The notes under the pieces are model-generated. The model did no database searches. It was not told where the DNA came from and saw only the letters and a list, made by a program, of their open reading frames with translations. A stretch of 64,000 nucleotides of DNA, taken from positions 1-64,000 of the forward strand of contig JAKVBQ010000003.1 in NCBI GenBank assembly GCA_022447205.1. The letters are read 5' to 3'. Positions 1 to 64,000 of this stretch are shown piece after piece. The translations under genes and the position numbers were made by a program. This DNA comes from Phycisphaerales bacterium (lineage in GTDB: Bacteria; Planctomycetota; Phycisphaerae; Phycisphaerales; SM1A02). The first letter of the stretch is position 1, and every line of letters begins with the position of its first letter.

Positions 1-317
1 TCAAGGGGGTCCGCCAGGTCCGGATGACAGACGATCCGACCGATACCGAGCTTCTGGAAGTGCCTCTGGCTCAACCAGTAGGGAAGACCCCCGAGGTGAT
101 CCATATGCGCATGACTCAGTGCGACGACCCCTGAGCTCAGGCAGGCTCTCGTGCACTGCCCGATGTCGAAGACCACATCCAGTTCAGGGATCTGGATGAC
201 GGTCTGCTCCCCAGCCACACTCACGCCCTGGACGCGATAGGGCGGCAGATACAGGAACCCCAGCTGCCCTTCTCGGGGCGGCATCTTCGGAATCATCTGG
301 AAATCCTCCATCACCAT
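1..317 (-). CDS. Metallo-beta-lactamase-fold hydrolase, N-terminal part
   Basis: The reading frame starts at 317 (or at an in-frame ATG at 311) and runs off the left edge of the window, so only about 105 residues are visible. Near residue 72 it carries SHAHMDHLGGL, the HxHxDH zinc-binding signature of the metallo-beta-lactamase fold. It is preceded by an FDIGQCT segment, as expected for the beta-strand before the metal site. The arrangement resembles ribonuclease Z-like members, but with the rest missing the substrate cannot be named. The gene is divergent from the Hpt/diguanylate cyclase pair. Confidence 0.7.
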   Translation of the reverse strand, partial: MVMEDFQMIPKMPPREGQLGFLYLPPYRVQGVSVAGEQTVIQIPELDVVFDIGQCTRACLSSGVVALSHAHMDHLGGLPYWLSQRHFQKLGIGRIVCHPDLADPL

Positions 318-470
318 GGCTTTCGCCCTGGTGCGGGTGCGTGTTCAAGTCGTCGATCGTAGCAGGAGGTCCGGGAATTCGAAGAGTTGTCGTCCAGATT
401 CCTTTCAGGAGCCTCTCCGACCAAAGTGGACCCTCGTTTCGGTCGATCGGAGTCAGGCAGGGAGAAACCG

Positions 471-803
471 ATGGATGACCGCCCTTCCAACATGCCACTC
501 AAGCCGGTTCGGAGCCGATTTGCGGATGACCCCCGCATGAAGTCACTCATTGATCGGTTCAAGGCCGCCCTTGAAGGTCGAACCACCGACCTCGATCGGG
601 CGCTTGAAATGTCCGATCTGGACCGACTCGCCTCGATGGCCCACCAGTTGAAGGGTTCGGCGGGTGGATACGGCTTCGATTCCATAGGTCATGCCGCAGC
701 GGAGCTTGAACAGGAGACCCTTTCGATCGAAGCGGATCTCTCCTCCGTTCGAGAGCGAGTCGAGAACCTGATCCAGCTCTGTCGTTCCGTGACCAGCCGT
801 TGA
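471..803 (+). CDS. Hpt (histidine phosphotransfer) domain protein
   Basis: This 110-residue protein is essentially one Hpt domain. The segment MAHQLKGSAGGYGF contains the phosphorylatable histidine (about residue 58) in the typical AHxLKGSA context, followed by an amphipathic helix pair. Hpt proteins relay phosphate between response-regulator aspartates. I chose the ATG at 471 because GGAG lies six bases upstream; the frame is open upstream to a TTG at 387. It ends 19 bases before a receiver-GGDEF gene, so it probably passes phosphate to that protein. The cognate kinase is not in the window. Confidence 0.8.
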   Translation: MDDRPSNMPLKPVRSRFADDPRMKSLIDRFKAALEGRTTDLDRALEMSDLDRLASMAHQLKGSAGGYGFDSIGHAAAELEQETLSIEADLSSVRERVENLIQLCRSVTSR

Positions 804-822
804 TCGAGGAGATCGCTCACTG

Positions 823-1767
823 ATGTCTGAACAGTTCTCCCCACCACTGCCACCACCACCACGACTGCTGGTGGTCGATGATTCCGAGCTGATTCATCGT
901 CTGCTCAAGGTGCGCCTGAAGTTCGAGCGCATCGAGATCAACACAGCTTCATCATCGACGGAGGCCCTCCAGCTGGTCCGGGAGTTCGAGCCCGACGTGA
1001 TTCTCCTCGACATCGACCTGGGTGTCGGTGATCCGATGGATGGTTTCGAGATCCTCTCCGAACTCAAGAGCGACCCCACCACCAAGGACATCGCGGTCAT
1101 CTTCATCTCCGGCAGTACCGAGACCATGGACCGCGTCCGGGCTCTCGAGCTCGGCGCGATCGACTTCATCGGGAAACCATTCGAGGTCGTGGAATTGAAG
1201 GCCCGCATCCGTTCCGCACTCCGGGTCCGTTCCGTCGTGCGCATGCTGGCACAGAAGGCCCGGATCGACGGATTGACGGGACTCTGGAATCGTGCCTTCT
1301 TCGACGCACGCCTGGAGGAGGAGATCACCGCCGCGGGGAGGCACGGAAGACCGTTGTCCCTGATCATGTGTGATCTCGACAGGTTCAAGTCGCTCAACGA
1401 CCAGCACGGCCACCTCTTTGGTGATCAGGTGATCGAACGCTTCGCTCAACTGCTCGGTGCGGGCAGGACGACTGATTTCGCTTGTCGGTATGGAGGGGAG
1501 GAGTTCGCACTCATCCTGCCCGACACGGATCGCGAACAGGCGCTCCAGGCCGCGGAGCGGGTTCGCTGCTCGATCGAGTCCGAACAATGGCTGGATCACC
1601 CCGGTCTTGTCGTGACCGCTTCATTCGGAGTCTCCCAGTACCGGGTCGACCTCGACCAGTCCCTGATGGTGGAGGCTGCGGACCAGGCGCTCTACCGCGC
1701 CAAGGAGACCGGCCGGAACCGGGTTGAGCATGCACAACCGGATCTGGATGAACGACTGATCGCATGA
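823..1767 (+). CDS. Response regulator diguanylate cyclase (receiver-GGDEF, PleD-like)
   Basis: The 314-residue protein has an N-terminal receiver domain (about 14-130) with acidic pair VVDD, phosphoacceptor Asp63 in LLDID and the conserved lysine in GKPF (118). The C-terminal GGDEF domain (about 145-305) has active-site GGEEF (224-228). RTTD at 215-218, five residues before it, matches the RxxD inhibitory site that binds cyclic di-GMP. The enzyme should make cyclic di-GMP from two GTP when phosphorylated and be product-inhibited. It sits directly behind the Hpt gene, a likely phosphodonor. A proline run follows the start. Cyclic di-GMP commonly controls exopolysaccharide, and a large such locus lies later in the window, but the connection is only inferred. 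Confidence 0.92.
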   Translation: MSEQFSPPLPPPPRLLVVDDSELIHRLLKVRLKFERIEINTASSSTEALQLVREFEPDVILLDIDLGVGDPMDGFEILSELKSDPTTKDIAVIFISGSTETMDRVRALELGAIDFIGKPFEVVELKARIRSALRVRSVVRMLAQKARIDGLTGLWNRAFFDARLEEEITAAGRHGRPLSLIMCDLDRFKSLNDQHGHLFGDQVIERFAQLLGAGRTTDFACRYGGEEFALILPDTDREQALQAAERVRCSIESEQWLDHPGLVVTASFGVSQYRVDLDQSLMVEAADQALYRAKETGRNRVEHAQPDLDERLIA

Positions 1768-1784
1768 CGACCTCCGGTCGCTGG

Positions 1785-1790
1785 TATCGT
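1785..1790 (+). promoter_or_regulatory. Possible -10 element of a leaderless recO transcript
   Basis: TATCGT lies eight bases before the recO ATG at 1799 and there is no purine-rich ribosome binding site. This is the weaker end of a pattern seen before several other genes here. No convincing -35 was found. Confidence 0.25.
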
Positions 1791-1798
1791 TGTGCCTG

Positions 1799-2530
1799 AT
1801 GGCGACGATTTCAGACCGCGCGATCTGCATACGGCACTGGGATTTCTCGGAGACGAGCCAGACGGTCAGCCTGTTCGGCCGTGAACAGGGCCTCTTCCGT
1901 GGGCTCGCCAAGGGCTCAAGGCGCGAGCGATCGAGTTTTTCCGGAGGTATCGACCTGCTCACCCAGGGTGATGTCGTCGCGATCATCAAGCCGTCCGTGG
2001 AGCTCGCGACCATCACCGAGTGGGCCCTTGGTCGTGTCTGGTGGTCCATTCGTCGTGATGCGGAGGCGAATCGCATCGCTTACTACTTCGCGGACTGCAT
2101 CGGCAGGATGCTCGAGAACAGGGATCCCCACCCCAGGCTCTTCGACGGCCTCGTGGATGTCCTTGATGCGATCGAGGGAGGTCTGGACAGGGACCAGGCA
2201 CTCGTTCGTTTCCAGTGGATGATCCTTCTTGATACCGGCTACCGACCGAAGCTGGATCTTCCCGAGGGTGATGACGACGACACCTTGTCGTTCAGTGCTC
2301 GTGAGGGTGGGCTCGTCATGAGTGGATCGACTCCGGGTTCCTGGCGGGTACGACGGTCGACGATCGAGTTCCTGCAACAGCACGATGCAACCGGAGCGCT
2401 TTCGTCCGGTGACCCGGAGACCACAAGGCGGGGATCCCGTCTCCTCGCCGCGTATCTCAGGGAGATCATGGGCAAGGAGCCGAGCACGATGCGCCTGGTG
2501 TTCCCGGACCTCGCAGGCGGACGAGTCTGA
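1799..2530 (+). CDS. recO: DNA repair protein RecO
   Basis: The 243-residue protein starts with the RecO OB-fold pattern (AICIRHWDFSETSQTVSLF, then GLFRGLAKGSRR), which binds single-stranded DNA. The helical C-terminal domain ends near MGKEPSTMRLVF. RecO loads RecA on SSB-coated DNA together with RecR in the RecF pathway. Length is normal. The four-cysteine zinc motif found in the C-terminal part of many RecO proteins is absent, as it is in some lineages. I prefer the ATG at 1799 over an upstream in-frame TTG at 1790 because homologues begin just before the OB fold. Confidence 0.85.
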   Translation: MATISDRAICIRHWDFSETSQTVSLFGREQGLFRGLAKGSRRERSSFSGGIDLLTQGDVVAIIKPSVELATITEWALGRVWWSIRRDAEANRIAYYFADCIGRMLENRDPHPRLFDGLVDVLDAIEGGLDRDQALVRFQWMILLDTGYRPKLDLPEGDDDDTLSFSAREGGLVMSGSTPGSWRVRRSTIEFLQQHDATGALSSGDPETTRRGSRLLAAYLREIMGKEPSTMRLVFPDLAGGRV

Positions 2531-2640
2531 CCTTCTCGGCACGATCAGGGCCTGATCGGTGGAGGATCATGGATCTCGACCTCCGGGAGGCCGATGAGAA
2601 GAGAGCACGAACGTCCGGGGCAAGAACGAGAGGATGATCG

Positions 2641-4167
2641 ATGCTCACTCCTGCGCTAGAAAGCGTGCTTTCCAATCCGGTTCTCCCAAGCCTGCCCACG
2701 GTGGCGCTTGAGGTTCTCGAACTCACATCGAGGAGTGATGTCAATCTTCGCGAGATCGAACGCGCGATCGAACGCGATCAGGCGATCTCCGCACGCGTCC
2801 TCCGGATGGTGAATTCGAGTTACTACGGACTGAGCACCCGATGTGGCAACATTCACCAGGCACTCGCCTTTCTCGGCCTGGAGACGGTGAAGAGCCTGGT
2901 TCTCGGGTTCAGTCTCGTCAAGACCGTCGAAGCCGGTGAAGAGGACGAAGTGACCTTCGATTTCCCCGACTACTGGAGGCGATCCTTCTTCTGCGCAAGC
3001 ACCGCAAGAGCCTTCGCGGAAGCCCTTCGAAATCAGGTGCGTGTCGATCCCGACGAGGCCTTCATGGCCGCTCTCATCCAGGACATCGGCATGGTCGCAC
3101 TTTGGCGGGTGCATGGAGACAGGTATCTTCAGATCGTCGACATGGCAGGTGTCGATCACCATGGTGTCACCGTCACCGAGCGGAGGACGTTGGAGATCGA
3201 TCATGCCGAAGTCGGTGCTGAAATGGCGAGGCGGTGGCGTTTCCCGAATTCGATCGTTTCAGCCATCGCATCCCACCACCACCCCTTCTCAGGCATGACC
3301 GAACACGATGCACTTGCCCGTATCGTTCGTCTGGCAGGTGCGGCTGCCTCGATGATCGACCGACGCATCAAGTCACCCCGGTCCTCGCTCCAGAGATTCG
3401 AACGTCAGGTCACCAGTTGGTTCAAGATGAAACCGGTCGAGATCCGGGATGCACTCGAGGTGGCGACGAAGCGCGCCGAGGAACTCGCAGGATCCCTGGA
3501 CATTGATGCGGGGTCGATGCCGTCGATCGATGAGATCCTTTTGCTTGCGGATGAGGCTCGTGGCGGCATGTTGAACGCCATGCCGCCCGAGACCGAGGAT
3601 CAGGCCGATGATCTGGACGAACTCACCGGACTGCCCGGCAGGAGTCGTCTGGTCACGGACCTGGAAACCGCCTTCTCCTCCTGTGGTGGAACCGGATCGG
3701 TCGCCCTCTTCCTGGTCGGTCTGGACGACGTCCGCGCCCTGAATGAACGCCTTGGCGACACTGGAGGGGACTCCGCACTCGCTCATGTCGCGGGATGTGT
3801 GAAGGAGTTCACGGCATCCTGTCGTGGAAGGGTCGGTGCCTATCGGTTCGTCGGCGCTGAGATCGCCGTGATCTTCGAGGGAGTCGACACTTCGACCGCC
3901 CTGGTCATGGCGGAGGAACTTCGCCTTGACATTGCATGTCGGCCCGCTCGAATCGAATCAAGAAACGGTGATTCCGAATTCTCGAGCATCCATGTCACGA
4001 TCGGAGTCGGTCTGCATGGTGCAGGTCGCCTCACGATCACCAGCCCGGACGGATTGCTCAGGGCCGCGATGTGTGCGGTCACTGCGGGTCGGAGACTTGG
4101 TGGTGATCGCGTCGAGTTCCACCACGATGAATCAGCCTTTGACGAGGATCACGTCGAAGTCGCCTGA
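2641..4167 (+). CDS. HDOD domain protein with a degenerate GGDEF domain
   Basis: Residues about 10-215 form an HDOD output domain, with blocks such as LPTVALEVLEL, RDQAISARVLRMVNSSYYG and HQALAFLGLETVKSLVLG. Residues about 325-490 have a GGDEF fold beginning DELTGLPGR, but the active-site position reads VGAEI (404-408), so cyclase activity is not expected. HDOD proteins act in signal transduction and are often tied to motility or cyclic di-GMP. The degenerate domain may bind a nucleotide as a receptor. GAGAGG lies upstream of the ATG. It follows recO by 110 bases and converges with the M16 peptidase gene. Confidence 0.85.
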   Translation: MLTPALESVLSNPVLPSLPTVALEVLELTSRSDVNLREIERAIERDQAISARVLRMVNSSYYGLSTRCGNIHQALAFLGLETVKSLVLGFSLVKTVEAGEEDEVTFDFPDYWRRSFFCASTARAFAEALRNQVRVDPDEAFMAALIQDIGMVALWRVHGDRYLQIVDMAGVDHHGVTVTERRTLEIDHAEVGAEMARRWRFPNSIVSAIASHHHPFSGMTEHDALARIVRLAGAAASMIDRRIKSPRSSLQRFERQVTSWFKMKPVEIRDALEVATKRAEELAGSLDIDAGSMPSIDEILLLADEARGGMLNAMPPETEDQADDLDELTGLPGRSRLVTDLETAFSSCGGTGSVALFLVGLDDVRALNERLGDTGGDSALAHVAGCVKEFTASCRGRVGAYRFVGAEIAVIFEGVDTSTALVMAEELRLDIACRPARIESRNGDSEFSSIHVTIGVGLHGAGRLTITSPDGLLRAAMCAVTAGRRLGGDRVEFHHDESAFDEDHVEVA

Positions 4168-4182
4168 TCATTTCGTCATCCG

Positions 4183-5406
4183 TCAGGATTGTGCGAGAGC
4201 GATTGAAACCACATCCGGTCGGAGTGGATACCGACGTGCGCACTCCCGGATGTCCTCGACGGTGATCGCATCGATCTTCTTCATCTCATCCTCGATGGAG
4301 ATGTACTCCTTGCGACGAAGCCAGGATGCCGCCATGCGGTTCATCCTGCCAAGCGGCTTCTCGGAGGCGATCGCTGCGGCCGTGGCGATTCGTGCTCTCG
4401 CCCGGTCGACATCATCCTGTTCGATGTTGGTCGTCAGCGAGTCGATCTCCGAATGGATCACATCCTCGACCTTCGCGATCGAATCCGGTGAACAGACCGC
4501 CCAGGTGGCGAACTCGCCGGCCTGGTCGCGACCGTCATAGGAGGATTGCGCCTCCTCGGCGATCCCTGTCTCGACCAGCGACCAGTAGAGTCGCGACCCT
4601 TCCGAACCACCAAGAGTGTGTGCGACCATTCCTGCGGCGTAACGATCCAGGCTGTTCGCCGGCGGTGCCTGGCTCAGCATGATCAGGTAGCCCTGGGTCA
4701 GTGATGGCAGGTTCAGGGTGCTTCGATCCCGCTCATGTTCGATCTTCGGATGATCCCTGGTCGGGTTTGATGCGGTCCATGACCCACAGACATCCTCGAT
4801 CATCTTCACGATCTCGTCGAAATCGACCGCACCTGCGATGGCCAGGGTCGTGTTGTCGCTCGAATACCGGTTCTCGAAGTACTCGAGCATCCGGTCCCTG
4901 CCCAACCCCGAGACTGTCTCCTTGGTTCCGAGAACACGGTGGGCAAGAGGGTGCTCCCCGTAGAAGCGTGACATCGCGTGTTCGTAGAGGACCCAGAAGG
5001 GCTGGTCCTCGTACATCGCGATCTCCTCGAGGATGACCTGTTTCTCGGAGTCGAAGTCCTCCTGCCTCAAGGCAGGCTTGAGAATGTCCGCCAGGATCCT
5101 GATGCCACCCTCGAGGTGTTCAGGGAGCAGGTGGATCCAGTATGCGGTCATCTCCGCACTCGTGAATGCGTTGTTTATCGCACCCAGGTCGTCGAAGTCC
5201 CGGTTCACCTGTTCCGCTGAACGATTCATCGAGCCCTTGAACATCATGTGTTCGAGGAAGTGGCTGACCCCCATGATCTCGGGGTCCTCGTCCCTCGCAC
5301 CGGTCGCCATCCAGAACCCTGCAGCCGTGGTGTAGGCGTTCGGGTCTATCTCGGCGATGATCGTGAGCCCGTTGTCGAGCGTGGCTTTCTTGAACGAGAC
5401 GGTCAT
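4183..5406 (-). CDS. M16 family zinc metallopeptidase (insulinase/processing-peptidase type)
   Basis: The 407-residue protein has the inverted zinc motif HFLEH (His49, Glu52, His53), with the third ligand glutamate in ILEEIAMYED near residue 127, the spacing expected of M16. The length fits the M16B processing-peptidase-like group. No signal peptide is visible, so a cytoplasmic location is likely. It converges with the HDOD gene and is divergent from the sulfotransferase gene. There is no ribosome binding site; a TAGACT hexamer lies six bases before the ATG, which suggests a leaderless message. Confidence 0.9.
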   Translation of the reverse strand: MTVSFKKATLDNGLTIIAEIDPNAYTTAAGFWMATGARDEDPEIMGVSHFLEHMMFKGSMNRSAEQVNRDFDDLGAINNAFTSAEMTAYWIHLLPEHLEGGIRILADILKPALRQEDFDSEKQVILEEIAMYEDQPFWVLYEHAMSRFYGEHPLAHRVLGTKETVSGLGRDRMLEYFENRYSSDNTTLAIAGAVDFDEIVKMIEDVCGSWTASNPTRDHPKIEHERDRSTLNLPSLTQGYLIMLSQAPPANSLDRYAAGMVAHTLGGSEGSRLYWSLVETGIAEEAQSSYDGRDQAGEFATWAVCSPDSIAKVEDVIHSEIDSLTTNIEQDDVDRARARIATAAAIASEKPLGRMNRMAASWLRRKEYISIEDEMKKIDAITVEDIRECARRYPLRPDVVSIALAQS

Positions 5407-5412
5407 GATCCG

Positions 5413-5418
5413 AGTCTA
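5413..5418 (-). promoter_or_regulatory. Putative -10 element, leaderless start of the M16 peptidase gene
   Basis: On the minus strand TAGACT is followed by exactly six bases and then the ATG at 5406. A -10 box at this distance would put the transcription start at or next to the start codon. No purine-rich ribosome binding site is present. The same hexamer with the same gap precedes the gene at 12190. Confidence 0.45.
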
Positions 5419-5483
5419 GCGTGGGGAAACCCTCCATGGCACGATAGGCTGTAGACTTCTCGATTCGTTTGTGCTCGTTCCTC

Positions 5484-6359
5484 ATGACTCTCCTCGACCG
5501 GAGCCTGAAGTCCTTGATCTCGGACCCCGTCATCATCGGCGGTGTCGGCGGAAGCGGAACCCGTCTCTTCGCCGAAACCCTTCTCGCATCGGGCATCCGT
5601 TCATCAAGTCTCCTGAACGGAGCGAGCGATGCCCTTTGTGCGACGGTCCTCTTCAAGCGAGTCGGCATCCTGAAGGACATCGAGGATGGTGAACGATTCG
5701 AACGGATCTACGAGATCATGGAAGCGGCCCTCGAGGGAGGCCGACCTCTTTCGAGACCACAACGTCAGCTGGTGAAGGCCGCGGCCAGGGAGGAACGACG
5801 GGGTCACTCCAGGAGGCTTCTGAAGCGATATGCACGCAGACTCAAGCGTGATGCCCGTCGCCCCGCGGATCCGACCAGGTGGTTCTTCAAGGAACCGAAC
5901 ATGCACTGGTCCGCTCCCGAGATCCTCCGGATCAGGCCGAACGTGCGCTTCATCATGGTCGTCCGCCACGGCGTCGACATGGCTTTCAGTGGGAACCAGC
6001 AACAGGTCGCGCTCTGGGGGCCGACCGTGCTCGGTGAGCCGGACCTCCGGATCGAGGCCGCATCCTCCCTCCGGTACTGGTGCCATGTCCATCGCAGGAT
6101 CATGGGGTTGAAGGAGCGCGATCCGGATCGGACGCTCATCGTCTCGTTCGACCAGCTCTGCCAGCAGCCGGAACTGGTCATGCCCGGGATCCTCGAATTC
6201 GCCGGAATCGAGTCTTCTCCGGACCTTCTCCAGCGGGTGTTGTCGGGGGTGAAGGTGCCGGGATCGATCGGGAGGCACCTCAAGGAGGATCTTTCGGTCT
6301 TCAATCCCGAGGACATCGACTTCGTCAAGGCATTCATGGCTACCATCGAAGCGTCATGA
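5484..6359 (+). CDS. Sulfotransferase-family protein
   Basis: The 291-residue protein begins with IIGGVGGSGTRLFAETLL, a glycine-rich loop at the position of the 5'-phosphosulfate loop of PAPS-dependent sulfotransferases. Later RFIMVVRHGVDMAFSGNQQQ fits the 3'-phosphate site (Arg, then Ser). Such enzymes move sulfate from PAPS to a carbohydrate or protein hydroxyl. The acceptor cannot be told. PAPS-making genes lie about 28 kb further on. The frame is open back to a TTG at 5469; I chose the ATG at 5484, with no clear ribosome binding site at either. It ends 25 bases before lipA. Confidence 0.7.
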   Translation: MTLLDRSLKSLISDPVIIGGVGGSGTRLFAETLLASGIRSSSLLNGASDALCATVLFKRVGILKDIEDGERFERIYEIMEAALEGGRPLSRPQRQLVKAAAREERRGHSRRLLKRYARRLKRDARRPADPTRWFFKEPNMHWSAPEILRIRPNVRFIMVVRHGVDMAFSGNQQQVALWGPTVLGEPDLRIEAASSLRYWCHVHRRIMGLKERDPDRTLIVSFDQLCQQPELVMPGILEFAGIESSPDLLQRVLSGVKVPGSIGRHLKEDLSVFNPEDIDFVKAFMATIEAS

Positions 6360-6384
6360 CGGCCCTGGTTTCCCACTGATCGAG

Positions 6385-7497
6385 GTGAACTTGACGGACA
6401 AGAAGGGTCAATCCACTTCCAGTGACTCGATTTCGCCGAGAGCGTTGTCGCGGACCCTTGCTCGTCATCCCCGCCCGCTTGGTGGTGACACCGCCCGAGC
6501 AGCCGCTCGGGATGTCGCGGTTCCACTCACCGGCATGATCCTGCAGAACGGAGACGCACCGTCTCAGTTGTCGTTCGGGAAGAAGCCCGACTGGTTGAAG
6601 GCTCGAATGCCCGGTGGTCAGGGGTACCTCGATCTCAAGGCCCTGATCGACGAGTACCAGCTCCACACCGTCTGTCAGGAGGCGAGTTGTCCGAACATGG
6701 GCGAGTGCTGGTCACGAGGCACCGCGACGATCATGATTCTCGGCGACACCTGCACTCGGTCCTGTGGCTTCTGCAACGTGAAGACCGGCAAGCCGATGGA
6801 GCTCGACAACGACGAACCGCGCCGTGTTGCGGAGGTCCTTGCCAAGATCAATCTCGGTCACGTGGTGATCACCAGTGTCGATCGTGACGATCTCCCCGAT
6901 GGGGGCGCGAGGATCTGGGCGGAAACGATCGAGGCTGTCCATGAGCTCTGCCCTGAGACGAGCGTCGAGGTGCTGGTCGGTGACTTCAAGGGTGTCGAGA
7001 AGGACATCCAGCTGGTGTGTGACGCACGGCCGGAGATCATCTCTCACAACATGGAGACCGTTCTTCGGATGCACCCTGCGGTGCGTCCCCAGGCGAGGTA
7101 CGACCGTTCGCTCAAGGTCCTGCAGCAGTTCAAGGCCAACGGACTCGTCACCAAGACCGGGATCATGGTCGGCATCGGGGAGAAGGAGGAGGAGGTCTAC
7201 ACACTCATGGAGGACGTCCGTTCCTGGAGTGATGCCGACATCCTCACCATCGGTCAGTACCTCCAACCGACCCGGAACCACCTCCCCATCGAACGCTGGG
7301 TGCATCCCGACGAGTTCGATCGCATGAAGGAGGGGGCCCTCTCTCTGGGCTTCGAAGTGTGTGAAAGCGGTCCCCTGGTGCGTTCGAGCTACCACGCGGA
7401 GGAGCAGGCTGAGCGCCTCAGTCCCGAACGTGCCGATGTGCACGAGCGAATGAAACGCCTCATCAACCAGGCGCGCGAACTCCCTGATTCGAACTGA
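6385..7497 (+). CDS. lipA: Lipoyl synthase (radical SAM)
   Basis: LipA inserts two sulfur atoms into protein-bound octanoyl groups to make lipoamide. Both iron-sulfur cluster motifs are present: Cys97, Cys102 and Cys108 in CQEASCPNMGEC for the auxiliary cluster, and Cys123, Cys127 and Cys130 in CTRSCGFC for the radical-SAM cluster. The RSSY segment near the C terminus, conserved in LipA, is present. From this GTG start the protein has 370 residues, about 50 more than usual at the N terminus. A TTG at 6391 and an ATG at 6535 are alternative starts; the later one would give a normal length. No lipB or dehydrogenase gene is nearby. Confidence 0.93.
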   Translation: MNLTDKKGQSTSSDSISPRALSRTLARHPRPLGGDTARAAARDVAVPLTGMILQNGDAPSQLSFGKKPDWLKARMPGGQGYLDLKALIDEYQLHTVCQEASCPNMGECWSRGTATIMILGDTCTRSCGFCNVKTGKPMELDNDEPRRVAEVLAKINLGHVVITSVDRDDLPDGGARIWAETIEAVHELCPETSVEVLVGDFKGVEKDIQLVCDARPEIISHNMETVLRMHPAVRPQARYDRSLKVLQQFKANGLVTKTGIMVGIGEKEEEVYTLMEDVRSWSDADILTIGQYLQPTRNHLPIERWVHPDEFDRMKEGALSLGFEVCESGPLVRSSYHAEEQAERLSPERADVHERMKRLINQARELPDSN

Positions 7498-7668
7498 ATC
7501 TCACGGCATCGATCTTCAGGTATTCATAACAGTGGAAAAGGCAATCCCCAAGAGTGCCTTGGGAGCCATCCTGCTTTGAGCGGACGCTCCCCGAAGAGAC
7601 ATGCGTCATTCAGCACCCCCACCTGCGACGAATCCCGCATTCTTCTGCGCTGAGGCTTTCAGACCGTC

Positions 7669-8427
7669 TCAACGGACGCTGACCGGCCCCGCCACTGGTC
7701 CCACACCGTCATCGACCGGACCCTCGACACCTGTCACGGCCTGCTCCGCCCCGACTTCCGGCAGGAAACCGAAGCCATTCGTGACGACGGCAAGCCAGAC
7801 CAGTGGGACCCACAGGGCCGTCGAGATCACCACGACGTTGAGCAGCACACGGCCACCCGGTGAAAGCCGTTCGACCGGAGCGGTGAACGGCGACAGAAGA
7901 AGCTTCAAAAGCCCCCCTGTCGGATTCGTCGGATCAGCGGTGCTTGTGGATTCGGTTTTCAATTCCGATTCCGTCTTCGGAAGCCGGTCTTCAACGAGTT
8001 CCGTCTCCATGCGCACCTCTTGCCCGGGTGCCTCGTCCTCATCCGACATGTGACCAGACGTCGGTGTCTGCTCCTCGGACGAGTCGATGTTCGATCGTTC
8101 GAGCTTCGGCTCTTCCCCGAGCTCCGCGGCGATCGCGACGTTCAATTCCTCTTCGAGCCGGTTGATGTCGAAACCGTCATCCGCTGACATCCCATCAACC
8201 TTGAAGGCATCCTGTGTCTGCATCCGAGCGGGATCCTCGGTCGATCCCTGGTGGACGGCGTGCGCCTTGCTGTTGACGACCTGCGCATCCTGGTTGATTC
8301 CCTCGACGATCCCGTCGATCTCATCGATGATCGACGACACATCCGGGGCCTTTGCGGGCTCAGGAGTGCCGTTGCCGGAGATCATTCGCCTTGTCGAGCG
8401 CTGGTCGGTCATGACATCACCACTCAT
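7669..8427 (-). CDS. Hypothetical acidic protein with one C-terminal membrane segment
   Basis: I do not recognise this 252-residue protein. About the first 170 residues are hydrophilic, strongly acidic and low in complexity, with Glu/Asp/Ser/Thr-rich stretches and no obvious fold. A basic and hydrophobic segment follows, then a probable membrane helix at about 192-216 (LLNVVVISTALWVPLVWLAVV). The short tail is Gly/Val/Pro-rich. No signal peptide is visible, so a tail-anchored topology with a disordered cytoplasmic part is likely. It lies 40 bases downstream of the GNAT gene on the same strand and could be cotranscribed. An alternative start is Met6. Confidence 0.5.
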   Translation of the reverse strand: MSGDVMTDQRSTRRMISGNGTPEPAKAPDVSSIIDEIDGIVEGINQDAQVVNSKAHAVHQGSTEDPARMQTQDAFKVDGMSADDGFDINRLEEELNVAIAAELGEEPKLERSNIDSSEEQTPTSGHMSDEDEAPGQEVRMETELVEDRLPKTESELKTESTSTADPTNPTGGLLKLLLSPFTAPVERLSPGGRVLLNVVVISTALWVPLVWLAVVTNGFGFLPEVGAEQAVTGVEGPVDDGVGPVAGPVSVR

Positions 8428-8467
8428 CGACGAGATCCGGGTCCCGATTCACTCGAAACAGGGAGGC

Positions 8468-9043
8468 TCAGTCCCCCTTTTGTCCGGATCGGCGCCAGGT
8501 CTCGATGGTTATCGCCCATCGTTCATGATCGCGCCAGCGTCCCCTGATCTTGAGGTATCGCTCCGAACGACCCTCAAGGACCATCCCGACTCTTTCGGCA
8601 AGCGACGTCGATGGGGTGTTCTCGGGCTGGATGTTGGCTTCTGCACGGTGCAGCCCAAGGTCCAGGAAGACATGCGAGAGCGTCGCCGCAAGACCTTCAT
8701 GCATGTACCCCTGTCCCGCATGCTCCCTTCCGATCCACCAGCCCAGCGCACAGTTCTGGAAGACACCCCTTGAGATCTCGTTGATGTTGATCACACCCAG
8801 TGGCTTCTCATCCTCTTTCCGAACGACGAGGAGCGGTTTCCGACGCCCACCGTCGAGATCGAACATGCGCTCGAAGAGGACTTCGTCATGGTCTCTTCCT
8901 TTCGAGTCCTTTCCGGCGGAAGGCTCCCATCTCGTGAGGAAGCGGCCGCTTGATGAACGAAGGTCAAGGAATGCTTCTCGATCACCCGTGTGTGCAGGGC
9001 GGACAAGCACCCTGCCATGGGTTCTGGTCCTGTTTTCGGTCAT
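8468..9043 (-). CDS. GNAT family N-acetyltransferase, RimJ/RimL type
   Basis: The 191-residue protein has the order of the RimJ/RimL acetyltransferase group: an N-terminal VLVRPAHTGDREAFLDLR block, then LGVININEI and LGWWIGREHAGQGYMHEGL (the acetyl-CoA pyrophosphate-binding region), then LGLHRAEANIQPENTPS and VGMVLEGRSERYLKIRGRWRDHERWAI. Members acetylate ribosomal protein N termini or small amines. The true substrate is unknown. It is followed by the acidic membrane protein and preceded, 12 bases away on the same strand, by the end of the DUF1080 gene. Confidence 0.85.
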   Translation of the reverse strand: MTENRTRTHGRVLVRPAHTGDREAFLDLRSSSGRFLTRWEPSAGKDSKGRDHDEVLFERMFDLDGGRRKPLLVVRKEDEKPLGVININEISRGVFQNCALGWWIGREHAGQGYMHEGLAATLSHVFLDLGLHRAEANIQPENTPSTSLAERVGMVLEGRSERYLKIRGRWRDHERWAITIETWRRSGQKGD

Positions 9044-9055
9044 GCGTCAACCATT

Positions 9056-10258
9056 TCAGTCTTCAGTGACCGGCTGGGTTCTTCTGCACTGACTCGTCTC
9101 GATCAACTCGAGGGTTGAATCGTCACCCGTCGCCTCGATGGTCACCTTCCTGACGTCGATCGGCGTTTCAGCACGCACCCTCGAGATGATGCTCCCATCC
9201 ACAAGGACGACCAGTCGCGGGCCTTCGATGTCGATGATCAGTTCACGGACATCCTCCGGCATTCGTTCCGTGCCCCCTCTCGTCGCTGCGATCGGGTAGC
9301 GCGACGTCTCCGACCGGAGTCCGGAGACCCGACCGTCCCCATCGGAACCCTTCTCCGCGAGTTGAACCGTGCAGGATGTTCCGGCAGGACCCATCTCGAT
9401 CCTGACGGCACCGGATCCCGACAGGCGATACCTGATCCGCAGGGTGTGCGATCCACGCTTCTCGTCCACCTCGATCGGAATCACCCATGGCGTCTCGGGC
9501 GTGATCCGGCGTTCTTCCGACGGAACCACTGCGAACGTGCTCCGTCCGAGCTTCCGGATCCGCAGGTTCCGCCATCGGACGTCGCATCGTCCGCTGTGCA
9601 CCTGGAACGCGATGAGACCTTCCAGGTCGGCGAAGTCGATGACGTCGGCGCACGCCACGCCGTTCACCCAGGTCCTCACGTGCGGGCCGATGCACTCGAT
9701 GCGGTAGTGATTCCACGCATCGGTCTTGAAGGCGCCACGAGCCTCTTCATCGTCCTGGAAGGGATGGATCCAACCTCGTCTCAGTTCATCGTAGAAACCG
9801 CCCGACCAGCTTCGGTCGCTGGAGTCGACTTCGATCTGGTAGCCACGAATCCCGCTGGTCCGCTCGCCGGGCCGGACCTGGTGGCTTCGCACCTGCCAGC
9901 CCGAGTTGCCACCCTTGTTGATCCTGACCTCGCCCTCGAGGATGAAGTCACCATGGGTGTCTTCGCTCATCAGGAACGTGTTTCGTCCGGCGTTTCCCTG
10001 GCCATGCAGTTCATCACCCTTGCGTTCGATCGTCGCATCGCCACCGGTCACCATCCAGCCGGCAAGGCCTTCGGTGGGCAGGAGCGGATCGAAGCTCCCC
10101 CCCGTGATCGGTGGCATGCCGTCCTTCCGAACCGCGAAGGTTCGTCCGTCACGTTCGACGGAAGTCCCGTCCTGTCCTGTTTCGCGTGGCGTGGCGGCTG
10201 TCATGAAAAGGCAGCACGCCAGTGAGCAGGACACCATCATGCGGGTCTTGTGGATCAT
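9056..10258 (-). CDS. Secreted DUF1080 (3-keto-disaccharide hydrolase-like) protein
   Basis: The 400-residue protein opens with a hydrophobic signal peptide (MVSCSLACCLFMTAATP). Residues about 55-240 match the DUF1080 jelly-roll domain, with GLAGWMVTGGDATIE, GDFILEGEVRI, NSGWQVRSHQ and an AFQVHSG block. This family is very common in planctomycetes and is tied to sugar or polysaccharide turnover. The C-terminal 150 residues are beta-rich and unrecognised. It is divergent from the sulfatase gene with only 49 bases between the start codons, which suggests joint control and a shared polysaccharide substrate. Confidence 0.8.
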   Translation of the reverse strand: MIHKTRMMVSCSLACCLFMTAATPRETGQDGTSVERDGRTFAVRKDGMPPITGGSFDPLLPTEGLAGWMVTGGDATIERKGDELHGQGNAGRNTFLMSEDTHGDFILEGEVRINKGGNSGWQVRSHQVRPGERTSGIRGYQIEVDSSDRSWSGGFYDELRRGWIHPFQDDEEARGAFKTDAWNHYRIECIGPHVRTWVNGVACADVIDFADLEGLIAFQVHSGRCDVRWRNLRIRKLGRSTFAVVPSEERRITPETPWVIPIEVDEKRGSHTLRIRYRLSGSGAVRIEMGPAGTSCTVQLAEKGSDGDGRVSGLRSETSRYPIAATRGGTERMPEDVRELIIDIEGPRLVVLVDGSIISRVRAETPIDVRKVTIEATGDDSTLELIETSQCRRTQPVTED

Positions 10259-10265
10259 GCTTTCA

Positions 10266-10271
10266 ATGGTA
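10266..10271 (-). promoter_or_regulatory. Putative -10 element, leaderless start of the DUF1080 gene
   Basis: On the minus strand TACCAT is followed by seven bases and the ATG at 10258. The whole divergent gap is only 49 bases, too short for two ordinary promoters with leaders. Confidence 0.35.
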
Positions 10272-10295
10272 CCGATCGCCGGCGTCGAGCCACGC

Positions 10296-10301
10296 TAGGA
10301 T
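10296..10301 (+). promoter_or_regulatory. Putative -10 element, leaderless start of the sulfatase gene
   Basis: TAGGAT is followed by six bases (CAGCAC) and the ATG at 10308. There is no ribosome binding site. The pattern matches the minus-strand element 25 bases away that serves the DUF1080 gene. Confidence 0.4.
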
Positions 10302-10307
10302 CAGCAC

Positions 10308-11774
10308 ATGATCCACATCTGCATCGCCAGGGCGTTGTCATGCCTCTTCACCATGGTTCCTGCGCAGGCTGCGCCTCCACCCGCCGAGGCCCCGCCCAAC
10401 ATCGTCATCATCCTCGCGGATGATCTCGGGTCCGGTGATCTTGGTTCGTACAACGCCGATTCCGCGATTCCAACCCCCCATCTCGACGCACTTGCACTCG
10501 AGGGCATGCGATTCACCGACGCGCATTCGCCCAGCGCGGTCTGCACGCCCACGCGCTACGGCATCCTGACCGGACGGTACGCCTGGCGGACACGGTTGAA
10601 GAGATGGGTCCTCAATGGAAGTTCACCCCTCCTGCTCGATGACGGTCGCCCCACGATGCCTGGTGTCCTTTCCGATGCGGGCTACACGACGATCGGTGTC
10701 GGCAAGTGGCATCTCGGACTGGGTGGTGACCAACCGACCGACTACGGCAAGCCGTTCGATACCGGTCCCCTGACGGTCGGCTTCCAGGCATACGAGGGGA
10801 TCCCCGCCTCACTCGACATGGAACCCTACGTCTGGATCGTGGGTGATGGGTTGGCGTCACCACCGAGTTCCGAACTCCCGGCAAGTCGACATCGTCGTCA
10901 GGGCGGTGGCGGCTTCTGGCGAAAGGGCCGAGCAAGCGAGGATTTCGACATGCAGGATGTCCTGCCGAGGATCGGAAGGACCGCGTGCCGGATGATTCGA
11001 GAACAGGCGGCGACGAGCGACCCCTTCCTTCTCTATGTCCCGCTGACCGCTCCGCACACACCATGGCTGCCCGACGAGGTCCATGCAGGAACCAGTGGGG
11101 CCGGCCACTACGGTGACTTCGTGGCCATGGTGGACACCGTGGTCGGATCGATCATCACCTGCCTCGCCGAGTCGGGCGTACGGGAGAACACGCTCGTCGT
11201 CTTCACCAGTGACAACGGTGCGCACTGGCCCTCGGAGGACATCGACACCCATGGCCATGCAGCGAACCTCGCCTTTCGCGGGCAGAAGGCGGACATCCAT
11301 GAAGGTGGTCATCGTGTTCCACTGATCGTCCGCTGGCCCGGCCGTGTCACCCCCGGCGGGGTGGACGGGACGACGGTCTGCCTGACCGACCTCTTCCCGA
11401 CGGTCACGGCCGCCGCCGGTGCACGACTTCCCGGGCAAGCTGCCCCGGACGGCGTGGACCTTCTGCCGCTTCTCGAGGGATCAGGTGCACCCACCGACCG
11501 ACGTGACGCGATCGTGCATCATTCCGGGGACGGGATGTTCGCGATCAGACAGGGACCGTGGAAGCTGATCGAGGGTCGTGGAAGCGGAGGGTTCACCAGG
11601 CCCGCTCGCCGGGAGATCGCTGAAGGCGATGTCACCGTCCAGCTCTACGATCTCGAGGCCGACCCTTCCGAGACCACGAACCTCGCTCGAACCCATCCCG
11701 AACGGGTGCGCATGCTTCTGGAACTTCTCGAGTCGATTCGTGAAGCGGATGCCAGCGTGAAACGAGACCGTTGA
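10308..11774 (+). CDS. Secreted formylglycine-type arylsulfatase (S1 family)
   Basis: The 488-residue protein has an N-terminal signal peptide, the metal-binding ADDLGSGDLGSY block (Asp38, Asp39) and the sulfatase signature CTPTR at 79-83, where Cys79 should be turned into formylglycine. KWHLG and FTSDNGAHW blocks follow. These mark a type I calcium-dependent sulfatase acting outside the cytoplasm on sulfate esters, probably of polysaccharides. The activating formylglycine-generating enzyme or anaerobic maturase is not in the window. It is back to back with the DUF1080 gene, and its stop codon directly abuts that of the convergent acyl carrier protein gene. Confidence 0.93.
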   Translation: MIHICIARALSCLFTMVPAQAAPPPAEAPPNIVIILADDLGSGDLGSYNADSAIPTPHLDALALEGMRFTDAHSPSAVCTPTRYGILTGRYAWRTRLKRWVLNGSSPLLLDDGRPTMPGVLSDAGYTTIGVGKWHLGLGGDQPTDYGKPFDTGPLTVGFQAYEGIPASLDMEPYVWIVGDGLASPPSSELPASRHRRQGGGGFWRKGRASEDFDMQDVLPRIGRTACRMIREQAATSDPFLLYVPLTAPHTPWLPDEVHAGTSGAGHYGDFVAMVDTVVGSIITCLAESGVRENTLVVFTSDNGAHWPSEDIDTHGHAANLAFRGQKADIHEGGHRVPLIVRWPGRVTPGGVDGTTVCLTDLFPTVTAAAGARLPGQAAPDGVDLLPLLEGSGAPTDRRDAIVHHSGDGMFAIRQGPWKLIEGRGSGGFTRPARREIAEGDVTVQLYDLEADPSETTNLARTHPERVRMLLELLESIREADASVKRDR

Positions 11775-12014
11775 TCAGGAACAGGTGTCGATCAGTCCAC
11801 TGATGCCTTCGATCGAATCGAGGTTCTCGATCGTGGCCTTCTCGGCGGTGATCCGGATCCCGAACGTGCTCTCGAGGACGGTGATCAGTTCCAACAGCGC
11901 GAAGCTGTCGATCAGCCCGGCACTGAAGATCGGATCGGCATCGCCGAGATCGCTCGTGTTCAGTCGGAGTGATTCCTCCAGCACTCTTCGAACAGTCGCC
12001 TTGTGTTCACTCAT
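11775..12014 (-). CDS. Acyl carrier protein, stand-alone
   Basis: The 79-residue protein has the ACP four-helix pattern with the phosphopantetheine site in GLIDSFALLEL (Ser37). The preceding DADPIFSAG is typical of carrier proteins serving specialised pathways rather than the main fatty acid ACP, which has the DSLD context. The ATG at 12014 has AAGGGAG eight bases upstream; the frame is open further but unsupported. No ketosynthase, acyltransferase or AMP ligase gene is nearby. The gene meets the sulfatase stop without a gap and is divergent from the haem-binding protein gene. Confidence 0.82.
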   Translation of the reverse strand: MSEHKATVRRVLEESLRLNTSDLGDADPIFSAGLIDSFALLELITVLESTFGIRITAEKATIENLDSIEGISGLIDTCS

Positions 12015-12177
12015 GCAGTGCTCCCTTGTCCGCCATGAGTGACTCAATCGACCGACTGGGCCCATGCGGGCAATGAAACCATGCAATTTCTGAGGTTTCG
12101 TCGCCATTCCGCGTTCTGGGGCGATCCCCACCGTTCCGCTCCTGATGAAGAGGAGTGCCCTTCTCGCCCGGGTCTTC

Positions 12178-12183
12178 TAGACT
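12178..12183 (+). promoter_or_regulatory. Putative -10 element, leaderless start at 12190
   Basis: TAGACT is followed by six bases (TGAGGC) and the ATG at 12190. It is the same hexamer and gap as before the M16 peptidase gene. The GAGG inside the gap is too close to the ATG to act as a ribosome binding site. Confidence 0.4.
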
Positions 12184-12189
12184 TGAGGC

Positions 12190-14766
12190 ATGCGATCAGC
12201 CTTTCCCACACCCCCACGATCTCCCTGGCCCGTGTTCGGTGGCATCGTCCTGACCTGGATGATGGCGCTCGCGCCGGTCTTCGCCCAGAACGGTGATCGA
12301 CCAGGTGAAGTCCAGCCGCCGCTCCCGGATGCCTTCAAGCGTGACTTCGCCCACCCGCGGACACCCGAGGAGCAACTCACCTCGTTCCAGCTGCAGCCGG
12401 GCTTCCGGATCGAGCTCGTCGCCTCGGAGCCGATGATCGAGGACCCGATCGCCATGGCATTCGATGCGGCAGGCCGACTTTGGGTGGTCGAGATGCGCGG
12501 TTACATGAACGACATCGAGGGTTCCGACGAGACCCAGCCGATCGGACGCATCGTGGTGCTCGAGGACCATGATGGTGATGGCAGGATGGACGAGGCGACG
12601 CCGTTCCTTGAAGGGCTGGTCCTTCCGAGAGCGATCGCTCCGGTCGATGGCGGTGTCCTCTACGTCGAACCTCCGCATCTCGTCTTTGCCCGTGACGTCG
12701 ACGGCGATCTCGTCGCCGACGAGACCCGGGTGGTCGCCTCGGGATTCGCGGGGATCGAGAATCCAGAGCATGCCGGCAACGGACTCGCCTGGGGGATCGA
12801 CGGCTGGTTCGAATGTTCCCAGCACCCCTTCCGGTATCGACTGCACGATGGCGAGGGCTCGATCGAACTGCAGAGGGTTCGTCCCCATGGCCAGTGGGGC
12901 ATCGCCGTCGATGACCTCGGGCGCTGCTGGTATTCACCGAACTCCGAACCCCTGCTCGTCGACCTTCACCCCAAGCACTACGCGGCTCGAAACCCGAACC
13001 AGTCCGGATTCAACGGAGTGGGTCAGGCGGCGGCGACCACCAAGCGCGTGAAACCGTTCATGCGCACCCCCGGCGTGAATCGTGGCTACCAGAACAACAC
13101 GCTCGACGACGAGGGCAGGCTTGCGAACTTCACCGGTGCGTGCGGAACCGGCGTCTATCGTGACTCCATCCTCGGTGATGACGTCGAAGGCGACCTCTTC
13201 GTCGGCGAGGTCGCTGGCAACCTGGTGAAGCGATTCAAGACCAGGCCCGACGAACGGAAGACCATCGTCGCCGATCCCGTCGATGACCCCGTCGAATTCA
13301 TCACGTCGACCGATGAACGTTTCCGACCCGTCCAGATCCTCACCGGACCGGATGGTGCTCTCTACGTGTGCGACATGTATCGAGGGATCATCCAGCACCG
13401 GATCTACATGACCTCCTTCCTTCGCAAGCAGGTCGAGGAACGGGGACTCGACAAGCCCGCCGCGCTCGGTCGGATCTGGCGAGTCGTTCCCGAGAACGGG
13501 GATCTTCGCCCGATCGAGGATCTTTCCGATGCCGACAGCGATGCGCTGGCACGGGCCGTCAGTCACCCCAATGGCGCGGTCCGGGATGCCGCGCAGCGGC
13601 TGCTTGCCGAGGGCACCGACACCGATGCCGCACCGATCCTTCGTGAGACGCTGCGAAGTTCGGATCTCGAGCGGGATCGACTCCGTGCGCTCTGGACGCT
13701 CGGCCTGGTCGGGTCGGTGACACTCGACGACCTCGTCGCCGCAGCGGCCGACCCTTCACCCCATGTCAGGCGTGCGGCACTCCGAGTGGCCGAGGAGGCT
13801 CTCGACGACCGGGAACTGCATGACTTCTGCCTCTCGCTCTCGACCGACGAGGATGACTTCGTCCGTGTCCAGTCCGTGCTGTCGCTCGGCGCATCCGATC
13901 TCGATGACTCCCTGATCCATCTTCCCGCTGCGTTCGAGGCCGATTCAAGGATGCGCGTGATGCGCAGCGCGGTGCTCGCCGGTCTTGGTGGTCGGGAGCA
14001 GCGATTCCTCGAACTCGTCGAACAGCGGGATCTCATGGCGGAGCGGACGCCCGCCGCACGCGCCCTGCTCGCGGATGTCGCCGATGCGATCCTGAGGAGC
14101 CGCGATCGCGAACTCGTCAGCGTGATGCTCGCCTTCGGTGCGCGAAGACCCGAGGAACGCGAGTGGCAGCTTCGGACGATCCTTGATCGAACCGGTTCCA
14201 CGATGCGCCTGAACTCGAAGACCCCCCGCAAGGTCCGGGTCATCGAACCGCCATCGGGATGGCCGGAGCTGATCGCGCGCGGCAACACACCGATCGGACA
14301 GCGCGCACTCGCCATCGACGAGCACCTGCTCTGGCCGGAACGCGAGATGTTCCTCGCGGAGGATGTCGGAAACGTCGTCGACTTCGGCGACCCCGCCTCC
14401 GTGATCGCTCGTGGCAAGCGGATCTATGTCCAGTGCCTCTCCTGTCACCAGGCGAACGGTCGAGGTCTCTACCCCGTCTACCCCCCGCTTGCCGACAGTG
14501 AATTCGTGCTTGGTGATCCGGCGCTGCTGGCCTCGATCATCATGCACGGGGTCGAGGGTCGCATCGAGGTGGCAGGTCGCGTCTACAACCAGCAGATGCC
14601 TCCCGCGCCGATCAAGGACGACGAGGACATCGCCGCGGTCATGACCTACGTTCGCCAGGCGTGGGGGAACGATGCCCCTCCCGTCGGTCCGGATCTGGTC
14701 CGCGAGGTACGGGAAGCGACGAGTGGGCGCGGTCGGCCGCTCACGCCCGAGGATCTCGGCCAGTGA
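12190..14766 (+). CDS. PVC-type haem-binding membrane-bound dehydrogenase-like protein
   Basis: The 858-residue protein has a signal peptide (VFGGIVLTWMMALAPVFAQ). A beta-propeller domain occupies about 55-430, of the type annotated as PVC-type dehydrogenase, with repeated GRLWVVEMRG and DGDLVADETR blocks. HEAT-like helical repeats at about 435-640 are rich in Asp/Ala/Leu. A class I cytochrome c domain follows, with haem motif CLSCH at about 749-753 and a distal methionine near QQMPPAP. It should oxidise a sugar or alcohol and pass electrons to the haem in the periplasm; the substrate is unknown. It starts a co-directional run of four planctomycete-type genes. Confidence 0.85.
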   Translation: MRSAFPTPPRSPWPVFGGIVLTWMMALAPVFAQNGDRPGEVQPPLPDAFKRDFAHPRTPEEQLTSFQLQPGFRIELVASEPMIEDPIAMAFDAAGRLWVVEMRGYMNDIEGSDETQPIGRIVVLEDHDGDGRMDEATPFLEGLVLPRAIAPVDGGVLYVEPPHLVFARDVDGDLVADETRVVASGFAGIENPEHAGNGLAWGIDGWFECSQHPFRYRLHDGEGSIELQRVRPHGQWGIAVDDLGRCWYSPNSEPLLVDLHPKHYAARNPNQSGFNGVGQAAATTKRVKPFMRTPGVNRGYQNNTLDDEGRLANFTGACGTGVYRDSILGDDVEGDLFVGEVAGNLVKRFKTRPDERKTIVADPVDDPVEFITSTDERFRPVQILTGPDGALYVCDMYRGIIQHRIYMTSFLRKQVEERGLDKPAALGRIWRVVPENGDLRPIEDLSDADSDALARAVSHPNGAVRDAAQRLLAEGTDTDAAPILRETLRSSDLERDRLRALWTLGLVGSVTLDDLVAAAADPSPHVRRAALRVAEEALDDRELHDFCLSLSTDEDDFVRVQSVLSLGASDLDDSLIHLPAAFEADSRMRVMRSAVLAGLGGREQRFLELVEQRDLMAERTPAARALLADVADAILRSRDRELVSVMLAFGARRPEEREWQLRTILDRTGSTMRLNSKTPRKVRVIEPPSGWPELIARGNTPIGQRALAIDEHLLWPEREMFLAEDVGNVVDFGDPASVIARGKRIYVQCLSCHQANGRGLYPVYPPLADSEFVLGDPALLASIIMHGVEGRIEVAGRVYNQQMPPAPIKDDEDIAAVMTYVRQAWGNDAPPVGPDLVREVREATSGRGRPLTPEDLGQ

Positions 14767-14811
14767 CGTCTCTTTCAGCGGGTTCCCGTTCGGGATGACT
14801 GATCCGAGCGG

Positions 14812-14817
14812 TACACT
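14812..14817 (+). promoter_or_regulatory. Putative -10 element, leaderless start at 14826
   Basis: TACACT lies eight bases before the ATG at 14826, with no ribosome binding site between. The preceding gene ends only 59 bases before the ATG, so this may be an internal operon promoter. Confidence 0.3.
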
Positions 14818-14825
14818 GAACGTGT

Positions 14826-17800
14826 ATGGCCTCCACTCTCCAGCAACTTTCCACGGTCGTCCTCCTCGGCTCCTCGCTGGCGATGGTTGCTTCGGGTCGC
14901 CCTGCACAGGACGTGCCGATGGACGAGGAGCACCTGAGGTCCCTCGGTGAACCCGTCGACTACCTTTCCGATGTGAAGCCGATCCTCGTGCGTCGCTGCT
15001 ACAGCTGCCACGGACCGGACGGCGATGCCCGGAAGGCGGACCTCCGGTTCGACGATCGTGCGGATGCGATTCGTGATCGAGATGGTGTCTCCATCATCGT
15101 TCCGGGTCGTGCCGACCTGAGTGAAATGCTGCACCGGATCGATCCTGAAGATCCCGATGACCGAATGCCACCCGAAGGGGAGGGCCTGTCCCCCGATGAG
15201 ATCGACATCATTCGTCGATGGGTCGACCAGGGTGCGGCCTACGCCCGACACTGGTCGTTCGAGCCGGTGATCGATGTGGTTGCTCCGGAGGTGGTCGAGG
15301 AACACGCAGGACTGGTTCGTGATCCGATCGACAACTTCATCCTCGCTCGACTTCATGATGCGGGCCTCTCTCCCGCCAGCGATGCACCGCCCGCGACCCA
15401 GGTCCGGCGCCTGGCATTCGACCTCACCGGACTCCCCCCGTCGGTTGCGGAGGTCGAGTCCTTCGAGCGGGATCCGAGTGATGCGAACTGGGATCGTCTC
15501 GTCGACCACTACCTCGACTCACCGGACTTCGGGGAACGCTGGGGCCGTCACTGGCTCGACCTCGTCCGCTATGCCGAGACCTACGGTCATGAGTTCGACT
15601 ATCCGATTCATGATGCCTGGCGATACCGGGATTACGTGATCAGGGCCCTCAACGCGGACGTCCCCTACGACCGGTTCCTCCGGGAGCACGTCGCGGGTGA
15701 TCTTCTCGAGCCTCGCATCGACCGGGACACCGGGGTGAACCAGTCGGTCCTCGCGACAGGTTTCTGGCACCTGCATCAGGCGGTCCATGGGCCGACCGAC
15801 GTTCGGCTTGATGAACTCGAGCGCGTCGACAACCAGATCGACGTGCTCTCCAAGACCTTCATGGGCCTGACCGTCTCCTGTGCACGGTGTCACGACCACA
15901 AGTTCGACCCGATCAGCCAGGCGGACTACTACGGCCTCGCCGGCTACCTGCGAAGCTCCCGAAGGTCGCAGACCTACCTCGATCCGGGCGGCTCGCTCGA
16001 GACGAGTCGATCGGCACTGCGTGCATTGCATCGAGACATGCGTGATGAACTCGATGCAGCGGCCCGAGCCGCGGATGACGGACTTCTCCGGTCAACCCTC
16101 GATGTGGTGCGTTCCGCACTCGTCGAAACAGGCACGCCGGGTTCGGTGTCCACCAGGGATGTCTTCGAGGACTTCGAGTCCGGTGACTTCGACGGCTGGA
16201 CCGCCGAGGGAACGGCCTTCGCCCGTGGTCCCCAGGATCCGGATTCGGTTCGTGCGGCGTTCAAGCCCCACTTCACCACTGGATGGATGGTCAACACCTG
16301 CGACGACCGTTCCGATGGCGCCGGCGACGCCGACACCGGCACCCTGACCAGCAAGCCGTTCACGATCGATCATCCGTCCATCGGCTTCCGAATCTCGGGA
16401 GGTCGGTATCCGTCGGAGACCTGCGTCGAACTGCTCGTCGACGGGGAGGTGGTTCGAACCGCGCATGGGGAATCCGATCCGATCCTTCGACGGGTCTCAT
16501 GGGACGTCTCGGAGTTCAAGGGTCGGTCTGCACGAATCCGGATCGCCGATCGGAAGACCGGTGGTTGGGCTCACGTGGCCGTCGACGACATCGTCTTCGA
16601 GATCGTCCCCGGATGTGATTCCGATCTTGCCTCCCCCATCGAGACCGTCGCCGCCCAGGCCGGCCTCGACGAACCCGCCGTCGTGTCCTGGTTCATGGCG
16701 CTCCACGATCGGACGATCGCCGATCCGTCCCACCCCCTCGCGCCCTGGTCGGTTCACGACGTGCCTTCCCTTCCGGAGCTTCCGGAGCCTGCCGTCGTTC
16801 TGGACGACGGGACCGGCGAGGCCGGTTGGTATCGAGAGGGTCATGCCTGGCCTGAAGGACATCATCCCGTGCTCGACAGCGGGCTCGTCGATGCCCGTTT
16901 CCAGGGGACGATCCGTTCGAGGACCTTCACGCTCGAGCACGAGCGTGTCCTGATCAGGGCACGTGGTCGAGGCACGATCAGGCTCGCCGTGGCCGGGTTC
17001 ATGATGAACGAGTTCAATCCCCTGCTCTTCTACGGCTTCAAGCAGGACGTCAACGGCGGCTGGCGCGTGCTCGAGATGGACGTGTCGTCCTACCTCGGCG
17101 AACGCGCCTGGATCGAACTGATCGACGACTCCGACGGAACGCTCGAGGTCGACTGGATCGCCTTCGATGAAGCCGCCTCGGTTCGGGTTCCGTCGCGTTC
17201 GCCCGAGCCCGCTTCGTGGAACGACCGGGATGTCGTTCGCTGGCTGGAATCGAACGGCCTGTTCGATTCGTTGCCTTCCCTCGCACGACCCTATGGCGAG
17301 GCCCTGGCCCGTCATCGTGAAGAGGTTCGCCAGGTCGCTCCCGAACTGCCGCCACCCGCTCGAGCGCTCGTCATGCAGGACGGCAACGCCGACGATGAGC
17401 GCGTGCTCATTCGAGGTGACCACCGGACGCCGGCCGAACGCACGCCGCGCGGCTTCATCACCGAGATCTCGGGTCCCTTCGAGGTCGCGGATGACGGGTC
17501 CGGTCGCCTGCAGCTTGCGGATGCGATGCTCGACCCTGCGAATCCCCTGACCTCCCGGGTTGCGGCGAACCGGATCTGGCACCACCTGACCGGTCGTGGC
17601 ATCGTTCCGACCACCGATGACTTCGGAGCGCTCGGTGCGATGCCGTCCCATCCCGAGCTCCTCGATCATCTCGCCACGGATCTCTCGAGGGACTGGTCGC
17701 TCAAGCGGTTGATCGGGCGAGTCGTCCGATCGAGCGTCTACCGCAGGTCGAGCCTGCCTCCGGAGGGGAACCCCGTCGAGGTCGATCCCGTCAACGACCT

Positions 17801-18329
17801 GCTGGCGCATGCTCGCATCAGGAGGTTGCAGGGAGAGGCGATTCGGGATGCGGTGCTCGCGATCTCCGGTCGCCTCGAGTCCGTTCGTCACGGGCCGCCT
17901 GTTCCCATCCACCTGACCTCCTTCATGACCGGTCGAGGTCGACCGGGTCGGAACGGTCCTCTCGACGGTGATGGGCGACGATCCATCTACCTCGAGGTCC
18001 GTCGCAACTTCCCGATTCCGTTCCTCACCGTGTTCGACCTGCCGGTGCCGACCACCACCATCGGTCGACGAAATCAATCCAACGTCCCCGCTCAATCCCT
18101 GGCCATGATGAACGATCCCTTCATCCACGAGATGGCACGAATCTGGGCGGAACGTGCCCGTGCGACGGGTGATGTCGGGCTCCTCTGGCGGGAGGCCTAC
18201 GGACGCACCGCTTCAGAGAGCGAGCAGGCCGCTGCACGGAGTTTCCTCGATGAACGAACGGACGATCGTGCCTGGATCGATCTCTGTCACGTGCTGTTGA
18301 ACACGAAGGAATTCACCCACCTGGACTGA
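14826..18329 (+). CDS. Planctomycete PSCyt1 / DUF1549 / DUF1553 (PSD1) protein
   Basis: The 1167-residue exported protein has a signal peptide, then a planctomycete cytochrome c domain with haem motif CYSCH (about 58-62) in the CYSCHGPDG context. DUF1549 spans roughly 165-380 ([32 protein letters not shown] adds a second CxxCH). A beta-rich insert at about 435-600 ([12 protein letters not shown]) resembles a carbohydrate-binding jelly roll. DUF1553 spans about 890-1150 ([32 protein letters not shown]). The biochemical role of this family is not established; it is almost always paired with DUF1501, as here. It ends six bases before the DUF1501 start. Confidence 0.9.
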   Translation: [1167 protein letters not shown]

Positions 18330-18335
18330 TCACCC

Positions 18336-19760
18336 ATGACCGACAGGAAAGTACATCACTGCGGACGATTCGAGCCGGTCCCGATGACCCGTCGGGACAT
18401 GCTCCGCCAGTGCGCCGGTGGCTTCGGGATGGTCGCGCTCGGAGGTCTGCTTGCCGATCGGGGATTCTCCCAGGACATGGGTTTCGCCCTCCATCACGCA
18501 CCTCGTGCGAAGAACATCATCTTCCTCTACATGGATGGTGGGCCGTCCCAGGTCGACACCTTCGATCCGAAGCCGCGACTGAGCCGGGAATCCGGCAATC
18601 CGTTCCCGATGAAGATGGAGCCGACCCAGTTCGAGGAGAACGGGAACACCCTTGGTTCTCCCTGGAAGTTCAAGCAGCATGGTGAGAGCGGGATTCCGGT
18701 CAGCGATCTCTTCCCGAATGTCGCGACCTGCGTCGATGAGTTGTGCGTCATCCGCTCGATGACCTCGAACTTCACCGAGCACACCGGTGCGAACTACTTC
18801 CTGCACACCGGGCACGGACTTGCCGGTCGACCGTCGATGGGCGCCTGGTCCAGTTACGGACTGGGGAGCGAGCGATCCGACCTGCCCGGCTTCGTCGTCC
18901 TGAATGGCGGACTGGTGCCTCCGGGCGGGATCGAGTGCTTCGGCAACGCCTTCCTGCCCGCGACCCACCAGGGTTCGATCTTCCTTCCGAACGACGAGGC
19001 GGTCGCGAACATCCGTCGCCAGGAGAACGATCTTTCCGAACAGGAGCGCAAGCTCGACCTGGTGCGTTCGATCGACGCGGCGCACAGCCTGCGCACCGGC
19101 GGGAACGGGACCATCGAGTCCGCGATCCAGAACCACGAGCTGGCGTTCCGCATGCAGTGGGCGGTCCCCGAGTTGATGGACCTTGCCGGGGAGACCGCGG
19201 CGACGAAGGAACTCTACGGGCTCGAGGACGAGTACGAACCCGCCAGGATCTACGGCCGTCAGTGCCTGCTTGCGAGACGTCTCGTCGAACGTGGTGTTCG
19301 TTTCATCGAGCTCACCTGCCCCGGCGTCGGTACCGATCGATGGGACCAGCACAACGATCTCAAGAACGGCCACGAGGCGAATGCCCGTGCGGTCGACCGG
19401 GGCATTGCCGGACTGCTCAAGGATCTCCGCCTCCGAGGCATGCTTGACGAGACCCTCGTGATCTGGTCCGGGGAGTTCGGCAGGACACCGTTCGCCCAGG
19501 GGAGCGATGGTCGCGACCACAACCCGCATGGCTTCACGATCTGGATGGCCGGCGGTGGTGTGCGCGGCGGGATGGTGTTCGGGGCGACCGATGAATTCGG
19601 TTACCGTGCCGTCGAGAATCCCCTCGAGATCCATGATCTGCATGCGACGATGCTCCACCTGCTCGGGATCGACCATGAACGACTCGTCGTTGAGCACGGG
19701 GGGAGGGCGATGCGACTCACGGACGTGCACGGCCACGTCGTGAAGGAGATCATCGCCTGA
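18336..19760 (+). CDS. DUF1501 protein with Tat signal
   Basis: The 474-residue protein has a twin-arginine signal (MTRRDMLRQCAGGFGMVALGG) starting at residue 17. A sulfatase-like alkaline phosphatase-superfamily fold follows (IIFLYMDGGPSQVDTFDPK; VIWSGEFGRTPFAQG; GRDHNPHGF). DUF1501 proteins are typical partners of the PSD1 family, and here the gene follows with a six-base gap. Tat export suggests it folds, perhaps with a metal, before crossing the membrane. Its reaction is unknown. There is no clear ribosome binding site, so translation may be coupled to the gene upstream. Confidence 0.9.
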   Translation: MTDRKVHHCGRFEPVPMTRRDMLRQCAGGFGMVALGGLLADRGFSQDMGFALHHAPRAKNIIFLYMDGGPSQVDTFDPKPRLSRESGNPFPMKMEPTQFEENGNTLGSPWKFKQHGESGIPVSDLFPNVATCVDELCVIRSMTSNFTEHTGANYFLHTGHGLAGRPSMGAWSSYGLGSERSDLPGFVVLNGGLVPPGGIECFGNAFLPATHQGSIFLPNDEAVANIRRQENDLSEQERKLDLVRSIDAAHSLRTGGNGTIESAIQNHELAFRMQWAVPELMDLAGETAATKELYGLEDEYEPARIYGRQCLLARRLVERGVRFIELTCPGVGTDRWDQHNDLKNGHEANARAVDRGIAGLLKDLRLRGMLDETLVIWSGEFGRTPFAQGSDGRDHNPHGFTIWMAGGGVRGGMVFGATDEFGYRAVENPLEIHDLHATMLHLLGIDHERLVVEHGGRAMRLTDVHGHVVKEIIA

Positions 19761-19782
19761 CCGGGATGGCTGGAGAATCGAA

Positions 19783-22700
19783 TTGACCGTCAATGTCCCC
19801 CTCATGCTTGCCGTTCCGACCGCTCTCTTCCTTTCCGTCGTGACGGCCCAGGACTCGCAGGAGGTCAAGATCGAGGTCGACCCCGGTTTCGAGGTCGGCC
19901 TCTTCGCAAGGGAACCGATGGTCAAGGATCCGGTGGCGTTCTCCATCGATCCGGTGACCGGCAGGATCGCGGTCTGCGAATCGTTTCGTCAGAGCCATGG
20001 TGTGGAGGACAATCGATCGAGTCCCTACTGGTTGCTCGATGACCTCGCCGCCATGACTGTGGAGGATCGTCGTGCCTACATGCTGAAGTGGGCTGATGAG
20101 TTCGAGGGTGGCGCGCGCTGGTTCACGGAGAAGGACGACCAGATCCGCATGCTCGTCGATGTCGACGGCGATGGTGTCGCCGATCGGTCCGACCTGATCG
20201 CGGACGGCTTCAACGACATCGTCGATGGAACAGGCTCCGGTGCGCTCTGGGTCGATGGTGATCTCTGGTTCACCAACATCCCCCATCTCTGGGTGATCAG
20301 GGACACCGACGGGGACATGGTTCCCGACACCCGCGAGTCCCTGTACGAGGGTTTCGGAGTCAGGACCGCCCTTCGGGGCCATGACATGCACGGTCTCGCC
20401 TACGGGCCCGATGGTCGGATCTACTGGTCGATCGGGGATCGCGGCTACAACGTCGTGCTTCCGGACGGCAGTCGACTCGTCGACCCCCATGATGGTGCGG
20501 TCTTCAGGTGCGAGCGTGACGGCACCGGCCTCGAGGTCTTCGCGACGGGACTTCGCAATCCACAGGAACTGGCGTTCGATCGATTCGGCAACCTGTTCAC
20601 GGGAGACAACAACTCCGATGCCGGTGACCGCGCTCGACTGGTCTATGTCGTGGAGGGTGGCGAGACCGGCTGGAACATGAGCTACCAGACCCTCACGGGT
20701 TCGAATGAACGCGGCCCATGGAACCAGGAGGGAATCTGGTGGACGGAACGACCGCTCGATCCCGCATGGACCCTGCCTCCCATCGCGCATGTCGGTGCCG
20801 GACCCTCGGGGTTCGCCTTCTATCCCGGCGTCGGTCTTCCGGAGCGCTACGACGACCACCTCTTCCTCTGCGACTTCCGTGGATCGGATCGGAATTCGAG
20901 CGTGCGCTCCTTTGCCGTCGAACCCGATGGTGCCGGTTTCTCCCTGACCGACGAGCATGAGTTCATTCGCAACGTCCTCGCGACCGACGTCGAGTTCGGA
21001 CCCGACGGTCGGATCTACGTGAGTGACTGGGGCGGAGGCTGGAATTCGAACGGAACCGGGCAGATCTACACCGCATGGGATCCCGATCTCGTGAAGACCG
21101 AGGGTGTCACCAGTGCGCGCGAGATCCTCTCGGAGGGATTCACCGATCGACTGGATGACGAACTGATCGAGCTTCTTGCACACCCCCATCGTGATGTCCG
21201 GCTCTTCGCCCAGTACGAACTGGCCGATCGCGGCGAGGACACCACTCAGCTCCTCGAGGAGGCGGCGGTCGGTGGGTTCGACTTCAACGCCCGGCTGCAT
21301 GCGGCATGGGCGCTCGAGATGCAGGCCCGCTTCTCGGATCTTGAACCCACGGATCCGGATCATCCCGGACTTCGCCTGCTGCCGTTGCTCGAGGATCGTG
21401 ACGACGAGATTCGCGCACAAGGTGCTCGCCTGGTCGGCATGGCGGGCGTGACGGATGGTGCGGAACTCCTTCGATCCCTGCTCTTCGATGAGAACGCCAG
21501 GGTCCGTTCCTTCGCCATGATGAGCCTCGGTCGACTCGGCATCGACGAATCCGCGATCGAGATTGCCGCGGTCCTTGCTGAGAACGAGGACAAGGACGAG
21601 TTCCTCCGTCATGCCGGTGTGATGGCCTTCACCTGGCTGGGTGCGGATGATCGGGATCTCCTGAACGAGCTTGCGGTGCATCCTTCCCGAAGTGTTCGGA
21701 TCGCCTCCCTCCTCGCGATGCGCCGACACCTCGATCCCTCGATCACCAGGTTCCTGTCCGATGGTGATCCGATGATCGTGCTCGAAGCGGCCAGGGCGAT
21801 CAACGACGTTCCGATCCGGGAAGGCTGGCCCGAACTGGCTGGTGTCCTCCAGCGATTCGCCGCGTCGACCGATGCCACGGAAACAAAGGAAGAGGACGAG
21901 CTCCGGGTGACCAGGGAGGTCTGGCGCAGGTCGCCCGGCCTGGCCGGAACCGATCTTGCTTCCGGCGATGTCTTCTCGACACCCCCTGACGAGACCGAGA
22001 TCCTCGATCGATTCGCAGGGCCGGCCGGTGATGGAGATGCCTATGCCAGCCGACTGGTGACCACGCTGGTCGCGCCCCAGGGTGGTGCGTACACCTTCTG
22101 GATCGCAAGTGACGATGACTCGGTGCTCCTCGCCCAGGTCTCCGGTGAACCCGAACCCCGGGCGATCGCGCGGGTCGACGGCTGGGTGTCGCCCGGGGCA
22201 TGGGAATCGAAGGCCGGCCAGCGATCGGAACCCGTTCAGCTCGAGGCAGGTGATTCGATCACGCTTGAAGCACGACATGTCGACGGCAGTGGCCAGGATC
22301 ACGTGGCTGTCGGCTGGACACTTCCCGACGGAACGAACGAACGTCCGATTGGTGGAGAGTCATCCACGGTCGAGCCCTGGGTCAGACCCCTGCTCCGCAG
22401 GGCGGTGAATGTCGCGGTTCGTGGGGGAGAGACCGTGCACGCCCGCATGCTTGCCGACGTGGCGCGAAACGATTCGCTTCCCGAACCCATCCGACTCGAT
22501 GCAATGGAAGGTCTCTCCGAATGGTCCGCTCCCGGACCGCGTGACCGCGTCATCGGCAACTGGCGGCCGGTCGATGTCGAGGAACGCGATCTTCCCGGTT
22601 GGAGGACCGTCCTTGCGACCCGGCTGCCCGGCCTGATCGAACATGGATCCGGGCCCGTCCGCCAGGTCGCGCAGGAACTTGCCGGCCGTGAATCGATCCC

Positions 22701-23460
22701 CCTCGACGGAGAGATCAACTTCACCATCCTTGTCGATGAATCCGCATCGAGCGGTGAGCGGATCGCCGCCATCCGTCAGGTCGTCCGTGACGCATCCGAT
22801 CGGGTCGATTCCTCGCTGTCCACTGCGATCGCATCGGACGATCCCCTGCTTCGTGCCGAGGCCCGGGACCTCCTGCTCGAGCGTGATCCGGATCGAGCAC
22901 TCCCCTTCCTGATGCGTGCCCTCGAAGACGGCACCCTCGGTGAACGTCAGTCCGCCATCCGTGCACTCGGGACAAGCGCCTCACCAGATGCACGAGACAC
23001 GATCGAGACTCTGCTTGTTCGCCTGCCGGATGACATCGAACCCGAGCTCCGACTCGATGTCCTCCTGGCGGCTCGTTCGATCATGGACTCCCCGGATCTC
23101 GATCGTGTCGAGGACTGGTTGTCTCGGCAGCCTGCCGGAGTGCACGAGTTCACCACGCTGGGCGGGGATCCGGAACGCGGTGGCCGCATCGTCAGGGACC
23201 ACGCTTCGGCGCAGTGTCTTCGCTGCCATCGCGTCGACGGCTTCGGTGGTGAAGCGGGTCCGGTGCTCGACGGTGTCGCGCTCAGGGGGGATCGTGACTA
23301 CCTGCTCCAGTCGATGATCGACCCGTCAGCGGTGCTCGTGGAAGGGTTCGGAGACGCCTCCGCCATGCCCCCCATGCACGAGGTCCTTCGTCCGGACGAG
23401 ATTCGTGACGTCATCGCATACCTTGCGACGCTCGACAAGGAACCCGTTCCCGGTCATTGA
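19783..23460 (+). CDS. PVC-type haem-binding dehydrogenase-like protein with PA14 domain
   Basis: The 1225-residue exported protein has a signal peptide (LMLAVPTALFLSVVTAQ). A beta-propeller (about 30-430) with DGDGVADRSD-type calcium loops is followed by HEAT-like repeats (about 460-700). A PA14-like beta domain (about 735-870; GGAYTFWIASDDDSVLL, VAVGWTLPDG) may bind carbohydrate. Further helical repeats and a terminal cytochrome c with CLRCH in CLRCHRVDGFGG follow. It parallels the protein at 12190 but with a PA14 insertion. The start is TTG, with GGAGAA upstream. The stop overlaps the convergent S41 protease stop by seven bases. Confidence 0.83.
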   Translation: MTVNVPLMLAVPTALFLSVVTAQDSQEVKIEVDPGFEVGLFAREPMVKDPVAFSIDPVTGRIAVCESFRQSHGVEDNRSSPYWLLDDLAAMTVEDRRAYMLKWADEFEGGARWFTEKDDQIRMLVDVDGDGVADRSDLIADGFNDIVDGTGSGALWVDGDLWFTNIPHLWVIRDTDGDMVPDTRESLYEGFGVRTALRGHDMHGLAYGPDGRIYWSIGDRGYNVVLPDGSRLVDPHDGAVFRCERDGTGLEVFATGLRNPQELAFDRFGNLFTGDNNSDAGDRARLVYVVEGGETGWNMSYQTLTGSNERGPWNQEGIWWTERPLDPAWTLPPIAHVGAGPSGFAFYPGVGLPERYDDHLFLCDFRGSDRNSSVRSFAVEPDGAGFSLTDEHEFIRNVLATDVEFGPDGRIYVSDWGGGWNSNGTGQIYTAWDPDLVKTEGVTSAREILSEGFTDRLDDELIELLAHPHRDVRLFAQYELADRGEDTTQLLEEAAVGGFDFNARLHAAWALEMQARFSDLEPTDPDHPGLRLLPLLEDRDDEIRAQGARLVGMAGVTDGAELLRSLLFDENARVRSFAMMSLGRLGIDESAIEIAAVLAENEDKDEFLRHAGVMAFTWLGADDRDLLNELAVHPSRSVRIASLLAMRRHLDPSITRFLSDGDPMIVLEAARAINDVPIREGWPELAGVLQRFAASTDATETKEEDELRVTREVWRRSPGLAGTDLASGDVFSTPPDETEILDRFAGPAGDGDAYASRLVTTLVAPQGGAYTFWIASDDDSVLLAQVSGEPEPRAIARVDGWVSPGAWESKAGQRSEPVQLEAGDSITLEARHVDGSGQDHVAVGWTLPDGTNERPIGGESSTVEPWVRPLLRRAVNVAVRGGETVHARMLADVARNDSLPEPIRLDAMEGLSEWSAPGPRDRVIGNWRPVDVEERDLPGWRTVLATRLPGLIEHGSGPVRQVAQELAGRESIPLDGEINFTILVDESASSGERIAAIRQVVRDASDRVDSSLSTAIASDDPLLRAEARDLLLERDPDRALPFLMRALEDGTLGERQSAIRALGTSASPDARDTIETLLVRLPDDIEPELRLDVLLAARSIMDSPDLDRVEDWLSRQPAGVHEFTTLGGDPERGGRIVRDHASAQCLRCHRVDGFGGEAGPVLDGVALRGDRDYLLQSMIDPSAVLVEGFGDASAMPPMHEVLRPDEIRDVIAYLATLDKEPVPGH

Positions 23461-25553
23461 TCCTCGGAACCGAGGATTCGTGCTCTCAGCAGTGCGATCC
23501 CCGTCTCGAGGGCCGGATCGGGAGGTCCGTCCGTCATTCCGTGATCGTCCGGCATCACGTCCGAGCCGAGGTTCGAGTACCACCTCCCGCGGTGGTTCAA
23601 CGCAGCATCGGTCTCATCGAACGACATGGGCACGAAGACATCGGGCAGAACACCCCAGGTGTCGTCGGTTCGGTCCCGGTCCACGTAGCGCCAGGCCTCT
23701 TCGCTTCCTCCTTCCGGAGGAAGCAGGTACCAACCGGTCGTCACAAGCAGGAGGCAGTCGTCGGAGAATGCGCGCATCGGGGTCTGGATCGAACCCTTGC
23801 CGAAGGTTCGGTCGCCCAGCACGATCGCGTCATTCCGTGCCTGGAGCAGTCCCGAGACCAGTTCGGACGCACTGGCGCTCTGTTCATCGACCAGGATGAC
23901 CAGCGGCATGCCTGCAAGCTCCGCATGGGAGCTTCGGGCTCGATCGTTGTCCAGTCTCTGTTCACCATCCGTGGATCGGAAGATCGTTCCGTCCTCGATG
24001 AAGAGGTTCGCGACCTCTTCGGCGATGTCGACCTGACCACCACCGTTCTCCCTCAGGTCGAGGACGAGTCCCTCGAGGCGCCCTCCGGATCGGGCGGCTT
24101 GTTCCTGTGCCTCTCGGAGCGCAAGCCTGATCGCGCGATCGCCTCCGAGTCTGAATCCATCAAGCCGGATGTAGGCGATGCGTGCGCTTTCGTCAGCGAG
24201 CCAGTTCCAGGTCGGAACACCATTTTCCTCCAGGCCGGACTGGAGCCACCCGCTCACGTGAGGACGGAGCACGGGACCAAGTCGTATCTCGACCAGCTCC
24301 CTGGATTCGTCGTCGGCCCGTTCGACGAGCACCTCGATCGATTCACGCTCCGGGTCGGTTGCGAGCAACGTCATCTCCTCGAGGCTCATCGTGCTGACCG
24401 GCAGACCGTTGATCTCGATCATGCGGTCACCCGGACGAATCCCCGCTTTCGCCGAAGGTCCGCCGGGAATGGGCACCAGGACCATGCTTCCATCACCTCG
24501 TTGCCTGACGCTGGAACCCATCCCCCGATACCGGCGACCGACCTGTCGGAGGTAGCGGGCGAATTCGTCCGGCCAGATCAGCCTTGTCCGGTGATCGAGC
24601 GCGCCCGCGGCACCTTCCACGAAGGTTCTGGCCATGACACGTCTGGGAAGTGATTCCCCCGCATGCTCCTCCTGGAGGCGATCGAGTTCGGAGAGCAGGG
24701 ACATCGTCCGTCCCGATTCCAGGTCGAATTCCGATTCGGCGATCGACTTCGAAAGCGCACCGGCATCCGGCTGTCCGTTCAGATCGAGGATCTCGCAGAG
24801 TGCGAGCACTTCATCGAGGCCCGCCCGGTGGAGGCTGGCGAGGGAAGGCCCGTCCACATGGTGCTTTCTCATCAGCTGGACGAGCGCTCCCGCATTCGCG
24901 AGTGATTCAAGTGCGTCCGTCTCCTCCTCGGTGATCCGATCCGCCCTGATTGCATCGGCTTCCGTCCCCCCACCGAGCCGAACGCCCAGCTCGGGATCGG
25001 CGATCCGGACCAGCTCGAGTCTTCGCGTCAGCCGACGTTCCATCTCCCTCGGGTCCTCCGCGTTCCTGGTCCTTTCGGAGATCCCCTGCGTGTACTTCTC
25101 GATCGCCGTCGCGATCGAGGCGTACTCCAGGGCCTTGCCGATGGCACCCCTGCGTTCCTCCTCCATCGCGCGATCGATCATCCGATCCCTGATGACGTCC
25201 GGGGTCTCCCCTCCAGGCAGGTTCGAGGTGTCGATCTCGACGAGCATCACTTCCGCGAGCCGTTCCCCATCCTCCTCGAGATCCCGTTCGATCTCGCGAA
25301 CCCGCTCGCTTCGATCCGAATCGAGCCTTGCGATCGAGTCGCGAACCGTTGCTGCCTGTTCACGAACCAACGCATCGTGGTGTTCATCGAGTTTCAGGAG
25401 TGTCGACTGCACGTCCCGATCCTCGCTCACCGACCAATCTGCCCTGGGGGGACTGCCGTAGTCATCGAGACCGGGAAGCGGTGCCTTGCACCCACCGACA
25501 ACCATGACCAGCGCTCCCAGCAGGAGCGGAATCGTCCGGTCGATCGTTCGCAT
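23454..25553 (-). CDS. S41 family C-terminal processing peptidase, lipoprotein
   Basis: From the ATG at 25553 the protein has 699 residues and begins with a lipoprotein signal (LLLGALVMVVGGC, lipid-modified Cys22). A long helical, partly coiled-coil part (about 60-330) precedes a PDZ domain (GIRPGDRMIEINGLPVSTM). The S41 protease domain has LVLDLRENGGG, the nucleophile region SASASE (559-564) and the catalytic lysine in RTFGKGS (Lys586). It should cleave or quality-control envelope proteins from the periplasmic face. The 370-residue helical part before PDZ is longer than in common CtpA proteins. The frame is open upstream of 25553, but that stretch overlaps the DCC gene and lacks coding character. 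Confidence 0.9.
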   Translation of the reverse strand: MRTIDRTIPLLLGALVMVVGGCKAPLPGLDDYGSPPRADWSVSEDRDVQSTLLKLDEHHDALVREQAATVRDSIARLDSDRSERVREIERDLEEDGERLAEVMLVEIDTSNLPGGETPDVIRDRMIDRAMEEERRGAIGKALEYASIATAIEKYTQGISERTRNAEDPREMERRLTRRLELVRIADPELGVRLGGGTEADAIRADRITEEETDALESLANAGALVQLMRKHHVDGPSLASLHRAGLDEVLALCEILDLNGQPDAGALSKSIAESEFDLESGRTMSLLSELDRLQEEHAGESLPRRVMARTFVEGAAGALDHRTRLIWPDEFARYLRQVGRRYRGMGSSVRQRGDGSMVLVPIPGGPSAKAGIRPGDRMIEINGLPVSTMSLEEMTLLATDPERESIEVLVERADDESRELVEIRLGPVLRPHVSGWLQSGLEENGVPTWNWLADESARIAYIRLDGFRLGGDRAIRLALREAQEQAARSGGRLEGLVLDLRENGGGQVDIAEEVANLFIEDGTIFRSTDGEQRLDNDRARSSHAELAGMPLVILVDEQSASASELVSGLLQARNDAIVLGDRTFGKGSIQTPMRAFSDDCLLLVTTGWYLLPPEGGSEEAWRYVDRDRTDDTWGVLPDVFVPMSFDETDAALNHRGRWYSNLGSDVMPDDHGMTDGPPDPALETGIALLRARILGSEDQ

Positions 25554-25564
25554 GAATGATGATC

Positions 25565-25966
25565 TCAAGGCAGCAATCGATCCACTGCATCCGGGGCGGG
25601 AATCGTGCAGGCATCGACTCGTCCTGCGACACGGTATCGCATGGAAGCGACCATGCGATACCCCAGGTTCCTCAAGGGCCGTGGAACCAACCAGAGCAGA
25701 CAGCCCAGGAACTTCCACACGCCACCGAAGCCGATGAGCAGTCGACAGACCGCACTGCTCCTCACGTGGTGTCCCTGCTCGTCGAGGAGGTGGATCGTGT
25801 TCGTGTCCGGCTCGGATCCATCCTCGATCATCGTCTTCCAGGTTTCGCCGTTGATCGGTGCATACCGGAACCGCCCCCGACCGTCCCGTGCGACAGCGAA
25901 CCGCACCATGCCGTGGCACATGCCGCATTCACCGTCGTAGAAGACAATCGGGTTCCTGATGCTCAC
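25565..25966 (-). CDS. DCC family (DUF393) thiol-disulfide oxidoreductase-like protein
   Basis: The 133-residue protein opens with IVFYDGECGMCHGMV, carrying the CxxC-type pair Cys14/Cys17 of the DCC family, and ends with the family tail (PRPLRNLGYRMVASMRYRVAGR, then a Cys). The middle LLIGFGGVWKFLGCLLWLVP may touch the membrane. DCC proteins are thought to act in redox chemistry, but no reaction is established. The start is GTG with no ribosome binding site; a near-consensus TATACT lies six bases upstream. The gene ends 11 bases before the S41 protease start. Confidence 0.85.
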   Translation of the reverse strand: MSIRNPIVFYDGECGMCHGMVRFAVARDGRGRFRYAPINGETWKTMIEDGSEPDTNTIHLLDEQGHHVRSSAVCRLLIGFGGVWKFLGCLLWLVPRPLRNLGYRMVASMRYRVAGRVDACTIPAPDAVDRLLP

Positions 25967-25972
25967 GCATCA

Positions 25973-25978
25973 AGTATA
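25973..25978 (-). promoter_or_regulatory. Putative -10 element, leaderless start of the DCC gene
   Basis: On the minus strand TATACT, one base off the consensus, is followed by six bases (TGATGC) and the GTG start at 25966. This is the best example of the pattern in the window. Confidence 0.5.
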
Positions 25979-25993
25979 GGCACCAGGGACGAG

Positions 25994-26524
25994 TCAGCTC
26001 CGGCGACGCCTGGCCAGCCCTGCCCCGAGTGCCACCAGGAAGGTGGCTGGCGCGGGAATGGGGGCGTCGTTGGAGTTGAAGACCCAGCCGTCGCTCGACC
26101 CGTCCAGCAGTATCCGGTCGCTGAATCCGATCATCGAGTTGGTCCAGTCGTCGTCACCGGCTTCCATGGTCCAGTAGTGCCAGTAGTCCAGGTACTCCGG
26201 AGCCGTCCCGAACCCCTCGTCGGAGTCGCTTCCGATTCCGAGACCGAAGAGGAAGTCACCGAAGTCGTAGGAATAGATGATCGGCGTGAAGAAATCCGGC
26301 TGTGCCGATTCGATGATGTCGAAGGCGTCCCGACCGGTCAGCCCGCCGTCGTGGCGGAGGGTGTACACATACTGGTTCTGGTTCGTGAACTGGAACTCGA
26401 TCGTGCTCGTCAGGTCCCCTTCGCCCACTTCGAACTCGCCCTCGATCTCACCCTGTGCTCCCGAGGTTCCAAGGCAGGCACACACCAGGACCAGGATGGT
26501 CCGACTCTTTCCGTTCAACATCAT
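25994..26524 (-). CDS. PEP-CTERM-type secreted protein
   Basis: The 176-residue protein has a signal peptide (ILVLVCACLGTSGAQG), a beta-rich body (FGDFLFGLGIG, DYWHYWTMEA, SDGWVFNSND) and a C-terminal sorting tail. The tail has PIPAPATFLVAL, a short hydrophobic segment and RRRRS, a PEP-CTERM variant with IPAPAT in place of VPEP. It should be exported, cut by exosortase and attached to the cell surface or matrix. The window contains a matching exosortase at 51177. The body function is unknown. It lies 27 bases upstream of the DCC gene. Confidence 0.75.
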   Translation of the reverse strand: MMLNGKSRTILVLVCACLGTSGAQGEIEGEFEVGEGDLTSTIEFQFTNQNQYVYTLRHDGGLTGRDAFDIIESAQPDFFTPIIYSYDFGDFLFGLGIGSDSDEGFGTAPEYLDYWHYWTMEAGDDDWTNSMIGFSDRILLDGSSDGWVFNSNDAPIPAPATFLVALGAGLARRRRS

Positions 26525-26759
26525 GTCTCGTTTCCATGTTCGTGGTCTGAAGATGCCACTCCTTTGCGCGAGAGTGGCTGCTTGGGATCGGCGGGGATAG
26601 ACCCGACTTCCACGAACCTCGATTCGTGGTCACGGTGACGCGTTCGTCGTGGAATCTCACCACGTTCCTGTCGCCAGCCGATCCATCCTGGAACTGCTCC
26701 AGGACGCGCGCAGCCTACCAGACGAGCGGATCACCGTGGAATCGTGCAGAATGGACCAC

Positions 26760-29468
26760 ATGAAACCGCCTCACGTTCAGACACGTGTTTTCCTGTTCGT
26801 TCTCCTTCTCCTTGGGCTCAAGACTTCCTCCTTCGCGACATCCGATGATGGCGGGTCCGGTCTTCTTGACTGGTCGGAGCTGCCTCCGGTTCCTGGAAAC
26901 GTCGGTTTCGCGGGTCCCTACGTCGGCCTGCTCGACGATCGACTGGTCGTGATCGGTGGGGCGAACTTCCCCACCACACCCCTGTGGACCGCTTCGAAAG
27001 CCTGGTACGGGGACATCCAGTACCTGACGCTCACGGATCCGGAGCCCGAATGGACCAGTTCGACCGCATCGATCGAGCCACGTGCCTACGGGATGTCCGT
27101 CTCCCACCCCGAGCTCGGACTCTTCCTGATCGGGGGCAGTGATGGCCTCCGGCACCATGCCGACGTCCGCCACCTTCCCTCATCAACCGCGATCACCGGG
27201 GAGGCCCCGTCCGGCCCCGTCACCCTGTCCTGTCCGATGCCGGAACCCGTCGCCTACGGTGCTGCGGTCCTGATCGGCGACATCGTCCATGTGGTCGGAG
27301 GCATACCTTCCCCCGATGCCGTCGAGGCCTCGCCCCGGATCCTTGCCCTTGATCTTCGTGCGGCACTGGCTGCCGAAGCGACCGGCGACTCGTTCGAATG
27401 GACCGAGCTCGATCCCATTCCCGGCGGTTCAGGAAGGATGTTGTCGGTTGTCGGCACCCACGGTGGTGCGCTCCACGTCTTTGGTGGTTGTTCACTGGCT
27501 GAGGGTGACGACGGAAGGCCGGTTCGAACCTACCTGACCGACTGCTGGCGGCATGATCCTTCCGCGGCTCCCGGTTCCCGATGGATCGGGCTCGCTTCGA
27601 TGCCCCGCCCCGCGGTCGCCGCACCCGGCCCCGCGATGAACCTGGGCGAATCCTTCCTGGCCATCGTCGGGGGGGATGACGGCACGAACGCGACCAGAAT
27701 CGACCAGCTCCGTGATGCCCACCCCGGCTTCCCGGACGACCTCCTCGCCTATCACGTCATCACCGACGAATGGACTGCACGTGTCGGTTTTCCGAGGGAC
27801 CCCGGGCCCGATCCCGCGAATGATCCCAATGCCGGTGCCCTGCCACCCGTGACCACTGGTGTGGTCGAGTGGAACGGTTCGTTCATCATCCCGACCGGTG
27901 AGGTCCGACCGCGCGTTCGCACGCCCCGGACCTGGCAGGTCACTCCACGGTTCGAGGCACCTCGGTTCTCGACCCTCGACTGGATCACGCTCGGCGGCTA
28001 CCTCCTGATCCTGGTGCTCATGGGGATCTACTTCGCTCGCCGTGAGAATTCGACCGAGGACTTCTTCCTTGCCGGGCGCCGGATTCCGTGGTGGGCCGCG
28101 GGCATCTCGATCTTCGCCACCCAGCTCAGTGCGATCACCTTCATGGCGATACCCGCCAAGAGCTATGCCTCCGACTGGACCTACTTCATCCAGAGCATGG
28201 GGATCTTCGCGATGGCTCCCGTCGTCGCCTACCTGTTCCTCCCCTTCTTCCGACGTCTCGACGTCACCACCGCCTATGAATACCTCGAGCACCGCTTCTC
28301 GGTCGGGATCCGGCTCTTCGGCAGTGCCCAGTACCTGCTCTTCCAGTTCGGTCGGATGGCGGTGGTCGTCTACCTGCCCGCTCTCGCGCTTTCCGCGGTC
28401 ACCGGGTTCGATGTCCATGCCAGCATCCTCATCATGGGGGTCCTCTGCATCTTCTATACGGTGCTTGGCGGCATGGAGGCCGTCATCTGGTCCGACGTGA
28501 TGCAGGCGGTCGTCCTTCTTGGCGGCGCGGTCCTCATCGTCCTGGCCTGTGCCTCCGGGGTCGAAGGCGGCATGCCCGAGCTGTTCCAACGCGCGGATGA
28601 CGCAGGGCGACTGAGACTGGCGAACCTCGATGCCGGGTGGGATTTCGCACAGGCATCACTCCCCGTCGTGATCCTCGGGGGGATCTTCATCAACCTGGTC
28701 CCCTATGCCTCGGACCAGTCGGTCGTCCAGAGGTATCTCACCACCCGGGACGAACGAGCCGCACGCAAGGCGATCTGGTTCGGTGGCATCCTTGCCATTC
28801 CCGCCTCGATCCTCTTCTTCGCGATCGGCTCCGCACTCTTCGGCTTCTACGACGCCAACCCCGAGCGCCTGGTACCGCTCGAGAAGACCGACCAGATCCT
28901 TCCCTGGTTCCTGGTCAACGAGATTCCCTCCGGACTCGCTGGCCTGGTCATCGCCGGCATCTTCGCAGCGGCGATGTCGAGCCTCGATTCCAGCATGAAC
29001 TCCTCCGCGACCGCCCTCGTCACCGACTTCTACCGTCGGTTCGTTCCCTCGAGGGAGGAGCGACACTACCTCCGCCTGGCCAGGTTCCTGACCATCGTGC
29101 TCGGCTGCATCGGCACCGCGGTCGCGCTGGTGATGGCCTCCTTCAGCGCGCAAGGCATCTTCGACCAGTGGCTCCAGATCGTGGGCCTCTTCGCCGGGGG
29201 ACTCTGCGGCCTCTTCGTCCTGGGGATCTTCACTCGAAGGACCGGTGCAGGGAGTGCCGTGGTCGGGATCCTGGTGAGCGTGCTGGTGCTGGTCTACGTC
29301 AGGAACTTCACTTCGATCAACGGACTCACCTATGCCGCCTTCGGTGTGCTGACCTGCGTCATTGCAGGATGGTTGGCGGGATTCGTGCTGCCCGGCCGAA
29401 GAGACTTGAGCGGGCTGACCCTTCAGACCCTCGGTGAAACCGGTCCGACCGGGAGTGACGTGCCATGA
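26760..29468 (+). CDS. Kelch (mutarotase-like) - sodium/solute symporter fusion
   Basis: The 902-residue protein has a signal peptide and an N-terminal kelch beta-propeller (about 35-395; RLVVIGGANFPTTPLW, GLFLIGGSDG, VHVVGGIPSPDA). This is the cyclically permuted mutarotase type related to N-acetylneuraminate epimerase. A sodium:solute symporter domain of about 13 helices follows (TLGGYLLILVLMGIYFARR; DFFLAGRRIPWW; ATQLSAITFMAIPAKSY). The propeller would face the periplasm and present the correct sugar anomer to the transporter. Sialic-acid-like or other amino sugars are the likely substrate. It is the first gene of an operon: its stop overlaps the next start as ATGA. Confidence 0.88.
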   Translation: MKPPHVQTRVFLFVLLLLGLKTSSFATSDDGGSGLLDWSELPPVPGNVGFAGPYVGLLDDRLVVIGGANFPTTPLWTASKAWYGDIQYLTLTDPEPEWTSSTASIEPRAYGMSVSHPELGLFLIGGSDGLRHHADVRHLPSSTAITGEAPSGPVTLSCPMPEPVAYGAAVLIGDIVHVVGGIPSPDAVEASPRILALDLRAALAAEATGDSFEWTELDPIPGGSGRMLSVVGTHGGALHVFGGCSLAEGDDGRPVRTYLTDCWRHDPSAAPGSRWIGLASMPRPAVAAPGPAMNLGESFLAIVGGDDGTNATRIDQLRDAHPGFPDDLLAYHVITDEWTARVGFPRDPGPDPANDPNAGALPPVTTGVVEWNGSFIIPTGEVRPRVRTPRTWQVTPRFEAPRFSTLDWITLGGYLLILVLMGIYFARRENSTEDFFLAGRRIPWWAAGISIFATQLSAITFMAIPAKSYASDWTYFIQSMGIFAMAPVVAYLFLPFFRRLDVTTAYEYLEHRFSVGIRLFGSAQYLLFQFGRMAVVVYLPALALSAVTGFDVHASILIMGVLCIFYTVLGGMEAVIWSDVMQAVVLLGGAVLIVLACASGVEGGMPELFQRADDAGRLRLANLDAGWDFAQASLPVVILGGIFINLVPYASDQSVVQRYLTTRDERAARKAIWFGGILAIPASILFFAIGSALFGFYDANPERLVPLEKTDQILPWFLVNEIPSGLAGLVIAGIFAAAMSSLDSSMNSSATALVTDFYRRFVPSREERHYLRLARFLTIVLGCIGTAVALVMASFSAQGIFDQWLQIVGLFAGGLCGLFVLGIFTRRTGAGSAVVGILVSVLVLVYVRNFTSINGLTYAAFGVLTCVIAGWLAGFVLPGRRDLSGLTLQTLGETGPTGSDVP

Positions 29469-30472
29469 TCTCGGAAGCTCTTGATACCGCGCTTGACGCG
29501 ACCGCACTCAGCGGGTCATTCGTCCGGCGGAGGCGAAACGAGATCGGTGACGAAGACATCCTCGTCAAGGAGGACGACAGTCCGGTCACGATCGTCGACA
29601 TCGCGGCACAGGTCCTCATGCGGCTGCACATCGAGGAGGATGTCCGAGTGCCCGCCCTGCCGATGTGCGGCGAGGAGTCTCCGGAGACCCTGCTGGCTTC
29701 CGATGCCGATCGATTCCGTTCCAGGGTCCTTGAACTCGTCCAGTCGGAGAAGCCCTCCATAGGCGAGGCGGAGATGATCGCCCTCCTCGAGCGCGGCTCG
29801 CATCGACCCGAGCCCGGATCGGGCCCGACCTGCTGGATCTGTGATCCCATCGACGGAACCCGCCGCTACCTTTCGGGCCACCGGTACTCCAGCTGTCTCG
29901 CACTGCTTCTCGATGGCGAACTCACTTGCGGTGCGATCGCCTGCCCCGATCTCGGCCACGATCCATCCGATCCCGTCACTGAACCCTCCGATACAGGTTC
30001 CCTCTACTGTGCCAGCCTGGGTGGAGGAGCTCATGTGATCGTCGGGCTCGACGAAGGCAGTGCAGGGCGGCGAACCCGACTCACGCTTCCCGAACGACGG
30101 GAGGGCGATCAGGTCATCAGGGTCGCGCGTTCCGTCGGGGCCTCCGGCCTGCGGCCGAGCCATGTCTGGGAAGGGCTCGAAGCCAATGGGGGGATTCTCG
30201 AGATCGTCCACATCGACAACCAGTGCAAGTACGTCGCGCTGGCCACCAACCGCGTGGACTGCATCTACCAGCACGCCGGGGCACCCGATGCCGAGCCGTC
30301 ATGCATCTGGGATTTCGCCCCGGGGGTTCTGCTTGCGTCGGAGGCCGGCGCGGAAGTCCTTGATCGGGACGGTCGCTCGTTCGATTTCAACCAGGGGGCG
30401 ACCCTCCTCTCCAACCGAGGCCTTGCCGCCAATGGTCCGGGAATTCGCGGATTCTTCTCGACCGTTGGCTGA
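29465..30472 (+). CDS. HAL2/CysQ-type 3'(2'),5'-bisphosphate nucleotidase, divergent copy
   Basis: The 335-residue protein belongs to the inositol monophosphatase superfamily. It keeps DDSPVTIVDIAAQ, the metal-ligand MCGEES and DPIDGTRRYLSG motifs, and the C-terminal WDFAPG. The order follows HAL2, which hydrolyses PAP (adenosine 3',5'-bisphosphate) to AMP. The segment after DPIDGT reads RRYLSGHRYSSC, not the usual KGFLRGxQFA, so its substrate may differ from that of the next gene. It overlaps the transporter gene by four bases and precedes a second HAL2-type gene. Confidence 0.82.
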   Translation: MISEALDTALDATALSGSFVRRRRNEIGDEDILVKEDDSPVTIVDIAAQVLMRLHIEEDVRVPALPMCGEESPETLLASDADRFRSRVLELVQSEKPSIGEAEMIALLERGSHRPEPGSGPTCWICDPIDGTRRYLSGHRYSSCLALLLDGELTCGAIACPDLGHDPSDPVTEPSDTGSLYCASLGGGAHVIVGLDEGSAGRRTRLTLPERREGDQVIRVARSVGASGLRPSHVWEGLEANGGILEIVHIDNQCKYVALATNRVDCIYQHAGAPDAEPSCIWDFAPGVLLASEAGAEVLDRDGRSFDFNQGATLLSNRGLAANGPGIRGFFSTVG

Positions 30473-30586
30473 GCAGATCACCATGTTTTGCCGATCAGGG
30501 ATAGAGACCTTTTCAATCCCTCTTCGTCCGGGCATTCTGAACCGCTCACCCGAACGATGTGGACCCGATCACGGAGCCGAGCGAGC

Positions 30587-31606
30587 ATGTCGTCCTCCAG
30601 AACCGAACTCATGAACCATGCACGGGAGGCGATCACCGCGGCTTCGAACGTCGTGGCATCGCTCGTGGACGATCTCGAACGAATCAGGACGATCACCAAG
30701 GATGACAGGAGTCCCGTCACCATCGCCGACTTCGCCGCCCAGGCGGTGGTCGGTCTCATGCTTCGCGGCTGCGGAGTGGATGACATGGTCGGTGAGGAGG
30801 ATGCGAGCCGACTGCGAGAGGATGAAGCGGTTCGGAACGAAGTCGTCTGTGCAGTGCATCGAGCTCTTCCGGACGCCACCACCGATGACGTGCTTTCGGC
30901 CATCGATGGCGGGGACCATCAAGGCGGTCCCGACGGACTGTTCTGGACCCTGGACCCGATCGACGGCACCAAGGGGTTTCTCCGTGGGGGCCAGTTCGCA
31001 CTCGCGCTCGCCTTGATCGACCATGGGACCGTGGTCATGGGGCTCATGGGTTGCCCGCACTGGGGCGTGCACTCGGATCCCAGTGGCGGTTCGGTCCGGA
31101 AGCCGGGTTCGATCTGTGCCGCTCTGCTCGGTGAAGGAACCAGGTCCTGGGTGATCGGCGAGGACCATGCAGAAGCGTCGGAGCTTCGTGTCGCATCCTG
31201 GGATGACGGTGATCCCATCCGGACCTGCGAGTCGGTGGAATCCGCACACACCAGCCATGACTGGAGTGCGAGGATCGTCGAAGCCTTCTCCGGCCATGAG
31301 GCGGTCCGTCTCGACAGCCAGACCAAGTATGCGGTCGTCGCATCCGGTGCGTCGGATGCCTATCTCAGGCTGCCGACCCGACCCGGTTACATCGAACGCA
31401 TCTGGGATCATGCCGCCGGCTCCCTGGTGGCGACCGAAGCGGGAGCCGTGGTGACCGACATCACCGGAGCCGACCTCGACTTCTCGCACGGACGAGGCCT
31501 GGAAAGGAATCGTGGCGTGGTCTGCGCCTCCCCGACCGTTCATGCCAGATTGATCGAACGGATCGCGGAGCTCGAGGCGATTGATGGGACGGGTGGCGGT
31601 ACATGA
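30587..31606 (+). CDS. HAL2-type PAP phosphatase (3'(2'),5'-bisphosphate nucleotidase)
   Basis: This 339-residue copy is much closer to canonical HAL2: KDDRSPVTIADFAAQ, MVGEEDAS, LDPIDGTKGFLRGGQFALALALI and the C-terminal IWDHAAG. It should convert PAP, the by-product of sulfotransferases and PAPS reductase, to AMP and phosphate. The start is uncertain: ATG at 30587 (used here), ATG at 30611, or upstream codons back to 30488. The stop overlaps the SLC13 permease start as ATGA. The operon context (sulfate permease, ATP sulfurylase, APS kinase) supports a role in PAPS turnover. Confidence 0.88.
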   Translation: MSSSRTELMNHAREAITAASNVVASLVDDLERIRTITKDDRSPVTIADFAAQAVVGLMLRGCGVDDMVGEEDASRLREDEAVRNEVVCAVHRALPDATTDDVLSAIDGGDHQGGPDGLFWTLDPIDGTKGFLRGGQFALALALIDHGTVVMGLMGCPHWGVHSDPSGGSVRKPGSICAALLGEGTRSWVIGEDHAEASELRVASWDDGDPIRTCESVESAHTSHDWSARIVEAFSGHEAVRLDSQTKYAVVASGASDAYLRLPTRPGYIERIWDHAAGSLVATEAGAVVTDITGADLDFSHGRGLERNRGVVCASPTVHARLIERIAELEAIDGTGGGT

Positions 31607-33432
31607 CCATGGAGATGTGGATCACGCTCGGTGTCCTCTGTCTCCTCGTGGGGTTTCTCCTCTTCACGAGGGTCGGAACCGATGTCGCCGTGGTCGGCTC
31701 GCTCGTCCTGCTCATGCTCTTCGGAATCATCTCCACCGAGGATGCCGTGCTCGGTTTCGTGAAGGACGGCCCCCTGATGATCGGAGGGTTGTTCGTGGTC
31801 GCCGCCGGCATGCGCGAAACCGGTGCCATCGAACGGCTGGCGAAGGTCCTGCTCGGTCGTCCGAAATCACTGATCAGTGCGCAGTTCAGACTCATGGCTC
31901 CGGTGGGCGTGCTCAGCGGGTTCATGAACACCACGCCGATCGTCGCGATGTACCTTCCCATCGTGTCCGACTGGGCACGTCGGATGAGGCTGAGCCCCTC
32001 CAGGCTCTACATGCCTCTTTCGTTCGCCGGGATCCTCGGGGGCCAGCTGACGCTCGTCGGGACCGCCTCGAATCTCGTGGTGATGACCGAATACGTCCCC
32101 TGGATAGCGACTCCCGCCGCGGATTGGGCACGGGAACTCGGATCATCCGCCCTTTCCAGCGAGGCGGAATTCTGGGGTGTCGCCGTCACCGGCATTCCTG
32201 CGTGCATTCTGGGCATGGTCTTCATCGCGTTCTTCTCGAGGTGGCTGCTGCCCGACCGGATCAAGGTGAAGGATGTCGCGAAGGATGCTCGACGATATGA
32301 GGTCGTCATGCGTGTCGAACCCAGTTCCCCCATCGTGGGTTCGACCATCGAGGCGGCCGGACTTCGATCACTTCCCGGCCTGTATCTCTTCGGCATAGAG
32401 CGTGACGGCAACATCCTGCATGCGGTCGGCGCGGACGAGGTTCTGAGGTCCGACGATCGACTGATGTTCGCGGGGATCCTCGAGTCGGTGGTCGATCTTC
32501 GACGAATCCGAGGACTCGTTCCCGCGGAAGGTGATTCCGGGCTCGAACCGGATCGGCGTGTGCTGGTCGAGGCGGTCGTCTCCTCCGATGCGCCGTTCAT
32601 CGGATCGACGGTCAGGGAATCCCGATTCCGTTCGACCTACGGGGCGGCGATCATCGGTGCGTTCAGGAGCGGGGAGCGCCTCCCGGGGAAGATCGGCGAT
32701 CTTCGCCTGAAGCCCGGAGACACCCTGTTGCTCGATGCCGGTGTGCAGTTCACTCCGACTCACAGGGACAGTCCCGACTTCTACCTTGTTTCAACCGTCA
32801 GCGGGACCCAGGCCGTCAAGCATGAGCGCGCATGGGTCGCATGCCTGATCCTCATCCTGCTCATCATCGGATTGATGACCGCCGACACCACCGGATTGAG
32901 TCGGGTTCTCGTGGTCTGGCTGGCGGCACTGGCGATGATCGGCACTCGATGCGTCAATGGCGGACGTGGACGATCCTCCATCAACTGGCAGGTGCTCCTG
33001 ACCATCGGCGGTGCGATCGGTCTTGGTGCCGCCGTCAAGGAATCCGGCCTGTCGGCCTACGCGGCGTCCGCATTCCTCGATTTCGTCACGATGTTCGGTG
33101 AGTCACCGCGGCTGGTCCTCTTCTCGATGATCATTGCGACATCCCTCCTCGCGCAGCTCATCACGAACTACGCCTCCGCCACGATCATGTTCACGGTGGC
33201 GATGTCGGCGGCGGAGATGCTTGGTCTTCGCCCCGAGCCGTTCGTCTTCGCGTTGATGGCCGGAGCCGGTTGCAACTTCCTGTCGCCGCTCTCCTACCAG
33301 ACCAATCTGATGGTCTATGGTCCCGGTGGTTATCGGTTCACCGATTTCGCCCGACTGGGGGTGCCCCTGCTCCTGATCGTGTCGATCACCGCGACCGCCT
33401 TGATCCCCCTGGTATTCCCCTTCGAGGGCTGA
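31603..33432 (+). CDS. SLC13 family permease with two RCK-C domains, probable sulfate uptake
   Basis: The 609-residue membrane protein has the divided SLC13 transporter fold: N-terminal helices with MNTTPIVAMYLPIV and LGGQLTLVGTASNLVV, and C-terminal helices with ITNYASATIMFTVAM and FLSPLSYQTNLMVYGPG. In between (about 220-405) lie two cytoplasmic TrkA-C/RCK-C regulatory domains. This architecture is common in bacterial and algal sulfate permeases. Translation is coupled to the PAP phosphatase by a four-base overlap, and ATP sulfurylase follows, so sulfate is the most likely substrate. Dicarboxylate cannot be excluded from sequence alone. Confidence 0.85.
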   Translation: MTMEMWITLGVLCLLVGFLLFTRVGTDVAVVGSLVLLMLFGIISTEDAVLGFVKDGPLMIGGLFVVAAGMRETGAIERLAKVLLGRPKSLISAQFRLMAPVGVLSGFMNTTPIVAMYLPIVSDWARRMRLSPSRLYMPLSFAGILGGQLTLVGTASNLVVMTEYVPWIATPAADWARELGSSALSSEAEFWGVAVTGIPACILGMVFIAFFSRWLLPDRIKVKDVAKDARRYEVVMRVEPSSPIVGSTIEAAGLRSLPGLYLFGIERDGNILHAVGADEVLRSDDRLMFAGILESVVDLRRIRGLVPAEGDSGLEPDRRVLVEAVVSSDAPFIGSTVRESRFRSTYGAAIIGAFRSGERLPGKIGDLRLKPGDTLLLDAGVQFTPTHRDSPDFYLVSTVSGTQAVKHERAWVACLILILLIIGLMTADTTGLSRVLVVWLAALAMIGTRCVNGGRGRSSINWQVLLTIGGAIGLGAAVKESGLSAYAASAFLDFVTMFGESPRLVLFSMIIATSLLAQLITNYASATIMFTVAMSAAEMLGLRPEPFVFALMAGAGCNFLSPLSYQTNLMVYGPGGYRFTDFARLGVPLLLIVSITATALIPLVFPFEG

Positions 33433-33545
33433 ATCGACCATGAAACGTGCCCTCGGGTGCCTCGGATCACGTTTCCTCCGGAGGCGGACGATCCACCACG
33501 CATGATCTTCGGAACGTGAGCCCGCATGGACATGGTTCGTGCAGG

Positions 33546-33574
33546 TTGCTTCCGTTCTGGGCAATCGCTAGCAT
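33546..33574 (+). promoter_or_regulatory. Candidate sigma70-type promoter of sat-cysC
   Basis: TTGCTT (33546-33551) and TAGCAT (33569-33574) are separated by 17 bases in the 207-base gap between the permease and ATP sulfurylase. The expected transcript leader is about 60 bases. The gap also holds an 8-base inverted repeat (GAAACGTG/CACGTTTC) just after the permease stop. Confidence 0.35.
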
Positions 33575-33639
33575 TGTTCCCTTGCTCATTGAACGAGGTT
33601 TTGCGGTGAAATCCGCGCGAAACGAAGGGATTGAACCGT

Positions 33640-34833
33640 ATGTCACGGTCGTCATTGATCGAGCCGAATGGTGGCACTCTCGTTGACCGGATGGTCACGG
33701 GTGCCGAACGTGATCAGCTGTCCGGAAAGGCTGGCTCGCTGCCCGCCATTCATCTCAGCGACAAGCAGGCCTGCGATCTCGAGATGATCGCGATCGGGGC
33801 ATTCAGTCCGCTGGAAGGCTTCGTCGGCAAGGAGGATTTCGAGAGCATCTGCACCCGGATGCGGCTTGCCAACGGTGTCGTCTGGCCGATTCCGATCACC
33901 CTTGCGGTCGATGATGCGGTGAAGGCGACCCTGGCCGCCGGTTCACAGGCCGCTCTCTACCACCCTGACGGAACCCTTCTCGCCGTCATCGACGTCGAGG
34001 AGATCTATCCCCACGACAAGAAGCTCGAGATCCCGAACGTCTTCCGGACCGAGGACGAGGCACACCCCGGTGTCGCTGCGGTCATGGCCGAGGGCGACTG
34101 GCTGGTCGGTGGTCCGATCCATGTCCTGACCGTCACCCCTGAAAACGAGCCGGGCGAACAGTTCACCGAGCACCGACTTTCCCCGAGCATGACTCGCGAG
34201 GCCTTCGACAAGAACGGCTGGAAGACCATCGCTGCGTTCCAGACCAGGAACCCCATCCACCGCGCCCACGAGTACCTGTGCAAGTGCTCGCAGGAGATCT
34301 GCGACGGTCTGCTGATCCACCCGCTGGTCGGTGAGACCAAGCCCGGGGACATTCCCGCGGACGTCCGGATGGACTGCTACACGACGATCATCGAGCACTA
34401 CTTCGTCGACGAACGGACCATGCTTTCGGTGATGCCTGCGGCCATGCGCTACGCGGGCCCCCGTGAAGCCGTCCTCCATGCACTCGTTCGCCAGAACTAC
34501 GGGGTGTCCCACTTCATCGTCGGCCGTGATCATGCCGGTGTCGGTGACTACTACGGGACCTACGACGCACAGAACATCTTCGATGAGTTCGAGCCGGGCG
34601 AGATCGGTGTGATTCCCCTGAAGTTCGAACACGCCGCCTTCAGCATCAAGGCGCAGGGCATGGTCTCCGCGAAGACCTTCCCCAAGCTCGAGGGCGACCA
34701 GATCTTCCTGTCCGGCACCAAGGTCCGGGAGATGCTCGCACGCGGGGAGCGACCCCCGAAGGAATTCTCTCGCGAGGAGGTCGCCGACGTCCTCATCAAG
34801 TGGGCCACCAGTGAAGTCGGGGCAGGCGCCTGA
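33640..34833 (+). CDS. sat: Sulfate adenylyltransferase (ATP sulfurylase), Sat type
   Basis: Sat joins sulfate and ATP to give APS and pyrophosphate. The 397-residue protein has the Sat/PUA-like N-terminal domain (FSPLEGFVGKEDF) and catalytic motifs QTRNPIHRAHEYL and GRDHAGVGDYYG (HxxH type), with the C-terminal FLSGTKVREML. It is the homo-oligomeric Sat form, not the CysDN form. I chose the ATG at 33640 with AAGGGA nine bases upstream; an in-frame TTG at 33631 overlaps that site. cysC follows after 58 bases. No APS or sulfite reductase is nearby, so the pathway here points to PAPS. Confidence 0.95.
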   Translation: MSRSSLIEPNGGTLVDRMVTGAERDQLSGKAGSLPAIHLSDKQACDLEMIAIGAFSPLEGFVGKEDFESICTRMRLANGVVWPIPITLAVDDAVKATLAAGSQAALYHPDGTLLAVIDVEEIYPHDKKLEIPNVFRTEDEAHPGVAAVMAEGDWLVGGPIHVLTVTPENEPGEQFTEHRLSPSMTREAFDKNGWKTIAAFQTRNPIHRAHEYLCKCSQEICDGLLIHPLVGETKPGDIPADVRMDCYTTIIEHYFVDERTMLSVMPAAMRYAGPREAVLHALVRQNYGVSHFIVGRDHAGVGDYYGTYDAQNIFDEFEPGEIGVIPLKFEHAAFSIKAQGMVSAKTFPKLEGDQIFLSGTKVREMLARGERPPKEFSREEVADVLIKWATSEVGAGA

Positions 34834-34891
34834 CTCCAGGTCCCAGGTCCCACGTACCAGTCAACGTCAGATTCGGAGCACATGTAGAGCA

Positions 34892-35503
34892 ATGGCCGAT
34901 CAGGTAGCAACCAACATCACGTGGCACGAAGGCGATGTCACTCCCGAAATGCGGAAGGACAACATGGGACAGCAGGGCGCGACCCTCTGGCTCACCGGCC
35001 TTTCCGCCAGCGGCAAGAGCACGGTCGCCATGGCCCTCGAGAAGATGCTTCTCGCTCGAGGCAGGCATGCGTACTGCCTCGATGGCGACAACATCCGCCA
35101 TGGATTGAACAAGAACCTCGGATTCTCAGCGGAAGATCGCGCCGAGAACATCCGGCGCATCGGAGAGGTCACGAAGCTCTTCGCGGATTCCGGAATGATC
35201 TCGATCAACAGCTTCATCAGTCCCTACCGAGTGGATCGTGACAATGCACGTGCGGTGCATGCCGAGTCGAACATTCCGTTCTTCGAGGTCTACGTCGCCT
35301 GCCCGCTCGATGAGGCCGAGAAGCGTGACCCCAAGGGCCTCTACAAGAAGGCACGTGCCGGGGAGATCAAGGGTTTCACCGGAATCGATGACCCATACGA
35401 GGAGCCCGAGTCCGCGGAGATCGTCCTGAACACGCACGAGCAGACCGTCGAGGAGAGCGCACTGGCACTCCTGAAGATGCTCGAGGACCAGGGCATCGTC
35501 TGA
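34892..35503 (+). CDS. cysC: Adenylylsulfate (APS) kinase
   Basis: CysC phosphorylates APS to PAPS. The 203-residue protein has the P-loop GLSASGKS (36-43), the LDGDNIRHGLNKNLGFS segment that binds APS, a SFISPYRVDRDNAR block and the FTGIDDPYEEPESAEI lid region. Length and motifs are normal. The ATG at 34892 is used; the frame is open back into the sat end but lacks coding features. With Sat it completes sulfate activation. The product can serve the sulfotransferase-like protein at 5484 or others elsewhere. A long hairpin lies 43 bases after the stop. Confidence 0.95.
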   Translation: MADQVATNITWHEGDVTPEMRKDNMGQQGATLWLTGLSASGKSTVAMALEKMLLARGRHAYCLDGDNIRHGLNKNLGFSAEDRAENIRRIGEVTKLFADSGMISINSFISPYRVDRDNARAVHAESNIPFFEVYVACPLDEAEKRDPKGLYKKARAGEIKGFTGIDDPYEEPESAEIVLNTHEQTVEESALALLKMLEDQGIV

Positions 35504-35545
35504 TCCGGGCCTGCGTCGCACCCGCGCAAGCCAGCAATCATTTCC

Positions 35546-35589
35546 TGCGCACCCGGGATCCGCCATGTTCGTCGGATCCCGGGTGCGCA
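35546..35589 (+). terminator. Perfect 17-bp hairpin after cysC, probable terminator
   Basis: A 17-base left arm (35546-35562) pairs without mismatch with 35573-35589 around a 10-base loop. The stem is very GC-rich (GCGCACCCGGGATCCG core). It lies 43 bases after the cysC stop. There is no thymine run after the stem, so it may act as a roadblock or mRNA 3'-end stabiliser instead of a classical intrinsic terminator. Confidence 0.6.
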
Positions 35590-36057
35590 TGTCGTTTCAC
35601 CGACATGCGCGATCCGGGCATTGCATCGGAACCACATCGTGTTCCAACTCTCGGATAGATCGGAACCAACGGTCACCAACTTCGAACAGTTACCGGGACC
35701 TCGTCGGCAGCTCAATGACGCGCTGGAGCTTCGACAGTCGATCACCACCGGGCCTGGGGGCTCCGGAAATGCACTGATACACACAGACATGGACTCCACA
35801 ACGGAGCTGTCAGGCGACCTGATCTGCGGTGATTCCGTATTTGATCGCCTTGCCAGCTGGTATTCTCGGACTGTTCGAGTCCGAGTCGAGGGGATCGCAT
35901 GAAGCTGTTCCACCTGTATGCGGGTGATAACCGACTCTTGACGTTCTCCGAAGCAAGAACCTTCAGTCACCACGATTTGTTTCCGATTGTTGGGACGAGG
36001 AAACATAGGCAACCCATGACGAGCCGCATCGGAACTCGAACCAAAGGAGCCATCGGG
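35590..36057 (+). other. Intergenic region before the secreted beta-helix gene
   Basis: About 470 bases without a convincing gene. Short open frames here lack coding character. The stretch 35938-36010 is richer in A/T than the surroundings and contains TTGACG at 35938-35943 without a good -10 partner. A frame in phase with the next gene begins at an ATG at 35899 with GAGGGG upstream. It would add 53 residues that look nothing like a signal peptide, so I treat it as leader. Confidence 0.4.
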
Positions 36058-38826
36058 ATGAGACACATGACCCGACGGAGCAAGTTCACACTCATTGCCA
36101 GCGCAACAATCTTCGGGCTGGGCGCACCCTCCCTGGCCGTTGCGCCTGCACAAACAGTGACCCCCTCTCGGATCTCCGACAGGGCCGATGATTCAAGGCA
36201 CTCGGGCATCGTGCCCATTCGTGTCACGGCACGCATCAGTGATGACGAACTCGTTCCGACCCTGGCTGCAGCATCGACCCATGATGAGAGCATGACTTCC
36301 CGGAATGCCGTGCTTGCCCTCACCGTGCAGGGCGCACCGCTCTCCTTCGACGGCCTGACCAGGAAGCGTCAAGATGACCTTCGTTCCAGGTATGGCAAGG
36401 ATGCCGGACAGCGCTATGAGACGGGTTTCGCGCTCCGGTTGAAGAACATCGTTGATCGTATTCACGCGGATCATCCGACTTGCCGGGTCGGCGTCACCGG
36501 CATGCCCTTCAGCCCGACCACCAGGCAGGATTCCTCATTCAACACGAACTACGCGGCATTGATCGAGTCGGTCGATGTCTTCCTGCCACGCGCATCGGAT
36601 GTCAGGTCCGACGCCGCCATGCAGACCCTTTCGACGACGGCTGGCGGCCGTCAGATCGTCCCGATCACCGGGAACTCGCTGAACAGTCGCTCCGGCCGGA
36701 ACCGTGCCGATGCCCGCGATGCCAGGCAGGTCGAGGTTCGGGCTGATCGCGATTCCCGCGGTTCCAAGGCCTCCGGCCAGCGTGCGGAATCCCGCAGTGC
36801 TTCTGGTCGGAGATCCATCTCCCTTGCTGGAGGGGTTGGTTCCAGAGACCTCGGTACCACGAACGATTCCGATGAAATCAGTCTTTCGGAACGCCTGGAG
36901 AATCTCGACCAGGAGGAGGCCATGGCCGCAGTCATCGCCGCCTGGGGGTCCTGGGATTCAATCTGGGACCTGAATGGCGACGGCATCGTGGATGGAGCAG
37001 ACCTGACGCTGGTGCTGGGCTTCTACAGCGAAGGCGATGACAACGACGACAACGCCAACGATGGCGGCGGCAACGGTGACATTGATGGTGACGATGGCGG
37101 CGACAACGGCGACAACGGCGATAACGGTGGCGACGACGGTTCCGTGGACGGGATCCAGAATCTGATCTCTGGATCGGGTTTCAACGGCTCGACTCACCAG
37201 CCCGGCAACACCGGAAGTTCCGCCTCTCCAGGCTACGGAGCACAGGCCATCGCACGCTGGACCGAACTTCCCTACATCACCCGTGACCAGGACTTCTATG
37301 TGACGGTCAGTGCGTACCACATGACCGACATCGATCGCGTCGAGTTCATGCTCAACGGCGGTGATCCGGTCGTCTGCAGCGAGGTTCGACCTCATCCGGA
37401 TACCGGGTATGCCGAGTACATCGTGAACGTCGACGTCTCCGGACTTGCCGTGGGATTGCATGAGATCCGAGCGATCATCTACCCCAACCACGGCAAGCCT
37501 CGTGTTCTTCAGGGCCGCACCCCTGAAGGGGTCAGCGTTCACCAGATCAACAATGGCACCGAGAGCTTCTGGTTCAACTACGACCCGAATCCGACCACCG
37601 TTCATGTCGGACCGAACGGGCAGTACGACTCGATCTCCGATGCCATCAATGCCCTCGGCGAACAGCTCTATGGCGGTCGCATCTACCTGTCCGAAGGGAC
37701 CCACCATCTCTTTGATGACTACAACACCTCCTTCCGCAACACCGAGGAGGACAAGGTCCTCACGATTTCCTCGGCGCCGGGGCTGAGCACCAGCCATGTT
37801 TTCATCACCGGATATGCAGGAAATGGTGACGGCTATCTCCGCAACGGGTCGATTCATGTCCGCAATGTGAGCGCTCTTTCCCCGACGCTCGCATCCGGCC
37901 ATCATTCCCTCATCAAGGGTGGTGGTGCGAACCGACTCTTCATCGAGGGCGTGATGAACACCAGCCTCGATCCCGTCATGGGCTGGGGAGACCTCAGTGT
38001 CCAGAGGCTCGCCAATGCCATCGGCGAATGGGAGAAGGGTTGCTGGGTCCTTGGTTGTGATTTCATCAACGTCCCCAAGGGCATCAAGGGCATCATGCTC
38101 GCCAAGAACTGCACCTACACCCGCATGTCCGCCGATGCCTTCGGCTCGGGCCCTGGCGCAGCGATCAACTGCTGGCTCGACATGGGTGATCCCGCGAACG
38201 CGAATCACCAGCAGCATGCGGACATCTTCCAGCTCTCCGTCCTGAACTCGGTGCCGGTCATCGAGAACCGCATCTTCGCGGACATCACCTCGACGAACAG
38301 CTCGTTCCAGATCGGACACATCACCGGCAACAATGCGCTCAAGGATCTTGCATTCGTTCGCTGGACGGTCGATTCGATGTACGGCTCATCATCGATGAAC
38401 TTCTTCCGAGACATGGATCATGTCGTCGTGGATCAGTGCGTCTTCCGGAATTCCTCGATCTCCTGGAACTCCAGGATCACGCATGCCCTGGTTCGCGACA
38501 CCCTCATGAGGAAGTTCGCGTCTGGCGACAGCGATTTCGATGACATCTTCGTGCCTTCGAAGACCATCATCGACAATGTCCACTTCACGGGGCAATCGAA
38601 CCCCCCGTTCGCTGGAAGCACCGTTGGACCGGTCCATTTCGCAGCGCCCTCGCCTCCGCTCGGTGTTCCATCCAATGGGACCGACGGGTACATTCCGACC
38701 CATGTCATGACCGACGTGGAATTCGAGACCCAGTACATCGGCAATGCCGACTGCGAGAAGCGTGGCCAGATCAACGATCACTTCTACTACGACAAGTCAC
38801 TCCTGGACTTGAGGTGGTGGCGCTGA
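36058..38826 (+). CDS. Secreted dockerin-like / right-handed beta-helix protein
   Basis: The 922-residue protein starts at the ATG at 36058, which has AAAGGAG eight bases upstream, and has a signal peptide (FTLIASATIFGLGAPSLAVAP). An unrecognised N-terminal region (about 35-250) is followed by a dockerin-like calcium loop (DLNGDGIVDGADL, about 304-316). An Asp/Asn/Gly-rich linker (about 325-362) and a beta domain (about 375-510) come next. The last 400 residues open with HVGPNGQYDSISDAINAL, typical of pectate-lyase-like right-handed beta-helices acting on or binding polysaccharides. No catalytic residues could be assigned. The gene lies between PAPS synthesis and rhamnose genes and ends at a strong terminator. 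Confidence 0.7.
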   Translation: MRHMTRRSKFTLIASATIFGLGAPSLAVAPAQTVTPSRISDRADDSRHSGIVPIRVTARISDDELVPTLAAASTHDESMTSRNAVLALTVQGAPLSFDGLTRKRQDDLRSRYGKDAGQRYETGFALRLKNIVDRIHADHPTCRVGVTGMPFSPTTRQDSSFNTNYAALIESVDVFLPRASDVRSDAAMQTLSTTAGGRQIVPITGNSLNSRSGRNRADARDARQVEVRADRDSRGSKASGQRAESRSASGRRSISLAGGVGSRDLGTTNDSDEISLSERLENLDQEEAMAAVIAAWGSWDSIWDLNGDGIVDGADLTLVLGFYSEGDDNDDNANDGGGNGDIDGDDGGDNGDNGDNGGDDGSVDGIQNLISGSGFNGSTHQPGNTGSSASPGYGAQAIARWTELPYITRDQDFYVTVSAYHMTDIDRVEFMLNGGDPVVCSEVRPHPDTGYAEYIVNVDVSGLAVGLHEIRAIIYPNHGKPRVLQGRTPEGVSVHQINNGTESFWFNYDPNPTTVHVGPNGQYDSISDAINALGEQLYGGRIYLSEGTHHLFDDYNTSFRNTEEDKVLTISSAPGLSTSHVFITGYAGNGDGYLRNGSIHVRNVSALSPTLASGHHSLIKGGGANRLFIEGVMNTSLDPVMGWGDLSVQRLANAIGEWEKGCWVLGCDFINVPKGIKGIMLAKNCTYTRMSADAFGSGPGAAINCWLDMGDPANANHQQHADIFQLSVLNSVPVIENRIFADITSTNSSFQIGHITGNNALKDLAFVRWTVDSMYGSSSMNFFRDMDHVVVDQCVFRNSSISWNSRITHALVRDTLMRKFASGDSDFDDIFVPSKTIIDNVHFTGQSNPPFAGSTVGPVHFAAPSPPLGVPSNGTDGYIPTHVMTDVEFETQYIGNADCEKRGQINDHFYYDKSLLDLRWWR
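37099..37125 (+). repeat. Short tandem repeat in the Asp/Asn/Gly linker
   Basis: Three 9-base units, GGCGACAAC twice and GGCGATAAC once, encode Gly-Asp-Asn repeats. They sit inside a wider low-complexity stretch (about 37032-37140) of GAC, AAC and GGC codons. Such tracts can change length by slippage in steps that keep the frame. Confidence 0.7.
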
Positions 38827-38856
38827 TCCCGGACAGGTTTCGATGACGAAGATCCC

Positions 38857-38890
38857 AGGTGGAGACCCCCCGGTCTCCACCTTTCTTCTT
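38857..38890 (+). terminator. Intrinsic terminator after the beta-helix gene
   Basis: An 11-bp perfect stem (38857-38867 with 38872-38882, arms AGGTGGAGACC and GGTCTCCACCT) closes a CCCC loop and is followed by TTCTTCTT. It lies 30 bases after the stop at 38826. It could also stop the opposing rfbB transcript, whose stop is 23 bases beyond, although that side lacks a T run. Confidence 0.85.
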
Positions 38891-38912
38891 GCCCCTCGGC
38901 CCGGTTTCTCCG

Positions 38913-40019
38913 TCAACGGCTTTCGTAATTCGTCTCCAGCCAGTCACGGTATGAACCGTCCATGACCTTGCTCCACCATGGTTCGTTGGAGAGGTACCAG
39001 TCGACGGTCTTCCTGAACCCTGACTCGAAGTTCTCGGATGGTTCATAGCCCAGATCGTTTGATGCCTTGCCCGCATCGATCGCATAGCGCAGGTCGTGCC
39101 CCGGCCTGTCCGTCACGAAGGTGATCAGGCCCTCGATGGACTCCCCTCTCGAGGCCGGGCACTCCGGGAACCGAGCTCGAAGCGTCTCGTCCCCGACGAC
39201 CCGATCCTGGAGCATCGAGCAGAGCATCCGGACGATGTCGATGTTGGTGCGTTCATTGTTTCCACCGATGCAGTAGGTCTCCCCGGGAATGCCCTTCAGC
39301 AGGGCCAGCTCGATGCCGAGGCAATGATCATCGACGAAGAGCCAGTCCCTGATGTTCATGCCGTCCCCGTACACGGGAAGTGGCTTCCCGTGGAGGATGT
39401 TCAGGATCATCAGTGGGATCAGTTTCTCGGGGAACTGATATGGACCGTAGTTGTTCGAGCAGTTCGTCGTCGTGACCTCGAGTCCGAACGTGTGATGGTA
39501 GGCCCTGACCAGGTGATCCGAGGCAGCCTTGCTTGCCGAGTAGGGCGAGTTCGGTGCGTACCGGGTTCCTTCATGGAATGCGGGATCATCCGAGCCGAGC
39601 GAACCGTAGACCTCGTCCGTCGAGACATGGTGGAAACGATGTCTGCGCCAGGAACCATCCTGATCCTGCCATGCGGCCCTTGCCGCCTTCAGCAGGCTGT
39701 GAGTCCCCACCACGTTGGTGTCGATGAATTCGTCCGGACCCTCGATGGAGCGATCGACATGGCTTTCCGCCGCGAGGTGGACGATCGTGTCCAGGTCCCG
39801 GTCGCGCAGAAGTTCCTCGACGAGGGACGTGTTCCGGATGTCCCCGTGAACGAACTCGAGTCTCCCATCATCCATGACGGCATCGAGACTGTGTCGGTTG
39901 CCGGCATAGGTCAGGGAATCAAGAACGACGACACGATCGTCCTGGTGGCGGTCAAGCCACCAGCGAACGAGGTTGATTCCGATGAAACCGGCGCCGCCGG
40001 TGACGAGCAGATCAGGCAC
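38913..40019 (-). CDS. rfbB: dTDP-glucose 4,6-dehydratase
   Basis: RfbB converts dTDP-glucose to dTDP-4-keto-6-deoxyglucose, the second step to dTDP-rhamnose. The 368-residue protein begins with the NAD-binding LLVTGGAGFIGINLV, has the STDEVYGSLG catalytic segment and YSASKAASD (YxxxK), and the substrate-binding NNYGPYQFPEKLIP. The GTG at 40019 is the start because the Rossmann motif begins two residues later. It overlaps the end of rfbD by eight bases. The long upstream extension of the frame lies inside rfbD and is not coding. It is the last gene of the large minus-strand operon. Confidence 0.95.
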   Translation of the reverse strand: MPDLLVTGGAGFIGINLVRWWLDRHQDDRVVVLDSLTYAGNRHSLDAVMDDGRLEFVHGDIRNTSLVEELLRDRDLDTIVHLAAESHVDRSIEGPDEFIDTNVVGTHSLLKAARAAWQDQDGSWRRHRFHHVSTDEVYGSLGSDDPAFHEGTRYAPNSPYSASKAASDHLVRAYHHTFGLEVTTTNCSNNYGPYQFPEKLIPLMILNILHGKPLPVYGDGMNIRDWLFVDDHCLGIELALLKGIPGETYCIGGNNERTNIDIVRMLCSMLQDRVVGDETLRARFPECPASRGESIEGLITFVTDRPGHDLRYAIDAGKASNDLGYEPSENFESGFRKTVDWYLSNEPWWSKVMDGSYRDWLETNYESR

Positions 40020-40890
40020 TGTGCAGCTCCCACAACATTGTTGCGAGATTCTCACGCCAGTGCACGCATGGAATGCAATCGGTCCCAGCGAGGGCGGCCC
40101 TGGTCTGCGTGCAGTCAAGGACCGAGAACGCCGGACGGCGGGCGGGTGTCGGGAATTCAGAGCCTGGAACGGGCTCGACATCGGGCATCTTCTCGAGCAT
40201 GCCGATCTCGGATCCCATCGTCGCGATCGCGAGGGCGAAGTCATGCCAGCTCGCTTGCCCGTCATCGGTCCAGTGATGGACTCCCCGGAGCCCCCTCTCG
40301 AGCATGCACCACAAGGCAACACCGAGTGAGTTCGCCCAGGTCGGTGTCCCGACCTGATCATCGACGACCCGAACCGCTCCCCTTTCCCGCATCAGTTTCA
40401 GCATCGTCTTCACGAAGTTGGAACCATGAGCCCCGTAGAGCCAGGCCGTCCTGACGATGAGTGCATCGCCGCCAAGGATGTCATTGACGGCCAGTTCTCC
40501 TTCGAGCTTGGTCCGGCCATACACGGACAGCGGGTTCACGCGGTCCTCGGGCCTCCAGGCCACGGTGGAATCCCCATCGAACACGAAATCAGTCGAGATC
40601 TGGATGAAGCGTGCATCGATCTCCCCGCAGGTCCGCGCAAGATGTTCCGCACCGCACCGATTCACGGACCTGGCCGTGATTTCATCTGATTCCGCAGCGT
40701 CGACGGCCGTGTATGCCGCGGTGTTGATCACCGCATCCGGCTTGATCCTCTTCAGGGTCCCCTCGACCTTGCCGGCATCCGTCACGTCCAACGCCTCGAT
40801 CGGCATCGATTCAAGGGTGACATCGGCGGGGCAGGTCCTTTGGAGCTCGCATGCAAGCTGCCCCCCTCCGCCGGACACGAGCACCTTCAC
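40012..40890 (-). CDS. rfbD: dTDP-4-dehydrorhamnose reductase
   Basis: RfbD reduces dTDP-4-keto-rhamnose with NADPH to dTDP-L-rhamnose. The 292-residue protein has the nucleotide-binding start VLVSGGGGQLACELQ, the ISTDFVFDG segment, YGRTKLEGE (YxxxK) and the VRTAWLYG block. The start at 40890 overlaps the rfbC stop as ATGA, and its end overlaps rfbB by eight bases, so the four rhamnose genes are translated as a coupled unit. Confidence 0.95.
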   Translation of the reverse strand: MKVLVSGGGGQLACELQRTCPADVTLESMPIEALDVTDAGKVEGTLKRIKPDAVINTAAYTAVDAAESDEITARSVNRCGAEHLARTCGEIDARFIQISTDFVFDGDSTVAWRPEDRVNPLSVYGRTKLEGELAVNDILGGDALIVRTAWLYGAHGSNFVKTMLKLMRERGAVRVVDDQVGTPTWANSLGVALWCMLERGLRGVHHWTDDGQASWHDFALAIATMGSEIGMLEKMPDVEPVPGSEFPTPARRPAFSVLDCTQTRAALAGTDCIPCVHWRENLATMLWELHSA

Positions 40891-41435
40891 TCGAACACCT
40901 CTGCGTCCTTCAGCATCTTCGCCGCGGCGTCCTTGTTCGACAGCATCGGTTCATCCCGGCCGGTGAGGGGCCAGGCGATTCCGATCTCCGGATCATTCCA
41001 TCTGATGGACCTGTCGTTTCCCGGCATGTAGTACTCGGTGCACTTGTACTGGACATCAGCGGTCTCGGAAGTGACGTAGAAGCCGTGACCGAAGCCTGGA
41101 GGCACCCAGAAGATCCGGCGGTTCTCCTCGGAAAGCTCCACTCCGGTCCACTTCCCGAACGTTGGTGATTGTTTCCTCAGGTCGACCGCGATGTCGTACA
41201 CGGCTCCTCGGGTCACCCTGACCAGCTTTCCCTGCGGATGCACGACCTGGTAGTGGATGCCTCGGAGCACGCCTCGTGCGGATCGACTGTGGTTGTCCTG
41301 CACGAAGGGCATCGTGAGGCCGAGATCATCGAACGTCCGCTTGTTCCAGGTCTCCAGGAAGAACCCACGCTCGTCACCGTGGACCTCCGGTTCGAGAATG
41401 AAGCAGTCTGGGAGTTCTGTCTTGATCTTCTGCAC
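40887..41435 (-). CDS. rfbC: dTDP-4-dehydrorhamnose 3,5-epimerase
   Basis: RfbC epimerises C3 and C5 of the keto sugar. The 182-residue cupin protein has ERGFFLETWNKRTF, the catalytic histidine in LRGIHYQ, VYDIAVDLRKQSPTFGKW and PPGFGHGFYV, in the usual order and length. It lies 17 bases after rfbA and overlaps rfbD by four bases. Confidence 0.95.
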   Translation of the reverse strand: MQKIKTELPDCFILEPEVHGDERGFFLETWNKRTFDDLGLTMPFVQDNHSRSARGVLRGIHYQVVHPQGKLVRVTRGAVYDIAVDLRKQSPTFGKWTGVELSEENRRIFWVPPGFGHGFYVTSETADVQYKCTEYYMPGNDRSIRWNDPEIGIAWPLTGRDEPMLSNKDAAAKMLKDAEVFE

Positions 41436-41452
41436 GCTTCCACCGAATCCCG

Positions 41453-42340
41453 TCAGTCACCCGACTCCAGGAGATCGAGAAGATACTGCCCGTACCCGTT
41501 CTTCCCGAGTTCCTCGCCCATTCGCTGGAGTCGCTCATCGTCGATCCAGCCCTGTCTCCATGCGATCTCCTCGGGACAGGCGATGGAGAGGCCCTGTCTT
41601 TCCTCGATCGTCTGGACGAATTGAGCTGCCTGGAGGAGTGTCTCGAAGGTACCGGTGTCGAGCCACGCCGAGCCACGTCCAAGAAGCTCGACCTGGAGCT
41701 GCCCCATGCGGAGGTAGGCGTCGTTCACGCTCGTGATCTCGAGTTCTCCTCGATCCGACGGCTTGATCTCCCTTGCGATGTCGACCACCTGTTCGTCATA
41801 GAAATACAGGCCGGTGACCGCATGATTGGATCTGGGGTTCGCCGGCTTCTCCTCGATGCTTCGGGCCTTCATCTCGTCATCGAACTCGACGACACCGTAG
41901 TCCTGGGGATTCTTCACCCTGTAGGCGAACACCGTTGCCCCGGACTCGCGTTTCGTGATCACCTTCAGTCGCTTCTGCAGTTCCGTTCCGTGGAAGATGT
42001 TGTCACCGAGCACGAGTGCCGAGGGTGCGCCGCCAAGGAACTCCTCGCCGATGATGAAGGCCTGCGCCAGTCCGTCCGGACTCGGTTGCGTCGCCCAATG
42101 GATGTCGAGTCCCCAGGACTCGCCGGTGCCGAGAAGCTTCTGGAAGGCCCCCTGGTCCTGCGGTGTCGTGATGACGAGGATTTCGCGCATCCCTGCAAGC
42201 ATCAGGGTTGAAAGCGGGTAGTAGATCATCGGCTTGTCATAGACCGGCATCAGCTGCTTGCTGACACCACAGGTCAGCGGGTAGAGCCTGGTTCCCGAGC
42301 CCCCGGCAAGGATTATGCCTTTGCGGTCCTTCATGGTCAT
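41453..42340 (-). CDS. rfbA: Glucose-1-phosphate thymidylyltransferase
   Basis: RfbA makes dTDP-glucose from dTTP and glucose-1-phosphate and is usually feedback-inhibited by dTDP-rhamnose. The 295-residue protein has the nucleotidyltransferase signature [12 protein letters not shown], the [21 protein letters not shown] block, LGDNIFHG and [21 protein letters not shown] strong GGGAGG lies just before the ATG. It follows the TPR gene by 21 bases. Its intact signature contrasts with the two degenerate nucleotidyltransferase-like modules in the same operon. Confidence 0.96.
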
Positions 42341-42361
42341 GCCCTCCCTAGATCGGCCCGA

Positions 42362-45300
42362 TCAGTCGATTTCCTCGATCAAGACGCGCAGCTTCTCGAG
42401 TTCTTCCCTCTTGAATCGCCTGATCCTGGAGAGTTGCCTGCATTCCTCGGCGAGTGTTCGAGCCTCCTCGAGCATGCCGAGGTCCCTGAAGAGCTTGATC
42501 GTCCTGACCCGGAAATCAAGTCGGTTCGGCGCTCTCCGGATGACATCCTTCATCACGTCGAGTGCCTCGTTCTCCTCGCCCATCGCGACGAGAAGCGTCG
42601 CCCTGGTGTCCAGAAGTTCGGCGGTGATCCCACGCACCCGCATGTCGATCGCACGGTCAATCGCTTCCATGCCTCGGTCATGGTCGCCGTTCTCCATCGA
42701 GGCATGCTTGTAGGCGACGTTGTTCAGGGCGGTCAGGAGGATGAGCATGTCCTGCTGTACGACAGCTCTCGCTGCGGGATCGAGCGCATCCAGCGAATCG
42801 AACGATGCGACCTCCTCCGGGGAGTACTCGTCGATGAGTTCCTCGTAAAGGACGACGCATGCGGCATCCTCTCCGGAGTTTTCCGCAAGTCGTGCGCGCG
42901 CAAGCTTGATCGACCGAGCGTGATCCGGGAGCTCCTCGCCAAGCACCTCGATCATCCTGCGTGCGGTTTCTCGATCGCCTTCATCACCACTCTCTCCTGC
43001 GATGGCAATGGTCCTGTTGAGGATCTCGATCCGGCCTTCCGGAGTCTCCTCCAGGATCTCCGATATCTCCGTGAGGGCCGCCCTGGCATCGTCTGGCTGG
43101 AGTTCGTCGAGCAGCGAGAGCCACATCGTGACCAGCATCGGGTTCTCGTTCATCAGCTCCCGGAACAGTGACATGGCCTTGTCTGCGCGTCCCGTTCCAA
43201 GAAGGGCGTGCATGGTGAGCCTGCGCAGCATGTTCGGGACGGTGCTCCCGTTTCGTGCCGAGCCCTGCACGTTCAATGCGATGGATTCCTCGTCGCCGAG
43301 GATCGATTCGTATTCCAGGAGGCTTCCCGCGGCGTCGCTGTAGCGATCAAGCAACATGGCCACGTCCGCGATTCTGAGGTCATGCTGCAGCTTCCGTCCC
43401 TGCGGAGCCCTCGCCCTTGCTGCACGAGCGAACTTCAGGGCTGCCTCGAGGTCACCGGATGCGATGGCGGTCTCGAATGCCCAGAGGGGCGGCGTCACCT
43501 CGTTGGGAAGACGGTTCATGGCGGTCGAGGCGATGTCGATCGCCCGACCGTCATCGCCGACGGCATTGTGCATCGTCCAGGCGATGTGATAGCTGGCGAT
43601 GGCATTCGGACGTTTCTCGATGAGCTCGAGAGCACGCTCGAGGTCCTCGGGTCCCGAATCGAAGCGGCCCGTCACCGGATCCGATGCGTCCATCTTCAAG
43701 GACAGGACCTCTGCCAGGAGGGGGCTCTCTTCCTCGAGTCTCGGGAGCATTTCCCTGGCCTCGGGCCAGCTGCCGGGTTCGGAAACAAGCAGCGGCGCGA
43801 GTTGCCCGAGTGCGACACCATTGTCCGGTTCGATCTCGAGCGCCTGCCTGAACGCACTTCTCGCCCCTGCAAGGTCCATGTTCGCCGCCCTGATCCGTCC
43901 CGTGATCAGCCATGTGCTGACCTTGTCTGGATGTTCCGCCACAAGCACGTCACAGGCAGCCAGTGCGGATGCGACGTCGGATGCGGCGTTGTGCAGCTCG
44001 ACGACCAACGACAGCTTCTTGTGCTCGTCGATCTCTTCGGAATTCTCGACGATCGACAATGCTTCACCGATCCGACCGATCGTGGCAAGGAGGATGACCT
44101 TCCCATCGAATGCGAAACGATTGTCCGGTTCCGCATCCAGGATGAGTCCGTACTGCTCCAGGGATTCCTCGACCCTCCCCACTCGGGCGAGGAAAAGGGC
44201 AAGCGAGGTCCTGTCGAGGATCGAGCCTGATTCGTTCGCGATCGCGGTCAGTTCACCGATCGCCTTCTCGGAGTCCCCCTGTCCGACGTAGAGGGCGACA
44301 CGTGTCCTTGCCGCGGCACTGCCGGTGGCGACATCCTGGTACTTCTCGAGATACTGGATCGCCCGTTCACGATCACCGATCTGCTGGAGCATCTGGATCA
44401 GGATCGGATAGAGACTCGTCTGATTCGGCTGGGCATCGATCGCCTTCCTCATGTAGCTCGCGGAAGCGCTCAGGTCCGGAGACCTGCCGGACCGGAGCAT
44501 GTCGGACAGGAGAAGGAGTGCATCGACGGAACCCGGGGAAGCTTGTACGACCTCGTTCAATTCGACGATGGCATCGGCTCTTTCGGACTCGTCATCGATC
44601 GCCATGTTGATGACTCGTCTTGCATTCGCGAGACGATATGGGTTCGAATTCGAACCGAGCAGTCTCTCCACCTGCGCGAGGGCCTTCATGGCGAGTTCCG
44701 GTGATCGTTTCCATATATCGGGGTAGGAACAGACGATGCGTGCGGATGCGGCGTCATCCTCGAGGTCATCGAAGATTCTCCGGATCATCGGGAGAACTTC
44801 CTCGCTCGACGACCTTGCGAGGAATCCGAGGAGTCTTCGTTGGGAACGCCTGCGCTCGGCATCCGATGAGTGCTGCATGGAACCCAGGTCGCTGATGATC
44901 GCGATGGCGGCAGCTTCTTCTCCCGCGTAACGAGCACGTTCCGCAAGTGCGAATGTCGTGTCGAACGAGGATGCGCCCTTGTCCGATGCTCTTTGGAGCA
45001 GTCGATCTCCATTCGCCCCGCCGTTTCGTTCGTCGACTGCAAGGATCAGGAGAAGCTCCCTGCCCGTCACCGAATCGGAGTTGAGAGCCTCCTCGATCGC
45101 GTATTCGATGGTCTCACGGTCCCCTTCCAGGCCTGCTGCTTCCGCAAGGTAGACGAGGATTCGCGCCGATGATTCCGGGATCAGGTCCTTTGACCTCGTG
45201 TATGTGTCGAGAATCTTGTCGGTCACCTTCGAACCGTCATTGAATGAAGAGTCGACCATCCCTATATCGAGGCCGGTGCGCTTCATCGCTATCCATGCCT

Positions 45301-46696
45301 GCATTCTGACCAGCAGGGAGTCCAGACTCGGATAGTTCCGATGGAGTTCGAGTCCGTGGCGAAGGGCTTCCTGCGATCTGTTCAGTTGCAGGAGGAGGGT
45401 GGCGAGCTGTCTTCCTGCCGATCTCGAACCGGTCCTTTCGAAGATGTCCCTGTACAGGCCGACTGCAGCATCAGCCTGTCCGCTCTTCTGCAGTTGCTCC
45501 GCCTTGATGACGAGGAGCGCCTTCTGGTTTCCGGCGAGCTCGAGGACCTCGTCTATCGCCTCGATGGATTCGCGCAGTGCCTTGATGTCCTTGGCCGTCC
45601 TTGACCTGAACGCCGCCACAGTCATCTCGTCGATCCTGCCACGGGCCGTGTCGACCTCCTTCGACCGGGTGAGGAATCGCTCGTAGACATCCTCTCCAGC
45701 GGCCTGGTCTCCGCTCAGGGCGGCAAACTCAGCTGCCTCCCTCAGGAAACCGATGTCGTCAGGAAACGCATCCGCTGCCTCGAGCGCCAGCTCGAGCCCC
45801 TCCGTGTACATGGACTGTCGCCAGATCCGATCAAGTATCGCATGGGCCACTTCGGGATTCGTGGATGCCGCTGCTTCCGCCGCTTCGAGGACTGTCGCGG
45901 ATTCCTCGGAGAGCTTCATGGATTCAAGCTGTTGCAGCAGGATCATGATGATCTCGTCATCGATCGAGGGCATCCCCGCAAGCCTGCGTGCCATTTCCTC
46001 CGCCTGCTCGATCTGGCGATTCATCCTGTAGAGCGACACCAGTGCAAGCTGGATGCCTTGGTTGTCCGGATAAGACTCCGCGAGTTCGAGGGAGGTCGCG
46101 ATCCTCCGTTCGACCGGGATGCCCTGCTCCTCATAGAGGGTGAACTCATAGAGCGGCCAGGTGCCGTTGTTCGGTTCGAGATCACGGATTCGAGCGGTCT
46201 CGGCAAGCGCCTCCTCGTATCGTCCCGAAGACCTCAGGGATGACACCCTCTTGGCGATGATGTCGATGTCGTCATCAGGGAGCCTGTCGGAGTACGTGAT
46301 CACGTTTGCGGTGTCGCCTGTCGCGATGTAGATGTTGACGAGTTCACGCAGGGCCTCTTCGTTCTTGGGGTCGAGGCTCAGTGCGTGGAGGAAGAACTTC
46401 TCCGAGGCACGGACATGCCGACCGTTCGGATCGATGTTCCTCAATCGTGACTGCCCCAGAGCGAGCGTGAGTTCGAGATCGTCCTTCTTCGTCGAGACGG
46501 CCTTGCTCAACTTGGGCAGCGCGGTCAGGTAGTCGCCTGCTTCGTACGCCTCCATGCCCTGTTCGGCGGCAAGCAGGACCTGCTGTTCACGATTCCATCT
46601 CGCGTAGAAGAATCCGCCGATCAATCCTGTCGTGATCAGGACGATCAGGATCGACAGCAGGATGAGTCTTCGTTGAACTCGCTTGTTCAGTGCCAT
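42362..46696 (-). CDS. Giant membrane-anchored TPR repeat protein of the exosortase/EPS locus
   Basis: The 1444-residue protein has a short basic N terminus, one membrane helix (about 10-32, LILLSILIVLITTGLIGGFFYA) and then an almost continuous array of TPR-type helix pairs (for example AEQGMEAYEAGDYLTALPKLSKAV and AKLGQSRLRNIDPN-like units). No enzyme motif is visible. Long TPR proteins occur in many exosortase/PEP-CTERM polysaccharide loci (PrsT type), probably as a periplasmic scaffold for polymer export. It lies 38 bases after the sugar transferase gene and 21 before rfbA. There is no lipobox, unlike the lipoprotein PrsT. Confidence 0.75.
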   Translation of the reverse strand: MALNKRVQRRLILLSILIVLITTGLIGGFFYARWNREQQVLLAAEQGMEAYEAGDYLTALPKLSKAVSTKKDDLELTLALGQSRLRNIDPNGRHVRASEKFFLHALSLDPKNEEALRELVNIYIATGDTANVITYSDRLPDDDIDIIAKRVSSLRSSGRYEEALAETARIRDLEPNNGTWPLYEFTLYEEQGIPVERRIATSLELAESYPDNQGIQLALVSLYRMNRQIEQAEEMARRLAGMPSIDDEIIMILLQQLESMKLSEESATVLEAAEAAASTNPEVAHAILDRIWRQSMYTEGLELALEAADAFPDDIGFLREAAEFAALSGDQAAGEDVYERFLTRSKEVDTARGRIDEMTVAAFRSRTAKDIKALRESIEAIDEVLELAGNQKALLVIKAEQLQKSGQADAAVGLYRDIFERTGSRSAGRQLATLLLQLNRSQEALRHGLELHRNYPSLDSLLVRMQAWIAMKRTGLDIGMVDSSFNDGSKVTDKILDTYTRSKDLIPESSARILVYLAEAAGLEGDRETIEYAIEEALNSDSVTGRELLLILAVDERNGGANGDRLLQRASDKGASSFDTTFALAERARYAGEEAAAIAIISDLGSMQHSSDAERRRSQRRLLGFLARSSSEEVLPMIRRIFDDLEDDAASARIVCSYPDIWKRSPELAMKALAQVERLLGSNSNPYRLANARRVINMAIDDESERADAIVELNEVVQASPGSVDALLLLSDMLRSGRSPDLSASASYMRKAIDAQPNQTSLYPILIQMLQQIGDRERAIQYLEKYQDVATGSAAARTRVALYVGQGDSEKAIGELTAIANESGSILDRTSLALFLARVGRVEESLEQYGLILDAEPDNRFAFDGKVILLATIGRIGEALSIVENSEEIDEHKKLSLVVELHNAASDVASALAACDVLVAEHPDKVSTWLITGRIRAANMDLAGARSAFRQALEIEPDNGVALGQLAPLLVSEPGSWPEAREMLPRLEEESPLLAEVLSLKMDASDPVTGRFDSGPEDLERALELIEKRPNAIASYHIAWTMHNAVGDDGRAIDIASTAMNRLPNEVTPPLWAFETAIASGDLEAALKFARAARARAPQGRKLQHDLRIADVAMLLDRYSDAAGSLLEYESILGDEESIALNVQGSARNGSTVPNMLRRLTMHALLGTGRADKAMSLFRELMNENPMLVTMWLSLLDELQPDDARAALTEISEILEETPEGRIEILNRTIAIAGESGDEGDRETARRMIEVLGEELPDHARSIKLARARLAENSGEDAACVVLYEELIDEYSPEEVASFDSLDALDPAARAVVQQDMLILLTALNNVAYKHASMENGDHDRGMEAIDRAIDMRVRGITAELLDTRATLLVAMGEENEALDVMKDVIRRAPNRLDFRVRTIKLFRDLGMLEEARTLAEECRQLSRIRRFKREELEKLRVLIEEID

Positions 46697-46734
46697 TTCG
46701 AAATCCGTTCGTCATTGGGCCGATCGGCCGTGCC

Positions 46735-48168
46735 TCAGCCTCGAATCAACCGCATCAGGGTGCGGGCGCAGATGCGTGCATCGAGCATGAGATTCGCCCG
46801 ATTCACGTATTCGATGTCGTACTTGATCCACTCCTGGAAATCCACGCCGGGAGCCCGGGTCCGCTTGACCTGCCAAAGGCCGGTGATTCCGGGGCGAACG
46901 CTCAGGCGCGCTTCGCGCCATGCCGGGCAGAACTGATTCTCCTTGTCGGGACTCGGCCGTGGACCGACAAGGCTCATGTCGCCGACCAGGACGTTCCAGA
47001 ACTGGGGGAGTTCATCGAGGTGGAACCGCCTGAGGAATCTTCCGATTCTCGTGATGCGAGGATCGTTCCTGATGTAGACCTGCGGTCCGTCCGCAATGTT
47101 CTGCATGCTCAGATCGGTGACCATGTCTTCCGCATTCCTGAGCATCGTCCGGAACTTCCAGCACTTGAAGTTCCGTCCGCCTCTCGCCTGTCTTTCGTGT
47201 CCGAAGAGAATCGGCCTGCCATCGTTGATCATCACTGCGGCAGCGATCCCGAGAAGTGCCGGGAAGAAGAGAACCAGCACGACCAGGGAGACGACGATGT
47301 CGATGAGACGCTTGATGATCGAATACAACGACACGCCATCCTCGACCTGCATGTCCCGTGCAGACGACCTGTAGATCTCGTCGATTTCGAGCATCCGCAG
47401 GCCCGAGGGGGTTTCCTTCCGGTACTCCTCGTCATCCTCGATGACGGCCGGGCCGATCAGCACCGAGCTCCCGGGTGCTCCGGATGTCCGGCCGATCCAG
47501 GCTGGAGGCAGTACATGCTCGTATTCGTCGACCGACGTGCCGGGAATGCCCCAGATGTCCGGACGTATCTGGACCAGTCCGTTGAGGACCAGATCCGGTT
47601 CATGCCAGCACTGGACGAGTTCGAGGATCAGTTGTCGTGCCTTCTCCCCTGCCGGGCTCCTGCAGACATGTCCTTCGGTCGAATAGTGGTCGGTCCTCGT
47701 CCAGTCGACGAATCGCCTCAGTTCCGTCCACGCCTTCCGGCGTTCCTCGCTGTCCGCCCAGATCTGTGCCAGGCTTGCTCTCCTGGTCATGAGGACCCTG
47801 CAGGTGTTGGTCGATGAGGGTCTGTAGTCACGTTCGATGCCGATGAGATCACCCTGTTCGTCCTCGACGACCCGTTCCACGTAGGGGACGATCGGTGACG
47901 TGACCTTGATCCTCGAGAGGGGTGCCCTGTTCCATGACATGGCATTGGAGAGCTTGCGGTGGTCGAAGAGGGTGCTGTGACCGGGTTCGAGCAGCATGAA
48001 GAGGTCCAACCCCTTCTGCGGCACGAATGATTCCATTCTTCGAACGCATTGGATGCCATGTGATCGCCAGTAGGCATCGTGCAGTTCATACGCATCGAAA
48101 CCCCAGACCGTCGGTGCATCACCGGTCATGATCCTCGACGACGTGTTGGCTCGGAAGATCCTGGTCAT
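46735..48168 (-). CDS. Polyprenyl-phosphate sugar transferase with an unusual soluble N-terminal module
   Basis: The C-terminal 200 residues of this 477-residue protein form the bacterial sugar transferase (WbaP/PglC type) domain. They contain a membrane helix (LIDIVVSLVVLVLFFPALLG), then FGHERQARGGRNFKCWKFRTM, RRFHLDELPQFWNVLVGDMSLVGPRP (split here as a motif region) and RPGITGLWQV. It should start repeat-unit synthesis by moving a sugar phosphate to undecaprenyl phosphate. The N-terminal 270 residues lack the usual four helices and CoA-binding-like domain. Instead they look soluble, with VWGFDAYELHDAYWRSHGIQ and a short hexapeptide-like segment. The ATG at 48168 lies 19 bases after the Wzc stop. 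Confidence 0.85.
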   Translation of the reverse strand: MTRIFRANTSSRIMTGDAPTVWGFDAYELHDAYWRSHGIQCVRRMESFVPQKGLDLFMLLEPGHSTLFDHRKLSNAMSWNRAPLSRIKVTSPIVPYVERVVEDEQGDLIGIERDYRPSSTNTCRVLMTRRASLAQIWADSEERRKAWTELRRFVDWTRTDHYSTEGHVCRSPAGEKARQLILELVQCWHEPDLVLNGLVQIRPDIWGIPGTSVDEYEHVLPPAWIGRTSGAPGSSVLIGPAVIEDDEEYRKETPSGLRMLEIDEIYRSSARDMQVEDGVSLYSIIKRLIDIVVSLVVLVLFFPALLGIAAAVMINDGRPILFGHERQARGGRNFKCWKFRTMLRNAEDMVTDLSMQNIADGPQVYIRNDPRITRIGRFLRRFHLDELPQFWNVLVGDMSLVGPRPSPDKENQFCPAWREARLSVRPGITGLWQVKRTRAPGVDFQEWIKYDIEYVNRANLMLDARICARTLMRLIRG

Positions 48169-48187
48169 CTCGCACCCACGATGGACA

Positions 48188-50422
48188 TCACGTACCGTCC
48201 GCCTTGCGCCTGGCGATCTTCTCGGTGAGGGGGTTCCGCTTCCGAATGCCGGAGGACTCTTCACGGAGGAGATCGTCGATCGACTTCGATGTCGATGAGA
48301 AGTGTCGATAGTCCGACCGATCCGCATAGTTCAGAACCACACCGAAGTACGGCGCGCCCAGATCCCGGAGCTCCTGCACGCAGCGTCGGAGGGGAAGCCT
48401 TGATCGACCCTTCCGGAGCGTCAGGAGAACCCCGTCGACCGAACTCGCGATCGGAGTCGATTCGATGGATCCGCTCAGGGGACCGGTGTCCATGATGATC
48501 ATGTCGAACTCGCCACGCAGCTGGTCGAGAAGATCACGTATCGCGCTTGCCGGCATGTGTTCGGCATTGAACGCCTCATCGGTGCCGATGGAAAGGATGC
48601 TCAGGTTCTTGCTTCCGAGCGGGATCGTGAGGTTCTCGATCGAACCGCTCTTCACGGCTTCCTTCAATCCCGGATCGTGAAGCTTCCCGAACTGATGGGA
48701 CAGCGAGCGACCGATGAAGTCGCAGTCGACGAGACATGTCCGGTGTCCGGATTCCGCATACGACCATCCGAGCAGGGTCGCCATCGTCGTCTTGCCGTCT
48801 CCCTGGAACGGGCTGGAGATCAGCATCACGAATCCACGATCATTCGAGGAGGCGCCTCCGCGCATCGACTCGATCTTGTTCCTGAGCCGATGGACGCAGC
48901 CCATGGCGATGTCAAGAGCCTCCGGATCATCCGAGGATGGACCGGTGTCCGGAACCACGCCCAGGCATTGGAACTGACTCTTGTCGGACTGGAGCTGTCG
49001 CATGGCGAACGCTCTCTGGTCGACCGAGCCAAGCAGGAAGAACAAACCGAAGACTACGACGACGGATCCGACGAAGGCCACGCCCACGATTGGGAGCCTC
49101 TTGTCCTTGTCCGGGGAAGAGGGGATCACTGCGAGCTGGGAGATCGAGATCTGTGCCTCGAGTGCGTCTTCCTCGAACTCGATACCTCTCAGACGGTCGT
49201 CGAGGACCGCGTACTCGCTGTCGAGGTCGTCGATGTTCCTCTGGAGTTCGTCGTAACGATCCCGCATGGAGTTCATCTCGTCGATCTCGGCCCGCTTGTC
49301 CGTTATCTCGACTCCGAGTTTTGCAAGCCTGGTCTGGAGCTTGTCGTAGGACTGTTCCTTGCCCGGTCCCTCGATCCACCGCTGCCTGCTCTCCGCCTTG
49401 CGAAGCTCGTAGTTCTTCTCCATGGAGTCGATGGAACTCTGGACCATTCGAACCTGTCGATGCCCCGCAGTCAGCCTCGATTTCAACTGGTCGTATTCGA
49501 TCTTCTTCCTGTTGATGTCCTCCTTGAGCGCCTTCAGGTTCGGATCGAACGCCTCCAGTTCGGTGATCTTCGGCTCGGCGATCTCCTCGCCCGTGATTTC
49601 ACGGCCTTCCTTCTCGGCGGTCTCGGTGAGCTTCTTCAGCACTTCCCTGATCAGCTTCTTCTGCTCCTCGAGTGCGACCATCTCGTTCGCGTTCTCGGTG
49701 ACGAAATTGCCGATTTCCGCGATCCCGTACTTGCTCTTCCTGAGCAGGGCCTGCTGCTGCTGCCGATTGCTCTCGGCTGCGGCGCGATTCTCCTGCTTGA
49801 ATCCCCGGATGTTCTGCTTCGTGCGGTTCAGTCTTTCCGCAGACTCCGCACCATAGAGATCGATGTAGGACTTCATGATCGAGTTCGTGATCGTGGTTGC
49901 GGCCGAGGCATCGCCATCGGAGAACTGCACGATGATCAGTTCGGTGCCTCCGTAGATCGTGGCTCGAAGCATCCCCTCGATCTGCGAGATCAGCGTGTTC
50001 CTGCCCCTGCTGTCGAGCAGAGACTTCATCTCCGGTGAATTGATGCTTCTCTCCACCACATCCGAACTCTTCAGGAGGACGATCTGGGTCTCCAGATACG
50101 TGCCGAATCCCCTCGATTCCCCCGTCTCCTCGATCTCTCCGACGGTCACTGCGTTCTTCGAGTTCCCCTTGAGGGATCCCTTCGCGGTGTAGTTGATCGG
50201 TGCCAGGTTCCAGGCGAGCAATGCCGCGATCGACCCGATGATGATGGAGGTCACTACGACCTGGACCCAGCGGCCTTCGAGCCTGTCACGGATCAGTTCA
50301 AGTGGATTGATGACGCCCGATTCCTCGTCGCCGTCGAGCGAAGACCTCGGTGACGTACCGAATGATCGCCCAGGCATGCTGGGCTGAGCGTTCTCCATAT
50401 CGTTCGGCCGGGTGCTGCTCAT
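48188..50422 (-). CDS. Wzc/GumC-type polysaccharide chain-length regulator with BY-kinase domain
   Basis: The 744-residue protein has a membrane helix near 55-75, a long coiled-coil periplasmic region (about 80-430), a second helix near 440-465 (GVAFVGSVVVVFGLFFLLG) and a C-terminal P-loop domain. The last has Walker A SSPFQGDGKTTMATLLG, Walker A' TCLVDCDF and FDMIIMDTGP. It should set polymer length and couple export. The C terminus has only isolated tyrosines (near NYADRSDYRHF), not the usual Tyr cluster, so autophosphorylation may be reduced or absent. It overlaps epsI by four bases (ATGA). Confidence 0.9.
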   Translation of the reverse strand: MSSTRPNDMENAQPSMPGRSFGTSPRSSLDGDEESGVINPLELIRDRLEGRWVQVVVTSIIIGSIAALLAWNLAPINYTAKGSLKGNSKNAVTVGEIEETGESRGFGTYLETQIVLLKSSDVVERSINSPEMKSLLDSRGRNTLISQIEGMLRATIYGGTELIIVQFSDGDASAATTITNSIMKSYIDLYGAESAERLNRTKQNIRGFKQENRAAAESNRQQQQALLRKSKYGIAEIGNFVTENANEMVALEEQKKLIREVLKKLTETAEKEGREITGEEIAEPKITELEAFDPNLKALKEDINRKKIEYDQLKSRLTAGHRQVRMVQSSIDSMEKNYELRKAESRQRWIEGPGKEQSYDKLQTRLAKLGVEITDKRAEIDEMNSMRDRYDELQRNIDDLDSEYAVLDDRLRGIEFEEDALEAQISISQLAVIPSSPDKDKRLPIVGVAFVGSVVVVFGLFFLLGSVDQRAFAMRQLQSDKSQFQCLGVVPDTGPSSDDPEALDIAMGCVHRLRNKIESMRGGASSNDRGFVMLISSPFQGDGKTTMATLLGWSYAESGHRTCLVDCDFIGRSLSHQFGKLHDPGLKEAVKSGSIENLTIPLGSKNLSILSIGTDEAFNAEHMPASAIRDLLDQLRGEFDMIIMDTGPLSGSIESTPIASSVDGVLLTLRKGRSRLPLRRCVQELRDLGAPYFGVVLNYADRSDYRHFSSTSKSIDDLLREESSGIRKRNPLTEKIARRKADGT

Positions 50423-51180
50423 TCGCTCTGTTCGCTTTCCTTCAGCTGTTCCGTGTCTTCGCCGTAGATCGGTGCAGTGAGTGCCCGGATCAGTTCCGGT
50501 GGGATCTCACTCAGCATTTCAGTGGCATGTTCGACGATCTTCGCCGTTTCCGGTGAGGCTGCAAAGACCATCTGGAGCTGTGCCACGCCTGTGGCCGAGA
50601 GGCTGCGCCCTTGCGCACTGCGTCCTTTCAGTCTTTCCATATCGGTCAACAGGGCGCCCTCCGGAAGCATGAACATGCTGATAACGGATTGTTCTTCCTC
50701 GAGACCGATGTTGCCAAAGCGCTGGAACCTGTAGAGACGCATTTCAACCGGGGTGTCGGCAAGCAACGTCCTGATAACCTCGCCCTTCTCCTCCTGCTCC
50801 GTCCATCCGGTGGCCGGATAGCAGACCGGTGGATAGTGCCCCATCATGTCCCTGAGATCCTGGCAGTGGATCAGGGCGAGCGTCACCTCGATCGGTGTTT
50901 CCAGCCGTGAGTAACGACGGCTCACCAGGGAGTTGGGATTCAGGATCTCGACGGCGGAGGTGGGAATCGGAACATCCTGTCCGATCCACATGCCGAGCTG
51001 GTACGGGAACGTCTCCATCTCCTCGGCGATGCGGACTCGATGGGCGACGATCCGGGCATCCTCGAGTGCCGGGTTGTCCAGCAGCGAGGCCCCGCCCAGG
51101 AGGACGACGATCGCCACCAGGGGAGCGTAGCGGTTCGCATGAAGTCCCATCATGCCGAGTCTCGTCGACCTCATTCTCAT
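50419..51180 (-). CDS. EpsI family exosortase-associated protein (DUF3485)
   Basis: The 253-residue protein has one N-terminal membrane segment (APLVAIVVLLGGASLLDNPA) and a periplasmic domain with the EpsI hallmark HCQDLRDMMGHYPPVCYPATGW. EpsI proteins are fused to or follow exosortases and are thought to assist them or the linked polysaccharide export. The ATG at 51180 overlaps the exosortase stop as ATGA; a second ATG two codons later is possible. The C-terminal 60 residues are acidic and variable. The frame is open far upstream, but that part is antisense to nothing and lies inside the exosortase gene. Confidence 0.85.
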   Translation of the reverse strand: MRMRSTRLGMMGLHANRYAPLVAIVVLLGGASLLDNPALEDARIVAHRVRIAEEMETFPYQLGMWIGQDVPIPTSAVEILNPNSLVSRRYSRLETPIEVTLALIHCQDLRDMMGHYPPVCYPATGWTEQEEKGEVIRTLLADTPVEMRLYRFQRFGNIGLEEEQSVISMFMLPEGALLTDMERLKGRSAQGRSLSATGVAQLQMVFAASPETAKIVEHATEMLSEIPPELIRALTAPIYGEDTEQLKESEQSE

Positions 51181-52052
51181 GATGCAAGCCTCCAGCTCAT
51201 GGTGGGTATGTCGAGCCACCTCATGAGGCGCACCGTTCCGAAGAGTATGACCAGCGCAAGCGGGAGCATGATCATGCCTCCGAACCAGTGGAAGTTGTCC
51301 GCATGGTCCGGCGAGAAGAGCGTGTAGGCGAAACTGGTGAGAACGAGTCGGAACACGTTGCACGTGAGCGCGATCAACGGCGTCAGCATGAAGAGCAGCA
51401 GCCGGGTGCCGACCCTGAACGGCATGCTGAAGACGAAGCCGTAGACGACCAGGATCAGGGCGAAGACCATCCGCATTCCATTGCACGCCTCGCCGATCGC
51501 GATCGGAACCTGTTCCTCGCCCATGAGGATCACGGCCCCCTTCTGCGTCGCGAGGACATGCGTCATGTCGAGGATGCTGATGGTCACCATCGTCGCGAAG
51601 TTCTGGAGTGGTGCGGCCAGGGCGATCCTGATGGAACCCGGTGTCGGTATCAGGAAGAAGAGGCAGATGACCGCCGGGAGGAACTGGCGAAGGACCTCGA
51701 TGCCCATCATGGTCAGCAGGCATCCGATGATCATCGTGATCGCACCACCATGCCACATGAACAGAATGTCCCGCTCGATCCCCCACCACGATGCGACTGC
51801 ACCAAGCGCGATCACCATCGGACCGATCATGCTGGGTCGGTATCGAACGAACTGGAGACGTGAACGTCGAAGCCAGAAGAGATACGCCGCCACGATCGGC
51901 GCGAAGATCGCCTGCCCGTTCTCCGGGTCCCGCAGGGCCCGGAAGACGATGTCGACCCAGGCACCCCTCGCCACCCAGATCGAGAAGATCAGGAGCAGCA
52001 GGAGCACGAGATAGTCCTGCTTCATCCAACCTCGTCGATCGGAGAAACTCAT
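51177..52052 (-). CDS. Exosortase family transpeptidase
   Basis: This 291-residue protein has about eight membrane helices and the exosortase active-site set: Cys190 and Arg194 in IGEACNGMR, Arg235 in CNVFRLVL, and a histidine in the DHADNFHWFGG segment (His250 or His255). Exosortases cut PEP-CTERM tails and probably join the protein to a surface polymer, acting on the periplasmic face of the inner membrane. Two candidate substrates lie in the window (25994 and 55929). The gene overlaps its neighbours on both sides by four bases. The subfamily within the exosortases cannot be fixed from sequence reading. Confidence 0.92.
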   Translation of the reverse strand: MSFSDRRGWMKQDYLVLLLLLIFSIWVARGAWVDIVFRALRDPENGQAIFAPIVAAYLFWLRRSRLQFVRYRPSMIGPMVIALGAVASWWGIERDILFMWHGGAITMIIGCLLTMMGIEVLRQFLPAVICLFFLIPTPGSIRIALAAPLQNFATMVTISILDMTHVLATQKGAVILMGEEQVPIAIGEACNGMRMVFALILVVYGFVFSMPFRVGTRLLLFMLTPLIALTCNVFRLVLTSFAYTLFSPDHADNFHWFGGMIMLPLALVILFGTVRLMRWLDIPTMSWRLAS

Positions 52053-53023
52053 GACCGCCCCCTTCCGGTGAACTCCGGATTGCCGAGGGGAAGACTCTTG
52101 AGGCCGGTGGCCCGGTTGTTCCAGCGTGCGTCGCCGCCGATCTCCATCGACTCGACGAGTCGGGTCCTCGTGGGCACCTGGGATTTCGCTCTGATGACGG
52201 AACGGGCGACGAGTGCGTCGGAACCGATCTGGGCTCCATCAAGGATCACGGACTGGTCGATGACCACATTCTGCCCGACCTGGACATCCTGGCCGATCAG
52301 GGTCGTCTCGGTGATGATCGCAGTCGGATCGACCTGTGCGGTCTCGTGGATCCACGGGCCACCCCTCGAGTTTCTCCGCCCCTGGCGGTCGATCTCCGTG
52401 AGATGGTTGATGTAGTCGTTCGGATTCGTGATGCGTCGAAGACTCGAGCTGATCGGTCTGACCAGGATGCGTCCTCCCGAGGAGACGACCTTCTGCGCCA
52501 GCTGTTCCTTGAGGTCGAAGAAACCGACGTCCGGAACCAGATCGAGGACTCTTCTCTTCAACAGGAAGAGGCCCGCCGGTTCCGATGTCGGGGTCCTCAT
52601 GAAGACGCCCTCGACCGAATCGTCATGCATGTCCTCGTCCATGACGGAGTCGATCTTCTCCGGTGCCAGGGAGGCACCCTCGATGACCAGGAGGTCATCA
52701 TCCATCGTGTCATCCCGCATGGCATCCGCCACGCAGCCGGCGGTGCCGCGATGTTCGTTGCGGTCGATCATCGCGCGCAGCGAACACCCTTCCCTCCGAG
52801 GCATTCGATCGATCGCTTCCTGGATCATCGACAGGTCGTCACGTCTTCCGGTCACGATCGTGATGTTCGAGATCGATCGATTCTTGTCGAGAAGTTCCAC
52901 CCAGGCGGCGAGCAGGCTCGCTGCATGAGGCATGGGCAGCAGACAGACCGGCATTCCAAAGCTGGAACGCAGGAGAGAGGGCCCGGACCCCCCTACAAGG
53001 ATGACGGCGCTTGCTGATCTCAT
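52049..53023 (-). CDS. Degenerate NDP-sugar nucleotidyltransferase-like protein with left-handed beta-helix
   Basis: The 324-residue protein starts like an NDP-sugar pyrophosphorylase (SASAVILVGGSG), but the signature GxGTRL is replaced by GSGPSLLR and the following catalytic lysine region is altered. Enzyme activity is therefore doubtful. The C-terminal part (about 235-300) has hexapeptide repeats (PTAIITETTLIGQDVQVGQN and beyond), as in nucleotidyltransferases with an acyltransferase-like beta-helix. It heads the exosortase operon and overlaps the exosortase gene by four bases. The ATG at 53023 has AGGTAGG upstream. A regulatory or scaffold role is possible. Confidence 0.75.
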   Translation of the reverse strand: MRSASAVILVGGSGPSLLRSSFGMPVCLLPMPHAASLLAAWVELLDKNRSISNITIVTGRRDDLSMIQEAIDRMPRREGCSLRAMIDRNEHRGTAGCVADAMRDDTMDDDLLVIEGASLAPEKIDSVMDEDMHDDSVEGVFMRTPTSEPAGLFLLKRRVLDLVPDVGFFDLKEQLAQKVVSSGGRILVRPISSSLRRITNPNDYINHLTEIDRQGRRNSRGGPWIHETAQVDPTAIITETTLIGQDVQVGQNVVIDQSVILDGAQIGSDALVARSVIRAKSQVPTRTRLVESMEIGGDARWNNRATGLKSLPLGNPEFTGRGRS

Positions 53024-53291
53024 GCCTACCTTTGATTTGTCGGCTAACCACCGTCTTCGCATTGGTGGAGTCCGTCTCGAAGACGAAGATCCCTCGACTC
53101 GAAGAACCGCTTCATCGGCCCCCCACATGACGCGAACATCGATTCATCAACGCAGATCCGCCCCCGATCGGCGATGGCCCCTTGGGAGCCTCCCCTAACT
53201 CCCTCATTGTACACCCGTTATGAAATGGGAAGACAGCGACGCTCAGCCGTTCCGGATCCCGACGTTATCGGTTGTTGGTGACAAGTGGATC
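53024..53291 (-). promoter_or_regulatory. Leader and promoter region of the exosortase operon
   Basis: This 268-base gap separates the glycosyltransferase gene from the exosortase operon. On the minus strand TACAAT at 53206-53211 is a good -10 box, though no clear -35 lies 16-18 bases before it. That start would give a leader of about 175 bases, long enough to hold regulatory structure. A short inverted repeat GGGAG/CTCCC lies near 53185-53195. I saw no -24/-12 sigma54 motif. Confidence 0.35.
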
Positions 53292-54143
53292 TCAGATTTT
53301 CCGGACCCTCGTCGAATCGTCTCTCGGCCAGAGATGCTTCTCACGCTTGCGCGAATCGAGCAATCTTCCTGCAAGCGTCCTGGTGAACACTCGGGTGAGT
53401 CCATAGACCACGAAGCATGGAAGCAGATGCGGATTGCCGAGGACCGCCATGAGACGTTTCCGTGGTGTCGTCTCCTCGGCATCGAGCAGGTTCGGGTGAT
53501 CCCTTCGGAGTTCAAGGCTCCCGGCACGAACGCGTGTCATCATCCTGACGAGATCGCGCATCGAGGCTGGACAACGGATCCGGGAGCGTGCATCGGAAAC
53601 CATCATCCTCTCGGCGGATTCGAACTGGAGCCTGACGAATCCGTCGTCCGAGATGACATCCGGGAACGCTTCGAACCTGGCGCGTCCGGTCTCGCTGAGC
53701 GCATAGGCACCGGAACCACCGATCATCGATTCGTTGTAGAAGGGCATCCTCCTCCAGGCCGCGTAGAACATCCTGACCAGGATGCTCGAACCTCCGGTTT
53801 CGAAGACGGGAGCCGGGGAGACCGCAAGCGATCCACGATCGAGTGAATCGAAGAGTCTCCGGACGCAGTCCCGTTCGAGTCTCACGTCGGCATCGAGATA
53901 CAGGCGGGGATAGCTGGACACCGATTCGTCGCCCAGGTTCAGCGCCGCGGTCTTCGATGCGATTCCGGTCGTGATGACCTTCACCTGTTCGAAAGCTCCG
54001 GCGACGGCCGAGGTGTCGTCCGTGCATCCGTTGCAGACCACGACGATCTCGAGATCCCCGACGCCCTCCTGTCCGATCAAGGCGGTCAGGCAAGCATGGA
54101 TCACTTCCGCTTCGTCATGGGCTGGTATCACAACAGAAGGCAC
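53292..54143 (-). CDS. Family 2 glycosyltransferase (copy 1 of a paralogous pair)
   Basis: The 283-residue GT-A protein begins PSVVIPAHDEAEVI and has CNGCTDDTS, KTAALNLGDE, the DxD metal site in LYLDADV, and SDDGFVRLQFES. Length and motifs fit an inverting glycosyltransferase adding one sugar to a lipid-linked repeat unit. The GTG start at 54143 has GGGAGG seven bases before it. A closely similar gene lies at 56917. The end of the Alg13-like gene lies 22 bases upstream, so the two are probably cotranscribed. Confidence 0.85.
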   Translation of the reverse strand: MPSVVIPAHDEAEVIHACLTALIGQEGVGDLEIVVVCNGCTDDTSAVAGAFEQVKVITTGIASKTAALNLGDESVSSYPRLYLDADVRLERDCVRRLFDSLDRGSLAVSPAPVFETGGSSILVRMFYAAWRRMPFYNESMIGGSGAYALSETGRARFEAFPDVISDDGFVRLQFESAERMMVSDARSRIRCPASMRDLVRMMTRVRAGSLELRRDHPNLLDAEETTPRKRLMAVLGNPHLLPCFVVYGLTRVFTRTLAGRLLDSRKREKHLWPRDDSTRVRKI

Positions 54144-54165
54144 GCGTGGTCCTCCCACGAACGAG

Positions 54166-54645
54166 TCAGGCTGCGTGAATGAAGGTCTTGAGGGCGGAGA
54201 TGAGTTCGCTGGAAGCGGTCGGGGACAGCGGGGCCGGCTTCGAGACCTGGTCGAGCGATTCGAGGCGCTCGATCAGTTCGGACTCGTCGAAGGCGACGGT
54301 GATGCCGCTGATCTTCCTGAACATCCTGGCCGTCGCTATCTGGTGGTCGTTCCTCGTCTCGCGGAGCCTCGCGGTTCTGGGAAGCACGATGATCGGCTTC
54401 TCGTGCTTCATGGCGGCAAGGATGCTGCCGATGCCGGCATGCATGACGAGGACGTCCGCATCGGCGACGCGTTCCGCGTATTCGTCCGGTTCCAGGAGCA
54501 GGGAGTAGTCGCTGTTCTCGGGGCGCCATGACGTCGATCCGATCTGCATGAAGACGTCCTTGCGGTCCCTCCGACCACACCATTCGTCGACCGTGCGACA
54601 GAGCCTGTCGAACGGCATCTGCATTCCAACACTTACGAAGATCAC
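54166..54645 (-). CDS. Alg13-like glycosyltransferase subunit (PssE/EpsF type)
   Basis: The 159-residue protein is one C-terminal GT-B half: MIFVSVGMQMPFDRL, VLVMHAGIGSILAAMKHEKPIIVLPR and a terminal helix. Alg13-type subunits supply the nucleotide-sugar binding half and need an Alg14-type membrane partner to work. The partner is encoded immediately upstream, overlapping by four bases (ATGA). In bacteria such pairs add the second sugar to lipid-linked intermediates. Confidence 0.85.
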   Translation of the reverse strand: MIFVSVGMQMPFDRLCRTVDEWCGRRDRKDVFMQIGSTSWRPENSDYSLLLEPDEYAERVADADVLVMHAGIGSILAAMKHEKPIIVLPRTARLRETRNDHQIATARMFRKISGITVAFDESELIERLESLDQVSKPAPLSPTASSELISALKTFIHAA

Positions 54646-55700
54646 AGGACGTTCCCCTTGTACTGCGCGCCATCATTGGTTGCCAGTTTCGGCCACTGCG
54701 TGAGGAGCAGGTCGATCCACCGCATCGCCTTGCTGCCCGACATCGACAATTCATCCGCATTGGCGATCGAATCAACCCAGCAGGATCGGATTCCCAGCAT
54801 CTTGCCGGCGATGCATGCCATGTAGCCGGGTGCGGCTCCGGTCGTGATGATGACGTCCGGACGTTCCCGCATCAGTATCCGCGTGACGACGAGGAAGGAC
54901 CAGGGGATCTTTCCGATGTTCCAGCGAGTGAGATCGGGAATACGGCGGTATCGATAGCCGGCCTTCTCGACACCCTTCCTGTGCCCCTCGTTCACGGAGC
55001 AGAAGCAGACATCGCAATTGTCGAATGCGGGGTGCAGTCTCATCAGTTCGATCCAGTGTCCACCCCCGGAGCTGACGGCGAACACACGAGGTATCGCGAC
55101 TTCGCTCTTCGGAATGGCCTTCGGCCTTGGAGGTGGCGTGTCGATCCTGGAGACATCCAGTTCATCCTCGGGATCCTGGTCCCACTCATCGTCCCTCATG
55201 AGATCGTCGCTGGCGATGACGTTCCCGAAGTAGAGAGGTCCGTCCGGATCAGCAAGGTGCTCCCATTGCGTGAGCCAGAGGGTCGACCACCGCCGCGCCT
55301 TGCGACCGGACATGGACAGCTCGTCGACGTTGGCGATCGAGTCGATCCAGCAGGTCCTCTTGCCGAGGAGCTTGCCGACCACGAGTGAGAGGTAGCCTGG
55401 TGCGGCACCGGTGGTCACGATCGTGTCCGGTCGGGTCCGGATCACCAGCATGATGATTCGCAGCAGGAGCCAGAAGAGCTTCAGCTTGTTCCAACGAGTC
55501 GCATCGGGAAGGACCTTGAACCGTGCATTGTCATCATTGAGATCGATTCGACTGGATTTCAGAACCGTTGCGTACGTGACGTCACAGCCCTCGAACGCGG
55601 GTTGCAGTCTCAGGAGCTGCACCCAGTGCCCACCGCCGGAACTCACTGCGAGGACGCGCGGTCTCCTTCGCGGCTTGTTGTCGGAACGAGCTTGAGTCAT
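54642..55700 (-). CDS. Tandem Alg14-like protein (two PssD-type domains in one chain)
   Basis: This 352-residue protein contains two copies of the Alg14/PssD domain. The blocks AVSSGGGHW (18-26 and 208-216), TRWN, TTGAAPGY, SIANxDELSMSG, LTQW and GNV recur in the same order in residues about 14-165 and 205-352. A charged, Pro-rich linker (about 165-203) joins them. Ordinary Alg14 proteins have one such domain of 150-200 residues. Only one Alg13-type partner is encoded, directly downstream. The first copy lacks nothing obvious relative to the second. A TAGGAC hexamer six bases before the ATG may be its promoter. Confidence 0.88.
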   Translation of the reverse strand: MTQARSDNKPRRRPRVLAVSSGGGHWVQLLRLQPAFEGCDVTYATVLKSSRIDLNDDNARFKVLPDATRWNKLKLFWLLLRIIMLVIRTRPDTIVTTGAAPGYLSLVVGKLLGKRTCWIDSIANVDELSMSGRKARRWSTLWLTQWEHLADPDGPLYFGNVIASDDLMRDDEWDQDPEDELDVSRIDTPPPRPKAIPKSEVAIPRVFAVSSGGGHWIELMRLHPAFDNCDVCFCSVNEGHRKGVEKAGYRYRRIPDLTRWNIGKIPWSFLVVTRILMRERPDVIITTGAAPGYMACIAGKMLGIRSCWVDSIANADELSMSGSKAMRWIDLLLTQWPKLATNDGAQYKGNVL

Positions 55701-55706
55701 GCGTGA

Positions 55707-55712
55707 GTCCTA
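55707..55712 (-). promoter_or_regulatory. Possible -10 element before the tandem Alg14 gene
   Basis: On the minus strand TAGGAC, within GATATAGGACT, lies six bases before the ATG at 55700. No ribosome binding site is seen. The final base departs from the TAnnnT pattern, so support is weaker than for the other sites. Confidence 0.25.
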
Positions 55713-55864
55713 TATCCCGGGTCGGCGAGGAGGCATGCAGCAAGCTCGTCAGCCGCCCGTTCATGCTCCGCCCAGAGACATCTTCGGCATGAACCGCCTT
55801 CGGACTCTGTTAACTCGTCAAAAGACGGGGCAATTCTCCGTGAACGGAGTGGTGTCCATGTGAA

Positions 55865-55895
55865 CAGGACCCTGCAAGAGGCAAGCAGGGCCCTG
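55865..55895 (-). terminator. Hairpin after the thioester-like PEP-CTERM gene
   Basis: An 11-bp stem with one mismatch (arms 55865-55875 and 55885-55895) and a nine-base loop lies about 33 bases after the stop codon at 55929. There is no thymine run on the minus strand. It may mark the end of the PEP-CTERM transcript before the Alg14/Alg13 genes. Confidence 0.45.
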
Positions 55896-55928
55896 GGTGT
55901 TGCTTGATTCCTTTGTCGGGTCCTTGCC

Positions 55929-56702
55929 TCAGCGGAGCTTGCGCCTGAGGAAGGCGGCTCCGACAAGACCGATGCCGGCGAGGATGCCCGGCATGGGAAG
56001 GGGGACCACCATCAGCTGGTCCTGCCTTGCCGGGTTCGTCAGGCCGATGACGTTCCCGTTGGTGTTCAGCCATCGGTTCTCGCCGAGTGCGGACATGATC
56101 AGATTGGCGGCCTCGCTGGTGTCGTTTGAATCCGCCAGATCGGCCCTGAATGCACCGAGTTCGAGCGAGAGTTGCGATGCCGCATCGTTGATGGTGACGT
56201 CACCTATGTTCTCGTTGATGATCTCCCAGACGACAAGCTGAAATGCGCTTGCCGCGGTCTCGTAGTCGAATTGATCCGTCAGGGCGGTGCCGTCCATGAG
56301 ATACCCGCTCGTCGTGTCGATGAACCTCGCGTACAGGTCGTTCACCAGACCGGCCTGCGCCTCGTTCATCGGACCTGGATACGGCGGGGATTCCGGGACC
56401 TCGGTGAGATCCTGGTGCATGTCGAAGGTGTATTCCTCACCAAAGGTGACGTTCTCGTAGATCTGGATGCAGTAGGTGACGACTTCGTCGCCGTACTGGT
56501 TGGTCCAGAGTCTCTCGCCGGTCGTGATGTTGTCGATGTAGTTGACTTCTGCACTGCTTCCGGAGTCGAGTCGACCATCCATCGCGATGCTGTAGATGCC
56601 ATACGCACCCATCTCGTCGAGACGCAGTGAGATCTGATCAGCCGATGCAATCGACGCCGTGAAACCGATGAGGCACGGTACGACCAATGTTCTGTTCATC
56701 AT
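55929..56702 (-). CDS. PEP-CTERM protein with thioester-domain-like signature
   Basis: The 257-residue protein has a signal peptide (LVVPCLIGFTASIASAD), a beta-rich body and the sorting tail VPLPMPGILAGIGLVGAAFLRRKLR region (a PEP-CTERM variant: Pro-rich motif, hydrophobic helix, basic end). The body has VTYCIQIYENV (Cys78) and, about 75 residues later, AASAFQLVVWEI (Gln155). This pair matches the Cys and Gln of surface thioester domains, which form an internal bond that can react with host or matrix amines. It sits between two glycosyltransferase groups, so it may be a substrate of the local exosortase. The ATG at 56702 is the first of two adjacent ATGs. Confidence 0.78.
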   Translation of the reverse strand: MMNRTLVVPCLIGFTASIASADQISLRLDEMGAYGIYSIAMDGRLDSGSSAEVNYIDNITTGERLWTNQYGDEVVTYCIQIYENVTFGEEYTFDMHQDLTEVPESPPYPGPMNEAQAGLVNDLYARFIDTTSGYLMDGTALTDQFDYETAASAFQLVVWEIINENIGDVTINDAASQLSLELGAFRADLADSNDTSEAANLIMSALGENRWLNTNGNVIGLTNPARQDQLMVVPLPMPGILAGIGLVGAAFLRRKLR

Positions 56703-56916
56703 CTTTCTACCGCCAAACCAATCGAGTCCGGTGTGGGTGGCATGTCTTGTAAAGACCCTGGAATGGGGGAATTCCGCCACCTCACCGGTTTCACAGAAGG
56801 TATCCACCTGCCGCTGCGATCGAACACCAAACCGGTCATTTGGAGCCGAGTCGAAGCCTTCTTCGGATGATCGGAACCATTACACGGACGTGTCTTCCGT
56901 TATCGGAGAACGCCGT

Positions 56917-57756
56917 TCAGCCGGCACGACTCGTGTCATCCCTGTCCCACTGGGCGAGTCTTCCCGAACGTGCCTTGCGCGTGACCCGTCTCCTGATCGA
57001 ACGCTTCGTCCATGCATACACGGCGAAACAGGGCCACAGGTGAGGCCGCGCAAGCACCGTTCCGATGCCCGCAGACCGTGAGGTCTCCTCTCGACCAGCA
57101 AGTTCGGGGAACTCCCGGTGCAGTTCATCGGTTCCGGCAAGGACCCTCGACTTGATGCTGACGAGCTTGTCCAGCCTGAGTGGCGTGCGCACGATGAATC
57201 CGGATCCACCGGTGCATCGTCGTTCCGATGATTCGAACTGGAGCCGAACGAAGCCGTCGTCGGCGATGATGTCTGGGAAGCGATCGAAGCGCGACCGGCC
57301 CTGTTCACTCAGCGCATAGACGCCGGATCCGATCATCGAGTCATTGAAGTACGGAACCTGTTCCCAGGCCTTGTAGAACATGCGCACGGCGATCGAAGCG
57401 CCGGAAGTGTCGAACACCGGCCTTGGCGCCGCGGCATGGATATTGCCATCGATCGTTCGAAGCGTCTCGCTCAACGCTCCCGGCATGAGCTCGATGTCGG
57501 CGTCCAGGTACATCCTTGGGAAGCGGGTCGCCGCCTCGTCACCCAGGTTGAGTGCGTTGCTCTTCGACGGTACATCCGTCTCGATTACCGTGATGATCGG
57601 ATCGAAATTTCCTGCGATTCGTGCGGTCTCGTCGGAGCATCCGTTGCAGACCACGATGACCTCCAGGTCATCCGGCCTGGGTTCGAGCAGGACCGAACGA
57701 AGACAGCGTTCGATGACCGCCTCCTCGTTGTGTGCTGGGATGACGATGGAAGGCAA
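56917..57756 (-). CDS. Family 2 glycosyltransferase (copy 2 of a paralogous pair)
   Basis: The 279-residue GT-A protein mirrors the gene at 53292 throughout: PSIVIPAHNEEAVI, CNGCSDETA, KSNALNLGDE, MYLDADIEL (DxD) and ADDGFVRLQFESSER. It should add a sugar to the lipid-linked repeat unit. The start is TTG at 57756, with AAGGGG nine bases upstream; the alignment with copy 1, which starts with GTG at the equivalent codon, supports this choice. The acetyltransferase gene ends 13 bases upstream. Confidence 0.85.
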   Translation of the reverse strand: MPSIVIPAHNEEAVIERCLRSVLLEPRPDDLEVIVVCNGCSDETARIAGNFDPIITVIETDVPSKSNALNLGDEAATRFPRMYLDADIELMPGALSETLRTIDGNIHAAAPRPVFDTSGASIAVRMFYKAWEQVPYFNDSMIGSGVYALSEQGRSRFDRFPDIIADDGFVRLQFESSERRCTGGSGFIVRTPLRLDKLVSIKSRVLAGTDELHREFPELAGREETSRSAGIGTVLARPHLWPCFAVYAWTKRSIRRRVTRKARSGRLAQWDRDDTSRAG

Positions 57757-57769
57757 GGCGTTGACCCCT

Positions 57770-58414
57770 TCAGGCTCCGCAGTCCTCAGGCTTGCGTTGC
57801 AGGACGACTCGGGCGGGCGAGCCCATGGCGATCGCGTAGGGCGGGATCTCTCCGTTGACCAGGGAGCCCGGTCCGATGATCGCACCCTCGCCGATCTTCG
57901 AGCCGGCCAGGATCACGCAGCATGAATAGATGACCGCACCTCTGCCGATGTGTATCGCGTTGCCCTGGGGGGGCTTGATCTCGCCGGTACCGGGGGTCTT
58001 GAACTGGTACTTCGCGGCGGTGACGAAGGTATGCGGTCCGACCGCGGCCCAGTCCTCGATCTCGATTCCCGATCCGTCCTCCGCCGCCCACAATGTCGCG
58101 TGCTCCGCGATGCGGACATGGGAGCCCAGTCGGATGAACTCTCCATTGGCGATCGACACGTTCGGCGCGATCCGGACGTCGCTTCCCTTGCGGATCCTGC
58201 CGACCTGCCCCGCATGCGAGTAGTTCATGTAATGCAGGATCCTGATCAGCTGGATCCAGGTCCTCGGGTCCAGGAGAGAAAGGATCACCCCGATGGATCT
58301 CAGCCGACCTGATCTTGCCTGGAGTGATTTCAATCGAGCCATTTGAAGCAGTCCATTCCGAGGAACCCTCGAACAGCGAGGTTCCGGTCCGAGGTTTGCG
58401 ATCGTGTCCGCCAC
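57770..58414 (-). CDS. Hexapeptide-repeat (left-handed beta-helix) acyltransferase
   Basis: The 214-residue protein has a helical N terminus and a run of hexapeptide repeats from about 80 (VRIAPNVSIANGEFIRLGSH, then AVIYSCCVILAGSKIGEGAII), ending with PPYAIAMGSPARVV, a common tail of WcaF/CatB/LacA-type O-acetyltransferases. It probably acetylates a sugar of the repeat unit with acetyl-CoA. The start is GTG at 58414 or ATG at 58342; neither has a clear ribosome binding site. The upstream glycosyltransferase gene ends 10 bases before. Confidence 0.82.
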   Translation of the reverse strand: MADTIANLGPEPRCSRVPRNGLLQMARLKSLQARSGRLRSIGVILSLLDPRTWIQLIRILHYMNYSHAGQVGRIRKGSDVRIAPNVSIANGEFIRLGSHVRIAEHATLWAAEDGSGIEIEDWAAVGPHTFVTAAKYQFKTPGTGEIKPPQGNAIHIGRGAVIYSCCVILAGSKIGEGAIIGPGSLVNGEIPPYAIAMGSPARVVLQRKPEDCGA

Positions 58415-58424
58415 CCGGGGCGGG

Positions 58425-59354
58425 TCACGCCCATTCCCTTCTTCGGCGCAGCAGGGCCATCGACGCCCGTGGATTCCTGCGACCGGTCAACAGGTACTGA
58501 AGGGTCCCCACGAGGGCAAGAAGGGTCACCCTCATGTCGATGAGCAGGCATGCCGCCCTGGCCCCCATCGGACCGAAGTGCTTGCGGTGGTACTGGCGCT
58601 CGGCCTTCAGCAACTGGATCCTTCGATCCTCGCTCTTGATCGGCGCCGAACCGCCCCCGTCATGGATGATTCTGGAGTCCGGGGTCAGCAGTGGCCTTGC
58701 ACCTTTCATGCGAGCCCTGACACAGAGGTCCGCCTCTTCCGCAAACAGGAAGTAGTCGGGATCGAATCCCTCGAGTTCGATCCAGAGGTCCGCGTCGATG
58801 AGGAGATAGCACCCCGTGATGATGTCGACTTCCTTGACGCTCATCCGGTCGTACTTCGGATACGGTCGTGGGTTGAAGAGATTGGAGTGGGAGAAGAACT
58901 TGGAGAGCGCGGTGCAACTGCAGAACACGGACCACAGCGTGTAGTCGGACCAGCAGTTGTAGGTGTTCTTGGATCCGTCCCTGAAGACGTGCCTTCCGCC
59001 CCACATTCGGTTGTCCGGGTTCTCACCGGCGAAATCGAGCAGCTTGTCTATCGCCTTGTCCAGGATCACGGTGTCCGGGTTGAGCAGCAGGATCCTGCTG
59101 CCGCAGGCCACCTTCGACGCCTCGTTGTTGGCCCGTGCGAATCCCAGGTTCTCCCCGCTCTCGATGATGGTGACCTGCGGGCACTGCTCCCGGATCGCCT
59201 CGGCGGAGCCGTCACTCGAGTCATTGTCGATGACGATCACCTCGAACGTGTGTTCCGTGGTCTGGTCGAAGATGCTCTCGATGCACTCGACCGTCATGTC
59301 TCGCGTGTTGTACGAGACGATCAGTATGGAGACATCGATGGCTTGATCGTTCAC
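58425..59354 (-). CDS. Family 2 glycosyltransferase, rhamnosyltransferase-like (WbbL type)
   Basis: The 309-residue protein starts VSILIVSYNTRDMTVECI and has VIDNDSSDGSAEAI, ENLGFARANNEA, LLLNPDTVI (DxD equivalent), GCYLLIDADLW and FLFAEEADLCVRARMKG. These are features of the WbbL-like group that often uses dTDP-rhamnose. That would fit the rfb genes in the same cluster, though the donor is inferred. A C-terminal hydrophobic segment (LLIDMRVTLLALVGTLQYLL) may touch the membrane. The start overlaps the Wzy stop as ATGA. Confidence 0.87.
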   Translation of the reverse strand: MNDQAIDVSILIVSYNTRDMTVECIESIFDQTTEHTFEVIVIDNDSSDGSAEAIREQCPQVTIIESGENLGFARANNEASKVACGSRILLLNPDTVILDKAIDKLLDFAGENPDNRMWGGRHVFRDGSKNTYNCWSDYTLWSVFCSCTALSKFFSHSNLFNPRPYPKYDRMSVKEVDIITGCYLLIDADLWIELEGFDPDYFLFAEEADLCVRARMKGARPLLTPDSRIIHDGGGSAPIKSEDRRIQLLKAERQYHRKHFGPMGARAACLLIDMRVTLLALVGTLQYLLTGRRNPRASMALLRRRREWA

Positions 59355-60739
59355 GATCCGTTTTCTCCAGTGGGATCATGCATGGTCGGTGCCTGTCCGT
59401 TTCCGGGGCCATGCGCCACGCTCCTGCGCCGGGTCTTTCTGTTCCATTCGAGGGTACCAAGCGAAGCCGCGATTCCAAAGGTCAGGTAGAAGGGCACGAG
59501 TGCCTGTCCGTAGACCGAGACGGCGATCGCCATCACGGCCACGGTCAGCACGGCGGCACCCACGCCGTACGCCAGATAGAGTTCCTCTCGATCGCGGGCT
59601 GCCCGTATCGTCCTGCCTGCGGCATAGAAGGCCATTGTGATGATCGCGAACTCGAGGACCAGGGCCACGATCCCGCCATTGACCGCGGTTATCACGTAGT
59701 CGCATGTGATGTCCCTGAACGCACGGTTGTATTTCGTTTTCGATCCATAGAGCGCCCAGTCACTGAAGTTGGACACTGCACCGTCGATGAGTATGTAGCG
59801 ATGCCTTCCGGTCGATCCAGCCACGAAGGAGAAGTTCGTGAAGATGAAGGCGTGCACGCCGGTCGGGTGGATCAGGTGGATGAATGCCAGTCCGAGGAAG
59901 AGGACCCACCGGATCAGCCTGAGGTGCATTCGGTAGGGGAAGCAGCACCATGCCCCCAAAGTGACCAGGAAGCCTGCGATCGGAGTGCTGCTGCTCGTCA
60001 TCAGGACGATGATGAAGGAGGAGATCGTCCCGAACCAGCCGCATATGAGCGCCTTCAGTGTCTTCTTCCCGCTCAGGATCACGCCTATGAACATCGCCGC
60101 GAACGTCGACCAGAACATGCCGGCGATGATCGGATGCGTGAACGCCCCCTGGGCGCGGATGTTGCCGTCCCTGATGAACGTCGTCTCGGGGACGCCTCCC
60201 AGCAGGCTGAAGAAGTTCCACTGCGTCATCTGTTCGACCGTGAAGAACACCATGACGGGAATGGATGCGATCGCCGCTCCCAGCATCAGCGATTTCAGGT
60301 CCTCGAAGTCCCGGATGAGCGTCCTGCCCACCATGTAGATGCAGATGATGTCGACAGCTCCGCCCATCTCGCTGATGTACTTGTGTCCGCCCTCGCGCAG
60401 GCCTCCGGCCAGGACCATGGTCAGTGAGAAGGCGATCACGCACCAGTCGATGAGTCTGAACCTGGTGTTCGTGAATTCACCGAGGATGATGGCCCTGAAG
60501 ACGAGAAGGATCGCGATCGCTCGCTGGAAGTCGAAATCGAGGGTGAGGAAGGCGAACCTCTGGGCGGGTGAGATGAAGCATGCGATGAAGATCAGTGCCC
60601 ACGCCGCGTACTTTTTCGGCACGATGAACGACCAGCATGCAGCGATGAAGAACAGCGCGCCACCGAGGGGGTGCACGATGTTCGTGCCGAGCTGGTCGGC
60701 GAATGACTGGAACGTCTTGACTGGGTCTTTGTCGGGCAT
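59351..60739 (-). CDS. O-antigen ligase/Wzy-like polymerase
   Basis: The 462-residue protein is mostly membrane helices (about eleven), with a large loop in the second half holding the stretch from GSTGRHRYILIDGAV to ITCDYVI, as in O-antigen polymerases and ligases. It probably polymerises repeat units on the periplasmic face. The ATG at 60739 starts MPDKDPVKTF; an in-frame ATG at 60781 is possible. The protein family is poorly conserved, so Wzy is assigned from topology and context. The downstream gene overlaps by four bases. No flippase (Wzx) gene is in the window. Confidence 0.75.
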   Translation of the reverse strand: MPDKDPVKTFQSFADQLGTNIVHPLGGALFFIAACWSFIVPKKYAAWALIFIACFISPAQRFAFLTLDFDFQRAIAILLVFRAIILGEFTNTRFRLIDWCVIAFSLTMVLAGGLREGGHKYISEMGGAVDIICIYMVGRTLIRDFEDLKSLMLGAAIASIPVMVFFTVEQMTQWNFFSLLGGVPETTFIRDGNIRAQGAFTHPIIAGMFWSTFAAMFIGVILSGKKTLKALICGWFGTISSFIIVLMTSSSTPIAGFLVTLGAWCCFPYRMHLRLIRWVLFLGLAFIHLIHPTGVHAFIFTNFSFVAGSTGRHRYILIDGAVSNFSDWALYGSKTKYNRAFRDITCDYVITAVNGGIVALVLEFAIITMAFYAAGRTIRAARDREELYLAYGVGAAVLTVAVMAIAVSVYGQALVPFYLTFGIAASLGTLEWNRKTRRRSVAHGPGNGQAPTMHDPTGENGS

Positions 60740-60976
60740 CGGTGCATCTGCCCCTGAGGGGCGTGACGGCCCTCCCATCATTCGCCGGGATGAGCCACTG
60801 GTTCATTCATTGTTTTCGGCATCTCCGGACCGGTGCCACGGGAATCTGTTCGATTCTTGTCTCATTGGATGAGGGAGCCCTGCCCCAGGTCCGCTCCTTG
60901 ATGCCAGTCGTGCGTGTTTCGACGTCCAGGTTCCCGATAACACGAGGTTCTGGGACGTTTCCCCGGTTCGGCCCCA

Positions 60977-61798
60977 TCAGGATGATGTGATGTCGTCCTC
61001 GAAGACCTCTTCGAGGGTCACGATCCTTCGGCCTGCCTGCCGTGCCTGCTCGATCAGTTCGCGGGTCACGGACAGCGTGTGCTCCTCGAGGCGATCCGAG
61101 CCCCGGTCGGAATCATGAAGCAGGACCACGCCCCCGTCCTCGATGAGTTCGTCGATCAGCGTCTGGCGTGCCTCGGGGGTGGTCCTCGATGCCACCAGTT
61201 CATCCTCTCCTCTCACCGCTCTTCGGCTCTCGCCTCCGAGACGACTTCCGAGGATGCGCCCGAAACGAACCCTGCCCGGGACCGAACCGGTGTCGCCCGA
61301 GTCATGTGTCCACCACACGGTTCGACATCCGTTGGATCGGGCGGCAAGCAGTGTTCCGAGAGTCGCCTTGCCGTAGGGCGGGCGGTAGAAGTTCGACCTG
61401 ATTCCCAGTTCCTGCAGGCATCCGATGCCACGCAGGCAGTCCAGAATGCCGTGCCAGGGCGTGGACTTCAGGGCATTGCAATGCTTGTCGGAGTGTGAGC
61501 CGATCGCGTGGCCTCCCGCCGCCAGCCGACGCACCTCGTCCGGTCGAAGTCCCGCCTCCCGACCGGTGACGAAGAAGGTTCCCTTCGCATCCAGGCGATC
61601 GAGTTCCTCCAGCAATCGAGCAGTGAGCGCTTCCGAGGGTCCGTCGTCATAGGTCAGTGCGATCAGTCCGCGTTCTCGGCAGATGCGGCTGATCCGCCTC
61701 ACCTGGAACCCGCGGACCAGGAACGGGAGTCCGTACCAAGCGTAGAGGCAGATGACACCTGCACCCAGGACCGATGCTGACATGATCAGGACGAACAC
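60977..61798 (-). CDS. NodB-type polysaccharide deacetylase, membrane-anchored
   Basis: The 273-residue protein has an N-terminal membrane anchor (IMSASVLGAGVICLYAWYGL) and the NodB domain: LIALTYDDGPSEAL (catalytic and metal Asp), GSHSDKHC (metal His pair), RPPYGK, and the C-terminal LLHDSDRGSD. It should remove N-acetyl groups from a polysaccharide outside the cytoplasm. I chose the GTG at 61798, with GAAAGG upstream; an ATG at 61783 is possible. The longer open frame runs across the divergent glycosyltransferase start and is not coding there. Confidence 0.87.
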   Translation of the reverse strand: MFVLIMSASVLGAGVICLYAWYGLPFLVRGFQVRRISRICRERGLIALTYDDGPSEALTARLLEELDRLDAKGTFFVTGREAGLRPDEVRRLAAGGHAIGSHSDKHCNALKSTPWHGILDCLRGIGCLQELGIRSNFYRPPYGKATLGTLLAARSNGCRTVWWTHDSGDTGSVPGRVRFGRILGSRLGGESRRAVRGEDELVASRTTPEARQTLIDELIEDGGVVLLHDSDRGSDRLEEHTLSVTRELIEQARQAGRRIVTLEEVFEDDITSS

Positions 61799-61951
61799 GG
61801 AAGCGGCCTTTCGGTTGTCCTGGAGAAGGAGTGCATCAGGTCTCTCTTCGGCTTCATTGGGGCGGTGGGTCGAGTGGAACCGTGGTTCATCGACACGAAT
61901 GCGGGCAGAGGGGTCACGCGAACCCCCCCATGATGCCGATCTCCCGGAAGA

Positions 61952-63301
61952 ATGGGCACCAGATCCATCATCATCGCCGCCTGGTACTTCCCTCCCGATG
62001 GAGGGGCAGGTTCTCAACGGCCTGCCTCGATGGCCCGGGAGCTTCCTGGACTGGGTTGGGAGACCACCGTGGTCACCCGGTCCGACAGTCATCGACAGGG
62101 CAGGTGGGAGTCCGGAGATGACTCGCTGCTCGAGCGGATCGGGCTGGAGGCCCTGGTCGAACGTGTGCCGGACCGGGAGGCCGAGGGTGGGGTGACACCA
62201 TCCCTCCTGCCCGGTCTTCCGCCCATCGCACAGCCGCTTGGTCGCCGGGTCATCGAGGTTGCCCGACGTGAGCAGCCATCGGTCGTCCTCCTGACCATGA
62301 GCCCCTTCTTCCTCTCCGAGCTGGTCGAACCCCTCCGTGCGGTCTGCGATGCCCGAATCGTCGTCGATCTTCGAGATCCCTGGGCTCTGGACTACTGGCC
62401 GATCTACCGCGACCGTGGTCGATTCCGCAGACAGGAGGAGCTCATGCTCCGATGCCTGCGCTCCATCGACGGTGTCGTCATGAACACGCCTTCGGCACGG
62501 ACCGAGGTCCTTCGATTCTTCGCCGGACGACTTCCGGACGGCTTCGAGAGCAGGATCGCGACGATCGAGAACGGCTATGACGCAGCCGACTTCGAGGGGA
62601 TCCGAGAGTCATGCGATCGTGATGTCCTCGAGATCGTGCACACCGGCACCTTTCACTGTGAACACCTTCCCTGCAACCGTTCCTTCCTCGACCGTCTTCT
62701 TGATTTTCGAAGACATGAACGAGCCGGGATCGATCGATCCGGTCGCACGCCACAACACCTTCTTCAGGCGGCATCCACCCTGTCCGAACGTTGCCGTGAC
62801 TTCGACCGCGAGGTTCGCTTTCGTTTCGTCGGACATGTCGATCCATCCTTGGAGCGATGCATCGAGCATTCGGGGATCGCATCGAAGGTCGAACTTCCCG
62901 GATACCTTCCGCATGAACAGAGCGTGACTGCACTGGGCCGAGCCGGCGCGCTCTTCCTGCCCGGGGCCGGTCTGCCGGCGGGCATCGAGGATCTCATCGT
63001 GCCCGGAAAGACCTACGAGTACATCGCATCCGGCCGCCCGATCCTCGCGGCGATCGGGCACGGTGACGGTCGCAGGCTGCTCGAGGAAGCGGGTGGTGCG
63101 TACATCTGCGATCCCTCCGATCCCGATTCGATCGTCGACCAGCTGAAGCGACTCCACCATGACTGGCGAACCGGCCTGTTCGAAGGTGAAGGAACGAGGG
63201 ACATGTCCGTCGTCCAGCGGTATGAGCGCGCGAACCTCGCGGCGAACCTTTCGGCGTTTCTCGAATCGATCCTTGAACATGCACCAGCGACCTGCGACTG
63301 A
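61952..63301 (+). CDS. Family 4 (GT-B) glycosyltransferase
   Basis: The 449-residue protein begins IIIAAWYFPPDGGAGSQRP, the usual N terminus of GT4 sugar transferases with a glycine-rich acceptor loop. It has VVDLRDPWALDYW, a TIENGYDAADF segment, FRFVGHVD and the donor-binding GIEDLIVPGKTYEYIASGRPILA with the EX7E-like pattern. It probably adds a sugar to a lipid-linked intermediate. It is divergent from the deacetylase gene by 153 bases and is followed by an asparagine-synthase-like gene on the same strand. Confidence 0.88.
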   Translation: MGTRSIIIAAWYFPPDGGAGSQRPASMARELPGLGWETTVVTRSDSHRQGRWESGDDSLLERIGLEALVERVPDREAEGGVTPSLLPGLPPIAQPLGRRVIEVARREQPSVVLLTMSPFFLSELVEPLRAVCDARIVVDLRDPWALDYWPIYRDRGRFRRQEELMLRCLRSIDGVVMNTPSARTEVLRFFAGRLPDGFESRIATIENGYDAADFEGIRESCDRDVLEIVHTGTFHCEHLPCNRSFLDRLLDFRRHERAGIDRSGRTPQHLLQAASTLSERCRDFDREVRFRFVGHVDPSLERCIEHSGIASKVELPGYLPHEQSVTALGRAGALFLPGAGLPAGIEDLIVPGKTYEYIASGRPILAAIGHGDGRRLLEEAGGAYICDPSDPDSIVDQLKRLHHDWRTGLFEGEGTRDMSVVQRYERANLAANLSAFLESILEHAPATCD

Positions 63302-63466
63302 AGATCCGGCAGTCGTGCGTCAAGTGACGATTTGCACCTGTCGCATCGAGTGCTCAGGAGGCCGAGATCCATCGGATCCGGGTGGTTTTCGATCGGTCGT
63401 GGCATGCTCGAGGTGTCTCATGCATAGTATGTCCTCGAGCAGGCGCACCAACGGAGGCCCAGGGTC

Positions 63467-64000
63467 TTGAACTTTCGGGTAGCCAGAACCTACTTGTCGG
63501 ACGGCACACCGCTCATTGATGGTGACACCCATGCTGCCTTCGGGCTGGCCGTCCCGGATCAACATGGCAGGGAGTCGGGAGTCGCTGCGCACTGGTTGTG
63601 GGATGGAGAGCGGCTCGAGGTCCGTGCCGACCGCCACGGGTACATTCCCCTCTACTACCACCATGACGAGCGGACCTCGGAGTTCCATGTCTCCGACTCC
63701 CCACTGGCCCTGCTTGCTTCCGGGGTTCCTGCGGAATTCGATCGTGAGTCACTCGCCTTCTTCTGTCGTGCCGGGTTCCTCCTCGGGGACAGGACCCTCT
63801 ACCAGGGAATCAGTCGCGTTCCGGCGGGATCCACCATCCGCTGGTCCGCCGAAGGTCTGACGGTCACCACGTCGGAAGGTCGTTTCGATCAGGACTCCCC
63901 GACGTCGCTTGCTGCCGCGGTCGACGGCTGGATCGACCGGTTCCGTGTCGCGATGGCCAGAAGACAACCCCAGGATTCGGATTTCGGGGTCCCGCTGAGT
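63467..64000 (+). CDS. Asparagine synthase-related protein, N-terminal part
   Basis: A TTG start at 63467 with GGAGG nine bases upstream opens a frame that runs off the right edge, giving 178 visible residues. The N-terminal part follows the class II glutamine amidotransferase fold as found in asparagine synthases (ADRHGYIPLYYHHDE, RVPAGSTIRW). The end DFGVPLS matches the start of the ATP-binding PP-loop. The catalytic Cys2 is missing, so it cannot use glutamine through this domain. Such proteins occur in polysaccharide clusters, probably amidating sugars or uronic acids. Confidence 0.75.
   Translation, partial: MNFRVARTYLSDGTPLIDGDTHAAFGLAVPDQHGRESGVAAHWLWDGERLEVRADRHGYIPLYYHHDERTSEFHVSDSPLALLASGVPAEFDRESLAFFCRAGFLLGDRTLYQGISRVPAGSTIRWSAEGLTVTTSEGRFDQDSPTSLAAAVDGWIDRFRVAMARRQPQDSDFGVPLS

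Follow-up and report, generated by a model that had tools for sequence, protein, structure and literature searches.

Two Alg14-like acceptor halves in one chain beside a single Alg13-like donor half in a predicted exosortase-linked exopolysaccharide cluster of a Phycisphaerales bacterium

Known split glycosyltransferases and the make-up of the D-D/E locus

The two halves of a split GT-B enzyme are generally taken to pair in a fixed 1:1 ratio. The bacterial pairs PssD/PssE, Cps14F/Cps14G and EpsE/EpsF consist of Alg14-type and Alg13-type halves, which are encoded by adjacent, overlapping genes in an exopolysaccharide cluster, and the eukaryotic chitobiose-forming transferase Alg13/Alg14 is likewise a split, MurG-like GT-B enzyme. 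The rhizobial genes pssD and pssE are described in PMC9961541 as encoding "halves" of one transferase. Yeast Alg13 has activity only in complex with Alg14, and the human proteins are purified together as a heterodimer (PMC9527342); Alg13 and Alg14 associate through the C-terminal helix of the former and the last three residues of the latter (PMC8993221). Furthermore, chains in which one Alg13 and one Alg14 have become fused again are reported from Bacteria, Archaea and eukaryotes (PMC8993221; fusions also in PMC4973528). A search of the open-licence literature for tandem or duplicated Alg14 returned no characterised protein with two such halves in one chain (only Cryptococcus gattii genomes came up), which is consistent with the statement in the original prediction that no characterised protein of this layout is known; within the same open-licence scope, nothing was found on Cps14F/Cps14G, nor on exosortase and exopolysaccharide in Phycisphaerales.

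The locus described here resembles the bacterial pairs in its Alg14- and Alg13-type halves, its adjacent overlapping genes and its exopolysaccharide setting, but it has two acceptor halves in one chain per donor half. Within the window (the whole stretch of DNA that was analysed, 64,000 nucleotides), an open frame of 352 residues on the minus strand (54642..55700), termed D-D, holds a first Alg14/PssD-like domain (D1, residues 14-163; 55212..55661), an acidic and Pro-rich linker of 40 residues (residues 164-203; 55092..55211) and a second Alg14/PssD-like domain (D2, residues 204-352; 54645..55091), and it is followed on the same strand by a single Alg13/PssE-like donor half of 159 residues, termed E (54166..54645). 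The start codon of E is a GTG within the stop of D-D, giving an overlap of four bases; such an overlap is the usual state in most of the single-D kin as well, which suggests about one E per chain. The block AVSSGGGHW lies at residues 18-26 and again at residues 208-216, 190 residues apart, and the blocks TTGAAPGY and SIAN.DELSMSG also occur in two copies each. Hence, the doubled motif blocks and the charged, Pro-rich linker that had been read from the sequence were borne out, and the extent of the frame and its four-base overlap with E were confirmed. The alignment of D1 with D2 spans 149 residues at 55% identity and scores 178 bits, as against a best score of 24.6 bits among 1000 shuffles of D2, of which 466 gave any alignment.

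In a domain search of the chain, the NCBIfam PssD profile (NF041549) matched two separate stretches and also each half by itself. The scores of the halves (72.5 bits for D1 and 66.9 for D2) lie below the equivalog cut-off of 110, which is passed only by their sum (134.2). The gathering cut-off of the Pfam family Alg14 (PF08660; 27 bits) is passed by the whole chain (56.1) and by D2 (37.2), with D1 just below it (24.4). E passes the cut-off of Glyco_tran_28_C (PF04101; 35.2 bits, cut-off 22) and scores 93.0 bits with the PssE profile (NF041548), below its equivalog cut-off of 120. Because each half and E miss the NCBIfam equivalog cut-offs, the locus is filed outside PssD/PssE proper, and it is best described, on profile scores, as a putative Alg14/EpsE-like plus Alg13/EpsF-like split GT-B pair. 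The Alg13/Alg14 pairing that had been proposed for the locus therefore stands as regards two Alg14/PssD-type halves in one chain and one Alg13/PssE-type partner, but not as regards PssD/PssE proper. In contrast to pairs with one acceptor half per donor half, two D domains and one E were found in this genome (G000) and likewise in its relative G001. The WelK-type glucuronosyltransferase, a fused D-E chain (NF046028), is similar in profile to both D and E, but the scores (93 bits for D-D and 66.9 for E) are far below its cut-off of 400; moreover, the WelK profile has D as its first half and E as its second, whereas D is here fused to D and E is a separate gene.

When D-D or a D profile was used to search the sequences of solved structures, only chance-level matches came up. 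The fold search was made with an AlphaFold2 model of D2, and D1 was compared by sequence. The D2 model (pLDDT 72, pTM 0.72, from a thin alignment of three rows) is poor at residues 117-123 and in its last 17 residues. MurG chains were ranked top for it by both Foldseek and VIA-align, with the N-domain of 7d1i_C at Z 12.6 (rmsd 3.5 over 136 residues in VIA-align; Foldseek E 8.7e-6) and 1nlm_A at Z 12.4. D2 is thereby modelled with an Alg14/MurG N-domain fold, rather than a non-Alg14 fold that would have spoken against the tandem reading. This likeness to MurG is shared with the eukaryotic Alg13/Alg14 transferase. Nevertheless, the human complex is described as a heterodimer (PMC9527342), the fusions named in PMC8993221 join one Alg13 to one Alg14, and MurG itself is there one chain with one N-domain and one C-domain. 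The model of the whole D-D chain is poor (pLDDT 57, pTM 0.39), and all that it conveys is that the elements of the two halves follow a similar order, the placement of D1 relative to D2 being unreadable; its residues 120-201, with pLDDT under 50, cover the linker but also the end of D1.

Recurrence and rarity of the fused layout

A search of related genomes, which the original prediction had proposed, found the same fusion twice. G001, another species of the same genus (g1), carries an in-frame D-D followed by E, and G179, from another genus (g13), carries at the same locus a D-D chain in an open frame of 376 codons, again followed by E. A split gene was considered a possible source of the repeat; the linker runs without stop or frameshift in all three genomes. 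A frame error or collapsed assembly was rejected, since G001 and G179 carry the identical in-frame layout, and a frame error in one assembly is a very unlikely source of D-D. The layout is also not restricted to this genome in its 2:1 ratio: in G251, which belongs to another family of the same order, two D domains and one E occur as three separate genes (D, D, E), with one E found in the genome.

In G000 itself, one D-D and one E were found (genome 95% complete), and no second E was found in G000, G001 or G251 (95%, 95% and 94% complete, respectively), which leaves a small chance that a copy was missed. Three E occur in G179 (79% complete), of which one adjoins D-D and two are parts of D-E fusions. 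One D each was found in G013, G180 and G181 (the last only 54% complete), and the second D would accordingly seem dispensable in close kin, with the same reservation for G181. The gene order around D(D)-E is common to G000, G001, G179 and G180; G180, with a single D and one E at the corresponding locus, thus shows the same surroundings without the second D.

Between G000 and G001, identity is 74% for D1 (69% if part of the linker is included), 69% for D2 and 71% for E, as against 15% for the linker. The corresponding dN values are 0.19, 0.24, 0.20 and 1.31, with dS near saturation (1.3 to 2.2). The dN values of D1, D2 and E are alike, and both D copies are therefore kept; by these estimates both are under purifying selection like E, and the linker drifts. 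These figures bear directly on the view that the chain has no function of its own, being either a tandem duplication that is passing or in decay or a product of faulty assembly. Tandem duplication is common, and in several kin the search turned up no second copy; however, the layout occurs in three separate genomes of two genera, it is old (63% identity of D-D between the g1 species) and both halves are under purifying selection, which makes this explanation highly improbable.

The in-frame D-D is rare in the surveyed genomes. In a sample of the own genome and its relatives, D was found in 21 of 61 genomes and E in 21 of 61, and a survey of the family gave a match in 40 of 181. Three further samples, which overlap, were taken from the order, the class and the phylum. 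The order sample matched in 92 of 400 genomes, 79 of them above 50 bits (the 13 weakly matching genomes below this line being set aside), with an in-frame D-D in three of the 79 (G000, G001 and G179). The class sample matched in 87 of 397 (75 above 50 bits; in-frame D-D in two, G000 and G001) and the phylum sample in 121 of 392 (44 above 50 bits; in-frame D-D in one, G000). These counts are to be read as those of chains in which both D fall within the E-value limit, as a D-D with its second D beyond it escapes them. Outside the phylum of the window, whole-genome coverage consisted of fourteen named control genomes, five of which matched the PssD family. A scan of genome contigs gave one relative, a metagenome-assembled genome labelled Lentimicrobium with ordinary D and E, and a scan of viral contigs found none; 38 plasmid records matched, each over 387-573 bases, which corresponds to one D.

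Divergence and possible roles of the two acceptor halves

Our preferred reading, which is tentative and plausible rather than probable, is that D-D/E forms a split GT-B transferase with its acceptor half doubled in one chain, a shared single donor half and two acceptors. The acceptor-binding, membrane-side half would have been duplicated and retained in one chain, the donor-binding E being single, and E, judging from the literature and from the anatomy of the halves, would bind either D (one at a time, or as two E per chain). One donor half would in this way give two transferases, which may transfer one and the same nucleotide sugar's residue to two different acceptors within a single lipid-linked chain; D1 would retain the ancestral acceptor, D2 would have taken on a new one and the tether would place the product of one site next to the other. 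We infer E binding and activity for both D, and different acceptors for the two. The more specific form of the proposal, that is, a shared-donor transferase of one nucleotide-sugar specificity that makes two linkages and hands the product between its sites along the tether, is possible, if somewhat doubtful.

The motifs of the two halves were assessed against a reference set of 45 other D domains, which includes several D of one genome and the D of D-E fusions and was drawn up without G038 and G161. Thirty columns have a conservation of 95% or more in this set; at these, D1 departs at one column in G000 and none in G001, and D2 at two and one, respectively; in G179, the departures are none for D1 and one for D2. 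With the threshold lowered to 85%, which gives 40 columns, the departures of D1 number two in G000 and none in G001, and those of D2 five in each, which is more than in any of the 45 others (0 to 4). The G-loop with its His, the TGAAPG and W.DS.AN blocks and LTQW are intact in both D1 and D2, so the His-containing motifs expected of an acceptor half are found in each; the function of the G-loop motif is one that we take over from MurG. A G-x-[VM]-[LIV] end is present in 36 of the 45 domain segments; a free G-N-V-L tail closes D2, as is usual among single D, and D1 has its G-N-V element inside the chain. By their motifs, both D thus retain the catalytic loops of the acceptor side together with the tail element that docks such halves on E.

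The trees place D1 and D2 apart (the D trees being drawn without G038, G161, Lentimicrobium and G003, and the E tree without these and G181). The D1 domains of g1 group together in one clade (97/90), next to which stand the D domains from the g13 locus (91/82), and the D2 domains of G000 and G001 form a separate clade (100/99) with a shared stem of 0.51 versus 0.16; in the E tree, g1 and the g13 locus fall into one clade (100/99). Averaged over 20 single D domains (L021 of G038 being omitted), identity is 54.6% for D1 and 47.3% for D2. D1 is accordingly placed, by sequence comparison, close to the ordinary D partners of the orthologous E clade. The view of D1 as the ordinary copy rests on the tree, the identities and the PssD scores, and the Pfam Alg14 score is instead higher for D2 (37.2 versus 24.4). 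In G251, the two D are sisters (100/99), and the second, which adjoins E, stands at 1.56 versus 1.05 to the nearest outside row. Since G251 has the 2:1 ratio unfused, its D pair being sisters, the trees imply that the 2:1 D:E gene ratio arose at least twice. A recent duplication inside G179, with its D1 and D2 as sisters, was rejected (p-AU 0.0037). In the AU tests, D2 of G000, G001 and G179 as one clade gave p 0.289, and D1 and D2 of g1 as one clade gave p 0.241, neither grouping being rejected; the fused D-D of g1 and G179 may go back to one event with losses in G013, G180 and G181, or to two events.

These rates bear on the chief alternative, itself doubtful, namely that only one D is catalytic (D1 with E, or else D2, as the copy with the free tail and the one translated beside E) and that the other serves as a membrane anchor, a dimeriser or a docking site for another enzyme of the pathway. 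The copy adjoining E is the faster one in two of the three cases (D2 of g1, and the second D of G251, in which three of the 30 columns are changed, namely W, N and Q), and single-D kin are found at the matching locus. On the other hand, D2 of G000 and G001 retains the catalytic motif set under strong purifying selection (dN 0.24, dS about 1.9), and the G-loop His would be superfluous in a pure anchor. Furthermore, the second copy of G179 is not clearly faster (branch sums of about 0.83, and 0.75 for the first) and departs at only one of the 30 columns, and in G251 the copy away from E is changed too (two of 30, W and P). A rule that the E-adjoining copy is always the faster one was dropped, being true in g1 and G251 and false in G179; its failure in G179 takes little from one support of the single-catalytic-copy alternative, and the preferred reading loses about as much by the changes in both G251 copies. 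Either G251 copy may be non-catalytic, and the trio looks, from its changed columns, less clearly like two active halves. Speeding-up of a D copy would fit a new acceptor or lost catalysis alike, and the intact motifs would favour a new acceptor in g1.

Apart from catalysis at one site, D1 and D2 might do the same job, the fusion raising the local affinity for acceptor or membrane or the number of E per chain. Motifs are kept in both copies, and arrays of D and E are duplicated in G118, G120, G499 and G740, so that extra copies are evidently tolerated. Nevertheless, the 55% identity of D1 to D2, as against 69-74% between orthologues, and the fixed D1/D2 differences at 15 of 149 columns point to long separate constraint rather than redundancy, and such a dosage or avidity effect is unlikely. 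The two domains share 18-19 of 25 residues at the first G-loop and 13-16 of 21 at the second, and differ most in the beta2-alpha2-beta3 segment, with six to seven of 26 residues shared as against 14-17 of 26 between orthologues (all segments being set by hand).

The D-D/E locus raises the question of whether a single donor half is able to work with two acceptor halves. The conserved 2:1 gene ratio, which takes the form of a fusion here and of separate genes in another family, offers a natural test of the modularity of acceptor and donor halves. A donor half re-used with several acceptor halves would widen the set of linkages from few genes, and D-D/E would offer a natural template for engineering combinatorial glycosyltransferases.

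Gene cluster and other arrangements of D and E

On the minus strand, D-D is preceded by genes for a polysaccharide deacetylase, a protein without family (hydrophobic by eye), a GT2, a hexapeptide transferase, a further GT2 and a protein with a PEP-CTERM-like end. It is followed by E, a GT2, a protein with a hexapeptide end, an exosortase, a Wzc-like kinase, a Bac_transf phosphoglycosyltransferase, a TPR protein and rmlA, rmlC and rmlB-type genes; by this gene content, the locus is predicted to be an exosortase-linked exopolysaccharide cluster. The GT2 directly 3' of E (53292..54158, minus strand; Pfam Glycos_transf_2) has a counterpart in G001 only, among ten loci of seven genomes compared. 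The exosortase (51177-52052, minus strand) has its best NCBIfam score with XrtD, below the cut-off of that family, and the TPR protein (1444 residues; 42362-46696, minus strand), which lies between the rml genes and the phosphoglycosyltransferase, has a homologue of 45% identity in G001. The upstream neighbour of D-D (55929..56807, minus strand) is common to G001, G179, G180 and G181; it looks secreted, with a PEP-CTERM-like end read by eye, and has no match in Pfam or NCBIfam. Its VPLP-like C-terminal sorting end would perhaps make it a substrate of the exosortase.

Several other arrangements of D and E were encountered. The G251 trio (L139) suggests either a D-E-D-E array minus its first E or a D duplicated at the D/E joint. 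Between its sister D genes (G251:C12, about 4080-4120, minus strand), a 12-codon frame overlaps the stop of the first D and opens with M-I-L-V, which, read by eye, is like an E gene and is possibly the remnant of a lost E. G120 has a D, E, D, E array. G118 (L067), G740 (L143) and G499 (L144), which belong to different families, carry D, an E-D fusion and E, that is, a D-E-D-E array with its middle pair fused. Besides its D-D and E, G179 has two tandem D-E single-chain fusions (L065, G179:C73, 4773-5888 and 5922-7202), natural chains on which the contact between D and E could be modelled. The E-D chain of G161 (L075, G161:C65, 3805-4905, minus strand) has its order reversed, as is reported for some eukaryotes, and is divergent in the tree. 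Finally, D lies in-frame behind a GT2-like part in G031 (L010, C16) and behind a GT4-like part in G038 (L021, C44), followed in both by E, the GT labels being assigned by eye.
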